Source: Candidatus Harrysmithiimonas galli (GTDB taxonomy: Bacteria > Bacillota > Bacilli > CAJFEE01). Taken from it: 64,000 nucleotides of DNA. The DNA is taken from contig CAJFEE010000010.1 of assembly GCA_904373265.1 (NCBI GenBank), positions 1 to 64,000 on the forward strand, written 5' to 3'. Shown piece by piece: positions 1 to 64,000 of the stretch. Below the pieces are notes generated by a model that worked only from the letters and a program-made list of their open reading frames with translations, made no database searches and was not told the DNA's origin. Each line of letters starts with the position of its first letter. Position 1 is the first letter of the stretch. The position numbers were made by a program, and so were the translations under genes.

Positions 1-254
1 TCATCAAAGTGGCTCCATGTTTTTTCTTTAGTCAAATTTGTTCAAATTGTGGACATAAAGATGGTAAGGAAGCTCGCAATATTTGAAAGTGAGCTTGTTT
101 TATTTGTCATACACACCATAATCGCAATATCAACCTTAGTAAAAATATTCTAACCAAAGATTTACAAATACAGCCATTAGATTTGTCATCCACGAGCAAA
201 AATCGTAGAAACTACGCAGGGAGCTTGATCAATAAGAAAAACCGCTGTGTGTAA
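1..254 (+). pseudogene. tnpB: Decayed 3' end of an IS200/IS605-type tnpB (OrfB)
   Basis: Reading the frame that starts at base 3 gives the C-terminal zinc-ribbon part of a TnpB/OrfB protein: SQICSNCGHKDGK at about 30-68, then CFIC followed by THHNRNINLSKNIL at about 96-155, and a terminal stop at 252-254. The four cysteines in two CxxC pairs and the H-x-R-N-I-N stretch are the usual end of this family. Two in-frame TGA codons, at 84-86 and 90-92, fall exactly where family members normally have Arg and Trp (R-E-W), so both look like single-base nonsense changes. The 5' part lies outside the window, so the state of the rest is unknown. No tnpA is visible. TnpB genes usually overlap a guide (omega) RNA at their 3' end; I could not define one here. 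Confidence 0.75.
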
Positions 255-890
255 AAAAATACGCTTGCAAGTGTATTTATTTTCCAAGACTCTCCTACTT
301 CAAGCGTTAAGAATTGTTAAGTTTAGAGAAGTGGTGAGGAGTTCACATCATTGTGGGAGATCTTTTGTTCATAATGAGGCATCTGTTTAAAAAGGATTTG
401 CTTTTTTATATTTTATCCAATGAATCATTATTTGATGGGTTAAGTTTCAAAATTCATCCTAGCAGTATGTCATTGCTTGGGCAATATTCTGCTTTCTGAT
501 TGAATGGATTTGAAACGGAAAAACTAGGGTCTATGGAGATATTTAGCTGATCTGTCATTAAGGACAGCTTTTAGAAATATTTGATGTCGATATTTTTCTT
601 GAGCCATAGCATTTGATTTTTTGATGAATGTATCATTTGCAAACCAACATAAAAATTTATAGATATTAAAGTGGAAAAGAGAATAAAATAGATTTCTATT
701 TTGGAAATATAAGAGGAGATCAAATATAAATTCTCTTTATTTTATGTTTTAATATATTTATATTTATAAAAAATTCAAATGATAAAAATATATTGATTTT
801 GGATATGAACGGATTGTTTTTTCATTACTGGGAAAATGTCATCTTTCCAATGAAAACGAATATACATAAAAATAAATGATTCCAAAAAGT
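255..890. other. AT-rich gap without a recognised gene
   Basis: No open frame with a ribosome binding site is visible on either strand between the tnpB remnant and the palindromic repeat at 891. The first part may include the right end of the old IS200/IS605-type element, but I could not identify its terminal hairpin with confidence. Confidence 0.5.
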
Positions 891-1080
891 TGAGACAAAA
901 GTGATTCCAATAAAAAAACTGCGCATAAAAACATTTTTCTTTAGAGCATGGCGGAGCATATAATCTTACATTTCATGCACTTTCTTTTTAAGTATGTGAA
1001 TGTTTTTATGCGCTGATTTTCTGTTTCTTTGTATGATTCATAATAGAAATTTTTTGATATTTATTCTTTTTATTTTCAGT
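891..1080. repeat. Palindromic dispersed repeat, copy A
   Basis: The core is a perfect 15-base inverted repeat, GCGCATAAAAACATT at 921-935 and its complement at 999-1013. The left flank (TGAGACAAAAG at 891-901, then a GTGATTC block) matches the left flank of copy C at 23621 almost base for base. The right boundary is uncertain; an ATTTTCA block near 1070 may be the degraded outer repeat. It ends just downstream of def, which reads towards it, so it could also end def transcription. Confidence 0.7.
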
Positions 1081-1097
1081 TTGGTCTTTATCTTTTT

Positions 1098-1664
1098 TTA
1101 AATCGATGAATTTTTTTGAAGGGGTTTGGCTCCCTTTGGAATATGGAATGGATTTTCTTTATTGATATGATCGTAAAATAAAATGCCGTTTAAATGATCC
1201 ACTTCGTGTTGAATGACAATTGCTGGGTAGCCCTGGAGTTTCAGCTCAATTGGTTCACCGTTTTCATCGAAGGCTTTGACACGGATACGTTTGGCGCGCG
1301 GTACAATTCCTTCTACCTCATAATTTACAGATAAACAGCCTTCTCCTTCTGGTATAAAAGTTTGTTCAACGGAGTGACTGATAATTTTTGGATTGATAAG
1401 CTTATAGCTGTACAGTTTTCCATCTATATCTTGAAGATGAATCGCAATCATTCTTTTGGTAATCCCGATTTGTGGTGCAGCCAAACCAACTCCGGAACGT
1501 CCTCCGTCTTTTTCAATAAATTCCGGATTTTGACTGTTTATAATGTATTCGTGCAGGTCAAGAACCGTTTGTTTGTCTTCCTTACTCAACGGTATGGCAA
1601 CTGGTTCACAACGCATCCGAATTCGTGGATCTGTATCGAATATAATGTCCTTGCTTGTAATCAT
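1098..1664 (-). CDS. def: Peptide deformylase
   Basis: A cytosolic metalloenzyme that removes the formyl group from the N-terminal methionine of nascent proteins. All three family motifs are present: GVGLAAPQIG at residues 58-67, EGCLS at 108-112 with the metal-binding Cys110, and HEVDH at 153-157 with the two metal-binding histidines and the catalytic glutamate. At 188 residues, with an insertion before the first motif, it fits the longer Gram-positive (type II, DefB-like) enzymes. A clear ribosome binding site (GGGAGG) precedes the ATG. It is a single gene, transcribed away from spoIVA. High confidence in function. Confidence 0.95.
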   Translation of the reverse strand: MITSKDIIFDTDPRIRMRCEPVAIPLSKEDKQTVLDLHEYIINSQNPEFIEKDGGRSGVGLAAPQIGITKRMIAIHLQDIDGKLYSYKLINPKIISHSVEQTFIPEGEGCLSVNYEVEGIVPRAKRIRVKAFDENGEPIELKLQGYPAIVIQHEVDHLNGILFYDHINKENPFHIPKGAKPLQKNSSI

Positions 1665-1850
1665 AAAATCCTCCCTAAAATTTTATATCTTTTTTTAACC
1701 ATTTTAGCATGATTTATATAGAAAATGAATGCTTGGCACTTCATTAAAAAATGACATATTTTTTTTATTTGGGCATACATATGCTTATAAGATTTTCTAT
1801 GAAATGCTAGAAGATAAACGTTTCATAGTGCAAAAAATCTTAATTTAGTT

Positions 1851-1881
1851 GTCATAAATGAATAGGACAGTGACATAAATT
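1851..1881 (+). promoter_or_regulatory. Candidate sigma-E promoter of spoIVA
   Basis: TCATAAAT at 1852-1859 and CATAAATT at 1874-1881 resemble the -35 and -10 elements of the mother-cell sigma factor sigma-E (-10 consensus CATAnnnT), with about 14 bases between them. spoIVA of B. subtilis is known to be sigma-E dependent, which supports the reading. Confidence 0.5.
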
Positions 1882-1936
1882 GTACGAGTAGGAATGGATA
1901 AAAAAGATGTCCCAAGTAGAAGCGGAGGGAATGAAT

Positions 1937-3415
1937 ATGGAAAAAGTAGATATTTTTAAAGATATTGCAGAACGTACAGGAGGTGATATTTATTTAGGCG
2001 TAGTCGGTCCTGTACGTACAGGAAAATCTACATTTATCAAGCGGTTTATGGAGTTAGTTGTAATTCCAAATATTACATCTGAAGCAGAAAAAGCACGGGC
2101 ACAGGATGAATTGCCACAAAGTGCGACTGGAAAAACAATTATGACGACTGAACCGAAATTTGTGCCAAATACAGCAGTAAAGGTAAAAATTGAAGAAGGG
2201 CTGGAAGTAAGTATTCGATTGGTTGATTGTGTTGGGTATGCTGTTGTGGGTGCACAAGGATATACGGATGAAAATGGACCACGTATGATTCATACTCCAT
2301 GGTATGAGGAAGCCATTCCATTTGAAGAGGCAGCAGAAATCGGAACACGAAAAGTGATCCAGGAGCATTCAACGATTGGAATCATTGTAACAACAGATGG
2401 ATCAATTGGAGAGATTGCACGCCATGATTATGTGCAGGCTGAGGAACAAGTTGTAGAAGAAATGAAAGCAGTAGGCAAGCCTTTTATTTTGGTTTTGAAT
2501 TCTGCTCAGCCTTATGCAACTGAAACGGAATATTTAAGGCAGGAACTACAAAATAAATACGATATTCCGGTATTGGCAATGGGTGCTGAATCAATGAATG
2601 AAAATGAGGTTCTTTCGATTCTTCGTGAGTCATTATATGAATTTCCAGTTCTGGAGGTGAATGTAAATTTACCAAGTTGGGTTATGGTATTGCGTGAAGA
2701 ACATTGGTTGCGTCAAAGCTTTCAAAATGCAGTGAAGGATACGGTTCAAGATATTAAACGTTTAAGAGATGTTGGTCGGGTTGTGGAAATGTTTGCAGAA
2801 TATGATTTTATTTGTCAGGCGTCTATGGCAGGCATTGATTTGGGTCAAGGCATTGCAGAAATCGATCTGTTTGCACCAGATGAATTGTACGATCAAGTTT
2901 TAAAAGAGATTGTCGGTGTGGAAATTACGGGGCGGGATCATTTACTTCAACTGATGCAGGAATTGGTATACGCTAAGCAAGAATATGATCAAGTCGAAGA
3001 AGCTTTAAAAATGGTAAAACAAACCGGTTATGGTATTGCTGCACCAAGTTTGCAGGAAATGAGTCTGGATGAGCCAGAAATTATTAAGCAGGGTGCTCGA
3101 TTTGGTGTCAAATTAAAGGCAGTTGCGCCGTCTATTCATATGATTAAAGTTGATGTAGAAAGTGTGTTTGAACCGATTATTGGTACAGAAAAGCAAAGTA
3201 CAGAGCTGGTTAGCTATTTGATGCAGGATTTTGAAGAAGATCCGCTATCCATCTGGAATTCCGAAATTTTTGGTCGTTCCCTCAGTTCAATTGTTCGGGA
3301 AGGGATTCAAGGTAAGCTGGCCTTAATGCCAGAGAATGCACGCTATAAGCTTAAGGAAACATTGGAAAGAATTATTAACGAAGGCTCAGGCGGTTTAATC
3401 GCAATTATTCTTTAA
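1937..3415 (+). CDS. spoIVA: Stage IV sporulation protein A, coat-basement ATPase
   Basis: SpoIVA is made in the mother cell and polymerises, driven by ATP hydrolysis, into the basement layer on which the spore coat is built; it is also needed for cortex assembly. The product starting at 1937 has 492 residues, the length of the B. subtilis protein, and is very similar along its whole length as I recall it. The Walker A region GPVRTGKST lies at about residues 24-32, and the conserved C-terminal end SGGLIAIIL is intact. Start choice: GGAGGG at 1924-1929 is seven bases before the ATG at 1937; the ATG at 1931 is too close, and an upstream ATG at 1907 lacks a site. It stands alone with its own candidate sigma-E promoter and is firm evidence for an endospore former. 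Confidence 0.98.
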   Translation: MEKVDIFKDIAERTGGDIYLGVVGPVRTGKSTFIKRFMELVVIPNITSEAEKARAQDELPQSATGKTIMTTEPKFVPNTAVKVKIEEGLEVSIRLVDCVGYAVVGAQGYTDENGPRMIHTPWYEEAIPFEEAAEIGTRKVIQEHSTIGIIVTTDGSIGEIARHDYVQAEEQVVEEMKAVGKPFILVLNSAQPYATETEYLRQELQNKYDIPVLAMGAESMNENEVLSILRESLYEFPVLEVNVNLPSWVMVLREEHWLRQSFQNAVKDTVQDIKRLRDVGRVVEMFAEYDFICQASMAGIDLGQGIAEIDLFAPDELYDQVLKEIVGVEITGRDHLLQLMQELVYAKQEYDQVEEALKMVKQTGYGIAAPSLQEMSLDEPEIIKQGARFGVKLKAVAPSIHMIKVDVESVFEPIIGTEKQSTELVSYLMQDFEEDPLSIWNSEIFGRSLSSIVREGIQGKLALMPENARYKLKETLERIINEGSGGLIAIIL

Positions 3416-3790
3416 ATATAAAAAATTATGTTCTTCTTTATTTGTAGTTTTTAAGAAAAAGATGTATTGGATTTGAATATAAATTTAAAGGAGAAAATGA
3501 CGAAAATATTTGTTTGATTTCTTTGTTATGAGCTCCTTTGTGTATAAATGTAGAAAGAAGCATTTATAGAACATTTAAATATGATGTGTGTGGATGGTTA
3601 AGCATCATTTACAAAGATTCCTTAAGGTTGTCATTCAGGTACAGTCAATATTGTTTTATATTTTCTTAAATCATGCTGTGCTTTAGAAGCATTTTTTATT
3701 GATCATTATGCAAGACCAGGAAAAAGTTGGAAAATAAAAGGAATGGATGGCAAAAAACTTCTATTATGGACCATGCAAGGAAGTAGAATA
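3416..3790. other. Gap without a recognised gene downstream of spoIVA
   Basis: No convincing open frame or strong terminator. A short open stretch (about 3700-3792) reads through without recognisable similarity and has no start site; I treat it as non-coding. Confidence 0.4.
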
Positions 3791-3931
3791 TGAGATAAAA
3801 TAAGCGCGTAAAACGTTGATATATTTGAAAAATTGTATGAAGTGTGAAATGAAAAGACGCACTATGTTTTAAAAAGAGTGACGTTTTATGCGCGATTGTT
3901 TATTTGAATTATTTTTCCCTTAATTTTATAT
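3791..3931. repeat. Palindromic dispersed repeat, copy B
   Basis: The outer left end TGAGATAAAAT (3791-3801) is identical to that of copy C. The core inverted repeat is GCGCGTAAAACGT at 3804-3816 and ACGTTTTATGCGC at 3881-3893 (one mismatch). The right flank carries a TTTGAATT block and ends near ATTTTATA at 3923-3930, a degraded version of the outer repeat. Relative to copies A and C, it lacks about 20 bases between the outer and inner repeats on the left. Confidence 0.7.
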
Positions 3932-4529
3932 TGTATGATATATCATGTGAAAAAATGAATGATTTCATTTATATATTTTAAAGAGTTGTAATAATTGAAA
4001 TATTGTATCTTATGGTTTGTAAAGATATATGTATTTTTCCCAAATAGCTTTGGTAGTTTCTGGGATACAAATAGTTAGGTCATCTAAAAAGTAAAAACGA
4101 ATGGAATTGAGATATCTAAGAGAAAAGTGGATGCAAACAGGAGAAGAAAACAGTACACCATTCTTAAGAATATATGTTTTGATTCATCCTGTTTACATAA
4201 GGAAAAGAAGATTTTCAGATCAATGGGACCAGAGGTAAAAGTTTTTTCAAAGCAGCCTAAAAAAGATATTCAAACTGGCTGACTTTTGTAAACGTAGTCC
4301 ACTGAATGAGAATTTCCTAGGCTTCCCAGACGATGTTGTACGTGCATTTTTGACTTGAAAAACATTTTAAAAGTAAAAAAAGTGCTGAGTAAAAACAACG
4401 AAACGGTTAAAGTTATAGTTGTTTCAGTTTGTCGTTGGGATGCCAATTCTATTGTTTTACTATAGAGTCAAACCATAGTTGCAAGTAATTTGTAGATTTT
4501 TTGTATTAAACGGGCAGATTTTCTGTTGT
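3932..4529. other. Gap without a recognised gene between repeat B and the arc cluster
   Basis: No supported gene. Around 4395-4440 there are interlocking short inverted repeats (CAACGA-AAC against GTT-TGTCGTTG, and GAAAC against GTTTC) downstream of the minus-strand arc cluster, which could form its terminator, but no clear T-tract follows. Confidence 0.4.
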
Positions 4530-4982
4530 TTATACTTTTGTTCCAGTTTCATCACGATATTTTTTATGAAATGAATAAGCTGGTTTGCCGCTGCTGTATG
4601 TAGCAAGCTGTTGAATGACAGCAAATAAAAGAATCGGTATATATAAATAAATGATGTACCCTTTTATATTTAAAAGTGCTACCATCAGAACAAGAACAGC
4701 AAGAAGTGATAAAATAAAGGCTGTTCGCTTTGAACGTTTTAAGTAGTAAAGAACAGATATACCAGTCATGAATCCGATTTGGAAGAAGAAAATAGAAAAC
4801 AAAATATAAATGCCTAATGTTTGAAACAATGGTTGAATATTTGGCATATATGCAAAAAGCAGTACAAATAAAAATGTCAAGCATCCAAACGGTATATACA
4901 ATTTCCCAGTGCTTTTTTGTGTAAAAAGCAAAATAACTGTAAAGATAAAAAATAAAATTGAAAAAAGACTCATAATGCCCAT
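4530..4982 (-). CDS. Small membrane protein linked to the arc cluster, unknown function
   Basis: Not recognised. The 150-residue product has about five hydrophobic segments spread over residues 5-25, 30-50, 55-80, 90-110 and 112-130, and ends in a polar tail of about 20 residues rich in Lys, Arg and Tyr. It begins 15 bases after the stop of the antiporter gene on the same strand, so it is probably the last gene of that transcript. Start choice: TAGGTGA sits five bases before the ATG at 4982; an in-frame GTG at 4991 overlaps that site and is less likely. The position suggests an accessory to amino-acid transport, but that is only inference. Confidence 0.7.
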   Translation of the reverse strand: MGIMSLFSILFFIFTVILLFTQKSTGKLYIPFGCLTFLFVLLFAYMPNIQPLFQTLGIYILFSIFFFQIGFMTGISVLYYLKRSKRTAFILSLLAVLVLMVALLNIKGYIIYLYIPILLFAVIQQLATYSSGKPAYSFHKKYRDETGTKV

Positions 4983-4997
4983 GATTTTCACCTAATT

Positions 4998-6521
4998 TTA
5001 AAAGATTAGCATTGCAATGGAAAGAATAATGACAGAGACAATAAGTAAAAAGATGAGCAACTTCCAGACAAATTTCAACCATGTGCCATATTCAACTTTA
5101 GCGATACTTAATCCACCCATTACAACACCAGAGGTTGGTGTAAATAAATTGACTAAACCAGATCCAGCAGTAAAAATCATAATCATAACCTCGGGAGATA
5201 AATTGAGGTTTTTTGCAAGTGGTGCAAAAATCGGAATAGATACGGTTGCAAGCCCCGAGGATGATGGGATGAGAAAGGATAAGCCCAAATAAATACAATA
5301 GGATAGTGTAACAAAGGCAATGCCGGAAATATTGTTTAGTATATTGGAAGCTTTATCCAAAATAAATAAATCCAACCCAGAGTTTGACATAATAAATGAA
5401 ATACCGCGGGAAATCCCAAGAATCAGTGCGACGCCAACCATGTCTGCTGCCCCGATAATAAATGAGTCCATCAAATCTTTTTCACTTAAACGATATACAA
5501 TGCCGATAATTAAGCTCATAATAAAAAACCATGCCGCCAACTCTGGAAATGACCATTCACCCAATGCAGAACCGGTTAAAAATCTTGTCGGTTCAAAAAT
5601 ATGAACCCCGAAATCTGCCCATGGAACAACCCCTAGGATCATAATGAAAAAAGCAATTCCGAATAAAATTAAGACCCACTTACGTTTTTTTGTAAACGTT
5701 AGTGTTTCCTCCTGATGATGGCTGTAAGCTTCATCTACATCTTTCCATTCACTTTCTGACAGTATAGAAGCCTCACGTTTGTTTCTTACTTTATTAGCAT
5801 AGCGCATCACAAAAAAGATAGAAATGGCTAAAGTGGCAATCCAAAGAAACAATCCGATGCCAATCATAATTCCTTGATTGACATTGATACCAACAGATTT
5901 TGCAGATGCTGCCGCAACACCAGGTGCAAATGGATTGACAGTTGATCCCAATGTTCCACAACCTGCTCCGAGCATAATGGTTGCAACTGCAACAAGTGGA
6001 TCAAATCCTACAGCAAGCATTGTTGCCGTAATGAGAGCATAAAAGGCTAGGCTTTCTTCGGCCATACCGTAGGTTGTTCCTCCAAGTGAGAAAATAATCA
6101 TCAGTATGGGAATAAGCAGGAGTTCTTTTCCTTTCATGCGTTTTACAATGGCAGCTACACCAGCGTCCAATGCACCAGTCTTGGTTATAACGCCTAAAAA
6201 GCCGCCAATAATTAAAATAAAAAATGCAACATCAATGGCTCCGGCTAAAGAGCCATTGTTCCATACGTCGATATATGGATGATCCAGAGCCTTTAAATCA
6301 TCCAGTGATTGAATAATTTTTCCTTCCTGCATGTTTTCTAATATTCGTTCTTGTGTATTAGAGTCTTTAATGCCGATCATCCCGTTTATTGGGGCCATAA
6401 TGACGTCATTGATTTTTGCTGGAATAACATCTGGAACGAATTGTGTAATCAGTCCAACAGCGACTGTTAAAATGAGTAGTACTGTATATGCGGTGGGGAA
6501 TTTGAATTTTTTCTTATCCAT
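4998..6521 (-). CDS. YfcC-family membrane carrier, probable arginine/ornithine antiporter
   Basis: A 507-residue integral membrane protein with about twelve hydrophobic segments. It resembles the YfcC/DcuC-like carriers (C4-dicarboxylate anaerobic carrier superfamily), with a central glycine-rich half around GGTTYGMAEE and a C-terminal region with VNLFTPTSGVVMGGL. Members of this family fill the ArcD position in several Firmicutes arginine deiminase clusters, where the expected task is to exchange external arginine for internal ornithine. The gene follows arcC on the same strand, but a strong hairpin lies between them (6575-6643), so it may be expressed at a lower level. An AAGGTG site precedes the ATG. 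The substrate is inferred from context, not from the sequence. Confidence 0.85.
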   Translation of the reverse strand: MDKKKFKFPTAYTVLLILTVAVGLITQFVPDVIPAKINDVIMAPINGMIGIKDSNTQERILENMQEGKIIQSLDDLKALDHPYIDVWNNGSLAGAIDVAFFILIIGGFLGVITKTGALDAGVAAIVKRMKGKELLLIPILMIIFSLGGTTYGMAEESLAFYALITATMLAVGFDPLVAVATIMLGAGCGTLGSTVNPFAPGVAAASAKSVGINVNQGIMIGIGLFLWIATLAISIFFVMRYANKVRNKREASILSESEWKDVDEAYSHHQEETLTFTKKRKWVLILFGIAFFIMILGVVPWADFGVHIFEPTRFLTGSALGEWSFPELAAWFFIMSLIIGIVYRLSEKDLMDSFIIGAADMVGVALILGISRGISFIMSNSGLDLFILDKASNILNNISGIAFVTLSYCIYLGLSFLIPSSSGLATVSIPIFAPLAKNLNLSPEVMIMIFTAGSGLVNLFTPTSGVVMGGLSIAKVEYGTWLKFVWKLLIFLLIVSVIILSIAMLIF

Positions 6522-6574
6522 GTTTTCACCTTCTTTATGTGTAGTAACAAAATCAAGTTCATATTTGTTATAAA

Positions 6575-6643
6575 AATCCGAGCAAGAGACTGCGCAGGTT
6601 TTGCAAAATCAGAAACAGATCTGCTTTGTCCTCTGCTCGGATT
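6575..6643 (-). terminator. Hairpin between arcC and the antiporter gene
   Basis: A perfect 10-base inverted repeat (AATCCGAGCA at 6575-6584 and its complement at 6634-6643) followed on the minus strand by a short T-run. It lies inside the arc cluster and could partly terminate transcription between arcC and the antiporter. The long loop contains secondary pairings such as GCAGATCTG. Confidence 0.65.
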
Positions 6644-6685
6644 ATTTGATTGAATGTGGGTTACCAGCTGGAATGATCAAGGAAT

Positions 6686-7621
6686 TTATGCATGAATATA
6701 GGTGCCAGTTTTTCCTTGTAAGGCTTCTTTTGCTTTTTCTAAGGATGTAATAATGGCTGTTCCATCTGGTGTGTTCTCTACAAATTGAATACATGCTTCT
6801 ACTTTTGGCAGCATGGATCCAGGGGCGAAATGCCCTTCTTGAATATAACGTTTTGCTTCATCTACTGTGATAGAAGTCAAAGCTTTTTGATTAGGCTGGT
6901 TATAATGAATGAATACTTGTTCGACTGCTGTTAAAATAATCAGCATTTTGGCATGAATATCTTGTGCTAGCTTAGCTGAAGATTTGTCTTTATCAATAAC
7001 GGCATCGATTCCTTGAAGACCATCGTCTGTTTGAATAACAGGTATACCGCCACCACCGACTGTAATTACCACATCTTCATGCTCTACAAGCTGTTTAATG
7101 GCTTCGAGTTCGACAATTTCCTGTGGTTCAGGAGAAGGAACAACTCGGCGATATCCACGACCAGAGTCCTCTATGAAATGATAGCCTTTTTCTTGTGCAA
7201 TTTGATCGGCTTCTGTTTTATTGTAAAAAAGTCCAATTGGTTTTGTTGGATGTACAAAAGCTGGGTCGTCTTTATTGATAATGACCTCAGTAACAATACA
7301 GGCCACCTCTTTATCGATATTACGGTCATCAAGCTCTTGTTTAATGGATTGCTCCAGATGGTAACCAATATATCCTTGGCTCATGGCTCCACATTCTGGA
7401 AACGGCATCGGTGTTTTCGTTGCGCCATGTGTAGCGGCATATTCCATTGCTGAGTTTATCATTCCAACCTGAGGACCGTTCCCATGTCCAACAATGACTG
7501 TATAGCCTTCTTCGATTAAATCTACGATATTTTTTGCAGCTTTTTTTACAAGTTGCAATTGTTCTTCTGATGTATTACCGAGTGCATTTCCGCCCAAGGC
7601 AATGACTAATTTTTTATTCAT
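6686..7621 (-). CDS. arcC: Carbamate kinase
   Basis: Last enzyme of the arginine deiminase pathway: carbamoyl phosphate plus ADP gives ATP, ammonia and carbon dioxide. The 311-residue length and the motifs are typical: ALGGNALG at the N-terminus, GHGNGPQVG near residue 47, the central VGGGGIPV and the C-terminal FAPGSMLPKVEA. The gene is 14 bases after argF and has a TAGGAG site before its ATG, so it belongs to the arcA-argF-arcC transcript. Carbamate kinases with these motifs are well separated from other amino-acid kinases; confidence is high. Confidence 0.96.
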   Translation of the reverse strand: MNKKLVIALGGNALGNTSEEQLQLVKKAAKNIVDLIEEGYTVIVGHGNGPQVGMINSAMEYAATHGATKTPMPFPECGAMSQGYIGYHLEQSIKQELDDRNIDKEVACIVTEVIINKDDPAFVHPTKPIGLFYNKTEADQIAQEKGYHFIEDSGRGYRRVVPSPEPQEIVELEAIKQLVEHEDVVITVGGGGIPVIQTDDGLQGIDAVIDKDKSSAKLAQDIHAKMLIILTAVEQVFIHYNQPNQKALTSITVDEAKRYIQEGHFAPGSMLPKVEACIQFVENTPDGTAIITSLEKAKEALQGKTGTYIHA

Positions 7622-7635
7622 TTTTCTATCTCCTA

Positions 7636-8631
7636 TTATGCGCCAATTGTAGCAAGAATAATGGCTTTGATGGTGTGCATTCGGTTTTCTGCCTCATCAA
7701 ATACAACCGACTGTATTGATTCAAATACTTCATCGGTTACTTCCAGCTCATTTAGACCGAATTTTTGCCCAACCATTTTTCCTGTATCGGTGTTGAGATC
7801 ATGAAAGGCAGGGAGACAGTGCATAAAGATGGCATGTTCGTTTGCATTTTCCATCACTGCACGGTTGACTTGGTAAGGTTTTAAAAGTGTTAAGCGCTGC
7901 TCCCATACTTCATCTGGTTCACCCATTGATACCCAAACATCGGTATAAATAACATCCGCATTTTTGGTTCCTTCTTGTACATTTTCTGTTAAGGTAATGG
8001 TTGCACCAGAGTTTTTTGCAATTTCTTTACAGGTTTGTACCAGAGATTCTTCTGGGAATAATTGTTTTGGTGCAACGGCTGTAAAGTGTAAACCCATTTT
8101 TGCACAAGCAACCATTAAAGAATTTCCCATATTGTTTCGTGCATCGCCCATATAGACAAAGCGGATGCCTTTTAAGTAGCCAAATTTTTCTTCAATGGTG
8201 AGTAGATCGGCAATCATTTGGGTTGGATGGAAATCATCAGTCAATCCGTTCCATACGGGTACACCAGAATATTTTGCCAAGTCTTCAACAATTTTTTGGT
8301 CAAAGCCACGGTATTCAATTCCATCATACATTCGACCCAACACGCGTGCTGTGTCAGCAATCGATTCTTTTTTTCCCATTTGTGATGACCCAGCATCTAG
8401 AAAGGTTACGCCCATTCCAAGATCATTGGCTGCGACTTCAAATGAGCATCTTGTCCGTGTAGAAGTTTTTTCAAAAAGAAGTACAATGTTTTTTCCTTTA
8501 AGTAAATCATGTTTGATACCAGTATGTTTTAATTTTTTTAGATGTTTAGATAAATCAATTAGGTAACGAATTTCATCTGGTGTAAAATCCAGTAGTTTTA
8601 AAAATGAACGTCCTCGTAAATTTAATCCCAT
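7636..8631 (-). CDS. argF: Ornithine carbamoyltransferase (catabolic, arcB-type context)
   Basis: Interconverts citrulline plus phosphate with ornithine plus carbamoyl phosphate; here it would work in the catabolic direction between ArcA and ArcC. The 331-residue protein has the carbamoyl-phosphate motif STRTR at residues 57-61, the ornithine-side motif HCLPAFHD near residue 270, and the family block [11 protein letters not shown] in the second domain. A GGAGG site precedes the ATG, and it begins 27 bases after arcA. The sequence alone does not separate anabolic from catabolic enzymes; the catabolic role rests on its place in the arc cluster, for which arcB is the other common name. Confidence 0.95.
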
Positions 8632-8658
8632 TTTTTTTCCTCCATTTTTGGTTTATGT

Positions 8659-9879
8659 TTAATGTGCGCGTAATAAAGGCATGGACATGCATCGTGGACC
8701 ACCACGTCCACGAGATAGTTCGGATGAAGGGATAACATGTGTTTGAATTCCATGATCCCGAAGCAGTTCGTTGGTGACATAGTTCCGAGAATAGACGATG
8801 ACATGTCCTGGCTGAATACATAATGTATTAGACCCATCGTTCCACTGTTCACGTTCAGCAGTAATATCATCGCCTCCACCACATGGGATAAGTGTTACTT
8901 TATCCAAATGTAAATATTTTTCTAAAATCTGCTCTAGACTGATATTCAGTTTGTCAATTTTTAATTCTTCATTTTTATCCGCTGCTGTAATTTCAAATAC
9001 TTGAAGTGGTCCTTGAATATGCGGATGAATGGTAAATTTGTCTACATCAACTTGTGTGAATACGGTATCTAAGTGCATATATGCCCGTGTTTTCGGAATG
9101 TCAATTGCCAATATCTTTGTAATGGAATTTCCTTCTGTATGAAAAAATATATTTTTTGCGAGTTCTTCAATAGCCTCTGAAGTTGTTCGCTGTGAAATTC
9201 CAATTGCAATCACGTCTTCGGAAAGATTTAAAATATCTCCGCCTTCAATAGAATGTGTATAATCACGGTTGTATAGCTTTTTTGTATCCTTGTAGTCCGG
9301 ATGATATTTGAAAATATAATCGGCATACAAGGTTTCACGATTACGGGTAACAGAATACATTCGATTTAAGCTGATTTTATCTCCGATGACAGCAAATGGA
9401 TCCCGAGTAAAATATAAATTGGGCATCGGATCTGTAAGGAAGGGATAGTTTTGATTGGTTAATTCACCTAGACTAACCGTATCGGTTTGTGGTAAATCTT
9501 TTTTTCGAATCCCAGCCATGGTAATATCGACAAGTGTTTTTGGATCGGAGATATTTTCCAAATAAGCATATACTGCTTCACTGATTTTAGGGTCTGTAAT
9601 CCCAGCTTCTTGAATAAATTGTTTGATAAATTGTGGCTTAACGGTTTCATCTTGTAAAACTGCTGCTGCCAAATCAGCTAAATAGACAACCTCTGTTCCG
9701 TTTTCTCGTAAAACTTGTGCAAAGGCATCATGCTCCTTTTGTGCTTCTTCAAGCCAGGGAATATCGTCGAATAGCAATCGTTCCAGATATTCGGGGGTTA
9801 AATTTTCAATTTCTTTTCCCGGGCGATGAAGCAAGACTTTTTTTAATGGCATAATTTCATTTCGAATATGAACGCCCAT
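8659..9879 (-). CDS. arcA: Arginine deiminase
   Basis: First step of the pathway: arginine is hydrolysed to citrulline and ammonia. The 406-residue product carries the expected guanidine-transferase motifs [20 protein letters not shown] and [11 protein letters not shown], and the C-terminal [14 protein letters not shown] in which Cys397 is the catalytic nucleophile. AAGGAGG precedes the ATG. It is the promoter-proximal gene of the minus-strand cluster arcA-argF-arcC-antiporter-membrane protein, which supplies ATP and ammonia from arginine, typically under oxygen limitation or acid stress. No ArgR/ArcR-type regulator gene lies nearby. Confidence 0.97.
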
Positions 9880-10221
9880 TTAATTTCCTCCTTCAATTTT
9901 GCGTACAATTCCATAAAAAGAAATTGTTATTTTATCTTTATCTTTCAAAGGAAACTGTACACTCGGTAAATAATGGTTCAATAATTTTTAGGTTATCATA
10001 TTCTAACTTTGTTTTTTGTTTGCAACATTTATTTAAAGTTTTAAGCAGAAATTTATATTGATTGCAAAAAAAAGATTGAATTATAAAGATAAATCGTATA
10101 ATATAAGGCTTGTCCATGATGTTTTTATCAAAAGCATGTATAGTTTTTCAGCTTTTTGCTAATGAATGTGATGACAGGACTCTTTAGAGATTGAACAGAT
10201 CTTCGAGAGGAGGTGAATGAC
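9880..10221. promoter_or_regulatory. Divergent promoter region between arcA and hup
   Basis: The two genes point away from each other, so this interval must hold both promoters. For hup, TATAAT at 10097-10102 is a good -10 element with a weak TTGAAT-like -35 at short spacing. For arcA I see no convincing promoter; a TTGCAA/TATGAT pair on the minus strand has an over-long spacer. No clear ARG-box or CRP/FNR-type palindrome could be identified by eye. Confidence 0.45.
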
Positions 10222-10494
10222 GTGAACAAAACAGAATTAGTAAGCGCAGTTGCAGAAGCGAGTCAGCTTTCTAAAAAAGATGCACAAAAAGCTGTTGAAG
10301 CTGTTTTTGAAACCATTACAACAACCCTTCAAAATGGTGATAAAGTTCAGTTGATTGGTTTTGGGAATTTTGAAGTGCGTGAACGCGCTGCTCGTAAAGG
10401 TCGCAACCTTCGCACAGGAGAAGAAATCGAGATTCCTGCAAGTAAATTTCCAGCATTCAAACCAGGTAAAGCACTGAAAGATGCTGTTAAGTAA
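10222..10494 (+). CDS. hup: HU-type DNA-binding protein (HBsu)
   Basis: Abundant nucleoid protein that bends and compacts DNA as a dimer. The 90-residue product has the HU signature [20 protein letters not shown] and the end [13 protein letters not shown], closely matching HBsu. Start choice: the strong site AGGAGGTGA ends five bases before the GTG at 10222, which gives the family N-terminus MNKTEL; an in-frame GTG at 10213 overlaps that site and is rejected. It is transcribed alone and is followed by a terminator. In B. subtilis it lies directly after spoIVA; here the arc cluster separates the two. Confidence 0.97.
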
Positions 10495-10504
10495 ATTGTA
10501 TATA

Positions 10505-10540
10505 ATAAGAGCCACATATATTTCGTTATGTGGTTCTTAT
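10505..10540 (+). terminator. Intrinsic terminator after hup
   Basis: ATAAGAGCCACATA at 10505-10518 pairs with TATGTGGTTCTTAT at 10527-10540 (one G-U position) and is followed by TTTTTATT. Confidence 0.85.
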
Positions 10541-10635
10541 TTTTATTCCAATTAAAGCAAATCATTCTGTTTCTATAAACATCAATCAATGATACAATAA
10601 GTAAGTTGATTTTGATAGATAAAGGAGAACTTTAA

Positions 10636-11220
10636 ATGGAAGACATAAATATAAATCATCGAATTAATCTAAAAAAAATAGAAAAGGCTGTAAAAGAAAT
10701 TTTAGAAGCCATTGGTGAAAATCCAAGTCGAGAAGGATTGAGAGAAACACCCAAACGGGTGGCAAAAATGTATGCCGAAATTTTTTCGGGGCTGCAAGAG
10801 GATCATCGAACACATTTGGAGAAAGTTTTTGAAGAATCTCATGAGGAAATTGTTTTGGTAAAAGATATTCCGTTTTATTCTATGTGTGAGCATCATCTGG
10901 TTCCATTTTTTGGGAAAGCACATGTGGCCTATTTCCCAAAGGATGGAAAAGTAACAGGACTTAGCAAACTTGCTCGTACAGTTGATACAGTTGCCAAACG
11001 GCCACAGTTGCAAGAAAGAATGACTGCTGCAATTGCAGATGCCGTTGAGGAAGTATTGACGCCTTATGGTGTAATGGTTATTGTTGAAGCAGAGCATTTG
11101 TGTATGTCCATGCGCGGTGTGAAAAAACCAGGTTCAAAAACAAAAACTTATGCTGTTCGTGGAAATTTTAAAAATGATCCGGTTTTGCGTCAAGAGGTTA
11201 TGACATTGATTCAAAATTAA
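10636..11220 (+). CDS. folE: GTP cyclohydrolase I
   Basis: Converts GTP to dihydroneopterin triphosphate, the first step of folate synthesis; also called mtrA in Bacillus. The 194-residue protein has the zinc ligands Cys84 and the histidines of CEHHLVPF, and the second Cys in [12 protein letters not shown] near residue 156. AAAGGAG precedes the ATG. In B. subtilis mtrB (the TRAP regulator) follows directly; here only 88 bases separate folE from hepS and no mtrB is present, in keeping with the absence of the trp operon further on. Confidence 0.96.
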
Positions 11221-11308
11221 AATTCATGATATAACATGCACTTTTATTCTATAAAAAGATTTTGTTATAATATGTACGAGTCCATGATTTGAGGAGAAGG
11301 TATAAACG

Positions 11309-11968
11309 ATGTATATGGCAAAGGAAGATTTAAAAAAGCACATGCAGTTTTATATGGAGCATCCATTTGCAAAAGAATATATAAAGCCGATTGAAATTGA
11401 AGATGTTTATTATGAATTTATAACAGCAGTTTTAGCAAAGAAAAATGTTCCATATCAAACAGCTCTTCAATATGGTACAGCCGTTTTGTTGGCATATACT
11501 GCATTAAGGATACATGATGAATTGGATTATCAAAAGATGGATCAGAATGAAAAACAGCTAACGATTCTAATTGGAGCATACTATACAAGTTTATATTATG
11601 AAATTCTTTCTCAAATGAAGGACACAGCTTTTATTCGATGTTTGGCAAAAGGAATTGCCAAACAGTCTGAAACTAGAATGCAACATACACAAATTCATTT
11701 TACGGATGTTGATGCTTTTTTACGAAAAAAGGCCGATGCAGATTGGATTATTTTTCAGGAAGTACTGGATGAGCTACAGTTGGATGAACATCCATATTTA
11801 TATTTTAAATATAAATTTCTTGAATTGTCAGTAAAAAAGGCAGTAAAGGCTAAACAGTCTGGAGCGCATGCCTATTCTTTTTATCCCAATTCATTGGATG
11901 ATGTTTATCAAGAAATGACAAATCAAATATTGGTTGATCGGGTTGAATCTTTTTTAGAAAATCTATAG
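11309..11968 (+). CDS. hepS: Heptaprenyl diphosphate synthase subunit I
   Basis: Small non-catalytic partner of HepT in the two-component synthase that makes the menaquinone side-chain precursor. The assignment rests on moderate resemblance to HepS-family proteins (an all-helical protein with a conserved HDELD-like stretch near residue 70) and on its place directly before menG and hepT, as in B. subtilis. At 219 residues it is shorter than the B. subtilis subunit (about 250). GAGGAGAAGG precedes the ATG. Subunit I sequences diverge quickly, so context carries much of the weight. Confidence 0.85.
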   Translation: MYMAKEDLKKHMQFYMEHPFAKEYIKPIEIEDVYYEFITAVLAKKNVPYQTALQYGTAVLLAYTALRIHDELDYQKMDQNEKQLTILIGAYYTSLYYEILSQMKDTAFIRCLAKGIAKQSETRMQHTQIHFTDVDAFLRKKADADWIIFQEVLDELQLDEHPYLYFKYKFLELSVKKAVKAKQSGAHAYSFYPNSLDDVYQEMTNQILVDRVESFLENL

Positions 11969-11997
11969 AGTAATTTGTAAAAAAAGGATGAAAAAAA

Positions 11998-12714
11998 TTG
12001 ACTGAAAATATAAAAGAACAATATGTTCACGATGTTTTTGAGACGATTTATAATGATTATGATAAGATGAATTCGATCATTAGCTTTCGGTTGCATATGA
12101 AATGGAGAGAAAAGGTGAACGCGGCCATGCAGATTCAGCCGGGATCTAAAGTGCTGGATTTATGTTGTGGAACTGGAGATTGGACTTTTGCATTGTCTAA
12201 AGCAGTTGGTCCGAAGGGGCAAGTGATCGGAGTGGATTTTAGCGAAGGAATGCTGAGCGTTGCAAAAAGAAAAGGTCAACAGCACATGCTGGATAATATT
12301 ACTTTTATTCAAGGAAATGCTATGCAACTACCATTTGAAGTAAACAGCTTCGATTATATTACCATTGGCTTTGGTTTACGTAATGTTCCGGATGCCAAAC
12401 ATGTTTTGGCAGAAATGAAAAGAGTTGTAAAACCAGGTGGAATGATTGTGATTTTGGAAACCAGTCAGCCGGAAAATATTTTGTATAAACCATTTTTTTG
12501 GCTGTATTTCAAATATATTATGCCTTTTTTGGGAAAAATTTTTGCCAAAAGTTATTTAGAGTATTCCTGGCTCCAAAAATCTGCAACAGATTTCCCAGGA
12601 ATGAAAGTATTGGCACAATGGTTGGCCGAGGCAGGATTTGAAAAAATTTCGTATCGATCTTTTTCTGGTGGTGCTGCAGCGGTGCATTTTGGCTTTAAAC
12701 CGATGGGATCATGA
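11998..12714 (+). CDS. menG: Demethylmenaquinone methyltransferase
   Basis: SAM-dependent methyltransferase of the UbiE/MenG/COQ5 family that carries out the last step of menaquinone synthesis. Motif I VLDLCCGTGDWT lies near residues 50-61, followed by the family blocks GFGLRNVPD and FAKSYLEYSWLQ. It starts with TTG behind a GGATG site; the family N-terminus VHDVFETIYNDYDKMN matches this start. Its stop overlaps an upstream ATG of hepT, so the two are tightly coupled. The gene lies between the two subunits of the side-chain synthase, as in Bacillus (also called menH or ubiE). Confidence 0.95.
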   Translation: MTENIKEQYVHDVFETIYNDYDKMNSIISFRLHMKWREKVNAAMQIQPGSKVLDLCCGTGDWTFALSKAVGPKGQVIGVDFSEGMLSVAKRKGQQHMLDNITFIQGNAMQLPFEVNSFDYITIGFGLRNVPDAKHVLAEMKRVVKPGGMIVILETSQPENILYKPFFWLYFKYIMPFLGKIFAKSYLEYSWLQKSATDFPGMKVLAQWLAEAGFEKISYRSFSGGAAAVHFGFKPMGS

Positions 12715-12728
12715 AAAGAGGCGATAAT

Positions 12729-13688
12729 ATGCATAAGCTGTATTTTTTTGCAAAAAAGGATTTACAAAATACTGAGCGAGTATTAGAGAAAGTTTTGATT
12801 AGTGAAAATCTTGTGTTAAATCATGCCATTCAGGAGCTTTTAAAAGCGGGAGGAAAAAGAATTCGTCCGCTTCTGGTTTTAATTTGTGGATATTTTTCTC
12901 AAAAAGTGCCGAAAAATCTTTCTGAAGTTGCAGCAACATTAGAAATGATTCATATGTCTTCTCTTGTACATGATGATGTCATTGATGCGGCTCCGGTTCG
13001 AAGAGGGGTTCCAACAGTTTATGCACAATATGGTACCAAGACGAGTATGTATTGTGGAGATTTTATTTTTGGCAGAGCAATTATGCTTCTTTCTTCCATT
13101 CGTAATATTCATCTGGATTGTATATTGGCAAAGACAATTAAAGCAGTTTGTTTAGGAGAGATTGATCAAATTCGAGATAAGTATGATTTTGATCAATCGT
13201 TTCGAACTTATCTGCGTAGAATTAAACGAAAAACAGCTATTTTACTTTCAGCTAGTTGTGAAATGGGAGCTTGTGCAGCAGGGGCTTCAGCAGATATAGT
13301 TTGGCATGTGAAAATGTTTGGATATTATTTGGGGATGAGTTATCAAATTATTGATGATATTTTAGATTTTACAGGTGATGAAAGAACAATCGGAAAACCG
13401 GCTGGAGATGATTTACGACAAGGTAATATTACTTTACCCGTGCTATATGCATTAAAATATTGTCCAGAACTGTCTGAGGAGATTTGCTCTGTTTCTGAAG
13501 ATATGCCTAAAGCAAAACTTCAGCCGATTTTAGAGAAAATTTGTAAAAGTGGTGGAATTGAATATGCTTATCAAGTAAGTGATAGCTATTATAAACTTGC
13601 ACGTGCACAATGGGAATTTTTACCAGATGGTTCTGCTAAAGATGCATTGTGGTTTATTGCACAAAAAATCCGAAAAAGAAATAAATAA
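12729..13688 (+). CDS. hepT: Heptaprenyl diphosphate synthase subunit II
   Basis: Catalytic polyprenyl synthase subunit that chains isopentenyl units onto farnesyl diphosphate for menaquinone. It contains GGKRIRPLLVL, the first aspartate-rich motif HDDVIDA (about residues 81-87) and the second IDDILDF (about 212-218). Two starts are possible: ATG at 12711, which overlaps the menG stop, and ATG at 12729, seven to eight bases after AGAGG; I prefer the second. It pairs with hepS two genes upstream. Confidence 0.94.
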   Translation: MHKLYFFAKKDLQNTERVLEKVLISENLVLNHAIQELLKAGGKRIRPLLVLICGYFSQKVPKNLSEVAATLEMIHMSSLVHDDVIDAAPVRRGVPTVYAQYGTKTSMYCGDFIFGRAIMLLSSIRNIHLDCILAKTIKAVCLGEIDQIRDKYDFDQSFRTYLRRIKRKTAILLSASCEMGACAAGASADIVWHVKMFGYYLGMSYQIIDDILDFTGDERTIGKPAGDDLRQGNITLPVLYALKYCPELSEEICSVSEDMPKAKLQPILEKICKSGGIEYAYQVSDSYYKLARAQWEFLPDGSAKDALWFIAQKIRKRNK

Positions 13689-14076
13689 ATTTACCAAATC
13701 ATAAAACGCATCATATTGAATCGAATAGATATAATTGTTTTTTAGAATTTCATGGTTTTGAATAATTTTTTTAAAAACGGTGTGTTTTTTACATGCTATT
13801 TTCTGTAGTTTCAACCATTTTCCAATATATCTATTGTTTTTACGGTTTACCAAAGAAATAGATTGAATGTGTATGTTGTTCCTACTGCAAGTATTTAGCA
13901 TCGTTTACTTTGGTTCGTTGTGTTTTTTATGTTGTAAATAGCCTGTGGATAGAATTGAAGGTTATAAAAATTTATGCTAGTATGGTTATATTCTACAATT
14001 GTGGTTTTTTCTCTACATAAAATTTTTTTGATGTGGCATAATCTTGAATAAGATAAACTAATGGGAGGAAATGCAT
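13689..14076. other. Gap before ndk with a candidate promoter
   Basis: No gene. TTGAAG at 13955-13960 and TAGTAT at 13978-13983 with a 17-base spacer form a plausible sigma-A promoter for ndk. Confidence 0.5.
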
Positions 14077-14520
14077 ATGGAAAAAACTTTTATTATGGTT
14101 AAGCCAGATGGTGTACAACGAAATTTGATTGGTGAAATTATAAGTCGTTTTGAGAAAAAAGGGTATAAACTGATTGCAGCTAAATTGATGCAGGTTCCCG
14201 TTGCATTGGCCAAAGAACATTATGCAGAGCATAAAGAGCGTCCGTTTTTTGGTGAATTGGTTGACTTTATTACATGTTCACCAGTTTTTGCCATGGTTTG
14301 GGAAGGAGAAAATATTATTGAAATTTCTCGTGCAATGATTGGCAAAACCAATCCAAAAGATGCAACAGCAGGAACCATTCGTGGAGATTTTGCTGCAACA
14401 ATGGCAAAAAATATTATTCACGGTTCTGATTCTAGCGCATCTGCGCAGCGTGAAATCGCATTGTGGTTTAAAGAAGAAGACGTGCTTTATAAAAAAGATA
14501 TGGATGCATGGATTTATTAA
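14077..14520 (+). CDS. ndk: Nucleoside diphosphate kinase
   Basis: Transfers the terminal phosphate of ATP to nucleoside diphosphates through a phosphohistidine. The 147-residue sequence is typical, with the N-terminal [13 protein letters not shown] and the active-site segment [16 protein letters not shown] in which His115 is phosphorylated. Start choice: GGGAGG is eight bases before the ATG at 14077; an ATG at 14071 is too close to it. It keeps the B. subtilis neighbourhood (hepT-ndk-cheR), although a 1.3-kb gap separates it from cheR. Confidence 0.97.
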
Positions 14521-15787
14521 TTGATTTATTTTACATGATGGTATAAGGTGTCATGTGTCAAATCACATCATTCGATTTTGAAATTTATTATAAATAGGTC
14601 AAAACAAAAGCTGGATTCAAAACTCGTTTTTTTAACACATCTATATCGCAAGATATCTATAAAAAATGAGTTAAATGGTATTTTTAAAGTAAGTTTATGA
14701 TTTGGTTGAGAAATAAAAATCAAATATTAAAATATTTTTGATTTTTATCTTAGCTCTTTTGTAAAGGAAATTTCAAATAAAATAAGTCCCTTTTCGATAA
14801 AATTATAGTAATTGTAAAATTTTATGGAAAGGGATTTTTTTATATATACACATGATATTTATCTATAGATATGAATAACAAAACCATTTTATTTTTCTGA
14901 GAGAATCATGTTTTATATGTATATTTTTTTATTAGATTTATGCATTAGGAAGAATAATTATACATCAATGGGTTTGGTTCTATCTGTTTCTTAGTTTGAT
15001 TAGAACAATTTGATCTTTTATTAAAAAAATGAAATAAAGAGAAAGTTATAGTTGTTACAAAAAGTACATTAGTAAAGGAATATATTGAATCATATGCCTT
15101 TGGATCAATAAATGCCACCTTTTTAAGATAAACGTACTTTACAAGTATTTCAAAGTGAAAACAGGAATGATAGTGTATAAAAGACGCTGCACTACTTGTT
15201 TTGGTCTTGGAATCTTACATTAAATTCATTTAAAAATTTTCAAAAATATGTTTTTATGGAGTATTGGTTTAACTCTTGATAGCCATTGCTATGTTTGGAA
15301 ATGAAATTTGAGACAAAACGCATCTCTAAAAAGGGCTTGAAACAAAAATATTTTTATCGAAAATATTGAACCTTCAATTCATTTTCCAAAACTTTTGTAT
15401 GAGCAGATTGTAAGCTGATTTTATGCTTTGTGGCAAGTTTATAATTTGCTTAAGGAAAGGGAGCAAATTACGAAGTGGCTATTTTTGATTTTGGCTGCTT
15501 AATTGATTTCTTGACATAAAAAATAAGGAATGTGGTTGTGTTTTTGATAAATTTCCATAAAATATTTGACAGAGATCATAAAAAAAGGGAAAATGTCTCA
15601 CCATTTTTTCGATTTTTTGTTAGAATAATGTATAATTACTGATACACTCAAATGAGAATAATGATTTTTTTATGTTTTTTGGAAGTCATAGTACAGGAGA
15701 AATATGTATACTTTAGTATAATTTTTGTCGTATATCTTTTTTATTCTCATTTTAAAAATAGTTTAAATGGTAAGGACGTGCAGTTGA
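14521..15787. other. 1.27-kb gap between ndk and cheR with several hairpins, no gene seen
   Basis: No supported open frame on either strand. It contains a hairpin near 14610-14675 (AACTC...GAGTT around TATCGCAAGATA), a strong hairpin at 14784-14837, and a widely spaced 10-base inverted repeat flanking 15650-15752. The part from about 15100 to 15480 gives short disjointed peptide stretches in changing frames, which could be an old gene remnant, but I recognise no family. Confidence 0.4.
14784..14841 (+). terminator. Long hairpin with T-tract in the ndk-cheR gap
   Basis: AAGTCCCTTTTC at 14784-14795 pairs with GGAAAGGGATTT at 14826-14837 (G-U pairs included), with a nested ATAAAATT/AATTTTAT arm, and ends in a run of T. 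It would act as a plus-strand terminator about 260 bases after ndk. Confidence 0.6.
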
Positions 15788-16564
15788 ATGTTGGATGACT
15801 TTGAAAAATTTAAAACCCTGATGTGTAGAAAATCAGGTATTGATTTGAATTGTTATAAAGAGCAGCAAATGAAAAGAAGATTAAAATCTTTGTATGAGAA
15901 ACGGGGATACGGTTCTTTTGAAGAATATTTTCAGGCGTTGGATAAGGATCAGGATTTGTTTCATGAATTTTTGGATCGGATGACCATTAATGTTTCTGAG
16001 TTTTATCGGAATGCCAGTCGATGGGATTGTCTGACCAATCAAATTCTACCAGAACTGTTAAAGAAGAAATCAACTTTAAAATTATGGTCGGCGGCATGTT
16101 CAACAGGTGAAGAGCCTTATACATTGGCGATGATTTTAGCTCAGTTAACACCGAATCGGAAGCATGATATTTTGGCGACTGATTTAGATAAGTTGGTGTT
16201 GAGTAAAGCAATCAACGGGATATATCGAAATACCGCAATGAACGAATTGCCTAAACCGTATATTGATAAATATTTTATACCGCGTGGTGAATTCATGCAG
16301 GTTGTTCCAGAAATAAAAAATGCCGTTCAATTTAAGCAGCATAATTTATTAAAGGATTCGTATCCAACTCATCTGGATGTCATTATTTGCAGAAATGTAC
16401 TCATTTATTTTACAGAGGAAGCAAAGAACAAAATTATTATGAATTTCAATAAAGCTTTAAATCCAGGTGGTGTACTGTTTATTGGAAGTACAGAGCAAAT
16501 TTTTACACCACAAAATTATGGTTTTAAAAATATGTATCCATTTTTCTATCAAAAAATACAATAA
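15788..16564 (+). CDS. cheR: Chemotaxis protein methyltransferase
   Basis: Methylates glutamate residues of chemoreceptors with SAM. The 258-residue protein has the helical N-terminal CheR domain (FLDRMTINVSEFYRNASRWD near residue 60) and the SAM-binding catalytic domain with LWSAACSTGEEPYTLAM near residue 99 and DVIICRNVLIYFT near residue 198. An AAGGACG site precedes the ATG. The place between ndk and aroC, away from other chemotaxis genes, is the same as in B. subtilis and suggests a motile organism. Confidence 0.95.
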   Translation: MLDDFEKFKTLMCRKSGIDLNCYKEQQMKRRLKSLYEKRGYGSFEEYFQALDKDQDLFHEFLDRMTINVSEFYRNASRWDCLTNQILPELLKKKSTLKLWSAACSTGEEPYTLAMILAQLTPNRKHDILATDLDKLVLSKAINGIYRNTAMNELPKPYIDKYFIPRGEFMQVVPEIKNAVQFKQHNLLKDSYPTHLDVIICRNVLIYFTEEAKNKIIMNFNKALNPGGVLFIGSTEQIFTPQNYGFKNMYPFFYQKIQ

Positions 16565-16580
16565 AATAAGGGGGATATAA

Positions 16581-17747
16581 ATGAGAGTTTTAACAGCCGG
16601 GGAATCACATGGACCGCAATTAACCGCAATTATTGAAGGCGTTCCGGCAGGTCTGTATATAACAGCAAAAGAAATCAATGAAGCACTTAGCAGTCGGCAA
16701 AAAGGATATGGCCGCGGGGGAAGAATGACAATTGAGACCGATCAGGTTGAAATCGTCGGTGGCTTGCGATACGGAAGAACATTGGGAGGCCCGCTGGCTC
16801 TGGTTGTCAAAAATCGTGACTGGAAAAACTGGCAGGATATTATGTCTCCTTGGGATTTAGAAAATGTTGATAAGTCTAAGCGTGCTGTGACAAGACCAAG
16901 ACCTGGTCATGCAGATCTGGTTGGGGGAATGAAGTACCGTCATCGAGATTTAAGAAATATTCTGGAAAGGTCTTCTGCACGCGAAACGGCAATTCGTGTA
17001 GCTGTTGGAGCTGTTATGGAGATATTGCTTCGGCAGTTGGACATTGAACTTGCTGCACATGTTGTCAATATCGGTGGTGTTTCAATTCAACAGAATACAT
17101 ATGTTTCTATACAAGAAATTCGTGAACGGATCTCCGATTCGGTGGTGGCTTGTATTTGTCCAGAAACAAGTAAGAAAATGGTTGAAAAAATTGATATTGC
17201 TAAACGAGAAGGGGATACAGTTGGCGGAATTGTTGAAGTTATCGTTGAAAATATGCCACCAGGTATTGGAAGTTATGTACATTATGATCGAAAATTGGAT
17301 GGTAAATTGGCTCAGGCCATTGTAAGTATTCAAGCATTTAAAGGTGTGGAGTTTGGTGAAGGGTTTCAAATTGTAGAAAAATTCGGAAGCCAAATACATG
17401 ATGAAATTTATTATAATCATGAAGTTGGATTTTCACGATATACAAATCATTATGGTGGTTTGGAAGGCGGTATGAGTAATGGACAGCCCATTATTGTTCG
17501 GGGTGTGATGAAACCGATTCCGACATTGTATAAGCCGTTAAGAAGTGTTGATATTGATACGAAGGAAGCTTTTGAAGCAACGGTGGAACGATCTGATGCT
17601 TGTGCAGTACCTGCTGCATCTATTATTGCAAAAAGTGTGGTGGCTTTTGAGCTTGCTGATGCCATAATTGAGCAATTTGGGTGTGATCATATGGATCGCT
17701 TAAAGGATGTAGTGGCTCAGTATCGTGAAGAAATGAGGAATTATTAA
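16581..17747 (+). CDS. aroC: Chorismate synthase
   Basis: Last step of the common aromatic pathway: 5-enolpyruvylshikimate-3-phosphate to chorismate, needing reduced flavin. The 388-residue protein begins [19 protein letters not shown] and contains [24 protein letters not shown] and [11 protein letters not shown], all family hallmarks. GGGGGAT precedes the ATG. It is one base from aroB, so the two are co-transcribed. Named aroF in older Bacillus literature. Confidence 0.97.
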
Positions 17748-17748
17748 G

Positions 17749-18855
17749 ATGGAACATATTCAAATTCATACAAAAGAACGGAATTATGAAGTGTTGCTTG
17801 GACACAATATTTTGCCAAATTTAACAAATGAATTAAAGAGGGTTGTGCCCAATTGCCAGAAGTTATTTTTTATTGTTGATTCTGTTGTGTTTAATTTACA
17901 TTTTGAGAAAATAAAAAAGGCAATTGAATATGCATTTGAATACGAATATATTGTCGTTTTGTCCGGTGAAAAATCGAAATCATTTTCCAGCTATGAGACT
18001 TGCTTGACAGCAGCTTTACAGGCAAAATTAAATCGAAAAAGTGCTATAGTTTCTTTAGGAGGAGGAATGGTTGGAGATTTAGGCGGATTCGTTGCAGCTA
18101 CATTTATGCGTGGTATTCCTTTTATCCAGATGCCGACAACTTTGCTTGCACATGATAGTTCTGTCGGTGGGAAAGTCGCTATCAACCATTCGCTCGGAAA
18201 AAATATGATTGGTTGTTTCTATCAGCCCAGTTTGGTATTTTATGAGCTTGATTTTTTGGCTACAATGCCTGAAAAGGAATGGCGCTCTGGTTATGCTGAG
18301 TTGTTAAAGCATGCATTTTTAAGCGATGTTCGTTTTGTAAAGCAACTGTATGCGGAGATTCAAAGTATTGATCATTTGATTGATAGTCCAAATTTAACGC
18401 AATATATTCGGCAAGGAATTGAAGTAAAAAAAGCTGTAGTTGAAGAAGACGAAAAAGAATCTGGTTTACGTGCCTGCCTAAATTTGGGACATACGTTGGC
18501 ACATGCTTTGGAAACCATTGAAAATTATGGCGGGATTTCTCACGGGGAAGCTGTTGGCATCGGTTTATTGTTTACAATTGATTTATCGGTTCAACATGGA
18601 TTGAAGGATGTTGATTTGGATGAATTGTATCATCACTTATGCGCACTTGGCTATCATTATAATCGAGAACAAATAAATGGTTCCGTGCTTAGTGAAATTA
18701 TGCTTAGTGACAAAAAAAATGAAAGTGATCAAATTCGTTTGGTTCTTTTATCTGAAATTGGAAAACCGTATTTTAAAGAATTTTCAAAGCAGGAAGTAAT
18801 GATAATGGTTGATGCATTTATACAAAAATATGATTTTGTACAATCCGTGCATTAG
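17749..18855 (+). CDS. aroB: 3-dehydroquinate synthase
   Basis: Second step of the shikimate pathway: cyclisation of DAHP to 3-dehydroquinate with NAD and a divalent metal. The NAD-binding part has GGGMVGDLGGFVAATFMRG near residues 104-122, followed by PTTLLAHDSSVGGK; metal ligands are in the HAFLSD region, LGHTLAHALE and HGEAVGIGL. Length is 368 residues. It follows aroC by one base and is followed by a terminator hairpin before aroA. aroH, expected next from B. subtilis, is absent. Confidence 0.97.
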   Translation: MEHIQIHTKERNYEVLLGHNILPNLTNELKRVVPNCQKLFFIVDSVVFNLHFEKIKKAIEYAFEYEYIVVLSGEKSKSFSSYETCLTAALQAKLNRKSAIVSLGGGMVGDLGGFVAATFMRGIPFIQMPTTLLAHDSSVGGKVAINHSLGKNMIGCFYQPSLVFYELDFLATMPEKEWRSGYAELLKHAFLSDVRFVKQLYAEIQSIDHLIDSPNLTQYIRQGIEVKKAVVEEDEKESGLRACLNLGHTLAHALETIENYGGISHGEAVGIGLLFTIDLSVQHGLKDVDLDELYHHLCALGYHYNREQINGSVLSEIMLSDKKNESDQIRLVLLSEIGKPYFKEFSKQEVMIMVDAFIQKYDFVQSVH

Positions 18856-18912
18856 GGATTTGGATTTTTGTCGTTAAAAAACAGTCAATTTTGTTTGGAA
18901 TTTGCTTTTGTA

Positions 18913-18965
18913 AGCCCTAGGAATTTTTCCGGTGAGTTCAGGATAAAATTCTTAGGGCTGTTTTT
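18913..18965 (+). terminator. Terminator hairpin between aroB and aroA
   Basis: AGCCCTAGGAATTTT at 18913-18927 pairs with AAAATTCTTAGGGCT at 18945-18959 and is followed by GTTTTT. It would separate aroCB from aroA or act as an attenuator; no T-box or other known leader motif was found with it. Confidence 0.75.
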
Positions 18966-19011
18966 AAAAGTCATGTTGTTGAGTTTTTAGCTGAAGGGAA
19001 GGTATAAAAGA

Positions 19012-20301
19012 ATGCAACAAATTTTTCAATGTGTGAGCAATGGTTTAAAAGGAACGCTGCAAGTGCCTGGAGATAAGTCTATTTCACATCGCAGCATTAT
19101 GTTTGGTGCAATTTCGACAGGTGTAACAGAAATTGAAAATTTTTTATTAGGAGAAGACTGCTTATGTACAATTTCCTGCTTTCAAAAATTGGGCGTACAG
19201 ATTGAACAAAATGGAACAAAAGTCAAAGTTTTAGGAACTGGAACAAAGAATTTTACATATCCTGCAGAAGTACTGGATGTCGGAAATTCGGGAACAACGA
19301 TTCGTTTAATGCTTGGGATTTTGGCAGGTACAACGATTTCAGCAGAATTGATTGGAGATGCTTCCATTGAAAAACGTCCGATGAAGCGTGTTGTGGAACC
19401 TTTGCGTCTAATGGGCGCACAAATTACAGGAAGAGAAGATGGGAATTTTACACCACTTCAAGTCAAAGGAGCTATGTTAAAAGGAATTCATTATAGCTCG
19501 CAGATTGCTAGTGCACAAGTCAAATCAGCCATTTTATTGGCAGGCTTGCATGCCGAAGGTGAAACCTCTGTTACAGAGCCTTATATTTCCAGAGATCATA
19601 CAGAGCGTATGTTAAGTTATTTTGGTGGATATATTGAAAGAAAGGGAACAACAGTTACTGTAAAGGGTAGACAGAAATTATTTGCAAGAAAAATATTTGT
19701 GCCTTCTGATATTTCCTCAGCCGCTTTTTGGATGGTGGCAGGATTGATTGTACCCAACAGTCATATTGTGTTATCCAATGTTGGTTTAAATCCAACACGT
19801 GATGGTATCATTGAAGTGCTAAAAAATATGCAGGCGGATATTCAGATTTCGGATTTGCAAAATAAAGATTTTGAACCGTTTGGAACTGTTGAGGTAAGCT
19901 TTTCTTTATTGCAGGCAACAGAAATTGGTGGTGCGCTCATACCACGTTTAATTGATGAGATTCCAATTTTGGCCTTGCTTGCCACGCAGGCAAATGGAAA
20001 AACAGTGATTAAAGATGCCAAGGAGTTGAAAGTAAAGGAAACCAATCGAATTGATACAGTTGTTAAAGAATTAAAAAAATTTGGAGCTCATATTGAAGCA
20101 ACTGAAGATGGAATGTGTATTATTGGTCCAACCCCTTTGCATGGTGCACATGTACAAAGTCATGGAGATCATAGAATTGGTATGATGTTAATTGTTGCGT
20201 CTATGATTGCAAAAGGAGAAACTGTTATTGACGGGATTGAAGCGATTTCTGTTTCTTATCCGGATTTTTTAACAGACTATGAAAAATTAAAAAGCCAATA
20301 A
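19012..20301 (+). CDS. aroA: 3-phosphoshikimate 1-carboxyvinyltransferase (EPSP synthase)
   Basis: Joins phosphoenolpyruvate to shikimate-3-phosphate. The 429-residue protein has the substrate motif [10 protein letters not shown] near residue 20, [15 protein letters not shown] near residue 92 and SHGDHRIGM near residue 383. AGGGAAGG precedes the ATG. In B. subtilis (aroE in that nomenclature) it ends a long aro-trp-his-tyr operon; here trp, hisC and tyrA are missing between aroB and aroA. Confidence 0.97.
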
Positions 20302-20550
20302 AGTCTCATTTAAAATTGGATTTGCCGTTTTCTTATAAAATCAAAAACATGAAATCTATATTTATTTATCATGATGAAAAATGTTATTTTCTTTGTTTTC
20401 ATAAGAAGAGTTCATTGATGAGAGTCTGATACTTATATATGTTAAAATGCTTAACATTTGAATTTATTGGTTTAATTTCGAAAGCAAGTAATCAAAATTT
20501 AAGGGTTTTTGTGTGATGGATTGATTCAAATGAACCAAGGGAGGATGTAA

Positions 20551-21816
20551 ATGGGTTTTATTCAAAAAAGTTTGCAACTAGCAGAGGACGGACAATATGA
20601 GTCCGCTTTACAGTTGTTAAATGAAAATTTGCCAAATGCAAAACGAAAAGAGCAGTTTGAGGGTGGGATTTTGCTTTTTCAATGGGGACATCTTGATGCA
20701 GCAGAAAAGATATTCACAAATTTACATCAACAAGAGCCACAACAAAATATGATTACAAGTGTGTTGATGCAAATTTATTTTATGCAGGAACGTGAGGATG
20801 ATGCATTTCGTTTATTGGGGGTCACAGAGCGAGAACAGCCCGGTTATGAAGATATTTTGCTTACATTGGCAGATTATTATTTTGGAATGGGTTTGTATGA
20901 GGTTTCTGAACAAAAACTTTTAGAGGCATATGATTTGCAGCCGGATTCAGTTGCTGTTTTATTTGCGCTAAAGGAATACTATGAGCAAATGGATGATATG
21001 GGAATGTATTTTCATTTTTTAAAAAAGCTAAAGGAACGAGATCCGGATTTTTCTGATGATATGTATCAATTACAATTGGCCATGGCCTATATGTCCCTTG
21101 GAAAATATGAAGAAGCATTGTGTTGTTTTGAGCAGGTTTCTGATGAACAAATTGTTAACGAAAAGGATCGTTTTTATTATGGACTTTGTCTATTTTTCCA
21201 TGAGCGTTATGAAGCAGCTATTCCAATATTTCAAGCTGCGATGAAATCAAATGAGACTTTGAAAAAAGGTGTATCTTATTTGGCACATGCCTATATTCAG
21301 CTACGTCGTTTTCGTGAGGCAGAGGAAGTTTTGGAGTCACATATACAAAAATTTCCAAGTGATGAAGGAATTTTGCAAATGCTGGCTAATTTGTATTTAG
21401 ATGAAAAAAAATATGACAAAGCGAAACCAGTAGTTGAGGCACTTTTAAAATTGGATGATGAGAATTTTGAGGCTTTGATTCAATATGCTTGGATTTTGGA
21501 AGGTGAAGAAGCTTATGAAGCTTTAATTTCATTTGTTGAGGAAAAATTGGAAGCAGGAATTGAAATTTCTGAGCTGTATTGGCTGCTTGCCAAGTCTTAT
21601 GCAAAAATTGAAGCGTATGAACAGGCATTAAAACAGTATGCCGCTGCATATAATGGTTTACATGATGAAATTGCATTCTTATTGGATTACGCACAATTTT
21701 TAATGGAGGAAGGTCAAAGAAAAGCAGCGGCACAAATATATCGGGAAATATTGGATATTGACATTACGAATGAAGAGGCGCATGAATACCTGGAACGCTT
21801 GACAGAGGATGGGTAA
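20551..21816 (+). CDS. ypiA: TPR-repeat protein YpiA
   Basis: A 421-residue cytosolic protein built from tetratricopeptide-like helix pairs (for example YYFGMGLYEVSEQKLLEAYD, MAYMSLGKYEEALCCF, ANLYLDEKKYDKAKPVVEAL). TPR proteins mediate protein contacts; the role of YpiA is not established. The assignment comes from the repeats and from its place between aroA and ypiB, as in B. subtilis. GGGAGGA precedes the ATG. Confidence 0.88.
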   Translation: MGFIQKSLQLAEDGQYESALQLLNENLPNAKRKEQFEGGILLFQWGHLDAAEKIFTNLHQQEPQQNMITSVLMQIYFMQEREDDAFRLLGVTEREQPGYEDILLTLADYYFGMGLYEVSEQKLLEAYDLQPDSVAVLFALKEYYEQMDDMGMYFHFLKKLKERDPDFSDDMYQLQLAMAYMSLGKYEEALCCFEQVSDEQIVNEKDRFYYGLCLFFHERYEAAIPIFQAAMKSNETLKKGVSYLAHAYIQLRRFREAEEVLESHIQKFPSDEGILQMLANLYLDEKKYDKAKPVVEALLKLDDENFEALIQYAWILEGEEAYEALISFVEEKLEAGIEISELYWLLAKSYAKIEAYEQALKQYAAAYNGLHDEIAFLLDYAQFLMEEGQRKAAAQIYREILDIDITNEEAHEYLERLTEDG

Positions 21817-21855
21817 TAGAAAAAAGATTTTTCAAGGATGTAAGGAGGTTTGCCC

Positions 21856-22392
21856 ATGGAAACTTCGATTACAAGTACCGAAAAAAAAGAATTTCTGCAT
21901 TGGTTTTTAAGTCAGTATCAATTGAAAAAAAGGGAGAGTGTTTGGATTTTAAATTATTTGCTGGGTCAAGATTTATTAATGAGAAAGCTGCATTTTGTGG
22001 AAATGGTACAGTATTGTCCACGTGGACTCTACATGTCTACACATTGTAGCGAGGATGCTTCGTTTCGATTTTACAAGCAAAATATTATGACAACAGATCC
22101 GGAAAAAGCTTTACATGATTTGCGAATGAATCGAGAAGAACAAATTTATGTACAGTTGAATTTTAGAGACTCCTTTCAATGTGCAGATTATCTGGCTGTA
22201 TTGGAAGACAATCCCTACATACCCGCACATTTATTAAGAAATGAGCATGACGGAATTCAAGCAGAGGAGTTTTTAAAACGACTATCTATTTCCTTTGAGC
22301 GTGAACGTTTGAAAAAAGAAATAGACCTTGCCCTGGATCAAAACAATAAGGAAAAATTTCAACGGCTTACAGAGGCATTAAAGCTTCTGTAA
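21856..22392 (+). CDS. ypiB: YpiB family protein (UPF0302)
   Basis: A 178-residue cytosolic protein with a conserved N-terminal stretch (KKEFLHWFLSQYQLKKRESVW, residues about 10-30) and an acidic-basic helical C-terminal part, as in the YpiB/UPF0302 family. Function is unknown. AAGGAGG lies before the ATG at 21856; an upstream TTG in frame overlaps it. It follows ypiA by 39 bases and marks the last conserved gene before the block that replaces qcrABC. Confidence 0.88.
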   Translation: METSITSTEKKEFLHWFLSQYQLKKRESVWILNYLLGQDLLMRKLHFVEMVQYCPRGLYMSTHCSEDASFRFYKQNIMTTDPEKALHDLRMNREEQIYVQLNFRDSFQCADYLAVLEDNPYIPAHLLRNEHDGIQAEEFLKRLSISFERERLKKEIDLALDQNNKEKFQRLTEALKLL

Positions 22393-22563
22393 GTTTTTTC
22401 TTTATGTAAAGAGAAAATGGATGTATTTTTTATCATATTTTTGTATGGTATAAATCCATTGGATAAAGAGATTTAAGATAAACATGAATGTTGAGTGAAA
22501 CCAAATGACTTCTCTGTATTTTCTCTAAATATATATAAAGATATGCTTTGATTTGAAAAAAGG

Positions 22564-22594
22564 TTGACTTTTACGTTATGTAAACATGTACGAT
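22564..22594 (+). promoter_or_regulatory. MerR-type promoter with 19-base spacer
   Basis: TTGACT (22564-22569) and TACGAT (22589-22594) are separated by 19 bases, longer than the usual 17, and the spacer holds the dyad TTTAC-GTTAT-GTAAA. Long-spacer promoters with a central dyad are the normal targets of MerR-family activators, and this one lies directly upstream of such a gene, so autoregulation is likely. Confidence 0.75.
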
Positions 22595-22637
22595 AAAGAT
22601 GAAAGTACGATTTCAATTTGGAAAGGAGACATAAAAA

Positions 22638-23432
22638 ATGGTTTATACGATTCAAGCGTTGAGTCAGTTGGCAGGTATTTCGACACGAACACTGCGTTAT
22701 TATGATGAAATTGGACTGTTGAAACCAGCCTATACAACTGAAGCTGGATATCGGATGTACGAAGAGACGCAGGTTAATTTATTGCAGGAGATTTTATTTT
22801 TTCGGTCTTTGGATTTTTCGTTACAAAAAATTTCTCAGTTAATTGGTCATTCCAACCATAATCGACTGAATATTTTATGTGAACAACGGCGGTTGCTTTT
22901 GGAACGAAAAAAGACATTGGATCAAATGATTGAAACGATTGAACAAACCATCCAAGATGAAAAAGGAGAGATTAAAATGACAGATGCACAGAAGTTTGTT
23001 GCGCTTAAAGAAAGACAAATTCAAGAAAATGAAAAGAAATATGGAAAAGAACTTCGTGACAAATATGGGAATGATGTAATGGATGCAGCGAATGAAAGAC
23101 TGAAGCAAATGGATGAAACCATATTTCAAAGTACAAAGAGACTGGAAAAGGAAATTTTACATCAACTGGAAAAGGCTTTTCAAACTGGCGATCCGTCGGG
23201 AGAGGAAGCCAAGATTTTGGCACAAATGCATAAAATATGGATTTGCCGCTATTGGGATACCTATACAAAAAAGGCACATGCTGGATTGGCTCAAACCTAT
23301 GTAGATGATATACGAATGAAAAAATATTATGATCCAGATGACAGAGGACTGGCAAAATTTTTACGGGATGCCATTTGGATTGATACTGGAATGGAGGAAA
23401 AAGTGCTTCCATTTGACGAAAAGAAGAAGTAA
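22638..23432 (+). CDS. MerR-family regulator with TipAS-type drug-binding domain (Mta-like)
   Basis: Transcription activator of the Mta/TipA type. Residues 1-70 form the MerR winged helix (YTIQALSQLAGISTRTLRYY, then EIGLLKPA), about 71-110 a coiled-coil dimerisation helix, and about 115-260 a TipAS-like helical domain that in relatives binds hydrophobic drugs or peptides. Length is 264 residues. AAAGGAG precedes the ATG, and a 19-base-spacer promoter with a dyad suggests autoregulation. No multidrug transporter is adjacent, so its targets must lie elsewhere, as for B. subtilis Mta. Confidence 0.9.
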   Translation: MVYTIQALSQLAGISTRTLRYYDEIGLLKPAYTTEAGYRMYEETQVNLLQEILFFRSLDFSLQKISQLIGHSNHNRLNILCEQRRLLLERKKTLDQMIETIEQTIQDEKGEIKMTDAQKFVALKERQIQENEKKYGKELRDKYGNDVMDAANERLKQMDETIFQSTKRLEKEILHQLEKAFQTGDPSGEEAKILAQMHKIWICRYWDTYTKKAHAGLAQTYVDDIRMKKYYDPDDRGLAKFLRDAIWIDTGMEEKVLPFDEKKK

Positions 23433-23620
23433 AAATCGTACATTTTTATGTAATCGGTGTGCTGAAACAGTGGGCTCTGAAAAAAGAACGAAGATGTGAA
23501 AACAACATTTTATCTTGAAAAAATAGTAAGGTATACAACTAGATTTTATGATTTTCACAGGTTTTACTCAGAATATCTAATTTTTATGTATTTTAGGCAC
23601 TCAGTGGTATAAAGAGGGGT

Positions 23621-23803
23621 TGAGATAAAATGTGATTCAAATGAAAAATGATGCGTAAAAATGTTTCTTTTTCTTGGAAGGGAAGCGTAAGTTTATAATC
23701 TTTTTGCTTTTCATGCTTCCCTTAGGTGTGTTAACATTTTTACGCATTATATTGAATAATACAAAATTCATTTTTAATCGTTTATTCCTTCAATTTTATC
23801 TCA
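23621..23803. repeat. Palindromic dispersed repeat, copy C (best preserved)
   Basis: Terminal perfect 11-base inverted repeats TGAGATAAAAT (23621-23631) and ATTTTATCTCA (23793-23803) enclose a perfect inner inverted repeat GCGTAAAAATGTT (23653-23665) and its complement (23733-23745), and a third inverted repeat AAGGGAAGC (23678-23686 and 23715-23723). Three nested arms give a long imperfect hairpin of 183 bases. The left half matches copy A closely. No open frame inside. Confidence 0.85.
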
Positions 23804-23872
23804 TTTTACATAACATATATTTTGAATATAATGATTTATAAAGGGATAAACAAAATAATAAAATTAAAATAC

Positions 23873-24232
23873 TCACGAACAAAAATATTTACTCCATTGA
23901 TTTTTTCTTCGTTGTTCTGAAGCGACATGTTCTCTTTGTTGTTTTCCTTTACAATTTACTGACGTACATCCTATATTAGCTGTTGCACCATACTCAATTG
24001 GAATAGTAATACGAAGTGTTTGTGTAATTATCAGTTTATTCCCATGACAGCATGGATTTTTTCTATCTTCACAAATTATAATTTCTGGATCTTCAACACA
24101 TTCCGTTTCAACATGACCTACAATGGCAAATGGGTGAAATTGAATCGGCACACTTACATTGGCATGATGTACAGCTATAGCAGAGCAAGTGTTCTCATCT
24201 CTAACCTCCTGATGGTCTGTTTTATTACTCAT
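23873..24232 (-). CDS. Cysteine-rich protein, paralog of the upstream gene, unknown function
   Basis: Not recognised. The 119-residue product aligns end to end with the protein encoded just upstream: shared ENxTC near residue 13, A-I, V-P-I...PFA near residue 28-36, DP near 48, ITQ near 69 and YGATANIG..SVNC at 81-94. Cysteines lie at 16, 45, 54, 61, 62, 89, 94 and 118. The C-terminal 25 residues are basic and differ from the paralog. No signal peptide or membrane segment. It starts two bases after the upstream stop, with its binding site inside the end of that gene, so the two are translationally coupled. The alternating hydrophobic pattern suggests a beta-rich fold. A spore-surface or structural role is possible but unproven. 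Confidence 0.75.
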   Translation of the reverse strand: MSNKTDHQEVRDENTCSAIAVHHANVSVPIQFHPFAIVGHVETECVEDPEIIICEDRKNPCCHGNKLIITQTLRITIPIEYGATANIGCTSVNCKGKQQREHVASEQRRKNQWSKYFCS

Positions 24233-24234
24233 AA

Positions 24235-24579
24235 CTATTGATCCTCATTATGACCGCAATTTCTACAAATATTTTTCTCACTTGATTCAATGCAATTTAC
24301 AAAAGTATCTCCAACCACTGCTTCTGCTCCAAATACGACAGGGACAGCGACACAAATATCTTGTGTAATTGTGAAGGAACAAGAACCATTTTTTATTCCA
24401 GGACATGGAATGTTTCCAGATCTTACGACTGGGTCTCCACAACATGTTGTTACTGTTGTTCCTGCATGTGCAAAAGGTGTAACAGATACAGGTACACAAA
24501 TAGAAGCTTTTTGATAACCAATAGCTGGGCACGTCTCATTTTCAGATTGTAAAATTTTAATATCTTCAAAGTTTGTCAT
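24235..24579 (-). CDS. Cysteine-rich protein, first of a paralogous pair, unknown function
   Basis: Not recognised with confidence. 114 residues with ten cysteines at 17, 28, 46, 47, 59, 67, 76, 96, 105 and 108. Conserved blocks shared with its neighbour are CPAI (17-20), VPV..TPFA (29-37), CCGDP (46-50), FTITQ (69-73), VFGAEAVVGDTFVNC (82-96). It ends in a CxxCGHNEDQ tail. There is no signal peptide or membrane segment. A strong AAAGGAG site precedes the ATG. The layout (N-terminal cysteine, central CC, C-terminal CxxC, short beta-like strands) recalls small cysteine-rich spore coat or appendage subunits that cross-link by disulfides, but this is resemblance in style, not demonstrated homology. 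Confidence 0.78.
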   Translation of the reverse strand: MTNFEDIKILQSENETCPAIGYQKASICVPVSVTPFAHAGTTVTTCCGDPVVRSGNIPCPGIKNGSCSFTITQDICVAVPVVFGAEAVVGDTFVNCIESSEKNICRNCGHNEDQ

Positions 24580-24992
24580 GATAAAAATCTCCTTTCAAAT
24601 TTAAGTTTCTATACACCATATGCATGTACAAATTATTGATAACCGCATTTGTCTTGTATATTTGAAAATTACATTTTTTTTGATATAAAAGCCTATTTTT
24701 GATATTACTAAATATTATGGTTTATTTTCTTATCCAATCCATTTTCCTTTTTATCATTTTTGGATATATCCGGATATAGTGACAATGTTTCAAATCAGCA
24801 GTTATATGATCGCATATGTTTTTACTGAATCAATATGCTATATAGCAATATGGTTCAATGGGTGCCAATTTAAAATTATATTTAAAAACATTGCATTTGG
24901 CATGGGAGTTTTATGTATAAAATCATCTTTTTTTTAAAGTATCATCAACAAATAAAATAAAAGGTAAGCTCTTTTTTTGTTAAAGCAAAATA
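24580..24992. promoter_or_regulatory. Upstream region of the cysteine-rich pair
   Basis: No gene. On the minus strand CATATGGT (complement of 24615-24622) lies 36-43 bases before the start and resembles the -10 element of mother-cell sporulation sigma factors (CATAnnnT), but no matching -35 is convincing. The rest is AT-rich without clear structure up to the znu terminator. Confidence 0.3.
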
Positions 24993-25036
24993 AAACCATT
25001 ATCGGTTTATCGTATGAAAACGATCGATAATGGTTT
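24993..25036 (-). terminator. Terminator of the zur-znu operon
   Basis: AAACCATTATCG at 24993-25004 and its exact complement at 25025-25036 form a 12-base-pair stem followed on the minus strand by TTTTATTTT; it lies 55 bases beyond the znuB stop. Confidence 0.85.
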
Positions 25037-25090
25037 TTGGTTTGGTTGTTTTATGTGCAACAAAACAGATGATCAAAAATGAAGCATTTT

Positions 25091-25918
25091 TTATTTTGTA
25101 GCATGCCCCCGAAGCATGGCTACCAAAGAAAAAAGTAAAAAGCAAGTCAGATTTGTTAGAACAATGGATGCGCCAGCAGGTGTTGAGAATATGTATGATA
25201 AAACAATGCCGAAAATAAAACAAACAATTGAAATGATGGCTGAGCTTATAACCACATGTCGAAAGCTTTTGAATAGACGCATAGATGATAGTGCTGGAAA
25301 AATAATGAGACTCGAAATGAGAAGCGTTCCCATAATACGCATTCCAATGACAATTGTGATTGCGGTTAAGACAGCGAGCATTATTTTGTAAAATTTTACT
25401 TTTACCCCGATGGCATGTGCAAAGTTTTCATCAAATGTAATGGCAAAGATTTTTTGGTAAAAGAAAATAAATAGAATGATTACGATTATGGATAAAGGGA
25501 TGCTTATTTGCAAATCTTCTTTGCTAACGGCTAAAATGCTGCCAAACATATAGTTATAAACATCAATATTCATCCCAGTTGCAAGCGAAGTTACTACAAT
25601 TCCGATGGCAAGTGCGCTGCTTGAAATTACAGCAATGGCAGCATCTCCCTTGATTTTACTATTTTCACTGAGCTGTAAAAGAAAAAAAGCGGCGATAATG
25701 ACAACTGGAATCGAAATATAAAGCGGAGCCCAATTCATAACAAGTGCCACGGATAAAGCACCAAAGCCAACATGTGCGAGTCCATCTCCAATCATAGCAT
25801 ACCGTTTTAAGACCAGACTGACCCCAAGTAAGGCTGCACAGAGTGCAATTAAAATTCCGACAATAAAGGCTCGAATAAAAAAGGGATAAGAAAATAGCTG
25901 TATAACAGATTCAATCAT
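25091..25918 (-). CDS. znuB: Zinc ABC transporter permease
   Basis: Integral membrane subunit of an ABC-3 family metal importer. The 275-residue protein has about eight hydrophobic segments and the family blocks KRYAMIGDGLAHVGFGALSV (near residue 38) and GTLLISSLIIFPALSSM. It overlaps the end of znuC by four bases. Family members import zinc or manganese; zinc is chosen because of the histidine-rich partner binding protein and the Zur-like regulator in the same operon. Confidence 0.93.
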   Translation of the reverse strand: MIESVIQLFSYPFFIRAFIVGILIALCAALLGVSLVLKRYAMIGDGLAHVGFGALSVALVMNWAPLYISIPVVIIAAFFLLQLSENSKIKGDAAIAVISSSALAIGIVVTSLATGMNIDVYNYMFGSILAVSKEDLQISIPLSIIVIILFIFFYQKIFAITFDENFAHAIGVKVKFYKIMLAVLTAITIVIGMRIMGTLLISSLIIFPALSSMRLFKSFRHVVISSAIISIVCFIFGIVLSYIFSTPAGASIVLTNLTCFLLFSLVAMLRGHATK

Positions 25919-26622
25919 AGTGCTTCTCCTTTTAAAAACAGTTTCCCAATATTGCTTTTGACATAATCTTTTGTGTTGCCAAAAAATAGCATCTTATGAT
26001 CTAAATGTAAGATTTTATCTGCATACTTGATGGCTGTATGCACATCATGTGAGATCATTAAAATAGAAAGCTGTTGCTTTTGATTTAACTGTTCTAACAA
26101 GCTATAAAATTTTTGCATTACAATGGGATCTAAGCCAGTTGCTGGTTCATCCAAAATCAAAAGTTTTTCTGTCGCACACAGGGCTCTTGCCATCAATACA
26201 CGCTGCTGCTGACCACCAGAAAGTTCTTGAAATGCCGTGTTTTTTAAAGCAATGATTTCAAGTAGTTCCAAGTTATACAAGGCTTTTTCTTTTTCCTTTT
26301 TTGTATAAAAAGGTCGCCAGCCCCTTTGATTTAAGCAGCCAGATAACACAATTTCGAATACAGATGCAGGAAAATTTTGTTGTGTGTGATTTTGCTGGGG
26401 TAAATATCCGATTTCGGTTTGTTTTAATCCTTCATCAAAAATAATATTTCCAGATTGAATTGGGACAAGTCCTAAAATACCTTTTAACAAAGAGCTTTTT
26501 CCCGCACCGTTTTTTCCGACAATACAGGTATAATCGCCAGTATGGATTTGAAAGCTAATTTGCTTTAAAGCAATTTTATTTTGATAAGCAATACTAAGAT
26601 TTTTGCAGGTCAAAATCGGCAT
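25915..26622 (-). CDS. znuC: Zinc ABC transporter ATP-binding protein
   Basis: Cytosolic ATPase of the importer. The 235-residue protein has Walker A GKNGAGKSS near residue 37, the Q-loop QQNHTQQN, signature LSGGQQQR near residue 134, Walker B LLILDEP and the switch histidine in MISHD. It starts directly at the stop of znuA and overlaps znuB, so all three are translated from one transcript. All catalytic residues are present. Confidence 0.95.
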   Translation of the reverse strand: MPILTCKNLSIAYQNKIALKQISFQIHTGDYTCIVGKNGAGKSSLLKGILGLVPIQSGNIIFDEGLKQTEIGYLPQQNHTQQNFPASVFEIVLSGCLNQRGWRPFYTKKEKEKALYNLELLEIIALKNTAFQELSGGQQQRVLMARALCATEKLLILDEPATGLDPIVMQKFYSLLEQLNQKQQLSILMISHDVHTAIKYADKILHLDHKMLFFGNTKDYVKSNIGKLFLKGEAL

Positions 26623-27618
26623 CTAGTTCAATCCTTCTTTTAAGTTTTCAATATTTTGCTTCATAATAGAAACATAGCTGACCCCTTGTTCAAATTCCTC
26701 TTTTGACACATTATGTAGGGAATGAAGCAGCAAGGTTTTTACACCGGTTTGCTCTTGAATGGATTTGGCAATTTTTGGCTCCGTCAGCTCTTCATAGTAT
26801 ATCACAGGGATATTTTCTGCTTGAATGACATCGATCATATTGGTGATATCTTTTACACTTGGCTCAGATTCACTGGATGTGTTTGGATAAGCTGCAATAT
26901 ACTCCAGTCCATATTGTTCGGTAAAATAGGATAGTGCGAAATGTCCCGCAAAAATAATTTTTTTCCGCTTGGCGTTTTTTGTTAACTCTTCTAGCTCATC
27001 ATGAATTTCATCAATTTGCTGAATATAATTTTGAGCATTTTCTGTATAATACGTTTCATTCCCAGGATCCTTTGACACCACTGCTGCTAAAATGGTTTCC
27101 ATCATTTCTTTGGCATAGAGTGGGTTGGTCCAAATATGCGGATCGTTTCCGTCATGTGTATGACCATGTTCATCTTCTTTTTGTATATTTGTATGTATGG
27201 CTTCGTTGGTATGTTCGTCTTCGGCATGTGTGTGTGTCTTTGTTTCAAGATCTAATGTCGCACTTAAGTCTATAACGGTTGTTTTGGCAGTGTTAATATC
27301 TGTCAATAGGCGTGGAACCCAAGCTTCCATATTTTCTCCAGTATAAACGAATAAATCGGCGTTATGAATGGCTAAAATATCCTTTGGAGTTGGTTCATAG
27401 GCGTGGCTTTCTACACCAGTTGGAAGCAATAATGTCACTTCGGCACGGTCCCCAACAATTTGCTTGGCAAAATCATACTGTGGAAATAATGTTGTTATTA
27501 TTTGAATCTTATTTGTTTTTGGTTCATTCTGTTCATTTTTGGATATGTCCTGATCTGAGCATGCCATGAAAAGAAAACTGGTGATTCCAATCATGTATAA
27601 TAAAAAATTTTTTTTCAT
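26623..27618 (-). CDS. znuA: Zinc-binding lipoprotein of the ABC importer
   Basis: A 331-residue extracytoplasmic solute-binding protein of the cluster A-I family. The N-terminus carries a signal with lipobox FMAC, so Cys20 should be lipidated and hold it to the membrane. Metal ligands typical of the family are His72 and the His in AGHFALSYF. Between residues 129 and 161 a loop has eight histidines (positions 129, 131, 136, 142, 151, 153, 155, 161) interspersed with acids, the mark of zinc-specific members. It follows zur by 19 bases. Confidence 0.95.
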   Translation of the reverse strand: MKKNFLLYMIGITSFLFMACSDQDISKNEQNEPKTNKIQIITTLFPQYDFAKQIVGDRAEVTLLLPTGVESHAYEPTPKDILAIHNADLFVYTGENMEAWVPRLLTDINTAKTTVIDLSATLDLETKTHTHAEDEHTNEAIHTNIQKEDEHGHTHDGNDPHIWTNPLYAKEMMETILAAVVSKDPGNETYYTENAQNYIQQIDEIHDELEELTKNAKRKKIIFAGHFALSYFTEQYGLEYIAAYPNTSSESEPSVKDITNMIDVIQAENIPVIYYEELTEPKIAKSIQEQTGVKTLLLHSLHNVSKEEFEQGVSYVSIMKQNIENLKEGLN

Positions 27619-27637
27619 CTGTGAATATCCCCCTTGT

Positions 27638-28057
27638 TTATTTTAAATTTGTATCCATACAGTCTTCACATTTTCCGTATAGAACCGTTTTTTTGTGATT
27701 AACTTGAAATTTGTGATGTGTTCGAATATGGTCGGCCATCCCATCAAGTTCTTGACAGACCACATGAATCAATCGACCACATATGGTACATTTTAAATGA
27801 AAATGCTCAGTACATTTGGCAGTATTTTCCACATATTGGAAGCAAGCAGGCATTCCTTCTTCCAAATGATATTTTCGAAGTTTTCCTTCCGTAATAAAAT
27901 TTTCCAATTGACGGTAAATGGTCGATTTTCCAATGGTGTGCCCATTTTCCTTTAAATGAAACAATAAATCATCTGCTGTAAAATGCGCTTCTTGATATTT
28001 TGCAATATGGTTTAATATCATTTCCCGTTGTTTTGTTTTATAATTGCTTTTATGCAT
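27638..28057 (-). CDS. zur: Fur-family repressor, probable Zur
   Basis: A 139-residue Fur-like protein: N-terminal winged helix with KSTIYRQLENF near residue 45, and a C-terminal dimerisation and metal domain with two CxxC motifs (CTIC and CEDC) forming the structural zinc site. Being first in an operon with znuACB, zinc sensing is the most likely role; Fur or PerR would be the alternatives by sequence alone. The promoter is near consensus and overlaps a dyad that could be its operator. AAAGGAG precedes the ATG. Confidence 0.9.
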   Translation of the reverse strand: MHKSNYKTKQREMILNHIAKYQEAHFTADDLLFHLKENGHTIGKSTIYRQLENFITEGKLRKYHLEEGMPACFQYVENTAKCTEHFHLKCTICGRLIHVVCQELDGMADHIRTHHKFQVNHKKTVLYGKCEDCMDTNLK

Positions 28058-28082
28058 CCAAAGGCTCCTTTACAACCAAAAT

Positions 28083-28134
28083 TGAAATCGAGTTTCATTT
28101 TTGTATTATAAAGATTCCCATTTGGATTTGTCAA
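28083..28134 (-). promoter_or_regulatory. zur promoter and candidate operator
   Basis: On the minus strand TTGACA (complement of 28129-28134) and TATAAT (complement of 28105-28110) are both perfect consensus with an 18-base spacer. Just downstream, at the expected start of transcription, lies the dyad TGAAA-TCGAG-TTTCA (28083-28097), well placed for repression of the zur-znuACB operon. Confidence 0.8.
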
Positions 28135-28329
28135 GATTAAGGGTAAAGAAATAAGGCATTTCATATTGCAAGAACAGAAGGAGTATGATCATTTTGTGAT
28201 TTAGGAATTTGTTGGATTTTTATGAGTATGTATATTGTTAATATTTAGTCAATGAACAAAAAATGATATTTTTGAGGGAGATTTGTCTTTTGGGTTTGTA
28301 CTATGAAAATTTTAGAAAGGGTGAGGAAC

Positions 28330-28926
28330 ATGTTTTGGACAGCTTTTTTACAAAATAAAATGATTTTATATATGTTGTTGGTTGTGAATATTTTCGGAAC
28401 GATTTATGGATATTATTGGTATGGTTGGCAACTGAAAGAGACGGATTTTCCGCTTGTGTTGTTTGTACCAGACAGCCCGACAGCAAGCCTGTTTTTTTGT
28501 GGAGTATTGTTTTTATGGCTTATGAAAAGGCAAAGTGGGACATTGGAAGCATTGGCCATTTTAAGTTTAATCAAGTATGGGATATGGGCAGTTATAATGA
28601 ATTTACTTGTTATGATAGTATATGGAAATTTGCATTGGACTGGTTATATGTTGATGTTTTCTCATGCGTTAATGGCTTTTCAAGCAGTTTTGTATTTTCC
28701 ATTTTATCGGATTCGTTTATGGCAGTGGGGAATCGGTGCACTATGGCTTCTTCATAATGATTTTTTAGATTATGTATTTGGGGTTATGCCATACTACTCT
28801 GTTGTAAATTTGTATCCGAAAGAAATTGGGTATTTTACATTTTGGCTTTCTATTATTGTAATTGGCATTTGTTATTTTGGTTATACGCAAACAAAGTTAA
28901 AGAATTTGCAAATTTGGAAAGGATAA
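28330..28926 (+). CDS. ypjA: YpjA family membrane protein (DUF1405)
   Basis: An integral membrane protein of unknown function with six or so hydrophobic segments and the family block GTIYGYYWYGWQL followed by FVPDSPTASLFF. Start choice: GTGAGG is placed correctly for the ATG at 28330 (198 residues); an in-frame ATG at 28303 lacks a site. In B. subtilis ypjA comes after qcrABC; here zur-znuACB lies upstream on the other strand. Confidence in family is good, function unknown. Confidence 0.88.
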   Translation: MFWTAFLQNKMILYMLLVVNIFGTIYGYYWYGWQLKETDFPLVLFVPDSPTASLFFCGVLFLWLMKRQSGTLEALAILSLIKYGIWAVIMNLLVMIVYGNLHWTGYMLMFSHALMAFQAVLYFPFYRIRLWQWGIGALWLLHNDFLDYVFGVMPYYSVVNLYPKEIGYFTFWLSIIVIGICYFGYTQTKLKNLQIWKG

Positions 28927-29054
28927 AAACGGTGAAAGTTACAATAAGATAAAAAGAGGTTTTATTTTGGTTTCAGCCTGTTTAAACATAATTTTTTGTT
29001 CTAAACTTGTCCGGATAGTCATAAGTTGAAATAAGATGATTTGGAGGGACAAGG

Positions 29055-29831
29055 ATGAAAAAATGGCTGTTTTTTGGGTTATGCATCGGTTGGGGAAGTC
29101 TGCTTTATTTTGGTTTTCAAATGATTTCTCATACACAGAAAATCAATATTGACGAAGAAATTAAACAGTTGGATCAAGTACGTCTGCTTCTTGCTCATCA
29201 GAAAATTGATGCGGCTTCTAAGCAGCTTTATCATTTTTTTGAATCATTTCCGCAGCAAGCCATTTCAACATCCGATGCACAAAAAATGTTTTATCTTATG
29301 GAAACAGAATCGAAACAGCGTTTTATATATGATGCGTCACATATTGAACAATTGGAAAAGGAAGTTTTAAAGCTTTATTTATTTGTAGATGCTTTGCAAA
29401 GCGAAGGAAAACCGCTTTGGATTGGACAGTTAGAAAAAATGAATACGCTATGTTTAAATTTACAGCTTGATGCGACAAATTTGAAGAATTGGCATCAACT
29501 CCAAGAGATGTATACACAAATTTATCCATGCTTGTATATGTATGCTTCACCTATGCTGTTACAACGAATAAACAATCATATGGAGGATCTTGATTTTTAT
29601 GATGGGAATCAATATACTCAAGACCATTATAAAGAGATATTAAAGGATTTACATGCGGATTTTTCTTATTTTACAAAAGGAGATAAAAAAGACGGATTTG
29701 ATTTTTCTTTTTATTTGCTTTTATTTTTTACAGGTGGTACGATATTTTCAACGCTAACTTATGTAGCGATTCGTAAGTACCAGGCAGAAAAAAGGAAGGA
29801 AAAACTTCCGGTACGTTCAAAAGATTTGTAA
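29055..29831 (+). CDS. ypjB: Sporulation protein YpjB
   Basis: A 258-residue protein with an N-terminal signal or anchor (residues 4-22), a long helical extracytoplasmic part, and a C-terminal membrane segment (about residues 220-240) followed by a basic tail. This layout and the place after ypjA match YpjB, which in B. subtilis belongs to sporulation-associated genes; its mechanism is unknown. GGAGGGA precedes the ATG. yugP follows after 28 bases, so they are probably co-transcribed. Confidence 0.85.
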   Translation: MKKWLFFGLCIGWGSLLYFGFQMISHTQKINIDEEIKQLDQVRLLLAHQKIDAASKQLYHFFESFPQQAISTSDAQKMFYLMETESKQRFIYDASHIEQLEKEVLKLYLFVDALQSEGKPLWIGQLEKMNTLCLNLQLDATNLKNWHQLQEMYTQIYPCLYMYASPMLLQRINNHMEDLDFYDGNQYTQDHYKEILKDLHADFSYFTKGDKKDGFDFSFYLLLFFTGGTIFSTLTYVAIRKYQAEKRKEKLPVRSKDL

Positions 29832-29859
29832 CAAAAAAATTGGGAGGAATATCAAACGA

Positions 29860-30534
29860 ATGGGAATGATTATTTATTTTGTAATCATCTTGCTATTGCC
29901 TTTGTATGCACAGTTTAAAGTGAAAGGAACCTACAAGAAATATGACAAAGTACATGGAATGAACGGGTATACTGGGGCGGAAGTTGCTAGAATGATTTTG
30001 GACAGAAACGGTCTTAGACATGTACGAATTGAAGAGACACCAGGTGTATTGTCCGATCATTATGACCCAAGCTCAAAGGTGGTTCGTTTGTCATCTGGCA
30101 ATTATCATGGAACTTCTTTGGCGGGTGTTGCTGTGGCTGCACATGAGGTTGGTCATGCCATTCAGGATGCTGAAGGGTATGCATATTTGCGTTTTCGTCA
30201 TGCACTTGTACCTGTAGCAAATTGGAGCTCAAATTTATCTTGGATTTTTATTATGATTGGTTTGTTTGCGTCTTTGACAAATATGTTATTGTTAGGAATT
30301 ATTTTAATGGCGGCTGGTGTTCTATTTCAAATCGTTACATTACCTGTGGAATTTAATGCGTCCAGTCGTGCGATGCGTCTACTGACAGAGTATGGTTTAA
30401 TTACTTCTGAGGAAGCTCCGAAATCAAGAAAAGTTTTAAGTGCAGCAGCCTTTACATATGTCGCAGGCGCTATGGTTGCGGTAGCGGAATTGGTACGTCT
30501 CTTACTCATTTATGTTGGTCAACAAGAAGATTAA
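29860..30534 (+). CDS. yugP: Membrane zinc metallopeptidase, YugP family
   Basis: A 224-residue membrane protein with hydrophobic segments at the N-terminus and in the second half. The zinc protease motif HEVGHAIQ is near residue 95, followed by EGYAYLRFRHALVPVANW, typical of the YugP family of membrane-bound neutral metallopeptidases. Substrates are unknown. GGGAGGA precedes the ATG. In B. subtilis yugP is elsewhere, so its presence between ypjB and ypjD is a local difference. Confidence 0.88.
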   Translation: MGMIIYFVIILLLPLYAQFKVKGTYKKYDKVHGMNGYTGAEVARMILDRNGLRHVRIEETPGVLSDHYDPSSKVVRLSSGNYHGTSLAGVAVAAHEVGHAIQDAEGYAYLRFRHALVPVANWSSNLSWIFIMIGLFASLTNMLLLGIILMAAGVLFQIVTLPVEFNASSRAMRLLTEYGLITSEEAPKSRKVLSAAAFTYVAGAMVAVAELVRLLLIYVGQQED

Positions 30535-30839
30535 GATATGTATGGTTTATTTTTCTTTCAGCTTGATATGATTTGAATATAAGCTCTGAGAATTTTTCAT
30601 TCGGAAAAGATTTTTTGGTATTTAGGCAGCTTGAACTCGCTTCGCCTTTAGAATCGCTAATTTTTCCATTTGATTTTCTCGGAGCTTATTTGCTGTTTGA
30701 ACAAGTATTCATTTAAGAACTTTTGATGATATTGTAAAAGTAAAGTTTTTATAGGCAAATGTTGTCATTTTTCTCAGAATTGGATAACATAAAGAGTAGC
30801 TTAGAATGAAGCTTGACAAATGAATGCGGAGGTGAGCAT
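30535..30839. repeat. Gap with a 111-base imperfect palindrome (30579-30689)
   Basis: ATAAGCTCTGAGAA at 30579-30592 and TTCTCGGAGCTTAT at 30676-30689 are complementary with one mismatch. Inside are further pairs GGAAAA/TTTTCC and AGGC/GCCT, so the segment could fold into a long hairpin. It is not followed by a T-tract. No second copy was found in the window and no gene is present. Confidence 0.6.
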
Positions 30840-31166
30840 ATGGCAAAAACAATGGAGCAAATGCAAAGAGAAGTAGATGCTTATATTTCTCAATTTAAAA
30901 TTGGTTATTTTTCACCTTTGGCAATGATGGCAAGATTTACGGAGGAAATCGGTGAGTTGGCACGTGAAGTCAATCATATTTATGGAGAGAAACAAAAAAA
31001 GTGTACTGAGCAAGAAAAAGCGTTAGAAGAGGAGCTTGGTGATGTATTGTTTGTACTGATTTCCATGGCCAATTCTATGCAAGTTGATTTGGAGCAAGCT
31101 TTTCATTTGGTTATGGATAAGTTTCAGACAAGGGATCAAAATCGATTTGAACGTTGTGATTCCTAA
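30840..31166 (+). CDS. ypjD: MazG-like nucleotide pyrophosphohydrolase YpjD
   Basis: A 108-residue all-helical protein of the MazG-like NTP pyrophosphohydrolase family, with the metal-binding glutamates of FTEEIGELAREVN (near residue 31) and EELGDVLFVL (near residue 65). Such enzymes hydrolyse (deoxy)nucleoside triphosphates to monophosphates; the natural substrate is not known. GGAGGTGA precedes the ATG at 30840. It lies before dapB, as in B. subtilis. Confidence 0.9.
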   Translation: MAKTMEQMQREVDAYISQFKIGYFSPLAMMARFTEEIGELAREVNHIYGEKQKKCTEQEKALEEELGDVLFVLISMANSMQVDLEQAFHLVMDKFQTRDQNRFERCDS

Positions 31167-31250
31167 TTATTTTTGATTCGTTTAAGGCATATGTAAAAAG
31201 ATGTTGGTGAAATTTTTTTATCAAACCATATAGAGAAATGAGGAAAAAGA

Positions 31251-32045
31251 ATGGGAACGATTAAAATTGCGTTGGCAGGTCCACGTGGAAAAATGGGACA
31301 AGAAGCTATAAAAGCTATTTTTCAAGAAGAGAATTTGGAAATTGTTGCATGGATTGACCGGGTGATTGATGCTAACTTTGTTTCTCAGGTGGAGCATATA
31401 TATGGTGTTAAGCTTCCGGTTTATGTGGATGCGGCACTTTGTTTTCAAAAGGAAGCGGTGGATGTTTTAATCGATTTAACGACACCAGAGATTGGAAAGG
31501 TACATACACAGATTGCAGTGGATAACGGTGTGCGCCCGGTTGTTGGTACAACAGGATTTACATCGGAGGATTTAAAGGAATTACAGAAAACATGCGAGAA
31601 AAAGCAAATGGGTTGTATCATCGCACCAAACTTTGCCATTGGTGCAGTTTTACTTATGAAATTTGCACAAATTGCAGTGAAATATATGCCTTATGCTGAA
31701 ATTATTGAATTACATCATGATGGTAAAAAGGATGCACCATCTGGAACTGCTTTAAAAACTGCACAGTTGATGGAAGCTGCTGGAAATCCGGCACAAAACC
31801 AGAACCATATGTTTCCGGCACAAGGTCTGAATGCACATGGCTACAACATTCATAGTGTCCGTTTGCCTGGAATGGTAGCGCATCAAGAAGTTATTTTCGG
31901 TGGAGATGGACAAACGTTGACTTTGCGGCATGATTCTTTTAATCGTGCCTCTTTTATGTCTGGTTTGATTATGTGTGTCAATAAAATTATGGATCTGCAT
32001 ACGTTGGTTTATGGGTTGGAAAATTTATTGGATGATGAAGCATAG
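31251..32045 (+). CDS. dapB: 4-hydroxy-tetrahydrodipicolinate reductase
   Basis: Reductase of the lysine, diaminopimelate and dipicolinate pathway, needed for peptidoglycan and spore core. The 264-residue protein has the nucleotide-binding AGPRGKMGQE at the N-terminus, VVGTTGFT, APNFAIGAVLLMKFA and the substrate motif ELHHDGKKDAPSGTA. GAGGAAAAAG precedes the ATG. bshB1 follows after 24 bases; mgsA, which sits between them in B. subtilis, is absent. Confidence 0.97.
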   Translation: MGTIKIALAGPRGKMGQEAIKAIFQEENLEIVAWIDRVIDANFVSQVEHIYGVKLPVYVDAALCFQKEAVDVLIDLTTPEIGKVHTQIAVDNGVRPVVGTTGFTSEDLKELQKTCEKKQMGCIIAPNFAIGAVLLMKFAQIAVKYMPYAEIIELHHDGKKDAPSGTALKTAQLMEAAGNPAQNQNHMFPAQGLNAHGYNIHSVRLPGMVAHQEVIFGGDGQTLTLRHDSFNRASFMSGLIMCVNKIMDLHTLVYGLENLLDDEA

Positions 32046-32069
32046 ATAGGAGAAAAGAGGGGAATAACG

Positions 32070-32774
32070 GTGAATGAAACAGCTGATATTTTATGTTTTG
32101 GTGCGCATGCGGATGATGTTGAAATTGGGATGGGCGGAACCATTGCCAAGTATGTCTGCAAAGGAAAAACAGTTGTAATTGTTGATCTTACACAGGCAAA
32201 TCTTTCTTCGAATGGAACAGTGGACATACGCTTGGAGGAGGCGAATCAGGCTGCACAAATTTTGGGTGTGATGAAGCGAGAAAACTTGCAAATGCCAGAT
32301 CGAGATTTGCTGCTTTCATCGGATAAAATTGCAAAAGTAACTTGGGTCATTCGCAAATATCGTCCTAAAGCAATTTTTAGTCCGTATGGTGTTGATCGAC
32401 ATCCGGATCATGGTGCTTGTACGGAAATTGTGAAGGAAGCAATTTTTTCAAGTGGAATTTTCCATTATTTACCAGACTGTCCCTATCCGCCAGTCAAGGT
32501 GATGAAGCATTACTTATATATGATAAACGGATTTCATACGCCAGATTTTTATGTGGATATCAGTGACAATATGGAAACGAAGTTAGAAGCCTTGCGTGCA
32601 TATGCCTCACAATTTTCTTTGCAACCTGACAGTGTAAAAACGCCTTTAACAGAGGGTTACCTTTCTCGAGTGAAAAATCGGGAATTTGTGTATGGACAAG
32701 AAATTCAGTGTGCATATGCGGAAGGTTTTTTTCACCAAAGTCCGTTTCAAGTAGATACAGATTGGTTGGGATGA
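32070..32774 (+). CDS. bshB1: Bacillithiol biosynthesis deacetylase BshB1
   Basis: Zinc deacetylase of the LmbE/PIG-L family that removes acetate from N-acetylglucosaminyl malate. The 234-residue protein has the zinc motif HADD (His13, Asp16) and RHPDHGAC with the third ligand His near residue 115. It starts with GTG behind GAGGGG and is three bases from bshA, so both steps of bacillithiol synthesis are co-transcribed. Bacillithiol is the low-molecular-weight thiol of Bacillaceae and some staphylococci. Confidence 0.95.
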   Translation: MNETADILCFGAHADDVEIGMGGTIAKYVCKGKTVVIVDLTQANLSSNGTVDIRLEEANQAAQILGVMKRENLQMPDRDLLLSSDKIAKVTWVIRKYRPKAIFSPYGVDRHPDHGACTEIVKEAIFSSGIFHYLPDCPYPPVKVMKHYLYMINGFHTPDFYVDISDNMETKLEALRAYASQFSLQPDSVKTPLTEGYLSRVKNREFVYGQEIQCAYAEGFFHQSPFQVDTDWLG

Positions 32775-32777
32775 TTT

Positions 32778-33905
32778 GTGAAATTTAAAATTGGAATTAC
32801 TTGTTATCCTGGTGTGGGTGGCTCCGGAGTTATGGCGACAGAGCTTGGAAAGCTTCTGGCAGAAAAAGGGCATGAAATTCATTTTATTACTTTTGATATC
32901 CCGTTTCGTTTAAATAAAGTTTATCCGAATATTTTTTATCATGAAATTGAAGTTAACCATTATTCTGTATTTAAATATCCACCCTATGATCTGGTTATGG
33001 CAGCAAAAATGGCAGAAGTTGCCATAACAGAAAATTTGGATATTTTACATGTACATTATGCGATTCCGCATGCAGTCAGTGCTTTTTTGGCAAAAGAAAT
33101 GACAGGTGGCAAGGTGAAGGTCATCACAACACTGCATGGAACAGACATTACGGTGCTTGGCGAAGATCCGTCATTGATTGACCTGATTCGTTTCAGTATT
33201 GAAAAATCTGATGCAGTTACAAGTGTTTCAGATAGCTTATCCAGGCAGACCTATGACTGGATTGCACCAAAGCAAATCATTCAAACCATCTATAATTTCA
33301 TTGATGAACGTGTATATAAAAAACAAAAAAATCATTTGCGGATGGCTTATGGAATTGGTCCAGAGGAAAAAATCGTGATTCATGTTTCCAATTTTCGGGA
33401 AGTGAAACGTATCGAGGATGTATTGAAAACCTTTGCTCGTATTCAGGAAAATATTCCAGCAAAACTGCTGATGGTTGGTGATGGTCCAGATTATCGAAAG
33501 GCACGAGAATGGGTTGTGAGAAATAATCTGTGTAGCCAGGTCTTATTTTTGGGTAAGCAAGAGCAGGTGGAACAGCTTTTTTCCATCAGTGATGTTTTGC
33601 TTTTAATGTCAGAAAAGGAAAGCTTCGGGCTTGTTTTGCTGGAAGCTATGGCTTGTGGTGTCCCTTGTATTGGAACAGATATTGGGGGCATTCCAGAGGT
33701 TATTGAATCTGGCTGTAATGGGTATATTTGTCCACTGGGGGACATAGATGAGGCAGCTCGGCTAGCAATTCATATGTTGAAATGTCCAAGTCTGCATAAG
33801 AAAATGCGAACACAGGCAAGAAAAACGGTAAAAAATAAATTTTCATCTGAAAAAATTGTTTCACAGTATGAAGCGTTATATCAACGGGTATTAAAAGAGG
33901 AGTGA
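32778..33905 (+). CDS. bshA: N-acetyl-alpha-D-glucosaminyl L-malate synthase BshA
   Basis: Glycosyltransferase family 4 enzyme that joins UDP-GlcNAc and malate, the first step of bacillithiol synthesis. The 375-residue protein has the N-terminal [19 protein letters not shown] and, in the C-terminal domain, [10 protein letters not shown] and the donor-binding [20 protein letters not shown]. It starts with GTG after a GGGATG site. bshC is not in the window. Confidence 0.95.
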
Positions 33906-33913
33906 AGATCATT

Positions 33914-35128
33914 ATGCAAGAGACAGAAGTTTTTGAAAAGGGAAGAAAAATTTTGCATATCCTCAATGATTTGGGGTATGAAAGCTATTTTGTCGGTGGT
34001 GCATTGCGTGATTATCGGTTAGGAAGAGAAATTCATGACATTGATATTGCTACTCCACTTTTACCTGATGAAGTGATGCGGATTTTTCCTAAAACCGTTC
34101 CGATTGGTGTAAAGCACGGGACGGTTCTTGTTTTGTTTGAAGGGGAGTCCTTTGAAGTAACGACTTTCCGAATGGAGGACAAATACGATGATTTTCGTCA
34201 TCCGAATGAGGTTTATTTTGTAAAAGATATTGTTTTAGATTTGGCACGCCGAGATTTTACAATGAATGCTATGGCAATGAATCAAGATAATGAATGGATG
34301 GATCCCTATCACGGTCTGCATGATATACAGCGAAAATGCGTTCGTGCTGTTGGGGATGCTCGGGAACGTTTTTTTGAGGATCCGCTTCGAATTTTACGTG
34401 GTTATCGCTTCTGTGCACAGCTTGATTTTGATTTGGATGTAGAAACGGAAATGGCTGCTTGTGAAAGTGCTCATTTCATTCAGCATATTTCCATTGAACG
34501 GATTCAACTGGAAATGGAAAAGTTGTTAAATGCTGCTTATCCGCAAGCTGTATGGAAAATGTTGGAAAAAAGTGATATTTGTTCGTATATGCCATTTGGG
34601 AAATCAGAGGTTTCTTTATATGCTTTGGAAGAATATGATTTTACAAAGTTGCATTCAATTGAGGAAAAATGGGTTTTACTGTACGCCGCTTTACAAATTA
34701 CAACGGCTTCTTTGCAGTTTGTAAAATGGAGATTTTCTAATCAAAAACGAAAAACCATTGAGCGCTTATTTTCTGTTTTAGAGAAAAAGCGAGCACAAAA
34801 TTTGACCAAATCAGAAATTTATACACTCGGATTGGCACAAAGTCTGGCTTTTACGCGTATACAAAGCGAGCTTTATCATTTGGACAGTGAACAAAGACAG
34901 CAGCAAATTTCTGAAATTTGGCACAGTTTACCCATTAAAAATCGAAGTGATTTACTTTTTGACGGAAAAGATGTACTTTTACAAACGAATCAGAAGAAAG
35001 GTCCGTGGCTGGGTGTATTATTGAAGCAACTGGAAGCAGCTGTGTTAAACGGAGAATGTGTAAACAATCAATATGAAATGGAGGAATGGATCGAAAAATG
35101 GCTTCAAAAATCCGAGAACAAATATTGA
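33914..35128 (+). CDS. cca: CCA-adding tRNA nucleotidyltransferase
   Basis: Adds or repairs the CCA end of tRNAs. The 404-residue class II enzyme has FVGGALRDYRLGREIHDIDI (catalytic aspartates in DID), the block RRDFTMNAMAM and EDPLRILRGYRF. Start choice: GAGGAG lies 11 bases before the ATG at 33914; a GTG at 33902 overlaps the bshA stop and that site. Its last 43 bases overlap the start of birA. Position after bshA is as in B. subtilis. Confidence 0.95.
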   Translation: MQETEVFEKGRKILHILNDLGYESYFVGGALRDYRLGREIHDIDIATPLLPDEVMRIFPKTVPIGVKHGTVLVLFEGESFEVTTFRMEDKYDDFRHPNEVYFVKDIVLDLARRDFTMNAMAMNQDNEWMDPYHGLHDIQRKCVRAVGDARERFFEDPLRILRGYRFCAQLDFDLDVETEMAACESAHFIQHISIERIQLEMEKLLNAAYPQAVWKMLEKSDICSYMPFGKSEVSLYALEEYDFTKLHSIEEKWVLLYAALQITTASLQFVKWRFSNQKRKTIERLFSVLEKKRAQNLTKSEIYTLGLAQSLAFTRIQSELYHLDSEQRQQQISEIWHSLPIKNRSDLLFDGKDVLLQTNQKKGPWLGVLLKQLEAAVLNGECVNNQYEMEEWIEKWLQKSENKY

Positions 35129-36084
35129 AAGTACTGCTTGAAAATCGTGAAACCTATATCTCCGGACAGAAGTTGAGTGAACAACTTGGTTGCACAAGAG
35201 CGGCTGTTTGGAAACAGATGGAGGAGCTGCGTCAGGCAGGCTATGTTTTTGAGGCAAAGGCAAGATGTGGATATAAGTTAATTTTTATACCGGATTTAGT
35301 CACTGCAGATGAGCTCCGTCCACTTTTACGAACGCAAATTTTTGGTCAACAAATTTATAGTTATTTATCAGTGGATTCAACACAAAATGTAGCCAATGAT
35401 TTGGCAAATAGAGGAGCGCCAGAAGGAACGGTGGTATTGACGGAATTTCAAACGGCTGGCAAAGGAAGGCTTGGAAGAAAATGGAGTAAGGATCATTCAA
35501 AAGGAATCGCGATGAGCTTAATTTTACGTCCACAAGTACCGCTTCAAAAGATTTCGGAGCTTACACTGGTTATTGCCGTTGCGCTTGTTCATGCCATTCA
35601 AAAAACGACTGGGTTACATCCGAAAATTAAATGGCCCAATGATATTTTCTTAGATGGAAAAAAGCTTTGTGGTGTTTTAACAGAGTTAAAAGGGGAATCA
35701 GATCGACTGAATTATATTTTAGTCGGTATTGGTATCAATGTAAATGAGACAATTGAAAATCTTGGAGATGAGCTGTCAGATATTGCAACTTCATTGTTGA
35801 TTTCTGGCAAACAGCCAGTTTCTCGAGCAAAGCTGGTTGCCAACATTTTATTTGAATTGGAGCAGCTCTACCCGATTTATTTAACAGAGGGTTTTTTGCC
35901 AATCAAAAAAATTTGGGAACAATATAGTTTGCTGAATAATCAGGAAATTATTGCGCGGACTGCAAATGGTTTTTTGGAGGGTGTATACGAGGGCATTACA
36001 GAAGAAGGGATTTTGTTGCTTCGAGATAAATCTGGCATGATTCAAAAAATCATAACCGGAGATGTTTATATGAAAGAACAGTAG
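35086..36084 (+). CDS. birA: Biotin operon repressor / biotin protein ligase
   Basis: Bifunctional protein: it activates biotin and attaches it to carboxylases, and with bound biotinyl-AMP represses biotin genes. The N-terminal winged helix (LSEQLGCTRAAVWKQMEELR, about residues 30-50) is present, so it is the regulatory type. The ligase core has GKGRLGRKWSK near residue 125 and KWPNDIFLDGKKLCGVLTE near residue 183. The start is uncertain: ATG at 35086 is one base from GGAGG, and ATG at 35098 is 13 bases from it. It overlaps cca, so the genes are coupled. Confidence 0.93.
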   Translation: MDRKMASKIREQILKVLLENRETYISGQKLSEQLGCTRAAVWKQMEELRQAGYVFEAKARCGYKLIFIPDLVTADELRPLLRTQIFGQQIYSYLSVDSTQNVANDLANRGAPEGTVVLTEFQTAGKGRLGRKWSKDHSKGIAMSLILRPQVPLQKISELTLVIAVALVHAIQKTTGLHPKIKWPNDIFLDGKKLCGVLTELKGESDRLNYILVGIGINVNETIENLGDELSDIATSLLISGKQPVSRAKLVANILFELEQLYPIYLTEGFLPIKKIWEQYSLLNNQEIIARTANGFLEGVYEGITEEGILLLRDKSGMIQKIITGDVYMKEQ

Positions 36085-36353
36085 AAAATTTGGATATAAA
36101 TCTGATTTTTTCATGGATGATAGACTGTAAAAGTAAAGATGAAAATCAGATGGAGTAGTACAAAATATGTATATGATGAAAAGTTAAAGAATAAAAGCTT
36201 ATTTCAAAAAGATATACTCATGGTGTATCAGTTGATAAAATTGATGATTCAGAGCAAAAATTTCAGAATGATCTGATTTTATGAGAAAAATGGACTCCGT
36301 TGTTAGATTGGATTGAAATTTAATAGATTTATTTTTTTATTTGTCAAAATGGA
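36085..36353. other. Gap upstream of the panB promoter
   Basis: No gene recognised between the birA stop and the panB promoter; short AT-rich frames only. Confidence 0.5.
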
Positions 36354-36382
36354 TTGACATGAAAAAAAAACAATGTTATATA
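36354..36382 (+). promoter_or_regulatory. Sigma-A promoter of the pan operon
   Basis: TTGACA at 36354-36359 and TATATA at 36377-36382 with a 17-base spacer; transcription should start near 36389, about 215 bases before panB. Confidence 0.8.
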
Positions 36383-36388
36383 TGTAGA

Positions 36389-36560
36389 AAACCAAATGGA
36401 AATTCAGCAAATATCTATAAGAGTTTGACTGGGGTATCGGTTTATTCTTGGAAATGGTTTATCAAAAAACAGGTTCTGCCTTGATCAAAAAACAAAAGAC
36501 TAGGACAGAGGAATGATTATACAATCTCAATCCCAGCTTTTGTCTGGGATTTTATTTTTT
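36389..36560 (+). promoter_or_regulatory. panB leader with terminator and alternative pairing
   Basis: The leader contains an intrinsic terminator, ATCCCAG (36530-36536) pairing with CTGGGAT (36544-36550) and followed by TTTATTTTTT, which lies before panB. Upstream, CTGGGGT at 36429-36435 could pair with the same ATCCCAG arm (seven pairs, one G-U) and so prevent the terminator. This is the layout of an attenuator or riboswitch. A 'pan' RNA motif upstream of pantothenate genes has been described in Firmicutes, but I could not confirm its consensus here. Confidence 0.65.
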
Positions 36561-36605
36561 CAGATTGATAAAGTTCCCTTTCTAAAAAATTTAGGAGGAA
36601 AAAGA

Positions 36606-37406
36606 ATGAAAACTGTATTAGATTTCCAAAAAATGAAGCAAAATAAAGAAAAAATTGTGATGCTTACCGCTTATGATGCGCCGAGTGCAAAATATGCAGA
36701 AAAAAACGGTATCGATATGATCTTGGTTGGTGACTCACTTGGCATGGTTGTACTTGGCTATGATTCTACGATTCCGGTTACATTAAATGATATGTTGCAT
36801 CATACGAAAGCTGTTAGACGTGGTGCAAAGAATACCTTTGTTGTGGTGGATTTGCCGTTTATGACCTATCATGGTGAAATTTCAGATACATTAAAGGCGG
36901 CACGTATGATGATGCAAGAAGGTGGTGCCAATGCAATTAAACTAGAGGGTGCAGGGTTTATTACTGAGCATATTTCTCGGTTAACGGCAGCGGGTGTACC
37001 TGTGATTTCTCATTTGGGTTTAACGCCACAATCTGTAGGAGTTTTGGGTGGATATAAAGTGCAAGGCAAAACACAAGAAGCGGCAAAACAGCTACTTGAA
37101 GATGCAAAGGCTGTTGAAGCGGCAGGAGCATGTATGCTTTTGCTTGAATGTATACCTGCAGAATTGGCACAAAAAATTTCTGAGACTTTAACAATTCCGA
37201 CCATTGGAATTGGTGCGGGTGCAAACTGTGATGCGCAAGTCTTGGTTTATCATGATTTGCTAAATTATGGCAATGCAGAATATGTTGCAAAATTTGTGAA
37301 GCAATTTACAGACATTACGCCACATATTGATGCTGCAATACAAGCTTATGTAAAAGAAGTAAAGAATGGAAGTTTTCCAACAGAGCAGCATGCGTATAAG
37401 ATGTAG
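36606..37406 (+). CDS. panB: 3-methyl-2-oxobutanoate hydroxymethyltransferase
   Basis: First committed step of pantothenate (coenzyme A precursor) synthesis: ketoisovalerate to ketopantoate with methylene-tetrahydrofolate. The 266-residue protein has [34 protein letters not shown] near residue 40 and [18 protein letters not shown] near residue 200. The family start with TTAGGAGG lies at 36606; the open frame extends upstream through the leader but without a site. It begins the panBCD operon. Confidence 0.97.
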
Positions 37407-37429
37407 TGTAATGATGTGAGGAGAATGAA

Positions 37430-38293
37430 ATGAAGATATATACAAAGGTGAAAGATTTACAAAAAGATTTAATGGCATATTCAAAATTTGGAAAATCCAT
37501 TGGTTTCGTTCCAACCATGGGTTATTTGCATGAAGGACATCAAAAATTACTGAATGAAGCACGAAAGGAAAATGATATTGTTGTTCTCAGTATTTTTGTA
37601 AATCCATTGCAATTTGGTCCCAATGAAGATTTAGATACATATCCAAGAGATTTTGCGCGAGATGAACAGGTTGCAAAAGTGTCTGGTGTGGATTATATTT
37701 TTTATCCAAGCGTTGAGGAAATGTATCCGAAGACTCCATGTGTAAAGGTCTTTGTGACTGGAAAAAGCGATGTACTTTGTGGCAGTAAGCGCCCAGGACA
37801 TTTTGATGGTGTTGTAACCGTTGTTACCAAATTATTTCATATTGTGCAACCAACGCGTGCTTATTTTGGTTTAAAAGATGCACAGCAGGCTGCAATCATT
37901 GATTCATTGGTTGCAGATTTTAATTTTCCAATTGAAATTGTAAAGGTGGATATTGTTCGGGAGTCAGACGGATTGGCAAAAAGCTCAAGAAATGTTTATT
38001 TAACTGAAGAAGAAAGACAAGAAGCACCATTGATTTATAAAGGATTGAAACAGCTAAAAGAAAGTGTAGCAAAGGGACAGATGAATCCTTTTGATTTAAA
38101 ACAAGCACTTTGTACCTTTTATGAAACAAATTTACATGGTCAAATTGATTATGTGGAAATTTTAAGTTATCCGGATTTAAAGCCAATTTCAACGCTTATA
38201 GGTCAAACAGCTCTTGTAGCGGTTGCGTACAAATATTCTAAGGCGCGGTTAATTGATAATGTATTAATTCAAGGGGGCAAAGAAACGAAATGA
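37430..38293 (+). CDS. panC: Pantothenate synthetase
   Basis: Condenses pantoate and beta-alanine with ATP. The 287-residue protein belongs to the nucleotidyltransferase superfamily, with the HIGH-like motif [13 protein letters not shown] near residue 30, [12 protein letters not shown], the block [18 protein letters not shown] and the KMSKS-like [10 protein letters not shown] near residue 184. TGAGGAG precedes the ATG. Its stop overlaps panD by four bases. Confidence 0.97.
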
Positions 38294-38673
38294 TGCGTAC
38301 ATTTATGAGTGGTAAGTTGCATTGTGCTACAGTAACTGAAGCCAATTTAAATTATGTAGGAAGCATTACCATTGATGAGGATTTAATGGATGCTGTTGGT
38401 TTTTTTGAAAATGAAAAGGTGCAGATTGTCAACAATCATAATGGTGCGCGTTTTGAAACCTATATTATTAAAGGAGAACGCGGTAGCGGAGTGATTTGCT
38501 TAAATGGTGCAGCAGCTCGACTTGTGCAGGTCAACGATCGTGTTATTATTATTTCTTATGCGATCATGACAATGGAGGAATATCAGGATTTCCAACCTAA
38601 AATTGCGGTTTTGAATGAAAAAAATGAGGTTATTCATTTATTACATGAAGAAAAAGCACATACTGTCCTATAA
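38290..38673 (+). CDS. panD: Aspartate 1-decarboxylase
   Basis: Makes beta-alanine from aspartate. The 127-residue proenzyme should cleave itself between Gly24 and Ser25 (in YVGSIT) to form the pyruvoyl cofactor; Tyr58 and the conserved NGAAARL near residue 73 are present. It overlaps panC by four bases and is followed by a terminator, so it closes the pantothenate operon. Confidence 0.96.
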
Positions 38674-38777
38674 TAATGAGGAATATGCATCAATGAGCTT
38701 TTTTCGTTTGTGTGAAGAAAATTATCATGGTGATCTGGATCTTTATGAAATCCAATCCATATCTGAAAAGAAAGACT

Positions 38778-38835
38778 ACCGAGTGAAGCAATCAAGTTCT
38801 GCTTGCTTTCACTCGGTTTTTTTGTATTTTGAGGT
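38778..38835 (+). terminator. Terminator of the pan operon
   Basis: ACCGAGTGAAGCAA (from 38778) pairs with TGCTTTCACTCGGT-like sequence ending at 38826 (small bulge) and is followed by seven T. Confidence 0.88.
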
Positions 38836-38919
38836 TATGAAAAACAGACGGGGAAGCAATGACAAAGTCTATTGTCGATTCAATCATAAGGTGACATGAA
38901 AGATAATGAGGTGTACAAT

Positions 38920-41643
38920 TTGAGTAAAAAATCAACGAAATTTGCGGTTATGGATGTAGAGATGACACCATCGCAGTTGCGACAGAAAATGATTCAGTGG
39001 AGCATTGTTCTAATTAAAAATGGGGAAATTGTTGGACAAGAAAGTGGATATGTGAATCCAAATTGTCCGATTGATTCAAAAATTTCACAGTTGACAGGAA
39101 TTACAGATGAAATGCTACAAGAAGCTCCAAAGTTCTCAGAGATATATACTCGGTTGAAACATTTACTTTGTGATGCGGTTGTTGTTGGTCAAAATATCAA
39201 GTTTGATTTAAAAATTTTAAATGAAGAGCTACAAGCCATTGACCAAGAGCCATTAAGAGTTTCTGGATGGATTGATACAGTTGAATGGAGCCGCATTATG
39301 TATCCGAGGTTACTTTCTTATCGGCTTCAAGATTTGGCCCATGCACTTGATATTCCACTTTTACATGTACATCAAGCAGATGCGGATGCTTTGGCAACAG
39401 CTCGCTTATTTTTGCGTTTATTTTCCGATTGGCAGGCGTTGTCGCTTGGTGTGAAAAAAAGGTTGGTCCCTATTTTACATACGTTAAACAGCAGTTTTTC
39501 TCAGATTACAAAGTATGTGGAGCAACAAAATACTTTAAGTGAAACTGAATATCAAGTTTTTACAAAGGGATGTATTTTTCCAAAGACACATATCAAACAA
39601 ACTTTTTTTACTGAAAGATATTTTTTTTATGAAATAAAAGAAAAATTACAAAATCAAGCTTTTATGACTCATATTTTTCCGGGGTATGTGTATCGACCAG
39701 AGCAGGTTGAATTTTTTTCTGAAATATTGGAGGCATGGGAAGAAGGGACAGCTCAAGCTTTTGAAGTACAGCCCGGAATAGGAAAAACATTTGCTTATTT
39801 GTTAGCTGGTTTATCTGTATTAGACGATACATATAAGCAACTGATGATTACGACTTCGACTAAACATTTACAATCTCAAATAGAAAATGAGCAAATTCCT
39901 TTGGCAGAGAAGTTTTTCCAAAGAAAAATTTCTGTTACTATTTTAAAAGGAGCAAGAAATTATCTTTGTTTAAAAAAATTTATGCATCAATTAACTACAC
40001 ATGATGAACCTTATGAACTTCGGATAACAAAAGCGCAGATTCTGGTTTGGCTACAAACCACAAAAACTGGGGATATGGATGAATTGAATTTATCACCAAA
40101 TGGAGAACGTTTTTTTTCTTTATGTTCTTGTACGCCAAACTGTTGTCATTCATTGTCCTTAAAGAATAATAACTGTTTTTATTTGCATGCACTGTCCCAA
40201 TCTACACAAAGTGATGTGTTAATTGTTAATCATGCCGTATTTGCACAAAATTTATTGAAAGAAAACAATGACTTTTTTAAAAAATGTAAAATTATTGTAG
40301 ATGAAGCGCATGAACTGGAAAAGAATATTGCTCGTGTAGCAACTTCTTCTTTAGATTTTCCGACTGTATTTTTCTATTTTTCACAGATGGGCAGGAAAGG
40401 CAGTGGAAAATTGCTGGATCATCATTTTTCGGCGTTGAAAAAATATGACCTCTATCATGCCCAATCGGCATGGCAATTGCAAAGTTGTATTTTTGATTTG
40501 CGACAAATATTCTCACTTTTGCATCAAAATCCGAATCTGTTTTTTGCTGAAAAAGATATGAATGGATTGCTGTTGAAATTGGGGCAGTATTTACAATGTT
40601 TACAGACAGAGCGACAAAGTATCGAAACATTATGTACCAATTTACAAGAAATGATGCCAGCACGCGACCAGAAGAATTGGATTTCTTTTTGTTATTATCT
40701 TAGACAATTGGAGCAATGTATTTGTAATTTACAGGTTTATATGCAAAATTCAACACATTTGATACAAAGTAAGGGTTGTACAAAAGATGTTCAAGACATA
40801 TGTTATTCTGTCACAGATTTTCAATTGATTCAACAAGCTTTACGATATTTCAAGCAGCGATTGAGTCAAATTGTATTTTGCTCTGGCACACTGTTTGTGT
40901 ATGGCAGGGATCATTTCTTTTTGGAAGGTTTAGATGCAAAAGAAAAAATAACTGTAAGATCGATTGGGGAAGTTCAAGCATATAAAAATTTAACGGTTTA
41001 TCTCCCAATTCGTAAAAAAGTTTTTCCAATTACTGTTGAAGATATTCGTTATAAAGTTCATTTGGCTGTTCAATTTTTATTGGAAAGACAACATAAAAAA
41101 ATATTGATTTTATGTAATTCTAAAGAAATGGTAGATGATTTATATCTTATGCTTTCTTCCATGGAACAACTTTATGATTATGAACTATTGGCACAAGGAA
41201 AAAGCAGCGGTTCTAAAGAAAAGTTGTATCAGATGTTTAAAAGCATGAAAAAAGGCTTATTGCTTGGTTCACATAGTTTTTATGAAGGTGTTGACTTTCC
41301 CGATGAGTCTTGTACGGCTGTAATCTTGCCAACATTGCCTTTTTTAAGTCCGAATCATACATATGTAAAAATTCGGCAAGTGAGTTGTAATTTGATTGAT
41401 CCACTTGTTTTTATTAAAATTATTTTACCAAGCGCGCTTTTGATGTTTCGACAAGCGCTCGGCCGTTTAAAACGTGGCAGTCATGTAAAGAAAGATTTTA
41501 TTTTATTGGACGAGCGTATTTTATCACGTGCATATAAAAAGCTTTTTTTGCAGACGATTGAAGCGGAACAACATGCAAAATTTTTGATTCCATCAGAAAA
41601 AAAAGAACGGGACAAGGAAAGTGATGAATCAGAATTTGTATAG
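38920..41643 (+). CDS. dinG: DinG-family exonuclease/helicase
   Basis: A 907-residue protein combining an N-terminal DEDDh 3'-5' exonuclease (VMDVEMT, NIKFDLKIL, HQADADAL) with a C-terminal XPD/DinG-like helicase: Walker A QPGIGKT near residue 292, VDEAHELEKN near residue 460, and C-terminal SHSFYEGVDFPD and RQALGRLKRG. Between Walker A and the DEAH box it carries cysteines at 350, 402, 404, 408, 409 and 419, where iron-sulfur helicases have their cluster. Start choice: GAGGTG is six bases before the TTG at 38920, giving MSKKSTKF; an in-frame ATG at 38896 has a poorly spaced site. Place after panD is as in B. subtilis. Confidence 0.93.
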   Translation: MSKKSTKFAVMDVEMTPSQLRQKMIQWSIVLIKNGEIVGQESGYVNPNCPIDSKISQLTGITDEMLQEAPKFSEIYTRLKHLLCDAVVVGQNIKFDLKILNEELQAIDQEPLRVSGWIDTVEWSRIMYPRLLSYRLQDLAHALDIPLLHVHQADADALATARLFLRLFSDWQALSLGVKKRLVPILHTLNSSFSQITKYVEQQNTLSETEYQVFTKGCIFPKTHIKQTFFTERYFFYEIKEKLQNQAFMTHIFPGYVYRPEQVEFFSEILEAWEEGTAQAFEVQPGIGKTFAYLLAGLSVLDDTYKQLMITTSTKHLQSQIENEQIPLAEKFFQRKISVTILKGARNYLCLKKFMHQLTTHDEPYELRITKAQILVWLQTTKTGDMDELNLSPNGERFFSLCSCTPNCCHSLSLKNNNCFYLHALSQSTQSDVLIVNHAVFAQNLLKENNDFFKKCKIIVDEAHELEKNIARVATSSLDFPTVFFYFSQMGRKGSGKLLDHHFSALKKYDLYHAQSAWQLQSCIFDLRQIFSLLHQNPNLFFAEKDMNGLLLKLGQYLQCLQTERQSIETLCTNLQEMMPARDQKNWISFCYYLRQLEQCICNLQVYMQNSTHLIQSKGCTKDVQDICYSVTDFQLIQQALRYFKQRLSQIVFCSGTLFVYGRDHFFLEGLDAKEKITVRSIGEVQAYKNLTVYLPIRKKVFPITVEDIRYKVHLAVQFLLERQHKKILILCNSKEMVDDLYLMLSSMEQLYDYELLAQGKSSGSKEKLYQMFKSMKKGLLLGSHSFYEGVDFPDESCTAVILPTLPFLSPNHTYVKIRQVSCNLIDPLVFIKIILPSALLMFRQALGRLKRGSHVKKDFILLDERILSRAYKKLFLQTIEAEQHAKFLIPSEKKERDKESDESEFV

Positions 41644-42010
41644 AGCATTTTGGTATATCAAATGCCGTATTTTTTGTATATGAAGAAGATTGATCCAAAA
41701 GAGTCAAATCTTTATGAAAAAATTGCTTAAATTTGCATATGGAGAATGGAAATTCGATCAACTTCTAAGCCTGTCCCGTTTCAATTCACAAGGGAGAAAA
41801 ATATTTTGTTATTGATACATCATTGATTTGAAAGAAAATTCAAGGTTTCTCTCTGCCCAAAAAGCTGATATAATAAAACCGTATTTTATTTATGTAAATG
41901 AAAGACACGGTTTTTTCAAAAGAGAAAGAAGGGACATCTATATCTTGTGTAATGGCTTGTTTTTTATGTAAAAATGAAGTGAAATATTTGGGCTGAATGG
42001 GTGTATAATC
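41644..42010. other. Gap between dinG and ypmB with a terminator
   Basis: No gene; ypmA, a small gene found here in B. subtilis, is absent. AAAACCGT at 41875-41882 and ACGGTTTT at 41907-41914, followed by T residues, form the probable terminator of dinG. Confidence 0.6.
41875..41916 (+). terminator. Probable terminator after dinG
   Basis: Eight-base stem AAAACCGT/ACGGTTTT with a 24-base loop and a T-run (41911-41916). Confidence 0.65.
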
Positions 42011-42493
42011 ATGAAAAAACTGATCATGGCAATGGTTTTATTCTTCTTGCTTATTATTGTGGGAATCGTTAGCTTGATAAATCAAGTCTGGAATCAAAAC
42101 GATGTCTTGTTTGCAGAAGCAGAGCGTATTGTAAGAGCGGAAATGCCTGATGCATCTGTTTTGGAACAAGGTGTGTATAACGGAAAGCAACAATGGATTT
42201 GGTTATGTATAATGGAAAACGACAATGTAAAGCAGGTATTGGTTCCCTTAGAGAAACAAGAAGAGCAGCCTGATTTTGTTATTCGAGATGCTTTGGAAGG
42301 CATCACGATGCAGGAAGCAGAGGAAATGGTAAAACAACAAGTTGAATCTATCCGACAAATTTTTCATACGGTTTTAGGGGTGGAAGATGAACGAATTGTA
42401 TGGGAAGTTACATATCAAGACCAATCGGGTAAGCTTGGTTATTATTATATAGATTTTGAATCAGGGGAGTTTGTGAAAAGTTTTTTACTTTAG
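42011..42493 (+). CDS. ypmB: YpmB family protein (PepSY-type domain)
   Basis: A 160-residue membrane-anchored protein: one N-terminal hydrophobic segment (residues 5-24), then an extracytoplasmic part with two PepSY-like halves, the second around MQEAEEMVKQQ and YYYIDFESGEFVKSF. Function unknown. It precedes aspB by 13 bases and is surely co-transcribed, as in B. subtilis. The ribosome binding site is weak. Confidence 0.88.
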   Translation: MKKLIMAMVLFFLLIIVGIVSLINQVWNQNDVLFAEAERIVRAEMPDASVLEQGVYNGKQQWIWLCIMENDNVKQVLVPLEKQEEQPDFVIRDALEGITMQEAEEMVKQQVESIRQIFHTVLGVEDERIVWEVTYQDQSGKLGYYYIDFESGEFVKSFLL

Positions 42494-42506
42494 GAGGATA
42501 AAACAG

Positions 42507-43691
42507 ATGGAATTATCAAAAAGAGTTCAGTCCGTAACACCGTCGGCAACATTGGCAATTACGGCAAAAGCAAATGAGTTACGTGCACATGGCAAGGATG
42601 TAATTGGTTTGGGAGCCGGTGAACCGGATTTTAATACACCTGCTCATATTATTGAAGCAGCACATGCTTGTGCAGTTCAAGGTTTAACAAAATATACAGC
42701 AGCCTCAGGATTACCGAAGCTAAAAGCTGAAATTCAAAAAAAGCTAGCAAAAGATCAAAATTTATCTTATGAATTAAATGAAATTATTGTGTGCAGTGGT
42801 GCAAAGCATGCGTTGTACACTTTGTTTCAAGTAATTTTAAATGAAGGGGATGAAGTCATTATTCCAACACCCTATTGGGTTAGCTATCCAGAATTTGTTA
42901 AGCTGGCTGATGGGAAACCGGTTTTCTTAACTGCAGAGGAAGAAAATGACTTTAAAATTACACCGGAACAATTGGAAGCAGCCATTACACCCAAGACCAA
43001 AGCTTTAATTTTAAATTCTCCAAGCAATCCGACGGGCATGTTGTATACAAAAGAAGAATTGGAAGCGTTGGGTAAAGTTTGTTTGGCGCATCATGTTTTG
43101 ATTGTTTCTGATGAAATTTATGAAAAACTGGTCTATGGAAATCATCGACATGTTTCGATTGCCGAAATCAATCCGGATTTTAAAGAACATACGATTATTA
43201 TTAATGGTGTTTCCAAATCGCATGCAATGACAGGTTGGCGCATCGGGTATGCAGTTGGAAATAAAGAAATTATTTCTGCGATGACTTCGGTCGCTAGCCA
43301 CAGTACATCCAATCCAACAACGACTTCACAATATGCTGCGATTGCTGCATACGAAGAAAGCCAGCAATGTGTTGAGGATATGCGAAAAGCATTTGAATCA
43401 CGCTTGGAGGTGATTTATCCGAAATTGCTTGAAATCCCAGGTGTCAGTTGTAAAAAACCGCAAGGAGCTTTTTATTTATTTCCAAATGTTTCAGAAACCA
43501 TTAAACTTTGTGGCTATAACAGTGTAGATGAATTTGCTACAGATTTATTAAAAGAGGCTCTGGTTGCAATTGTTCCAGGGAGCGGTTTCGGTGCACCGGA
43601 AAATATGCGTTTGTCCTATGCGACCAGTTTGGAAAAATTTGAAGAGGCTTTGACAAGAATCAAAAACTTTGTGGAAAATAAAATGAAATAG
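42507..43691 (+). CDS. aspB: Aspartate aminotransferase (class I)
   Basis: PLP enzyme interconverting aspartate and oxaloacetate with glutamate and 2-oxoglutarate. The 394-residue sequence has LGAGEPDFNTP near residue 36, NSPSNPTGMLY near residue 170 and the cofactor-binding lysine in GVSKSHAMTGWRIGY near residue 237. TAGGAGG precedes the ATG. It is followed by a strong terminator, so asnS is a separate unit. Confidence 0.96.
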   Translation: MELSKRVQSVTPSATLAITAKANELRAHGKDVIGLGAGEPDFNTPAHIIEAAHACAVQGLTKYTAASGLPKLKAEIQKKLAKDQNLSYELNEIIVCSGAKHALYTLFQVILNEGDEVIIPTPYWVSYPEFVKLADGKPVFLTAEEENDFKITPEQLEAAITPKTKALILNSPSNPTGMLYTKEELEALGKVCLAHHVLIVSDEIYEKLVYGNHRHVSIAEINPDFKEHTIIINGVSKSHAMTGWRIGYAVGNKEIISAMTSVASHSTSNPTTTSQYAAIAAYEESQQCVEDMRKAFESRLEVIYPKLLEIPGVSCKKPQGAFYLFPNVSETIKLCGYNSVDEFATDLLKEALVAIVPGSGFGAPENMRLSYATSLEKFEEALTRIKNFVENKMK

Positions 43692-44184
43692 TTTTTTGAA
43701 GAGATGTACAAGTTTTGTTTATTTGGCAAAACTCGTACATTTTTTATGCTTTGGAAAGTTGAGCGTAATCCAATGTGTTGATATAACAATGATTCAAAAT
43801 GCTTATACTCAAAATGAAATGAAAAATAAATAAATGAAAAAATAAGAGAGGAGGACGTTGTTAAAAACAAGATAAAAAAAACTGGAGTTAAAATTTGGAT
43901 TTATGATAAATCTTTTTGCAATGAAGAATTAATTTTCAATCATTTTTTCACAAAAAACATAATGAAGAAAATATAAAGCATTTTTCTTTGAAACAAATCG
44001 AAATATGCGATATGAAATAATGTTCAGTTTTTTTATATAAAGAAAAATGATGGATAGTTCTATAAAAATAAATGGTTTTTGCGTGTTTTATTGATTTGTC
44101 TTAAGGTATTTTATATATTCACTATCAAATTTTAAAGAATTATTATAATTCATATGGTTTTATTGTTTTTAGCAACGGTTTACA
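43692..44184. other. Gap between aspB and asnS
   Basis: Contains the aspB terminator and otherwise no recognised gene. A consensus-like GAGGAGG occurs near 43850 but leads only into a five-codon frame. asnS itself has no clear ribosome binding site. No T-box element was found by looking for its conserved core. Confidence 0.5.
43705..43745 (+). terminator. Terminator after aspB
   Basis: TGTACAAGTTTTG at 43705-43717 pairs with CAAAACTCGTACA at 43727-43739 (one mismatch), followed by TTTTTT. Confidence 0.85.
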
Positions 44185-45579
44185 ATGAAAAGTACGACTT
44201 TTGTCCGAGAGTTGTTTCGTAATGGGCATGTATTTATCAATCAAACAATTGCTGTTTCAGGTTGGGTGCGGACCATTCGTTCTTCAAAGACATTTGGATT
44301 TATGGAATTAAATGATGGCAGTTTTTTTAAAAATATTCAAGTGGTTTTTGATGACATATTGCCAAATTTTAAGGAAATTTCAAAATTAAATATTAGTTCA
44401 TCGGTTACAGTATATGGGAAATTTATTGAAACACCAAATGCAAAGCAGCCATTTGAAATTCGAGCGGAAAATATTGAAGTAGAAGGCAATTCAGCGCCGG
44501 ATTATCCGCTTCAAAAGAAAAGACATTCATTGGAATATTTGCGAACCATTGCTCATCTGCGTCCGCGCAGCAATATGTTTTCTGCTGTTTTTCGTGTTCG
44601 CTCTGTGGCAGCTTATGCGATACATCAGTTCTTTTTTGAAAAAGGATTTGTCAGTGCACATACTCCGATTATTACAGGAAGTGACTGTGAAGGTGCAGGG
44701 GAAATGTTTCGTGTTACTACATTTGATTTAGAAAAATTGGGAAAAAAAGAAGTGAGTCAATTGGATTATACCACTGATTTTTTTGGTTGTCCGGCAAGTT
44801 TAACAGTTTCAGGACAATTGAATGGTGAAAGTCTTGCACTTGCTTTTGGAAAAATTTATACATTTGGTCCAACCTTCCGTGCGGAAAACTCTAATACGGC
44901 ACGGCATGCAGCAGAATTTTGGATGGTAGAACCAGAAATGGCGTTTGCCGACTTACAGGATAATATGGAATTGGCAGAGGAAATGTTGAAATATGTGATT
45001 CGTTATATTATGGAAACTTGTCCAGAGGAAATGGAGTTTTTTCATCGGTTTGTCGATACGAGTTTGCTAGATCGCCTGAACCATGTTGTATCCACTACAT
45101 TTGGAAAAGTTACTTATACAGAAGCCATTGCAATTTTAACACATGCGAAAAAAGAATTTGAATTTCCTGTAGTATGGGGAATGGACTTACAGACTGAGCA
45201 CGAACGTTACTTGGCAGAGGAACATTTTCAAAAACCAGTATTTGTAATAGATTATCCGAAGGAAATCAAAGCTTTTTATATGCGGCTTAACGATGATGGA
45301 AAAACGGTTGCGGCAATGGATTGTTTGGTTCCGGGTATTGGTGAAATCATTGGAGGCAGTCAGCGTGAGGAACGCACAAATATTTTAACACTACGGATGA
45401 AAGAATTGGGATTAGATTTATCCGAATATGCTTGGTATTTAGATTTGCGCAAGTATGGTGAAACGAAGCATGCCGGATTTGGTTTAGGATTTGAGCGCTT
45501 ACTTATGTATGTAACCGGTATAACAAATATTCGAGATGTTATTTTATTTCCAAGAACACCAGGTACTTTACGTTTTTAA
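44185..45579 (+). CDS. asnS: Asparaginyl-tRNA synthetase
   Basis: Charges tRNA-Asn. The 464-residue class II synthetase has an N-terminal OB-fold anticodon domain ([19 protein letters not shown]), motif 2 [20 protein letters not shown] and motif 3 [12 protein letters not shown]. Its length and wording ([28 protein letters not shown]) match the longer E. coli / B. cereus-type enzyme rather than the roughly 430-residue B. subtilis one. Place between aspB and dnaD is conserved. The start ATG fits the family N-terminus but lacks a clear ribosome binding site. Confidence 0.96.
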
Positions 45580-45827
45580 TCTTTTGCATTTCAATTAAGT
45601 TTATAATGAAAATATTTATATAAAATATATTTTTAAATATTTTAATAATAAAACAAAAGAAGATCATCAATTGTTTTGTCAAAAAGCTTGCTACAGACAA
45701 ATAGATGAAAAGATTTGGTTTCCTGGTGTAAAATCAATGTTTGTTTTTTGTAAAGTCCAGTCAAGCGAGCTGTTTTTTTGGAAGAGCTTTAGTCATGCTG
45801 TGCTGTTTTAGAAAGGGATGAATATTT

Positions 45828-46544
45828 GTGATATTTTATAAGCAATTCATGAAGGAGACATTGTTATTCATACCAACATTTTTGCTGAAGCATTATAAAT
45901 TGTTGACTTTATCTGAAGTGGAAATGATGTTGATTTTACATTTAAAAACTTTTTTTGAAGAGGGAAATGATTTTCCGACGCCTGAAGAACTTGGGGAACG
46001 AATGACAGTTTCGGCTTCGGAGTGTATGAATATTATTCGTAGCTTGATACAAAAAGGATGTTTAGAAATTCAACAATATCAAAATGAAAATGGAATGATA
46101 TGTGAAAAATATTGTTTGGATTTATTGTGGGAAAAATTGGACCAACGTTTGGAAGTATCAAAAATGCATATTTTGATGCAACAAAAACAAGAGGTAGAGG
46201 CAACTGTTTTTGAAATTTTTGAGCAGGAATTTGGACGTTTGCTCTCTCCGATGGAATATGAAACCATTCAAAAATGGATGGATGAGGATAAACTCGATTC
46301 ACAATTAATTTTGGCTGCCTTACGAGAAAGTGTAATCAGCGGAAAACAAAATTTTAGATATATCGATCGGATTTTGTTTGATTGGATGAAAAATGGGGTT
46401 CGGACGGTGGATCAGGCAAAGCAGCATAGCTTGAAGTTTAAAGAACGGACAACTGCTTTTGCCAAACAACCTGAACTTTTATCAACACAGGAAGTCCAAT
46501 CTCCAAAGCCACCGATTTTTTATAACTGGTTGGATGATGAATAA
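45828..46544 (+). CDS. dnaD: DNA replication initiation protein DnaD
   Basis: Primosome protein that helps load the replicative helicase at oriC and during restart. The 238-residue product has the N-terminal winged-helix domain (FLLKHYKLLTLSEVEMMLIL near residue 20) and the C-terminal DnaD domain with FEQEFGRLLSPMEYETI and FRYIDRILFDWMKNG near residue 180. It starts with GTG after AAAGGGA; a later ATG would remove conserved residues. nth follows after 10 bases. Confidence 0.93.
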   Translation: MIFYKQFMKETLLFIPTFLLKHYKLLTLSEVEMMLILHLKTFFEEGNDFPTPEELGERMTVSASECMNIIRSLIQKGCLEIQQYQNENGMICEKYCLDLLWEKLDQRLEVSKMHILMQQKQEVEATVFEIFEQEFGRLLSPMEYETIQKWMDEDKLDSQLILAALRESVISGKQNFRYIDRILFDWMKNGVRTVDQAKQHSLKFKERTTAFAKQPELLSTQEVQSPKPPIFYNWLDDE

Positions 46545-46554
46545 GGAGGAGAGA

Positions 46555-47196
46555 ATGATGCGTTCAAAGCAGAAAATGCTAGAGATGCTTGATACGATAC
46601 AGGAAATGTTTCCGAATGCAAAATGTGAATTGAATCATCGTAATGAATTTGATTTGTTGATTGCAGTTTTATTGTCTGCACAATGTACAGACAAGCTGGT
46701 AAATAAAGTGACAGCAGCTTTATTTCAGAAATACCATACACCCGAAGATTATGTACGAGTTCCCTTAGAGGAGTTACAAACGGATATTCGCTCTATCGGG
46801 CTGTATCGTAATAAATCGAAAAATATTCAAGCCTTATGCCAAACTTTAATTGAGAAATATAACAGTGAAGTACCACAAGAAAGGGAAGCATTGGAAGCGT
46901 TACCTGGTGTTGGAAGAAAAACAGCGAATGTGGTTTTATCTGTTGCTTTCGGTGTACCAGCAATCGCAGTAGATACACATGTACAACGAGTTAGTAAGCG
47001 CTTGAAATTTTGCCGACAAAAGGATAGTGTCCGCCAAGTAGAAGAGACACTGATGCAAAAAATTCCTCCAGAAAGATGGTCTCAAGCACATCATCAACTG
47101 ATTTTTTTTGGACGTTATTTTTGTAAAGCACAAAGACCAAATTGTACGGAATGTCCATTTCAAAATGACTGTACAACTGGAAAAAAGACCTTATAG
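46555..47196 (+). CDS. nth: Endonuclease III
   Basis: DNA glycosylase/AP lyase for oxidised pyrimidines. The 213-residue protein has the helix-hairpin-helix LPGVGRKTANVVLS with the catalytic lysine, the catalytic aspartate in AVDTHVQRVSKRL, and the four iron-sulfur cysteines of CKAQRPNCTECPFQNDC. Start choice: AAGGAGG lies before the tandem ATGs at 46555; the frame is open further upstream inside dnaD without a site. A terminator follows at 47306. Confidence 0.96.
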   Translation: MMRSKQKMLEMLDTIQEMFPNAKCELNHRNEFDLLIAVLLSAQCTDKLVNKVTAALFQKYHTPEDYVRVPLEELQTDIRSIGLYRNKSKNIQALCQTLIEKYNSEVPQEREALEALPGVGRKTANVVLSVAFGVPAIAVDTHVQRVSKRLKFCRQKDSVRQVEETLMQKIPPERWSQAHHQLIFFGRYFCKAQRPNCTECPFQNDCTTGKKTL

Positions 47197-47860
47197 GAGA
47201 AAAATAAAATAAATCATATTTCCCCCAAAAAATATATAAACAGCTCATTTTAGCTGGAGTGTGTGGAAAATGTTATATGTCCATTTAAGATGAAAATTCA
47301 ACATAAAAAATCAGGCTGTATCATCAAATTTTGAGGATAAGGCCTGATTTTTCTATTGATAATCTGTTTTTGGCATACTTAACAAGATAAACGATTATAT
47401 CATTTGGTTTAAAGGATGGTATTGTTCAATTTTTCAATAAAAATTTTCAGCAAAATAGGTTGAAAGTGTTTCGGAAGGCTTATTTTGATGATCGTAGTGA
47501 TTGAAAGCTGTTTCATTCAAGGAAAAGTCAAAGTGATTTTATGAAAAGGAATTCACGATCATAGAATCATTGGAATAAAAGAGCTGTATAAGTATTGTTG
47601 ATATTTTAACTATAATCATATGAAAAAATCGTTTGGTACAAATATAGACTTTATTTCTTAGTAGATAGGATAGAAAGAATCATTTATTTCGTTTTGGATG
47701 TCATTTTATGTTGTCACAAAGTGAGTTGTTTTTTATATCTTTAAGAGAAAAGCGCTTTTGTTTAAAAGTTTTTGTAGTGTCTTCTTTTCATAATAGGATT
47801 AATTTTTTATTTCATGTAAGTCAATCTTGTAGATTTGGTATGGAAAATAAAAAAAGTGTA
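47197..47860. other. Gap between the convergent nth and ponA genes
   Basis: Holds the nth terminator (47306-47352). A loose inverted repeat (TGATCGT near 47488 against ACGATCA near 47560) encloses about 70 bases. No gene seen; ypoC, found nearby in B. subtilis, is absent. Confidence 0.5.
47306..47352 (+). terminator. Terminator after nth
   Basis: AAAAATCAGGC at 47306-47316 and its exact complement GCCTGATTTTT at 47342-47352. Confidence 0.8.
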
Positions 47861-47888
47861 GTGAGAAAATGAAATTTCATTTTCTCAC
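47861..47888 (-). terminator. Terminator of recU-ponA, a perfect 28-base palindrome
   Basis: GTGAGAAAATGAAA followed by its exact complement, with a T-rich tract beyond it on the minus strand; 12 bases after the ponA stop. Confidence 0.85.
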
Positions 47889-47900
47889 CAACACCAATTT

Positions 47901-50477
47901 TTATTGCATTAAATTTTCAGAGTTTGGTGGTAAAATCCCATCTCCAGACTCAATCGGAGGAATTTCCTCTTCTGGATTGTTTCCATCCTCAATTGGTGGT
48001 ACTTCCTCTTCGTTTGGTGTATCGTCATCTATTGGAGGTACATCTGGCTCTACTGGAATTTCTGGCTCTGGTTCAGGAACAGTTAACCGAACTCGAACTG
48101 GTTCGCTGGACATTGTGATTTTGTCATTCCCGTTTTTAAATGTGACAACTGCCACTACGTTGTAGGAATATGTCGATCCTTTATATAATACAGAGGTGAC
48201 ATAGGATAAATCAGATGTTCGTTTAACAAGCTTTGTATTTCCATTTGCTGTTTGTCGAATTTCAAATTCAATCTCCCGTTCATTTTCATTGGAATAGTCC
48301 CATGTAAGCGTGGCACGTCTTGTTTCTTCATCGTATGTGATTTCCAGATTTTCAACTGGATCAACTGGTTGATAGCGATCAGAAACTTTGGTTGGTTCTG
48401 TACCAGCGATAAAAAGTTCTGTTGTTTTTAGCTCACTTGGTGTTGATTCACTTGGTAAAGCCATTGGATCTGAATATTTTTCAATGGTGACAGAAACTAC
48501 ATTAGACGGTTTAATAAACCGGGTGTTTTCTTTCTCTTTCGCTGCATAAGACATCATTTCCTTAAAAATGGTTCGTGAAACTTGGTGCTCTGCAGGTGTA
48601 GAAATATATGTGTTTTCTGTAATTTTTTCGTATCCAACCCATACGGATAAGGAAAATTCAGGTGTAATGCCAGAAAACCATACATCTTTGGCAAGACTTC
48701 CGTTTCTAACCATATTGTATTTAGCCATCGTTTCATCATCAAAGTTGGTTGAACCTGTTTTACCAGCAACATCCAGCCATGAAATATTGGCACCCGTTCC
48801 AGTACCAGATTGTACAACGGTTCGCATCATATCGGTTACCATATAAGCGGTTGCTGGGGACATAGCTTGTTTTGATTCAATATCTAGCTTAATTTCTTCA
48901 CCATCCTTTGAAACAATTTTGCTGATAATGTGCGGTTCATTAAATATCCCTTGATTTCCAAAGGCTGCATAAGCGCCAGCCATTTGAAGAGGAGAGAGTC
49001 CATTAAATCCACCAATAGAGTAGGCCTCATACGGTCCCTCTTCAAATTGAATGCCTAAATTGGATACAAATTCTTTTGCTTTTTCAGCTCCGACTGCTTG
49101 GAAAGTTTTTAAAGCAGGAATATTCCGCGAATCGGCAAGTGCTTCTCGAATTGTCATTTCTCCTTTATATCCTCTGTCCCAGTTATTAATGGTTGTTCCA
49201 TCAGAATACGTGTATGGTTCATCAACAATGAGTTGCCCAGTAGACCAGTTTAAATATTCAATTGCTGGTCCGTAATCTAAAAGTGGTTTCATGGCTGAGC
49301 CCGGTTGGTTTTGAATCTGTGTAGCAAAATTGAAGTCTCCAGCTTGACGATTACGTCCATTTCCGACAGCCAAAATGCCACCGGTTTTTGTATCCAGTAA
49401 AACAAATCCTGTTTGTAGTTTCTCTGTTGGATAATCAAATACTTTTCCTTTTAAAATATCGTTTGCATATTTTTGCAGCTCACGATCAACTGTTAAATAT
49501 ACTTTATAACCATCCCCAGAAACATTTGCTTCTGGAACTTTTTCTTCAATTTCTTCAATTGCCATTTCAATAATTGCGCTGTATGGATCGTTAGAAGTCG
49601 AGCGTTTTTTGATCATGTCCTCGATTTCTACTTGCAAATATTCTTCATATTCCGCTTCAGAAATAATATTGTTATTTTTCATAACGGTTAATACCGTATC
49701 TCGGCGCTCCTTTGCACCTTCTGGGTTTTTATACGGGTTATAATTCGTCGGACTTTGAGGCAATCCAACCAAAAGTGCAACTTCCAACGGGGTTAGATCA
49801 TCTAAATTTTTTCCATAATAGGTTTTTGCAGCTTGTGCAATCCCATATGCATTGTTTCCGTAGAAAATTTTATTTAAATAAATGGCAAGAATTTGCTCCT
49901 TGGAATAATTTTTTTCAAATTGATAGGAAATATACCATTCTTGTACTTTTCGTTTAATTTTCTTTTCATGTGTTAAAAAGGAAAGTTTAACAATTTGCTG
50001 TGTAATGGTACTTCCACCTTGTGAACCACCCTTTGTAATATTTGTTAGGACAGCACCAATTGTTCTACGCCAATCAACTCCTTTGTGTTCATAAAAACGG
50101 GCATCCTCGACAGCGAGAACAGTTTTTTCTACAAGTTCTGGAATGTCTTTATACTCAATTAAAATCCGTTTTTCAGCACCGACTTCTTTTAACAGCTTAT
50201 TATTTTGATCGTAAAATTTAGACGGAATTGGATCGACCAGCTCAGCGGGGTCAAAATCTGGTGCTGATTTAATCCATGTGTAAAAAACATATCCGCTTAC
50301 ACCTACGGTTATGACACCAATAAATATACAAATGAGAAAAAAGTATTTAAAGGCAATCCAAAATTTCTTTTTTGGTTTTTTATTATTTTTCCGTTTAGAC
50401 AGACGTTCTGCCCGGCGTGCTTTTACATCTTCATAATTTGCCTTTTTGTTGTTTTTTTGGCTGCGATAATTCGCCAT
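47901..50477 (-). CDS. ponA: Class A penicillin-binding protein 1 (PBP1A/1B)
   Basis: Bifunctional peptidoglycan synthase on the outer membrane face. The 858-residue protein has a basic cytosolic tail (residues 1-40), one membrane segment (about 42-68), a GT51 glycosyltransferase domain with VEDARFYEHKGVDWRR and GGSTITQQIVKLSFLT, and a transpeptidase domain with SAMK (active serine), SRN and KTGS motifs. A fibronectin-like domain and a low-complexity tail of about 60 residues rich in Pro, Glu and Asp follow. It lies 36 bases after recU on the same strand, as in B. subtilis. Confidence 0.96.
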   Translation of the reverse strand: MANYRSQKNNKKANYEDVKARRAERLSKRKNNKKPKKKFWIAFKYFFLICIFIGVITVGVSGYVFYTWIKSAPDFDPAELVDPIPSKFYDQNNKLLKEVGAEKRILIEYKDIPELVEKTVLAVEDARFYEHKGVDWRRTIGAVLTNITKGGSQGGSTITQQIVKLSFLTHEKKIKRKVQEWYISYQFEKNYSKEQILAIYLNKIFYGNNAYGIAQAAKTYYGKNLDDLTPLEVALLVGLPQSPTNYNPYKNPEGAKERRDTVLTVMKNNNIISEAEYEEYLQVEIEDMIKKRSTSNDPYSAIIEMAIEEIEEKVPEANVSGDGYKVYLTVDRELQKYANDILKGKVFDYPTEKLQTGFVLLDTKTGGILAVGNGRNRQAGDFNFATQIQNQPGSAMKPLLDYGPAIEYLNWSTGQLIVDEPYTYSDGTTINNWDRGYKGEMTIREALADSRNIPALKTFQAVGAEKAKEFVSNLGIQFEEGPYEAYSIGGFNGLSPLQMAGAYAAFGNQGIFNEPHIISKIVSKDGEEIKLDIESKQAMSPATAYMVTDMMRTVVQSGTGTGANISWLDVAGKTGSTNFDDETMAKYNMVRNGSLAKDVWFSGITPEFSLSVWVGYEKITENTYISTPAEHQVSRTIFKEMMSYAAKEKENTRFIKPSNVVSVTIEKYSDPMALPSESTPSELKTTELFIAGTEPTKVSDRYQPVDPVENLEITYDEETRRATLTWDYSNENEREIEFEIRQTANGNTKLVKRTSDLSYVTSVLYKGSTYSYNVVAVVTFKNGNDKITMSSEPVRVRLTVPEPEPEIPVEPDVPPIDDDTPNEEEVPPIEDGNNPEEEIPPIESGDGILPPNSENLMQ

Positions 50478-50513
50478 TTATAATTCACGTCCTTTCTTTT
50501 CATAGGGAGCGTT

Positions 50514-51119
50514 TTAAGTAAGTTTTTCTAAAATGGGCAAGTAATGGACGGGTGCATGGAAGATAGATGGAACTTTTAATCCGTTTGTAACAACTTCTTC
50601 GTATGTAATGGATTTTCTACCGCCCTTTTGTTGTCTTTCCCAGAAAAAAAATAAATCTTTTCCATACATAAGGTAGGTTTCCTTTAATGAACGGAAATGA
50701 ATTAATAAAAATGTAATTCCGCCAGCGTTCATTACGTTTTTCATATGGATCATTTGGTGTGCATGAATGTTTTGAAGTGGAAAACAAGTTTTATTTTTTG
50801 TTTCTTTTGCTTCAAAATCTATATATTTTCCTTGGAAAACCCCGTTGTAGTCTGTTGTGGAAGCTTGACGATAGTAAGCTTCTCGAATGACTGCACGAGA
50901 ACGCGCAGGATATTCTACCCGCACGACTTGAACAGGTGTCGGTTTTTTATGGATACATGCAAGCTGTTCTCGTAAATAGAAATCATTTGTCTGATTAATT
51001 GCTTCCTCAAATGATTGCCCCCGATTCGCAAATTGTACTTTTTTTTGTTCCGCTAGGTGTATAGGCGGCTGTGTAAGTTTTTTTTGAAATTTTTTCCCGT
51101 TTGGATACCGGATGGTCAT
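50514..51119 (-). CDS. recU: Holliday junction resolvase RecU
   Basis: Resolves four-way junctions in recombination and chromosome segregation. The 201-residue protein has the N-terminal FANRGQSFEEAINQTNDFY, and the catalytic residues in TTDYNGVFQGKYIDFEAKET (Asp and Glu/Lys of the nuclease core, near residues 88-107). GGAGAGGAG precedes the ATG. The recU-ponA pair is co-transcribed and ends at the palindromic terminator. Confidence 0.96.
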   Translation of the reverse strand: MTIRYPNGKKFQKKLTQPPIHLAEQKKVQFANRGQSFEEAINQTNDFYLREQLACIHKKPTPVQVVRVEYPARSRAVIREAYYRQASTTDYNGVFQGKYIDFEAKETKNKTCFPLQNIHAHQMIHMKNVMNAGGITFLLIHFRSLKETYLMYGKDLFFFWERQQKGGRKSITYEEVVTNGLKVPSIFHAPVHYLPILEKLT

Positions 51120-51646
51120 AAAGAAACTCCTCTCCTAAAATGATACAAAAGCGAATCTGTAGCCATTATAGCACATCTTATCCAGATTCAATCATTAAAA
51201 ATGTTTTAAGTCGCATATTCTCAATCTTTTTCACCGTTTATTGATGTAAAGTAAAATGTCTTTTTTAATTTTGAACAGAAAAAGAAAAATTCCGAAATTA
51301 AAAATAGAAGGCTTGTTGATGGTGTAAAGTGTCAGCCAATCTTTGATATTTAATAAGTTTTTTTCGATTTTTCGGATATATATTGGCAACAAATTTATTT
51401 TATTTTACTACGCATTGCATGCTTTTATTTTTATCCTGGTCATTGCCAGATTTTTTTATTGAATGGATTTTGTTTGCTTTCTTTTTGCTTTAAGGCTTAA
51501 ACTGTTTGTCCTTTTTGTTTGTCGAAAAAAATGACAACAGCACTTTACTTTGCTTTTTTCTTCTTATTTTGTCGTTTACAAAGGAATTTATATTTTTTTA
51601 TGAAAAACTGTTGGTAATGTTGGTAAATGAAATGGAGGAGAAATGG
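51120..51646. other. Divergent gap upstream of recU
   Basis: Must hold the recU promoter on the minus strand; I cannot point to it with confidence. No gene recognised; the frame that reaches the small gene at 51647 is open from 51506 but without a start site. Confidence 0.4.
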
Positions 51647-51796
51647 ATGACATGTGAGGAAGTGTTAAATGAACTGAATCAGTTGTTGGTTTTACTATAC
51701 AGAAATGAAGAACAGATTCAAGCATTTTTTAAGCAAGAGGCAGCAGATTTACAAAATTTATTTAATCAAAAGTTAAAGGAAATAAACAGAAAATGA
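51647..51796 (+). CDS. Small hypothetical protein, helical
   Basis: A 49-residue product, MTCEEVLNELNQLL at the start and QKLKEINRK at the end, with heptad-like spacing of Leu and Ile suggesting one or two amphipathic helices. GGAGGAG ends six bases before the ATG, which is good support for translation. It lies between recU and the yppG-like gene, where B. subtilis has several small ypp genes, but I cannot match it to one. Confidence 0.55.
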   Translation: MTCEEVLNELNQLLVLLYRNEEQIQAFFKQEAADLQNLFNQKLKEINRK

Positions 51797-52489
51797 TGTT
51801 TTTGTTTTTTGATGGTATTGTACAATGTAAGCAAAAAACAAAGGAAATTGGAAGTTATAGGATGGTATTGAAATATCATCGAAGTTTTATGCAGAATGTT
51901 TATTTAGAGAAAAAATAGCAGAAAATTTATCAAGTGGAAAACTTGGAGTAATGAATGTTAAAGTGAATCATTTCATTATTTTGGTTTATCGAAACTCTTC
52001 TTGTTTTTTAAAAAAAATAAGAGATCGAAATAAAACTTGAAGTAAGGGAACTGGACGATAAAAAATTTGCTTGTTTATTATGCCAAAACATGTTGGATGA
52101 AACAAAATGGGTGTGTAAAATGTTTACATGACTTAGAAAGTCAGATAAAGTGTGAAACGTTGGGCTCATGTTTGTGTCCTTAGAAAATGGGAAAGTTTTA
52201 TGCGTGATTTTTCCTTTGAATTGTTCTTTTCCTGACCTATTTTTTTCTAAATTTTTTATATAAAATGGATATGCGCTTGTTATATTATTATACGTATAAT
52301 TAATAAAAATTTAATAAATAAAATTAGAGAATTATTCATATATAATTATATTTTTTCCTATTTGATAAGAAATTCATTTAAGCGGTCTGGCCTTATAAAT
52401 AGTCTTTCTATGAATGATATTGGAAACGGATTTGCTTGTGGTTGCATATAAATAAAAAAAGAAAGGATTAAGAGAGGAGGGGGCGTGGA
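51797..52489. repeat. Gap containing a degenerate palindromic repeat, copy D
   Basis: Copy D spans about 52113-52205: GTGTAAAATGTTT at 52113-52125 and AAGTTTTATGCG at 52193-52204, with a shared AGTGTGAAA block, and a right flank TTTGAATT-GTTCTTTTCC like that of copy B. Arms pair imperfectly. The outer ends are not clear. No gene seen in the rest. Confidence 0.5.
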
Positions 52490-53272
52490 GTGCAAGAATT
52501 ATTGCAGCATTTCAATATAAGAAAAACGGACTCGAACCCTTATTTACAGCCGTTAAAACCGAATGCTTTTTTGGAATGGATGGAAAATGAAAACGCGTCA
52601 GATTCGGGCAGTATTGTCGAATCAAAGCCCGCACTCTCACCGCATAAAGTCGGTGCAGAGGTATCTGGGTTTCAGTCCAGCAGTGATATAAACATTCCTT
52701 TGTCTCAGTTACCAAATATGATTCCGCCAGCGGTTCAAGAAAATTTGCCAAATGTATCCGTTTTGCCTGCATATTCGGTTTTTCCATCTGATTTCCCGAT
52801 TAATACAGAGATCGGGAGCGTGTCTTTGACAAAAACTCAGACAGCACCATCTCCTGTTTATTCGGATTTCTCATCTGACAATGTAACGGTTGAAGACCAT
52901 ATAGAAACGCAGCCACAAACGACAAAAAAAGAAACAGATGCTAAGCAGTCTGGTTCAGATTATATCAATCACCCATTATTTCCACCTTTTCCAATGAATC
53001 AAACAAAATGGCAGCAATATGCACAAAATCCAAGGCCACCATTAAATCCGTATCCACTTCATCCATATCCATCTGTAGCAAAGGCAACGAAAGAAGCAAA
53101 AACAGTTTCACAAACCCCGATTTCCAATTTTTTAACACATTTTAAATCTGTTGATGGCAGCTATGATTTTCCTAAAATTATGAATACGGCAGGCTCTATG
53201 GTGAATTCGCTCAATCAGATTTCCTCTATTGTAAAATCTGTCGGTGGCTTTTTTTTAAATGGTTTAAAATAA
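52490..53272 (+). CDS. yppG: YppG-like protein, candidate spore coat protein
   Basis: A 260-residue low-complexity protein rich in Pro, Ser, Gln and Asn (HPLFPPFPMNQ, PRPPLNPYPLHPYPS) ending in a conserved domain: FLTHFKSVDGSYDFPKIMNT followed by AGSMVNSLNQISSIVKSVGG. That C-terminal block and the place just before gpsB fit YppG, reported as a spore coat protein in B. subtilis, where it is about half this length; the extra length is in the disordered N-terminal part. It starts with GTG after GAGGAGG. Confidence 0.75.
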   Translation: MQELLQHFNIRKTDSNPYLQPLKPNAFLEWMENENASDSGSIVESKPALSPHKVGAEVSGFQSSSDINIPLSQLPNMIPPAVQENLPNVSVLPAYSVFPSDFPINTEIGSVSLTKTQTAPSPVYSDFSSDNVTVEDHIETQPQTTKKETDAKQSGSDYINHPLFPPFPMNQTKWQQYAQNPRPPLNPYPLHPYPSVAKATKEAKTVSQTPISNFLTHFKSVDGSYDFPKIMNTAGSMVNSLNQISSIVKSVGGFFLNGLK

Positions 53273-53378
53273 TTTTATAAAGGAACTGATAATATTTGTA
53301 TGAACAGCTTTACAAATCTCAGGTTTTACGATTATATTTGTATATATGAATAAACCATATCATAAAGAGGGGCATAAA

Positions 53379-53702
53379 ATGTATACGAATCAAAGTCAGG
53401 AAAAACCATATAAAATTAAACTGTCCCCGCAGGAAATCATTGATAAGGAATTTAAGAAAGGAATCAAGGGTTACAGTGCGGAGGAAGTCGATTTATTTTT
53501 GGATACGGTAATTGAAGACTATATGACCTATCAGAAAATGCTCGACCAGTTAAAAAAGGAAAATGAACAACTGAAAATTCGGATAAAAGAAATGAGTCAG
53601 CAGCCAAAAGTAGCAATGCCGAGCACAAATCTTGATGTATTGCAAAGGCTGAGCAATTTGGAAAGGCATGTTTTTGGTGATCGGCTTCGAAGAGACCTTT
53701 GA
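53379..53702 (+). CDS. gpsB: Cell division regulator GpsB
   Basis: A DivIVA-like coiled-coil protein that links peptidoglycan synthases, PBP1 among them, with the division and elongation machinery. The 107-residue product has the membrane-binding head IIDKEFKKGIKGYSAEEVDL (residues about 20-40), a central coiled coil (FLDTVIEDY to IKEMSQ) and the C-terminal trimerisation block RLSNLERHVFGDRL. Start choice: AAGAGGGG precedes the ATG at 53379; an upstream in-frame ATG at 53346 has no site. rnpB follows directly, as in B. subtilis. Confidence 0.94.
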   Translation: MYTNQSQEKPYKIKLSPQEIIDKEFKKGIKGYSAEEVDLFLDTVIEDYMTYQKMLDQLKKENEQLKIRIKEMSQQPKVAMPSTNLDVLQRLSNLERHVFGDRLRRDL

Positions 53703-53744
53703 TTTTCTTTAGAGTTTATATTATAATCAATGAATGTGTACTTT

Positions 53745-54150
53745 GCAATGAGATTTGGGCAATTGCTGCATGCACTGACATGTAGAGGAAAGTCCATGCT
53801 CGCACAATCTGTGATGATTGTAGTGTTCGTGCCTAGCCAAATCATAAGCTAGGGTAGTTTGGTTGTGACTGGACTAACGGCGAATGGAAAACCTAAGTCT
53901 GTTGTAGATAGATAAGGTTGAAACATTCTGAAAGTGCCACAGTGACGGAGTCTGTTTAGAAATGAACAGAATGGAACGCGGTAAACCCCACGAGCGAGAA
54001 ACCCAAATTTTGGTAGGGGAGTCTTCTCAATTAGGAAATGAACGAAAGAGAAGGACAAATTTTTTGTAGATAAATAATTGCCTCCTAAGTACGAGATGGA
54101 GATCGTTTGCAGTACAAAGGAACAGAACATGGCTTATAAAATTTCATTGA
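53745..54150 (+). ncRNA. rnpB: RNase P RNA, Bacillus type (type B)
   Basis: Catalytic RNA that trims the 5' leader of pre-tRNAs. The universally conserved GAGGAAAGTCCATGCTCGC lies near 53786-53805, GGTAAACCCCACGAGCG-like sequence in the middle (from 53979), and ACAGAACATGGCTTA near the 3' end (54122-54136). Helix P1 closes the molecule: CAATGAGATTT at 53746-53756 pairs with AAATTTCATTG at 54139-54149 (one G-U). The length of about 405 and the location after gpsB match B. subtilis. Confidence 0.97.
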
Positions 54151-54200
54151 TCGCAAAGTACATAATTGAAAAAGAGATTATTATTTTCTCTTTGTGTTAT

Positions 54201-54262
54201 AAACGAAAAATACCGCCAACTTCTTTATTGTATTATTTAGAAGTTGGCGGTATTTTTCGTTT
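54201..54262 (+). terminator. Bidirectional terminator, perfect 24-base inverted repeat
   Basis: AAACGAAAAATACCGCCAAC begins the left arm (54201-54224); the exact complement is at 54239-54262, with a 14-base loop. It lies 50 bases after rnpB and about 115 bases before the end of the converging oxidoreductase gene and has A/T tracts on both sides, so it can stop both. Confidence 0.88.
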
Positions 54263-54377
54263 ATTTTATCATTTGTGATCATGGATAAATTATAGCCAAA
54301 ATTGATGTTGTAAAAAGATATAATTTTTGTTTATGTTATTTGTCAGATTCGCAGTTTGTTTCAATCATCTCATTTTT

Positions 54378-55337
54378 CTACACATGACTTGGCAGCTCGT
54401 GCATTTCATGAATTAGACGTTGAATAATTTTTTTAACTGGAAGAATTTCTTTGATGGTATATACTTTTTCTCCACAAAACATTAGAGCATCTGGAGTATT
54501 GTTCCGATCTGCTGTTGCATCCTTCAAACGTTCGAGAATACAGTATTTATGGCTACATTTTTTTAAGCAGGCATAACATTTTTTGACTTTGGGTTGTGTG
54601 CCAGCTTGTAAATGATGAAAGAAGTTGTTTTTGAGTCCACGGCTTGGAAATCCAACTGGACTTTCAATGAGGCTTACATCTTCTTTTTTGGCTTGTACAT
54701 ACATTCTTTTCATATCGTCTGATGCATTTGATTCCTCACTTGCAGCAAATATCGTTCCCATCTGTACACCACTTGCACCCATTTGTAAGGCTTTCATAAT
54801 TTCTTCACCATTTGAAATTCCACCTGCTGCAATAACTGGAATGTTTACAGCATGTAAAACTTCAGGTAAAATATCAAACAATGGTCGATCGGTTCCAAGA
54901 TGTCCTGCTGCTTCTTTTCCTTCTACAACAACTGCCGCTGCTCCGAATTTTTCTGCCAATACAGCAAATTTATCTGATGAGACAACTGGAACAATCGGTG
55001 TATGATATTGTTTTCCCCATTTAAACATATCCCGAGAAAATCCCGCACCTGAAATAACTAAATCAATGCCTTCTTTCATGGCAGCTTGAACCAATTCGGA
55101 AAACTGACTTGCAGCAAATAAAACATTGATACCAATGACTCCATCTGTCAGTTTGCGAGCTTTACGAATCTCTTCAACGACTTCTTCAGGTGTGAGCCCG
55201 GTTCCAGCTATGATACCGATTCCGCCTTCGTTGGCAACAGCTGCTGCCAGTTCTGCCATTGAAATTCTTACGCCCATCCCGCCTTGGATAATGGGTACAG
55301 GAACTGAAATATTTGCAAATGATAGCGTGTATGTCAT
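54378..55337 (-). CDS. NAD(P)H-dependent flavin oxidoreductase (nitronate monooxygenase / FabK-like)
   Basis: A 319-residue TIM-barrel flavoprotein. IIQGGMGVRIS at the N-terminus, the catalytic histidine block VVEGKEAAGHLG near residue 140 and VIAAGGISNGEEIMKALQMG near residue 178 are typical of the nitronate monooxygenase/FabK family. The C-terminal part has four cysteines in CYACLKKCSHKYC, a possible iron-sulfur site seen in a subset of this family in Firmicutes. The substrate is unknown: nitronates, or enoyl-ACP if FabK-like; lack of fatty-acid genes around it speaks against FabK. Stands alone with a GAGGAGA site. Confidence 0.85.
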   Translation of the reverse strand: MTYTLSFANISVPVPIIQGGMGVRISMAELAAAVANEGGIGIIAGTGLTPEEVVEEIRKARKLTDGVIGINVLFAASQFSELVQAAMKEGIDLVISGAGFSRDMFKWGKQYHTPIVPVVSSDKFAVLAEKFGAAAVVVEGKEAAGHLGTDRPLFDILPEVLHAVNIPVIAAGGISNGEEIMKALQMGASGVQMGTIFAASEESNASDDMKRMYVQAKKEDVSLIESPVGFPSRGLKNNFFHHLQAGTQPKVKKCYACLKKCSHKYCILERLKDATADRNNTPDALMFCGEKVYTIKEILPVKKIIQRLIHEMHELPSHV

Positions 55338-55580
55338 TTAATCTCCTCCGTGAATAGAATTAACAGTTATGATTTATTATTATTACCTGGTTATATTATA
55401 ACACGTTATATACTTTTTTCAATGTATTTGTTCAGAAAATAAGGAATTCAACATAGTTAAGTTAAACGCATATTGAAATATAAATACTTTTTATTAAAAA
55501 GCGCTGGAAGATAAATATATCGTTTGCTATAATGAGAAGCTGTAAAAAGATACATGAATCAATGAGGGCAGGGGATTAAT

Positions 55581-56225
55581 GTGGAGCTTCTAAATATATT
55601 TATGTTTCTAGGAATATTTGCCTGTGGGGTTTCTGGTGCAATGGTTGGAATTCAAAAAAGAATGGATCTGTTTGGAGTGATTTGTTTAGCTGCATTTACA
55701 GCGTTAGGCGGAGGAATTGCGCGTGATTTATTGCTGGGTATTAATCCGCCAACTTCATTTATTCATCCCATTTATTTTGGTGTTAGCTTATTGGCTACCT
55801 TTGTGGCATGGCTGTTCTATCATCGAGTAAAAAATTATAATCATATGATTATACGAACCGATGCGATTGGTCTTGGTGTGTTTACTGGACTTGGAGCCAA
55901 CACAGCTATTGAACAAGGGTATAATGATCCGTTTATTATTGTAATGATGGGAGTAATTACTGGAATTGGTGGTGGTGTTTTACGTGATGTATTTTCTAGA
56001 GAAATCCCTTTTGTATTTCGAAAGGAGATTTATGCAGTCGCCTCGATTTTAGGTGCAGTCGCCTTGCTTTTAACTTATAAAATAAATATTTTGTTGTCAT
56101 TATACTTATGTTTGGTAATTACGTTTACCGTTCGAATATTGGCTGTACGGAATAATTGGAATTTCCCAGTTTTATCCAGTAAACTTAAAGATTCGGAGTC
56201 ATATTGGAAGAAAAAAATAAAATAA
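55581..56225 (+). CDS. TRIC-type cation channel family protein (YadS/UPF0126)
   Basis: A 214-residue membrane protein with about seven hydrophobic segments made of two similar halves: each has a glycine-rich turn followed by RD (GGGIARDLLLG near residue 48 and GGGVLRDVFSR near residue 133). This is the TRIC/YadS (also called UPF0126) pattern; prokaryotic members can form potassium-permeable channels, and glycine transport has been proposed for some. Starts with GTG after AGGGGAT. Confidence 0.9.
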   Translation: MELLNIFMFLGIFACGVSGAMVGIQKRMDLFGVICLAAFTALGGGIARDLLLGINPPTSFIHPIYFGVSLLATFVAWLFYHRVKNYNHMIIRTDAIGLGVFTGLGANTAIEQGYNDPFIIVMMGVITGIGGGVLRDVFSREIPFVFRKEIYAVASILGAVALLLTYKINILLSLYLCLVITFTVRILAVRNNWNFPVLSSKLKDSESYWKKKIK

Positions 56226-56280
56226 AAGAAGAAAAGTTAAGATACAAGAAGTAGCCTGAGCCTTGTTAAATGAGCAAATA

Positions 56281-56326
56281 AAAGCTTTTATATTTCCAAC
56301 TAAATAACTGGAGATACAAAAGCTTT
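56281..56326 (-). terminator. Terminator between the TRIC gene and lrgB
   Basis: AAAGCTTTTATATTTCCA (56281-56298) and TGGAGATACAAAAGCTTT (56309-56326) are complementary with two mismatches; on the minus strand TTTATTT follows, so it ends lrgAB and perhaps the converging gene as well. Confidence 0.75.
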
Positions 56327-56344
56327 ATGATAAAGATAAGCGAG

Positions 56345-57043
56345 CTAGTTCAAAAATAAGGGAATTAAAATTGGTGCAATAAAAGAGGTGAATATAGCCG
56401 TGACCCCCATTGCAGCACCAGCGACTGCTCCTTGCATTTCACCTTCCATTGTAGCAATGGCTGTTCCTTGACCATGTGCAATTGTACCAAGACAAAGTCC
56501 GCGTGCAATTGGATTTAAAATACCCAATTTGGTCATCATCCACGGACCAAGTACACCTCCCATGGTTCCAGTAAAGACAATAAAAGCGGTAGTAAGCGGT
56601 GCATTTCCGTTAAACGGTGCAATAATTTCAAGAGCGATCGGAACAGTTACGGATTTGGCGCTCATTGCAACAAGAAAATCGTTTGGGACTTGAAATAGTT
56701 TTAAAATCAACACGGCAGAAATTATGGTGGATAGTGCACCGACAGCAAGTCCCAGTCCTGCAGCGCGCCAATATTTTTTGATAATGAATCGGTTTTTATA
56801 AAGAGGAACAGCAAGAGCAACGGTGGCCGGACCCAGTAAAAATGTCATAACATCACTTGCCAGTTGGTAGTCTTCTAATGTAATTTGCAGTGGCAACATA
56901 ATAAGAATAACAATTACAGTTGAGAAAAATACCGGTGTGGTCAGTGGAGAAGGGAACCGAACCATCATAATACGGCTTATGCCATATGCACCGATTGTAA
57001 TCACACAACAAAAAAGAAACATAAAAACTTCCGAGCTATTCAT
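56345..57043 (-). CDS. lrgB: LrgB/CidB family membrane protein
   Basis: A 232-residue protein with about seven membrane segments and the family blocks LGPATVALAVPLYKNR near residue 70 and MSAKSVTVPIALEI near residue 127, plus GTIAHGQGTA. LrgA and LrgB together form a membrane system linked to control of murein hydrolase activity and, in several Firmicutes, to pyruvate transport (PftAB/YsbAB). It overlaps lrgA by eight bases. No two-component regulator (lytSR) lies nearby. Confidence 0.93.
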   Translation of the reverse strand: MNSSEVFMFLFCCVITIGAYGISRIMMVRFPSPLTTPVFFSTVIVILIMLPLQITLEDYQLASDVMTFLLGPATVALAVPLYKNRFIIKKYWRAAGLGLAVGALSTIISAVLILKLFQVPNDFLVAMSAKSVTVPIALEIIAPFNGNAPLTTAFIVFTGTMGGVLGPWMMTKLGILNPIARGLCLGTIAHGQGTAIATMEGEMQGAVAGAAMGVTAIFTSFIAPILIPLFLN

Positions 57044-57404
57044 CTGTATTCATCTCCTTCTTTGCTGTGTATTCAGTAATTTTACCAGTAACATAAAATC
57101 CCAAAACCAAGCTGACTGTTAAAGAAACGGTAAATCCGACTGCATTTTTTAAAAATATACTTCCATATCCAATCAGACTGACACAAATTGGGACAAAGAA
57201 AAATGCAAAATGTTTTAATAAAAATCCGGATGCAGCTTCAATCCATTCTAAACGTACTACTTTTGTAAAAAGCAAAAAGAATAAAATCAGCATTCCAACA
57301 ACATTTCCAGGAATAGGTATATCAAAAAAATGAACAATTTGATAGCCGATTTGATTGATAATCAGTAAAAAGATAATTTGTATAATAAAAGCTAAACCTT
57401 TCAA
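57036..57404 (-). CDS. lrgA: LrgA/CidA family holin-like protein
   Basis: A small membrane protein (122 residues from the start chosen) with four hydrophobic segments and the family block IPIPGNVVGMLILFFLL near residue 30. It overlaps lrgB, with which it acts. Start choice: GAGGG is eight bases before the TTG at 57404; the in-frame ATG at 57419 has no ribosome binding site. Both starts keep the first membrane segment. Confidence 0.9.
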   Translation of the reverse strand: MKGLAFIIQIIFLLIINQIGYQIVHFFDIPIPGNVVGMLILFFLLFTKVVRLEWIEAASGFLLKHFAFFFVPICVSLIGYGSIFLKNAVGFTVSLTVSLVLGFYVTGKITEYTAKKEMNTDE

Positions 57405-58075
57405 ATAGTATGCCCTCATTTCTAAAAAATCATTTAGTGTTTTTTATTTGCAGCGATCATGTGCATAAATCAATGGGGTAATGTCATGCCGTTCATTTAA
57501 CTGAATAGGCGATTATGTATGCTACAGATGAATTTTTCCTTTTGTTTGCCTAGTTGATACAATTGTAACATGCCGGAATTTTTCCATTTATGTGTAAATA
57601 CAATTTAAAGATGCAAGCAATATGCGTTTATTTCCGATTTTCAATCAATGTTTATTTTTTAGATGCAAGCCCAATGATGTTGGTACAGATATGTTCTGAG
57701 TCCAGAGAAAATGGATCACTGTAATCATACTTTTTATTTTATTTTTTGTATAACCTTGGTTCCCACAGTATACATAAGGTCGAGCGGATTGAGGATTTGA
57801 TTCTAGTTGTCTGCCTTTGAATAAAGTTTTGATGATTGTATCTAAATATGACCCTTACAAATTGTTTCAGGAACAACGAACAATAGAAGCAAAAGAATAG
57901 ACTGGTGCCAATGGTTATCTTGATTTTGGCAGCTCCCTTTTTCATAAAATCCCTATTTTCTGAGTGGATTTACAAAATAATTGTTAGATGTAAATCTTAA
58001 TTTCATATTATAATATATTTCTAGTTGTTTTTTCATTATTATGTTGATAAATTTAAACGAAAGAAGGTATTTTTT
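57405..58075. other. Gap upstream of lrgAB
   Basis: Must contain the lrgA promoter on the minus strand. A minus-strand frame of 68 codons (57739-57945) starts after a weak AGGGA site and has one hydrophobic stretch, but it is not recognisable and codon use is poor; I do not call it a gene. Confidence 0.4.
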
Positions 58076-58364
58076 ATGAATGATCAAGGGATGAAAGGGT
58101 ATATGAAGCATTGGAAAAAAATTTTTTTATGGAATATAAAAGCCAGATTGTATCGTCTATCTTTCCAACAGGAAAATGGACAAAGGTTTATTTTGAAATG
58201 ATGTCTATGCTTCAAATGATCAAATTAAGGTGGTTTTGAATATTCTTTTATTACATGGGATTTGGAGTACTGCTGTTGTCTTTAGCTTTGTGGCAGCACA
58301 GGTTACAAAAAATTTACAGAAGTTTAAAGTATGGAAATTACAGAATGATATGGTGAAAATATGA
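58076..58364 (+). pseudogene. Frameshifted remnant of a gene upstream of the MetN-like ATPase
   Basis: A start with an AGAAGG site at 58076 opens a 41-codon frame. Coding-like peptide then continues in a second frame (SSIFPTGKWTKVYFEMM) and a third (VLNILLLHGIWSTAVVFSFVAA and onwards), whose stop overlaps the ATG of the next gene as ATGA. The simplest reading is one or two decayed genes, the last ending in a membrane-like segment, once translationally coupled to the ATPase. The middle segment faintly recalls YezG/DUF600-type immunity proteins. Family not established. Confidence 0.4.
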
Positions 58365-59095
58365 TAAAAATTACGTCATTATATAAGAAGTATCAGCTAG
58401 AAACGATCGAGATTCCTGCATTGGAAGATGTGAGTCTCCAAATCTCAAAAGGTGAAACTTGGGGGATCATTGGACCGAGTCAATCTGGAAAATCAACACT
58501 TTGCCGAATTCTGGGAGGAAAAGAGCAACCGACATCTGGTGTAATAGACTGGGTAGAAAATACAGAACAAAAAAAGGATTACTCACAGCTACTCCGTGAA
58601 AAAAAGATTGCGACATTGTTTCAGGACTTTCCGATTTTATGGTCTAAAACATTGGAACAAAATTTGTCCTTATTGTTTGAAATCCATGGTATAAAAAAAC
58701 AAAGTATTCCAAGAAAAATTCAAACGGTTTTAAAATGGGTTGAGTTACAAGGCAAAGCGCATTGTTATTTACCACAATTGTCTGGTGAGGAAAGACAAAG
58801 GGCAGCCCTTGCTTGTGTATTGATCCATCGTCCACATGTGTTGTTGTGTGATGAAACACGTTTAAGGGTGGAACCAACACGGAAAAAGTATATTTTGGAG
58901 TTAATACGCAGTTTACAACAAAAACAAAATTTAACTGTGATTTATTTTACATATGATATGACACTTGTACGCACTTATTGTTCGCATGTTGCGGTATTTC
59001 AACATGCACACTTAATAGAAAAAGGTGAGGTTCAAGAAGTGCTATGCCATCCTAAAGCAGATTTGACAAAAGTATTGCTTCAAAACAATACATGA
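58361..59095 (+). CDS. Degenerate MetN-like ABC transporter ATP-binding protein
   Basis: A 244-residue ABC ATPase closest by eye to MetN (methionine importer): IPALEDVSLQISKGE, the Q-loop TLFQDFPILWSKT and LIEKGEVQEVL. Walker A is GPSQSGKS, still within the general pattern. But the signature reads LSGEERQR instead of LSGGxxQR, the Walker B region keeps DE in LLCDETRLRVEP yet has lost the following SALD-type D-loop, and the switch histidine of the usual THxM is tyrosine (FTYDM). These changes suggest lowered ATPase activity or a non-transport role. No metI or metQ is present. The ATG overlaps the stop of the decayed upstream frame. Confidence 0.8.
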   Translation: MIKITSLYKKYQLETIEIPALEDVSLQISKGETWGIIGPSQSGKSTLCRILGGKEQPTSGVIDWVENTEQKKDYSQLLREKKIATLFQDFPILWSKTLEQNLSLLFEIHGIKKQSIPRKIQTVLKWVELQGKAHCYLPQLSGEERQRAALACVLIHRPHVLLCDETRLRVEPTRKKYILELIRSLQQKQNLTVIYFTYDMTLVRTYCSHVAVFQHAHLIEKGEVQEVLCHPKADLTKVLLQNNT

Positions 59096-59185
59096 TTGTG
59101 AGAGATAAAGATTCATAATCGGATTTCTTTTACCATACCTATAAAAAATGGGGCTTATTTTTAAAAAGTAAGAAGGTGAAAGAAA

Positions 59186-59986
59186 ATGTATAAATTTTCT
59201 CAGCAGATCACACGCCCTAAAATTGGGCTGGCATTGGGCTCCGGAAGTGCAAGAGGATTTGCGCATATTGGTGTGATTCAAACCTTGCTTGAAAATCATA
59301 TTCCTATTGATTATATTGCAGGGAGCAGTATTGGTGCTTTAATCGGGAGCTTTTTTGCCGTTCAAGGCCGCCCAGATTTTTTTCATCAAGGGCTTCAAAA
59401 AATTAATCGAAAAAAATTTCTTGATTTTTGTATGCCTAAAATGGGACTTATTAAAGGAAATAAAATTCAAGAAATGGTATCCTTATTTACATATGGAAAA
59501 CATTTGGAACAATTTCATATACCTATGGCTGTAGTTGCAACAGAGCTGCAAACAGGAAAAAGAAAAGTTTTTGTCAAAGGAAATGCCGCAGAGGCCGTTC
59601 GGGCAAGTATTTCCATTCCAGGCGTATTCGTACCTTATGAAATTCAAGGAAAGCGTTATATTGACGGAGGTGTGATTGACCGAGTACCAGTTACTGTTGT
59701 CAGACAAATGGGTGCACATATTGTAATTGGTGTAGATGTTTCACCACGAAAAATTTACGGAGAAGTTACATCTATTTTCGATGTGATTATGCAAAGTTTG
59801 CAAATTATGGAGACACAAATTATAAAGCCAACTGAATTTCGAACAGATATTTTGATTCGTCCAGATGTCGAACGGTTCAAACCACGTGCTTTTACAAATT
59901 TGGATCAAATTATTATGGAAGGTGCCCGAGCAACAAAAGCAATGCTTCCCAAAATCAGAGAAGTCATTGCTGAGTTTGGGAAATGA
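59186..59986 (+). CDS. ylbK: Patatin-like phospholipase family protein (YlbK/RssA-type)
   Basis: A 266-residue patatin-fold protein: oxyanion-hole segment GSGSARGFAHIGV (residues about 17-29), nucleophile elbow GSSIGA near residue 47 and the catalytic aspartate in DGGVIDR near residue 156. Members hydrolyse acyl esters; the substrate of YlbK is not known. AGAAGGTG precedes the ATG. ylbL follows, the same order as in B. subtilis. Confidence 0.92.
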   Translation: MYKFSQQITRPKIGLALGSGSARGFAHIGVIQTLLENHIPIDYIAGSSIGALIGSFFAVQGRPDFFHQGLQKINRKKFLDFCMPKMGLIKGNKIQEMVSLFTYGKHLEQFHIPMAVVATELQTGKRKVFVKGNAAEAVRASISIPGVFVPYEIQGKRYIDGGVIDRVPVTVVRQMGAHIVIGVDVSPRKIYGEVTSIFDVIMQSLQIMETQIIKPTEFRTDILIRPDVERFKPRAFTNLDQIIMEGARATKAMLPKIREVIAEFGK

Positions 59987-60055
59987 AATAAATTTGATTA
60001 CAAAATAGTGAAATTGGAAAAAGATAAGGTTAAGGTAATTTTAGGAGATGAAATG

Positions 60056-61126
60056 ATGGAAGAAAATATGCAATCCACAGAGTTTATAAACAAACAGCAA
60101 AAAAAGAAGAACAAGTTTTTTTACGGATTCATTGCGATACTTGTAATTTGTGTTCTCATGTTTTTTATTAAATTGCCATATTTTGTCAGCATGCCAGGTA
60201 ATGCGATTGATTCTGAAACAGTTATACAAGTAGAGCATAAAGATGAAGGGGAGAAAGGAGCTTTTCTTTTTACTACGGTTAGTATGGCAAGAGCCAACCC
60301 GTTTCTTTATGTTTTATCTTTCTTTAATGATTATTATGAATTAGAACCAATAGAAGATGTTTTGGCTCCAGGTATGTCCGAAGAAGAATATTTTAATCAT
60401 ACGCTGCTCATGATGGATGCTTCGCAGCAATCTGCCAAATTGCAAGCATATGAAGCAGCGGGAAAAACCGTTAACTATAAAAATCAAAAATTAATTGTAT
60501 ATCAAGTAATTGAAGGAATGCCAGCTGACGGAATTTTAGAAGCAGGCGACCAAATTTTGCAGGTCAACGGTGAGTCGGTTACACAAAGTCAGGAATTAAT
60601 TGATCGTGTCGGAAAAATGAAAAGTGGGGAAATGGTTCATTTGACCATTGAACGTGCAGGAGAGAAAAAGGAGGTGGATATAGAGATTCAGCCATTTGCT
60701 GATGACAAAACGCGCGTCGGTGTTGGCATTCAGTTGATTACAACAGGTGATATAGAAGTTTCACCAAGCGTGCAGTTTCACACTGAAAATATTGGTGGTC
60801 CTTCTGCTGGATTAATGTTTACACTTGAAATGATTGCTCAATTAACGGATGGTGATCAAACTAAAGGACATTTAATTGCAGGAACAGGAACGATGGAAGC
60901 TGATGGTACGGTTGGAGCAATCGGGGGAATTGATAAAAAAGTAGTTGCGGCACATAAAGTTGGAGCAGAGATCTTTTTTGCTCCAAATGAAAACGGTATA
61001 AAAAATTCCAATTATGAAGTGGCATTAAAGGCAGCAAAGGATATTGGTACAGATATGGAAATTGTTCCAGTTGATTCTTTACAAGATGCACTGGATTATT
61101 TAGACCAACTTGAGGAAAAATCATGA
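60056..61126 (+). CDS. ylbL: PDZ- and Lon-domain membrane protease (YlbL/SepM-type)
   Basis: A membrane-anchored protease: one N-terminal hydrophobic segment (residues about 22-42), a PDZ domain around GMPADGILEAGDQILQVNGE (about residues 150-170) and a C-terminal Lon-type domain with the catalytic serine in IGGPSAGLMF and lysine in GGIDKKVVAA. In B. subtilis YlbL acts on the checkpoint inhibitor YneA; SepM of streptococci processes a peptide signal. The start is taken at the second of two tandem ATGs (60053, 60056) after AGGAG; the frame is open to 60008. Confidence 0.92.
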   Translation: MEENMQSTEFINKQQKKKNKFFYGFIAILVICVLMFFIKLPYFVSMPGNAIDSETVIQVEHKDEGEKGAFLFTTVSMARANPFLYVLSFFNDYYELEPIEDVLAPGMSEEEYFNHTLLMMDASQQSAKLQAYEAAGKTVNYKNQKLIVYQVIEGMPADGILEAGDQILQVNGESVTQSQELIDRVGKMKSGEMVHLTIERAGEKKEVDIEIQPFADDKTRVGVGIQLITTGDIEVSPSVQFHTENIGGPSAGLMFTLEMIAQLTDGDQTKGHLIAGTGTMEADGTVGAIGGIDKKVVAAHKVGAEIFFAPNENGIKNSNYEVALKAAKDIGTDMEIVPVDSLQDALDYLDQLEEKS

Positions 61127-61173
61127 AATAAAAGTATGTGATCAAATTTTGTTAATGAAAAATCCAGTGAGTA

Positions 61174-61224
61174 TGAACTGCACCCCAATTGTTAGACACA
61201 ATCTAACAATCGAGGTGCAGTTCA
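61174..61224. terminator. 51-base palindrome between convergent ylbL and tmcAL
   Basis: TGAACTGCACC...AATTGTTAGA is complemented by TCTAACAAT...GGTGCAGTTCA around a five-base CACAA loop, with two mismatched positions (at 61186 and 61188 against 61210 and 61212). It serves as a bidirectional terminator. The arm sequence GAACTGCACCCCAATTGTTAGA also resembles ends I associate with IS3/IS150-type elements, so it could be a captured IS end. Confidence 0.75.
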
Positions 61225-61247
61225 ATTTGGTTTTGTGGCTTTTTCAT

Positions 61248-62426
61248 TCAATATAGTACAGGACCTTGTAATCGTCGCTTTAAAAGATAGGTACGTCGAT
61301 TAAGATTGTGATGCAAAAGTGCATAGGCAATATCTGCTTTTTCTTCTAAATCTATTAAAGGATGAATTGTCTCTTTTGGTAAAGAAATTAACGGAACGGG
61401 ACAAATTTTTTTCATTTGTTTTACGTAGCTTCTTCCGTTGTCATTAAATCCAAGTATTTTGATATATGGGATATTTGTATAGGAAAAGCTTTCCCATTTT
61501 TTATGGGTGCTGAGTGTAATATGCAGTAAAGTTCGCATCAGTCTGGTCCATGTATATCTTTTGGTTTTTAATCTTTTCATGCAGTCGTAAAAATCTGTTT
61601 CATAAGGGATAATTTTTTTGATTCGATTCTCAATTCCTTCATGTACAAGTAAATGTTGTTTTAAGCAGTTTGCTGAATTTGTAGCAACTTTTATTTGTAA
61701 ATATGGAAATAATGTGTTCCAATCTATATAATTTTCAACTTGATTTAAAATTTTTGCTGTCATTTCTGGTACAGCCGTTTGAATTTTGGAAGTGACTTTT
61801 CTTTCTTCAAATAATAATTTTCGAATCGCAGTTGCACTAGAAAATCCAGTATTTACGATTTCTGAATGATGATAGGAAGAACCTTTTCGTTGAATGGTGA
61901 TCGGCAGTATTTTTGCATTTTGCGCTAGGATAGATCGAATATATTGAATACCGAGTATATGATTAGGATGTTTTATGTATGGAATCAGTTCAGGTGTATT
62001 GAGAAGTGTGTTTTCCATTTGCCTTGCGTAGCCGATGGATCGTTCTTGTTTGAAATGGGCTTGGTCTGGGTGCAAAAGAATTTTGGCAATCCTTTTTAGT
62101 GGTGTGAGTTCTCCACTTTCTGAACCAAAAACAAGATTTTGTGCTTGCATATATTTTAAAATACAGACAGCGGCATCGGAGAATCGTTCGGCATTTTGTG
62201 TTGCAAATAAAAACGGGAGTTCTAGCACCAGATCGATACCTGCATGTAAGGCCATTTTAGTTCTTTCCCACTTACTCACAATTGCTGGCTCTCCACGCTG
62301 AACAAAATTTCCGCTCATCACAGCAATCAATATTTTTGCATTGCATACCTTTCTAGTTTGCTGAATATGATAAAAATGTCCATTGTGAAGCGGATTATAC
62401 TCCGCAATGATTCCGGTTACATTCAT
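61248..62426 (-). CDS. tmcAL: tRNA(Met) cytidine acetate ligase (YlbM)
   Basis: Forms N4-acetylcytidine at the wobble position of elongator tRNA-Met with acetate and ATP. The 392-residue protein starts MNVTGIIAEYNPLHNGHFYH with the nucleotidyltransferase HxGH motif (HNGH, residues 14-17), then VMSGNFVQRGEPA and LVLELPFLFATQNAERF. Start choice: AGAGGTG lies five bases before the ATG at 62426; an in-frame ATG at 62450 is without a site. Between ylbL and ylbN as in B. subtilis, here on the opposite strand. Confidence 0.94.
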   Translation of the reverse strand: MNVTGIIAEYNPLHNGHFYHIQQTRKVCNAKILIAVMSGNFVQRGEPAIVSKWERTKMALHAGIDLVLELPFLFATQNAERFSDAAVCILKYMQAQNLVFGSESGELTPLKRIAKILLHPDQAHFKQERSIGYARQMENTLLNTPELIPYIKHPNHILGIQYIRSILAQNAKILPITIQRKGSSYHHSEIVNTGFSSATAIRKLLFEERKVTSKIQTAVPEMTAKILNQVENYIDWNTLFPYLQIKVATNSANCLKQHLLVHEGIENRIKKIIPYETDFYDCMKRLKTKRYTWTRLMRTLLHITLSTHKKWESFSYTNIPYIKILGFNDNGRSYVKQMKKICPVPLISLPKETIHPLIDLEEKADIAYALLHHNLNRRTYLLKRRLQGPVLY

Positions 62427-62739
62427 GTTAACACCTCTTTTTGCGCGCATAAAAAATTTTTTACAAAAATATTGGCCTCATTTAAATTTAACATAATTCA
62501 TTTTTAATCACAAACGAAAGCCGATTGTTTTAAAATAAAAACATATTTTTCCAAAATGTTTAGGAGATAGTTTCAATATATGGATCAAGAAATTAAAATA
62601 CAAGGGTTGACACATTTTTGTCACAATGTTATGCTAATAGAAGAAATTACCAGATAGCAATAAGCTTATAACATCATGATAATAGTCGGTAAGATCTGTG
62701 GCTGTCTGTAAAACAAATTGGAGAGTGGGAGGAAACGGA
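62427..62739 (+). promoter_or_regulatory. Divergent promoter region of tmcAL and the UreI/AmiS gene
   Basis: On the plus strand TTGACA (62607-62612), a 17-base spacer and an extended -10 (TGTTATGCT, hexamer 62630-62635) form a strong promoter. The -35 overlaps the dyad TGACA-CATTTT-TGTCA (62608-62623), a possible operator. On the minus strand no clear tmcAL promoter was identified. Confidence 0.75.
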
Positions 62740-63282
62740 ATGTCAACAGTTATTAACCCAGAAGTTATTGGTGTATTTGGATTGATGGTGACAGTAATTG
62801 TATTTGGTTTAGAACAAGTCGGAGTAGGCGTAAAAGGTGGAAACCTATCAGAGATTTCTAAATCATTGGCGTATATTGCCATTATTTTTGGTGGCGCAAC
62901 ACAAATTTTCACATCATTATGTATGTATTTGTTCTCTGTTGGAGGAGATCATAGTTTATACTTAGGAACAGTATTTGGATTTTTTGGATTATTTTGGGTT
63001 ATGGTTGGCGTCTTCTTTATTAAAGGAGGCGACAAGAAGGTTTTGGCTCATTTTTTCGGTGTGAGTTGGTTTTTGATTCTTGCATTTTTAATCATTGCTA
63101 TCCAAGATGCTTTTCCTTGGTATTTTATTACAGTATTGGTATTGATTTTGGGATTATTGGCAGTGCTAATTCCTGCTTGGTATGGAAAGGGTGCCATTTG
63201 GGGAAGAATTGCAGGTGTGATTAATATTTTAATTGGTTTATTTGCGATTCCAATTTTCCTTGGGGCGATTGGTTTAATGTAA
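62740..63282 (+). CDS. AmiS/UreI family urea or short-amide channel
   Basis: A 180-residue protein with six membrane segments, the size and layout of UreI and AmiS. Family features include the N-terminal GVFGLMVTVIVFGLEQV, FGGATQIFTSLCMYLF in the middle and DAFPWYFITV in the second half. UreI lets urea into acid-stressed cells to feed urease; AmiS does so for short amides. No urease or amidase gene is in the window. Start choice: GGGAGG is seven bases before the ATG at 62740; the GTG at 62698 has no site. Followed by a terminator. Confidence 0.92.
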   Translation: MSTVINPEVIGVFGLMVTVIVFGLEQVGVGVKGGNLSEISKSLAYIAIIFGGATQIFTSLCMYLFSVGGDHSLYLGTVFGFFGLFWVMVGVFFIKGGDKKVLAHFFGVSWFLILAFLIIAIQDAFPWYFITVLVLILGLLAVLIPAWYGKGAIWGRIAGVINILIGLFAIPIFLGAIGLM

Positions 63283-63333
63283 AAGAAATTCAGAAATTAA
63301 AGCGATATAGGCAGCCGGTTGAAAAATGGAGAT

Positions 63334-63368
63334 ACAGAGAGGATTAAAATCTTCTCTGTTTTGTTTTG
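63334..63368 (+). terminator. Terminator after the UreI/AmiS gene
   Basis: ACAGAGAGGAT (63334-63344) pairs with ATCTTCTCTGT (63349-63359), one G-U position, followed by TTTTGTTTTG. Confidence 0.85.
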
Positions 63369-63567
63369 TACTTTATAATAAGAAGATTTTGAGTATTTGT
63401 GATTATGTGAGAAAAATGAGTAAATAATGATCTTTCCTGAAAAGAGGTAGGTATTTTTGTCATTTTTCAGGACATAGTATAGATAAGATCTGATTTTTCA
63501 CTTGATTATTGACAATAAATCTAAATCCATTTATAATAATTTTTGTGCCTTGAATAGGGGTGGTTGG

Positions 63568-64000
63568 ATGAAATGGTCGATTCATCAGCTTCGTAAGTTT
63601 TCGTATACGGATTTTATGTTTGATGAAACAATTGTATTGGATGAGATTTTTGAACAGAAAACAGATTTGTTGGGTTTAAGTCCAATTCATGTTGCTGGAA
63701 AAATGGATTTTAGTGAAAAGAAAATTGTATTTCATTTTACGATTTCTGGTGTTATGACTTTGCCTTGTTCAAGAACGTTAAATCCGGTTGATTATCCTTT
63801 TAAAATTCTTTGTACAGAAACATTTTTTACAGATGCTTCTTATATGACAGATCATGAAGGACAAATTTTGAAATCAGACATGGTTGATTTGCGTCCGATT
63901 GTTTTGGAAAATATTATTTTGGAAATTCCAATGCAAATCTTTTCTGAGGCAGAAAATGATTATAAAATTGCACCTGATCAAGGAAGAGACTGGTCTTTAC
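63568..64000 (+). CDS. ylbN: YlbN/YceD family protein (DUF177), 3' end cut by the window
   Basis: 144 codons are present and the frame is open at the window end. The N-terminus MKWSIHQLRKFSYTDF and the block VMTLPCSRTLNPVDYPF (near residue 62) are typical of YlbN, the Gram-positive form of the DUF177/YceD family. Its gene usually precedes rpmF (ribosomal protein L32), and a role in ribosome or RNA metabolism is suspected. GGGGTGG lies before the ATG. ylbK-ylbL-tmcAL-ylbN is the B. subtilis order with the UreI/AmiS gene inserted. Confidence 0.9.
   Translation, partial: MKWSIHQLRKFSYTDFMFDETIVLDEIFEQKTDLLGLSPIHVAGKMDFSEKKIVFHFTISGVMTLPCSRTLNPVDYPFKILCTETFFTDASYMTDHEGQILKSDMVDLRPIVLENIILEIPMQIFSEAENDYKIAPDQGRDWSL

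Follow-up and report, generated by a model that had tools for sequence, protein, structure and literature searches.

Two short adjacent genes in Candidatus Harrysmithiimonas galli (2.7 Mb genome), located in the 64,000-nucleotide stretch of DNA that was analysed here as a whole (the window), raise the question of what a pair of related, cysteine-rich proteins might be made for. A preliminary description, based on the DNA letters, proposed either a spore coat, exosporium or appendage component or, given the neighboring zinc uptake genes, a metal-related role. Its account of the genes themselves was accurate: two minus-strand ORFs encoding proteins of 114 and 119 residues (P1 and P2, respectively; Table 1) were found at the positions it gave, the P1 stop and the P2 ATG being separated by only 2 bases, with ten and eight Cys, a central CC and a C-terminal CxxC (CRNC) in P1 and a basic tail in P2, while a hydrophobic export signal was not visible in either sequence. 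P1 and P2 are tandem paralogs, as had been suggested: they were aligned by BLASTP over 99 columns with 37% identity (E 1e-16), far above chance. Both are real genes, judged from a single search with a P1-led alignment, which covered 84,980 species genomes and recovered P1 relatives in 80 loci at 52–70% identity (BLASTP: up to 72%, in a shorter aligned region), and from the conservation of each of the ten P1 Cys in at least 97% of 67 P1-type proteins.

Table 1. Positions of the genes, modules, signals and related loci considered in the text (window coordinates, unless a locus is named).
Feature	Position	Strand	Description
P1	24235..24579	minus	114 aa, 10 Cys; two tandem ~35-residue modules; ORF with Shine-Dalgarno-like sequence
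P2	23873..24232	minus	119 aa, 8 Cys, basic tail; second gene of the pair, with Shine-Dalgarno-like sequence
Module 1 of P1	24438..24543	minus	residues about 13-47, C17...C46/C47; hhalign half-profiles
Module 2 of P1	24285..24390	minus	residues about 64-98, C67...C96; hhalign half-profiles
Candidate sigma-K -10 element CATATGGT	24615..24622	minus	starts at -43 from the P1 ATG; within the ortholog -10 peak
Intrinsic terminator between znuB and P1	24978..25038	minus	hairpin and U-rich tail, -22.2 kcal/mol, z -7.1
Terminator-like long hairpin downstream of P2	23640..23750	minus	-31.1 kcal/mol, z -5.8
SpoIVA gene	1907-3415		encoded by the host
Fused P1-type cores	L146 4455-5303; L144; L148; L149 5396-6238; L136 5336-6160; L067 6300-7115; L069 3932-4777		shared N-terminal domain
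Von Willebrand A protein	L077 3448-4821; L078 3439-4812; L079 3076-4575; L083; L086; L098; L105; L111	minus	Cys-containing C-terminus (CCES/CCEA...)

The family formed by P1 and P2 is uncatalogued, without an entry in Pfam or NCBIfam. Neither protein matched a Pfam profile (hmmscan, E ≤ 1) or an NCBIfam model, and these two collections revealed no recognised enzyme family and no known metal-binding domain. Sequences of the PDB were matched neither by P1 nor by profiles built from relatives, and no match to the pair was found in plasmid and phage collections. Matches inside 2160-aa NRPS-like proteins of three genomes (G072, G109 and G142) were rejected as chance.

A duplication within each protein had been missed in the preliminary description. 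It consists of a module of about 35 residues, C-x6-Q-x4-V-x-VPV-x5-A-x2-G-x5-C, present in tandem in the family members: profiles of the N-terminal and C-terminal halves were aligned by hhalign over 35 columns without gaps (probability 70, E 4e-5) with a score of 22.7, against a top score of 14.5 in 40 column shuffles. Among 12 P2-type proteins, C17, C46 and C96 were kept in all and C67 in 75%. The AlphaFold2 model of P1 had eight strands, four per half (pLDDT 73, pTM 0.38), and that of P2 the same eight-strand pattern (pLDDT 75.5, pTM 0.41), with a local pLDDT of roughly 80–97 in most strands of both proteins. The models suggest that the fold may be an open structure, perhaps needing partners to close it. 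No credible fold match was obtained with either model in Foldseek; matches to the CDTb, aerolysin and lysenin pores (TM 0.14–0.34, with models of pTM ~0.4) were rejected as reflecting only long beta-hairpins, and no relation of P1 and P2 to toxins is claimed.

Almost all of the 80 P1-type loci came from Clostridia, many of them from gut or rumen samples, with carriers in Oscillospiraceae, Lachnospiraceae, Christensenellaceae, Anaerotignum, Agathobaculum and Pseudoflavonifractor; Anaerotignum lactatifermentans, Pseudoflavonifractor capillosus, Oscillibacter valericigenes and Hespellia stercorisuis are culturable ones. In profile searches covering 400 genomes of the host's class and 399 of its phylum, about a dozen genomes yielded relatives regarded as true. 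These often occur as small gene clusters, which in G010, G260 and G314 combine two short paralogs with one member of 240–270 aa carrying a C-terminal extension. A P2-type neighbour was recognised at about 11 of the 80 loci, i.e., approximately one in seven, as a lower bound; in ten of these it followed directly downstream, its start overlapping the P1 stop or lying no more than ~25 bases from it, as in the window. In Hespellia stercorisuis, P1 is immediately followed by a P2-type gene whose product shares 41% identity with the P2 of the window. At other loci, the P1 core carries a fused N-terminal domain, or a fused second copy comes after it. Since most P1-type genes have no P2-type neighbour that can be recognised, P2 is, on the evidence of gene arrangement, not a subunit that the family as a whole requires, and in most loci it appears to be either absent or too diverged for detection. 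The fused P1-type cores listed in Table 1 are located behind a shared N-terminal domain of ~170 residues (..PF.....D..L....GQNQRFCY...G...), which had no confident Pfam match. The P1 ortholog of a MAG locus (L123 4860-5350) was apparently frameshifted, its P2-type neighbour being intact.

The gene tree placed the P1 and P2 of the window together with the P1/P2-type proteins of Clostridia (support 99/93) and the P2 of the window in the P2-type group (81/95), and the long members of G010, G260 and G314, representing the Bacilli clusters, fell apart from them. A short member of G010, with a very long branch, grouped with the P2-type rows, a placement that is untrustworthy. The tree was based on only 96 columns, too few to place P1 within Clostridia or to name a donor. 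P1-type genes were present in a single genome of the 400 sampled from the class, namely that of the host, and the pair was not found in the sole other genome of the host's order among those sampled. Because of the tree grouping and this solitary occurrence of the P1-type in the class, a transfer from Clostridia is the simplest reading, and the P1-P2 operon was probably acquired in this way. The G+C fraction of P1 (0.37) and P2 (0.35) did not differ from that of the window (0.35).

The host surroundings of the pair bear on the metal-related proposal, according to which P1 and P2 would be metal storage or chaperone proteins belonging to the neighboring znu/zur locus. The znuB-znuC-znuA-zur genes are indeed located upstream on the same strand, and the many Cys with a C-terminal CxxC would suit such a task, but the 511-bp gap between them and P1 contains a strong terminator, none of the Clostridia P1 loci revealed a zinc neighbour in common, the orthologs have a sigma-K promoter (see below) and a known metal-binding domain is missing from both proteins, making the zinc-linked role very improbable. 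As the zinc operon ends in one hairpin ahead of P1 and a second strong hairpin lies downstream of P2, the pair most likely represents its own transcription unit. On its other side the pair is adjoined by a gene for a MerR regulator with a TipAS antibiotic-recognition domain (22638-23432, plus strand). The gene orders menG-hepT-ndk-cheR-aroF-aroB and ypiA-ypiB of the host genome are, as we take it, those of Bacillus, and point to the class Bacilli. Elsewhere in the window, an Rfam 'pan' motif (cis-regulatory RNA; 36405-36512, plus strand) scored just above threshold, and a cluster near spoIVA (4998-9879, minus strand), its genes named by sequence reading, encodes the arginine deiminase pathway (ADI, ornithine carbamoyltransferase, carbamate kinase and an antiporter-like protein).

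The regions upstream of P1-type genes (77 orthologs and the window, 78 in total) provided a link to sporulation. The sigma-K consensus AC-N15-17-CATANNNT was present in 38 of the 78 regions, compared to a mean of 2.5 and a maximum of 7 in 200 shuffles. At a fixed position between -72 and -52 it was found in 31 of the 78, compared to 6 of 404 other ORFs of the same loci, which served as controls (Fisher p 1e-21), and after similar upstream regions had been collapsed 18 of 53 still had it there (p 6e-14). The starts of CATANNNT peaked sharply at -45 to -36 from the start of the P1 orthologs, an interval of 10 bases, and CATANNNT occurred within a wider tested interval in 12 of the 404 control ORFs (about 3%). 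Sigma-A-like sites were not enriched in the 78 regions. The consensus applied agrees with the published ones, which are [a/c]AC[a/c]-N16-CATA-N3-TA (PMC5749712) and, for Clostridioides difficile, AC/CATATAAT (PMC3789822). Upstream of the P1 of the window a candidate -10 element is present (Table 1); its -35 position has AT instead of AC, so the window's own putative site is weaker evidence than the pattern of the family. A full sigma-K site was not recognisable upstream of the Bacilli homologs outside the window. Late mother-cell expression is thus indicated by promoter prediction in the Clostridia orthologs only.

The gene context of relatives points in the same direction. In one Bacilli genome, G010, three family members have cotJA-cotJB on one side and cotJC on the other (Pfam CotJA, CotJB and Mn_catalase), and in C. 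difficile the expression of the corresponding cotJ operons is reduced in a sigK mutant (PMC3789822). The cotJA-cotJB...cotJC cluster at locus L029 (5105-11575) encloses, apart from three family members, an EAL-type signalling protein. Family members of G759 and of a Syntrophomonas MAG are flanked by a Gin gene on one side and a YmaF gene on the other. At eight loci, mostly from Oscillospiraceae, the divergent neighbour of the P1 ortholog was a leaderless von Willebrand A protein (Table 1), with CATA near -42 from the gene start in four of the six checked, suggesting that this neighbour may be a sigma-K spore-surface protein as well. The gene for SpoIVA was detected in the host, in each of the seven phylum-sample genomes that carry the family and in 46 of the 50 named hosts (the remaining four assemblies had no SpoIVA match), but also in 336 of the 399 sampled phylum genomes; with a base rate of 84% its co-occurrence with the family is consistent with a spore function but not discriminating.

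Taken together, P1 and P2 are most likely late mother-cell, disulfide-cross-linked proteins of the outer layers of the spore (coat, crust or exosporium). In common with Cys-rich spore proteins, they have a high, conserved Cys content and no visible export signal. Small and leaderless, they would be products of the mother cell at a late stage of sporulation, controlled by sigma-K, and would be deposited in the outer protein layers of the spore, presumably the coat, crust or exosporium. Each protein consists of two copies of a Cys-bounded beta-module, whose conserved Cys are predicted to cross-link after assembly into a reduction-sensitive, insoluble layer, as in ExsY/CotY or CsxA. P1, with its fixed set of ten Cys, would serve as the core subunit; P2, which seems to be a fast-diverging partner retaining the core C17, C46, C67 and C96, probably acts as an adaptor or cap for P1 or co-assembles with it, through a predicted contact. 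The expression data, the small size and the Cys richness would also fit a non-structural sporulation protein, for example one involved in redox buffering or in helping to cross-link other coat proteins; yet no enzyme family was recognised, and the ten conserved Cys together with the repeat backbone favour a structural task, so that we regard this alternative as improbable.

The spore hypothesis of the preliminary description is well supported in its coat/exosporium part, by the fixed-position sigma-K promoter of the orthologs and the cotJ cluster, and unsupported in its appendage part. The latter would have P1 and P2 forming Ena-like endospore fibres instead of a layer. Like the S-ENA (DUF3992) and F-ENA (DUF4183) subunits, which are beta-rich spore-surface proteins of about 100 aa, P1 and P2 are leaderless, Cys-rich, beta-rich paralogs of ~110 aa, and the core is fused to another domain in some relatives. 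However, the DUF3992 and DUF4183 profiles were not matched by P1, P2 or distant homologs (hmmscan, Pfam), neither a PDB sequence match nor a credible fold match was obtained, and no recurrent collagen-like tip or anchor gene was found beside the P1 orthologs. Appendage formation is therefore unlikely, albeit less so than the two other alternatives.

Transmission by spores is assumed for many commensal Clostridia of the gut, whose outer-layer spore proteins are largely uncharacterised. It is conceivable, albeit doubtful in its full extent, that P1-type proteins are a principal Cys-rich scaffold of the outer spore layers in gut Lachnospiraceae, Oscillospiraceae and Christensenellaceae, that they evolved by duplication first of the module and then of the whole gene, and that the P1-P2 operon moved from Clostridia to this lineage of Bacilli. 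A widespread, uncatalogued family with ten conserved Cys and a fixed sigma-K promoter is a testable candidate for the outer spore layers of commensals, and module duplication offers a simple model for the evolution of cross-linked layers.

Among the known systems, ExsY/CotY/CotZ of the Bacillus cereus group exosporium basal layer and the B. subtilis crust are mother-cell proteins, small and Cys-rich like P1 and P2; ExsY and CotY form a crystalline, disulfide-linked exosporium layer (PMC8546674, PMC7333573). In contrast to them, P1 and P2 have another repeat architecture and did not match the Spore-coat_CotZ profile PF10612, which in the host hits only a separate CotZ-family coat protein gene on another contig (C4). 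In Clostridium sporogenes and C. botulinum group I, the Cys-rich CsxA forms a cross-linked lattice of the exosporium by self-assembly, and the exosporium contains a further Cys-rich protein, CsxB (PMC7333573); P1 and P2 share the Cys richness, the likeness to CsxA being by description only, and the P1 loci lack a recurrent counterpart of the collagen-like genes often found near csxA. The Cys-rich exosporium morphogenetic proteins CdeC and CdeM of C. difficile (PMC6101409) have a Cys share similar to that of P1 (8.7–9% against 8.8%). By their descriptions, they are set apart from P1 by size and repeats: CdeC has 405 aa with NPC and CCRQGKGK repeats, whereas CdeM has 161 aa and repeats of a different kind. 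Lachnospiraceae, in which the P1 family is present, are reported to have neither of the two (PMC6101409). By analogy, P1 and P2 most likely work in the manner of these Cys-rich self-assembling spore-layer proteins, i.e., ExsY/CotY, CsxA and CdeC.
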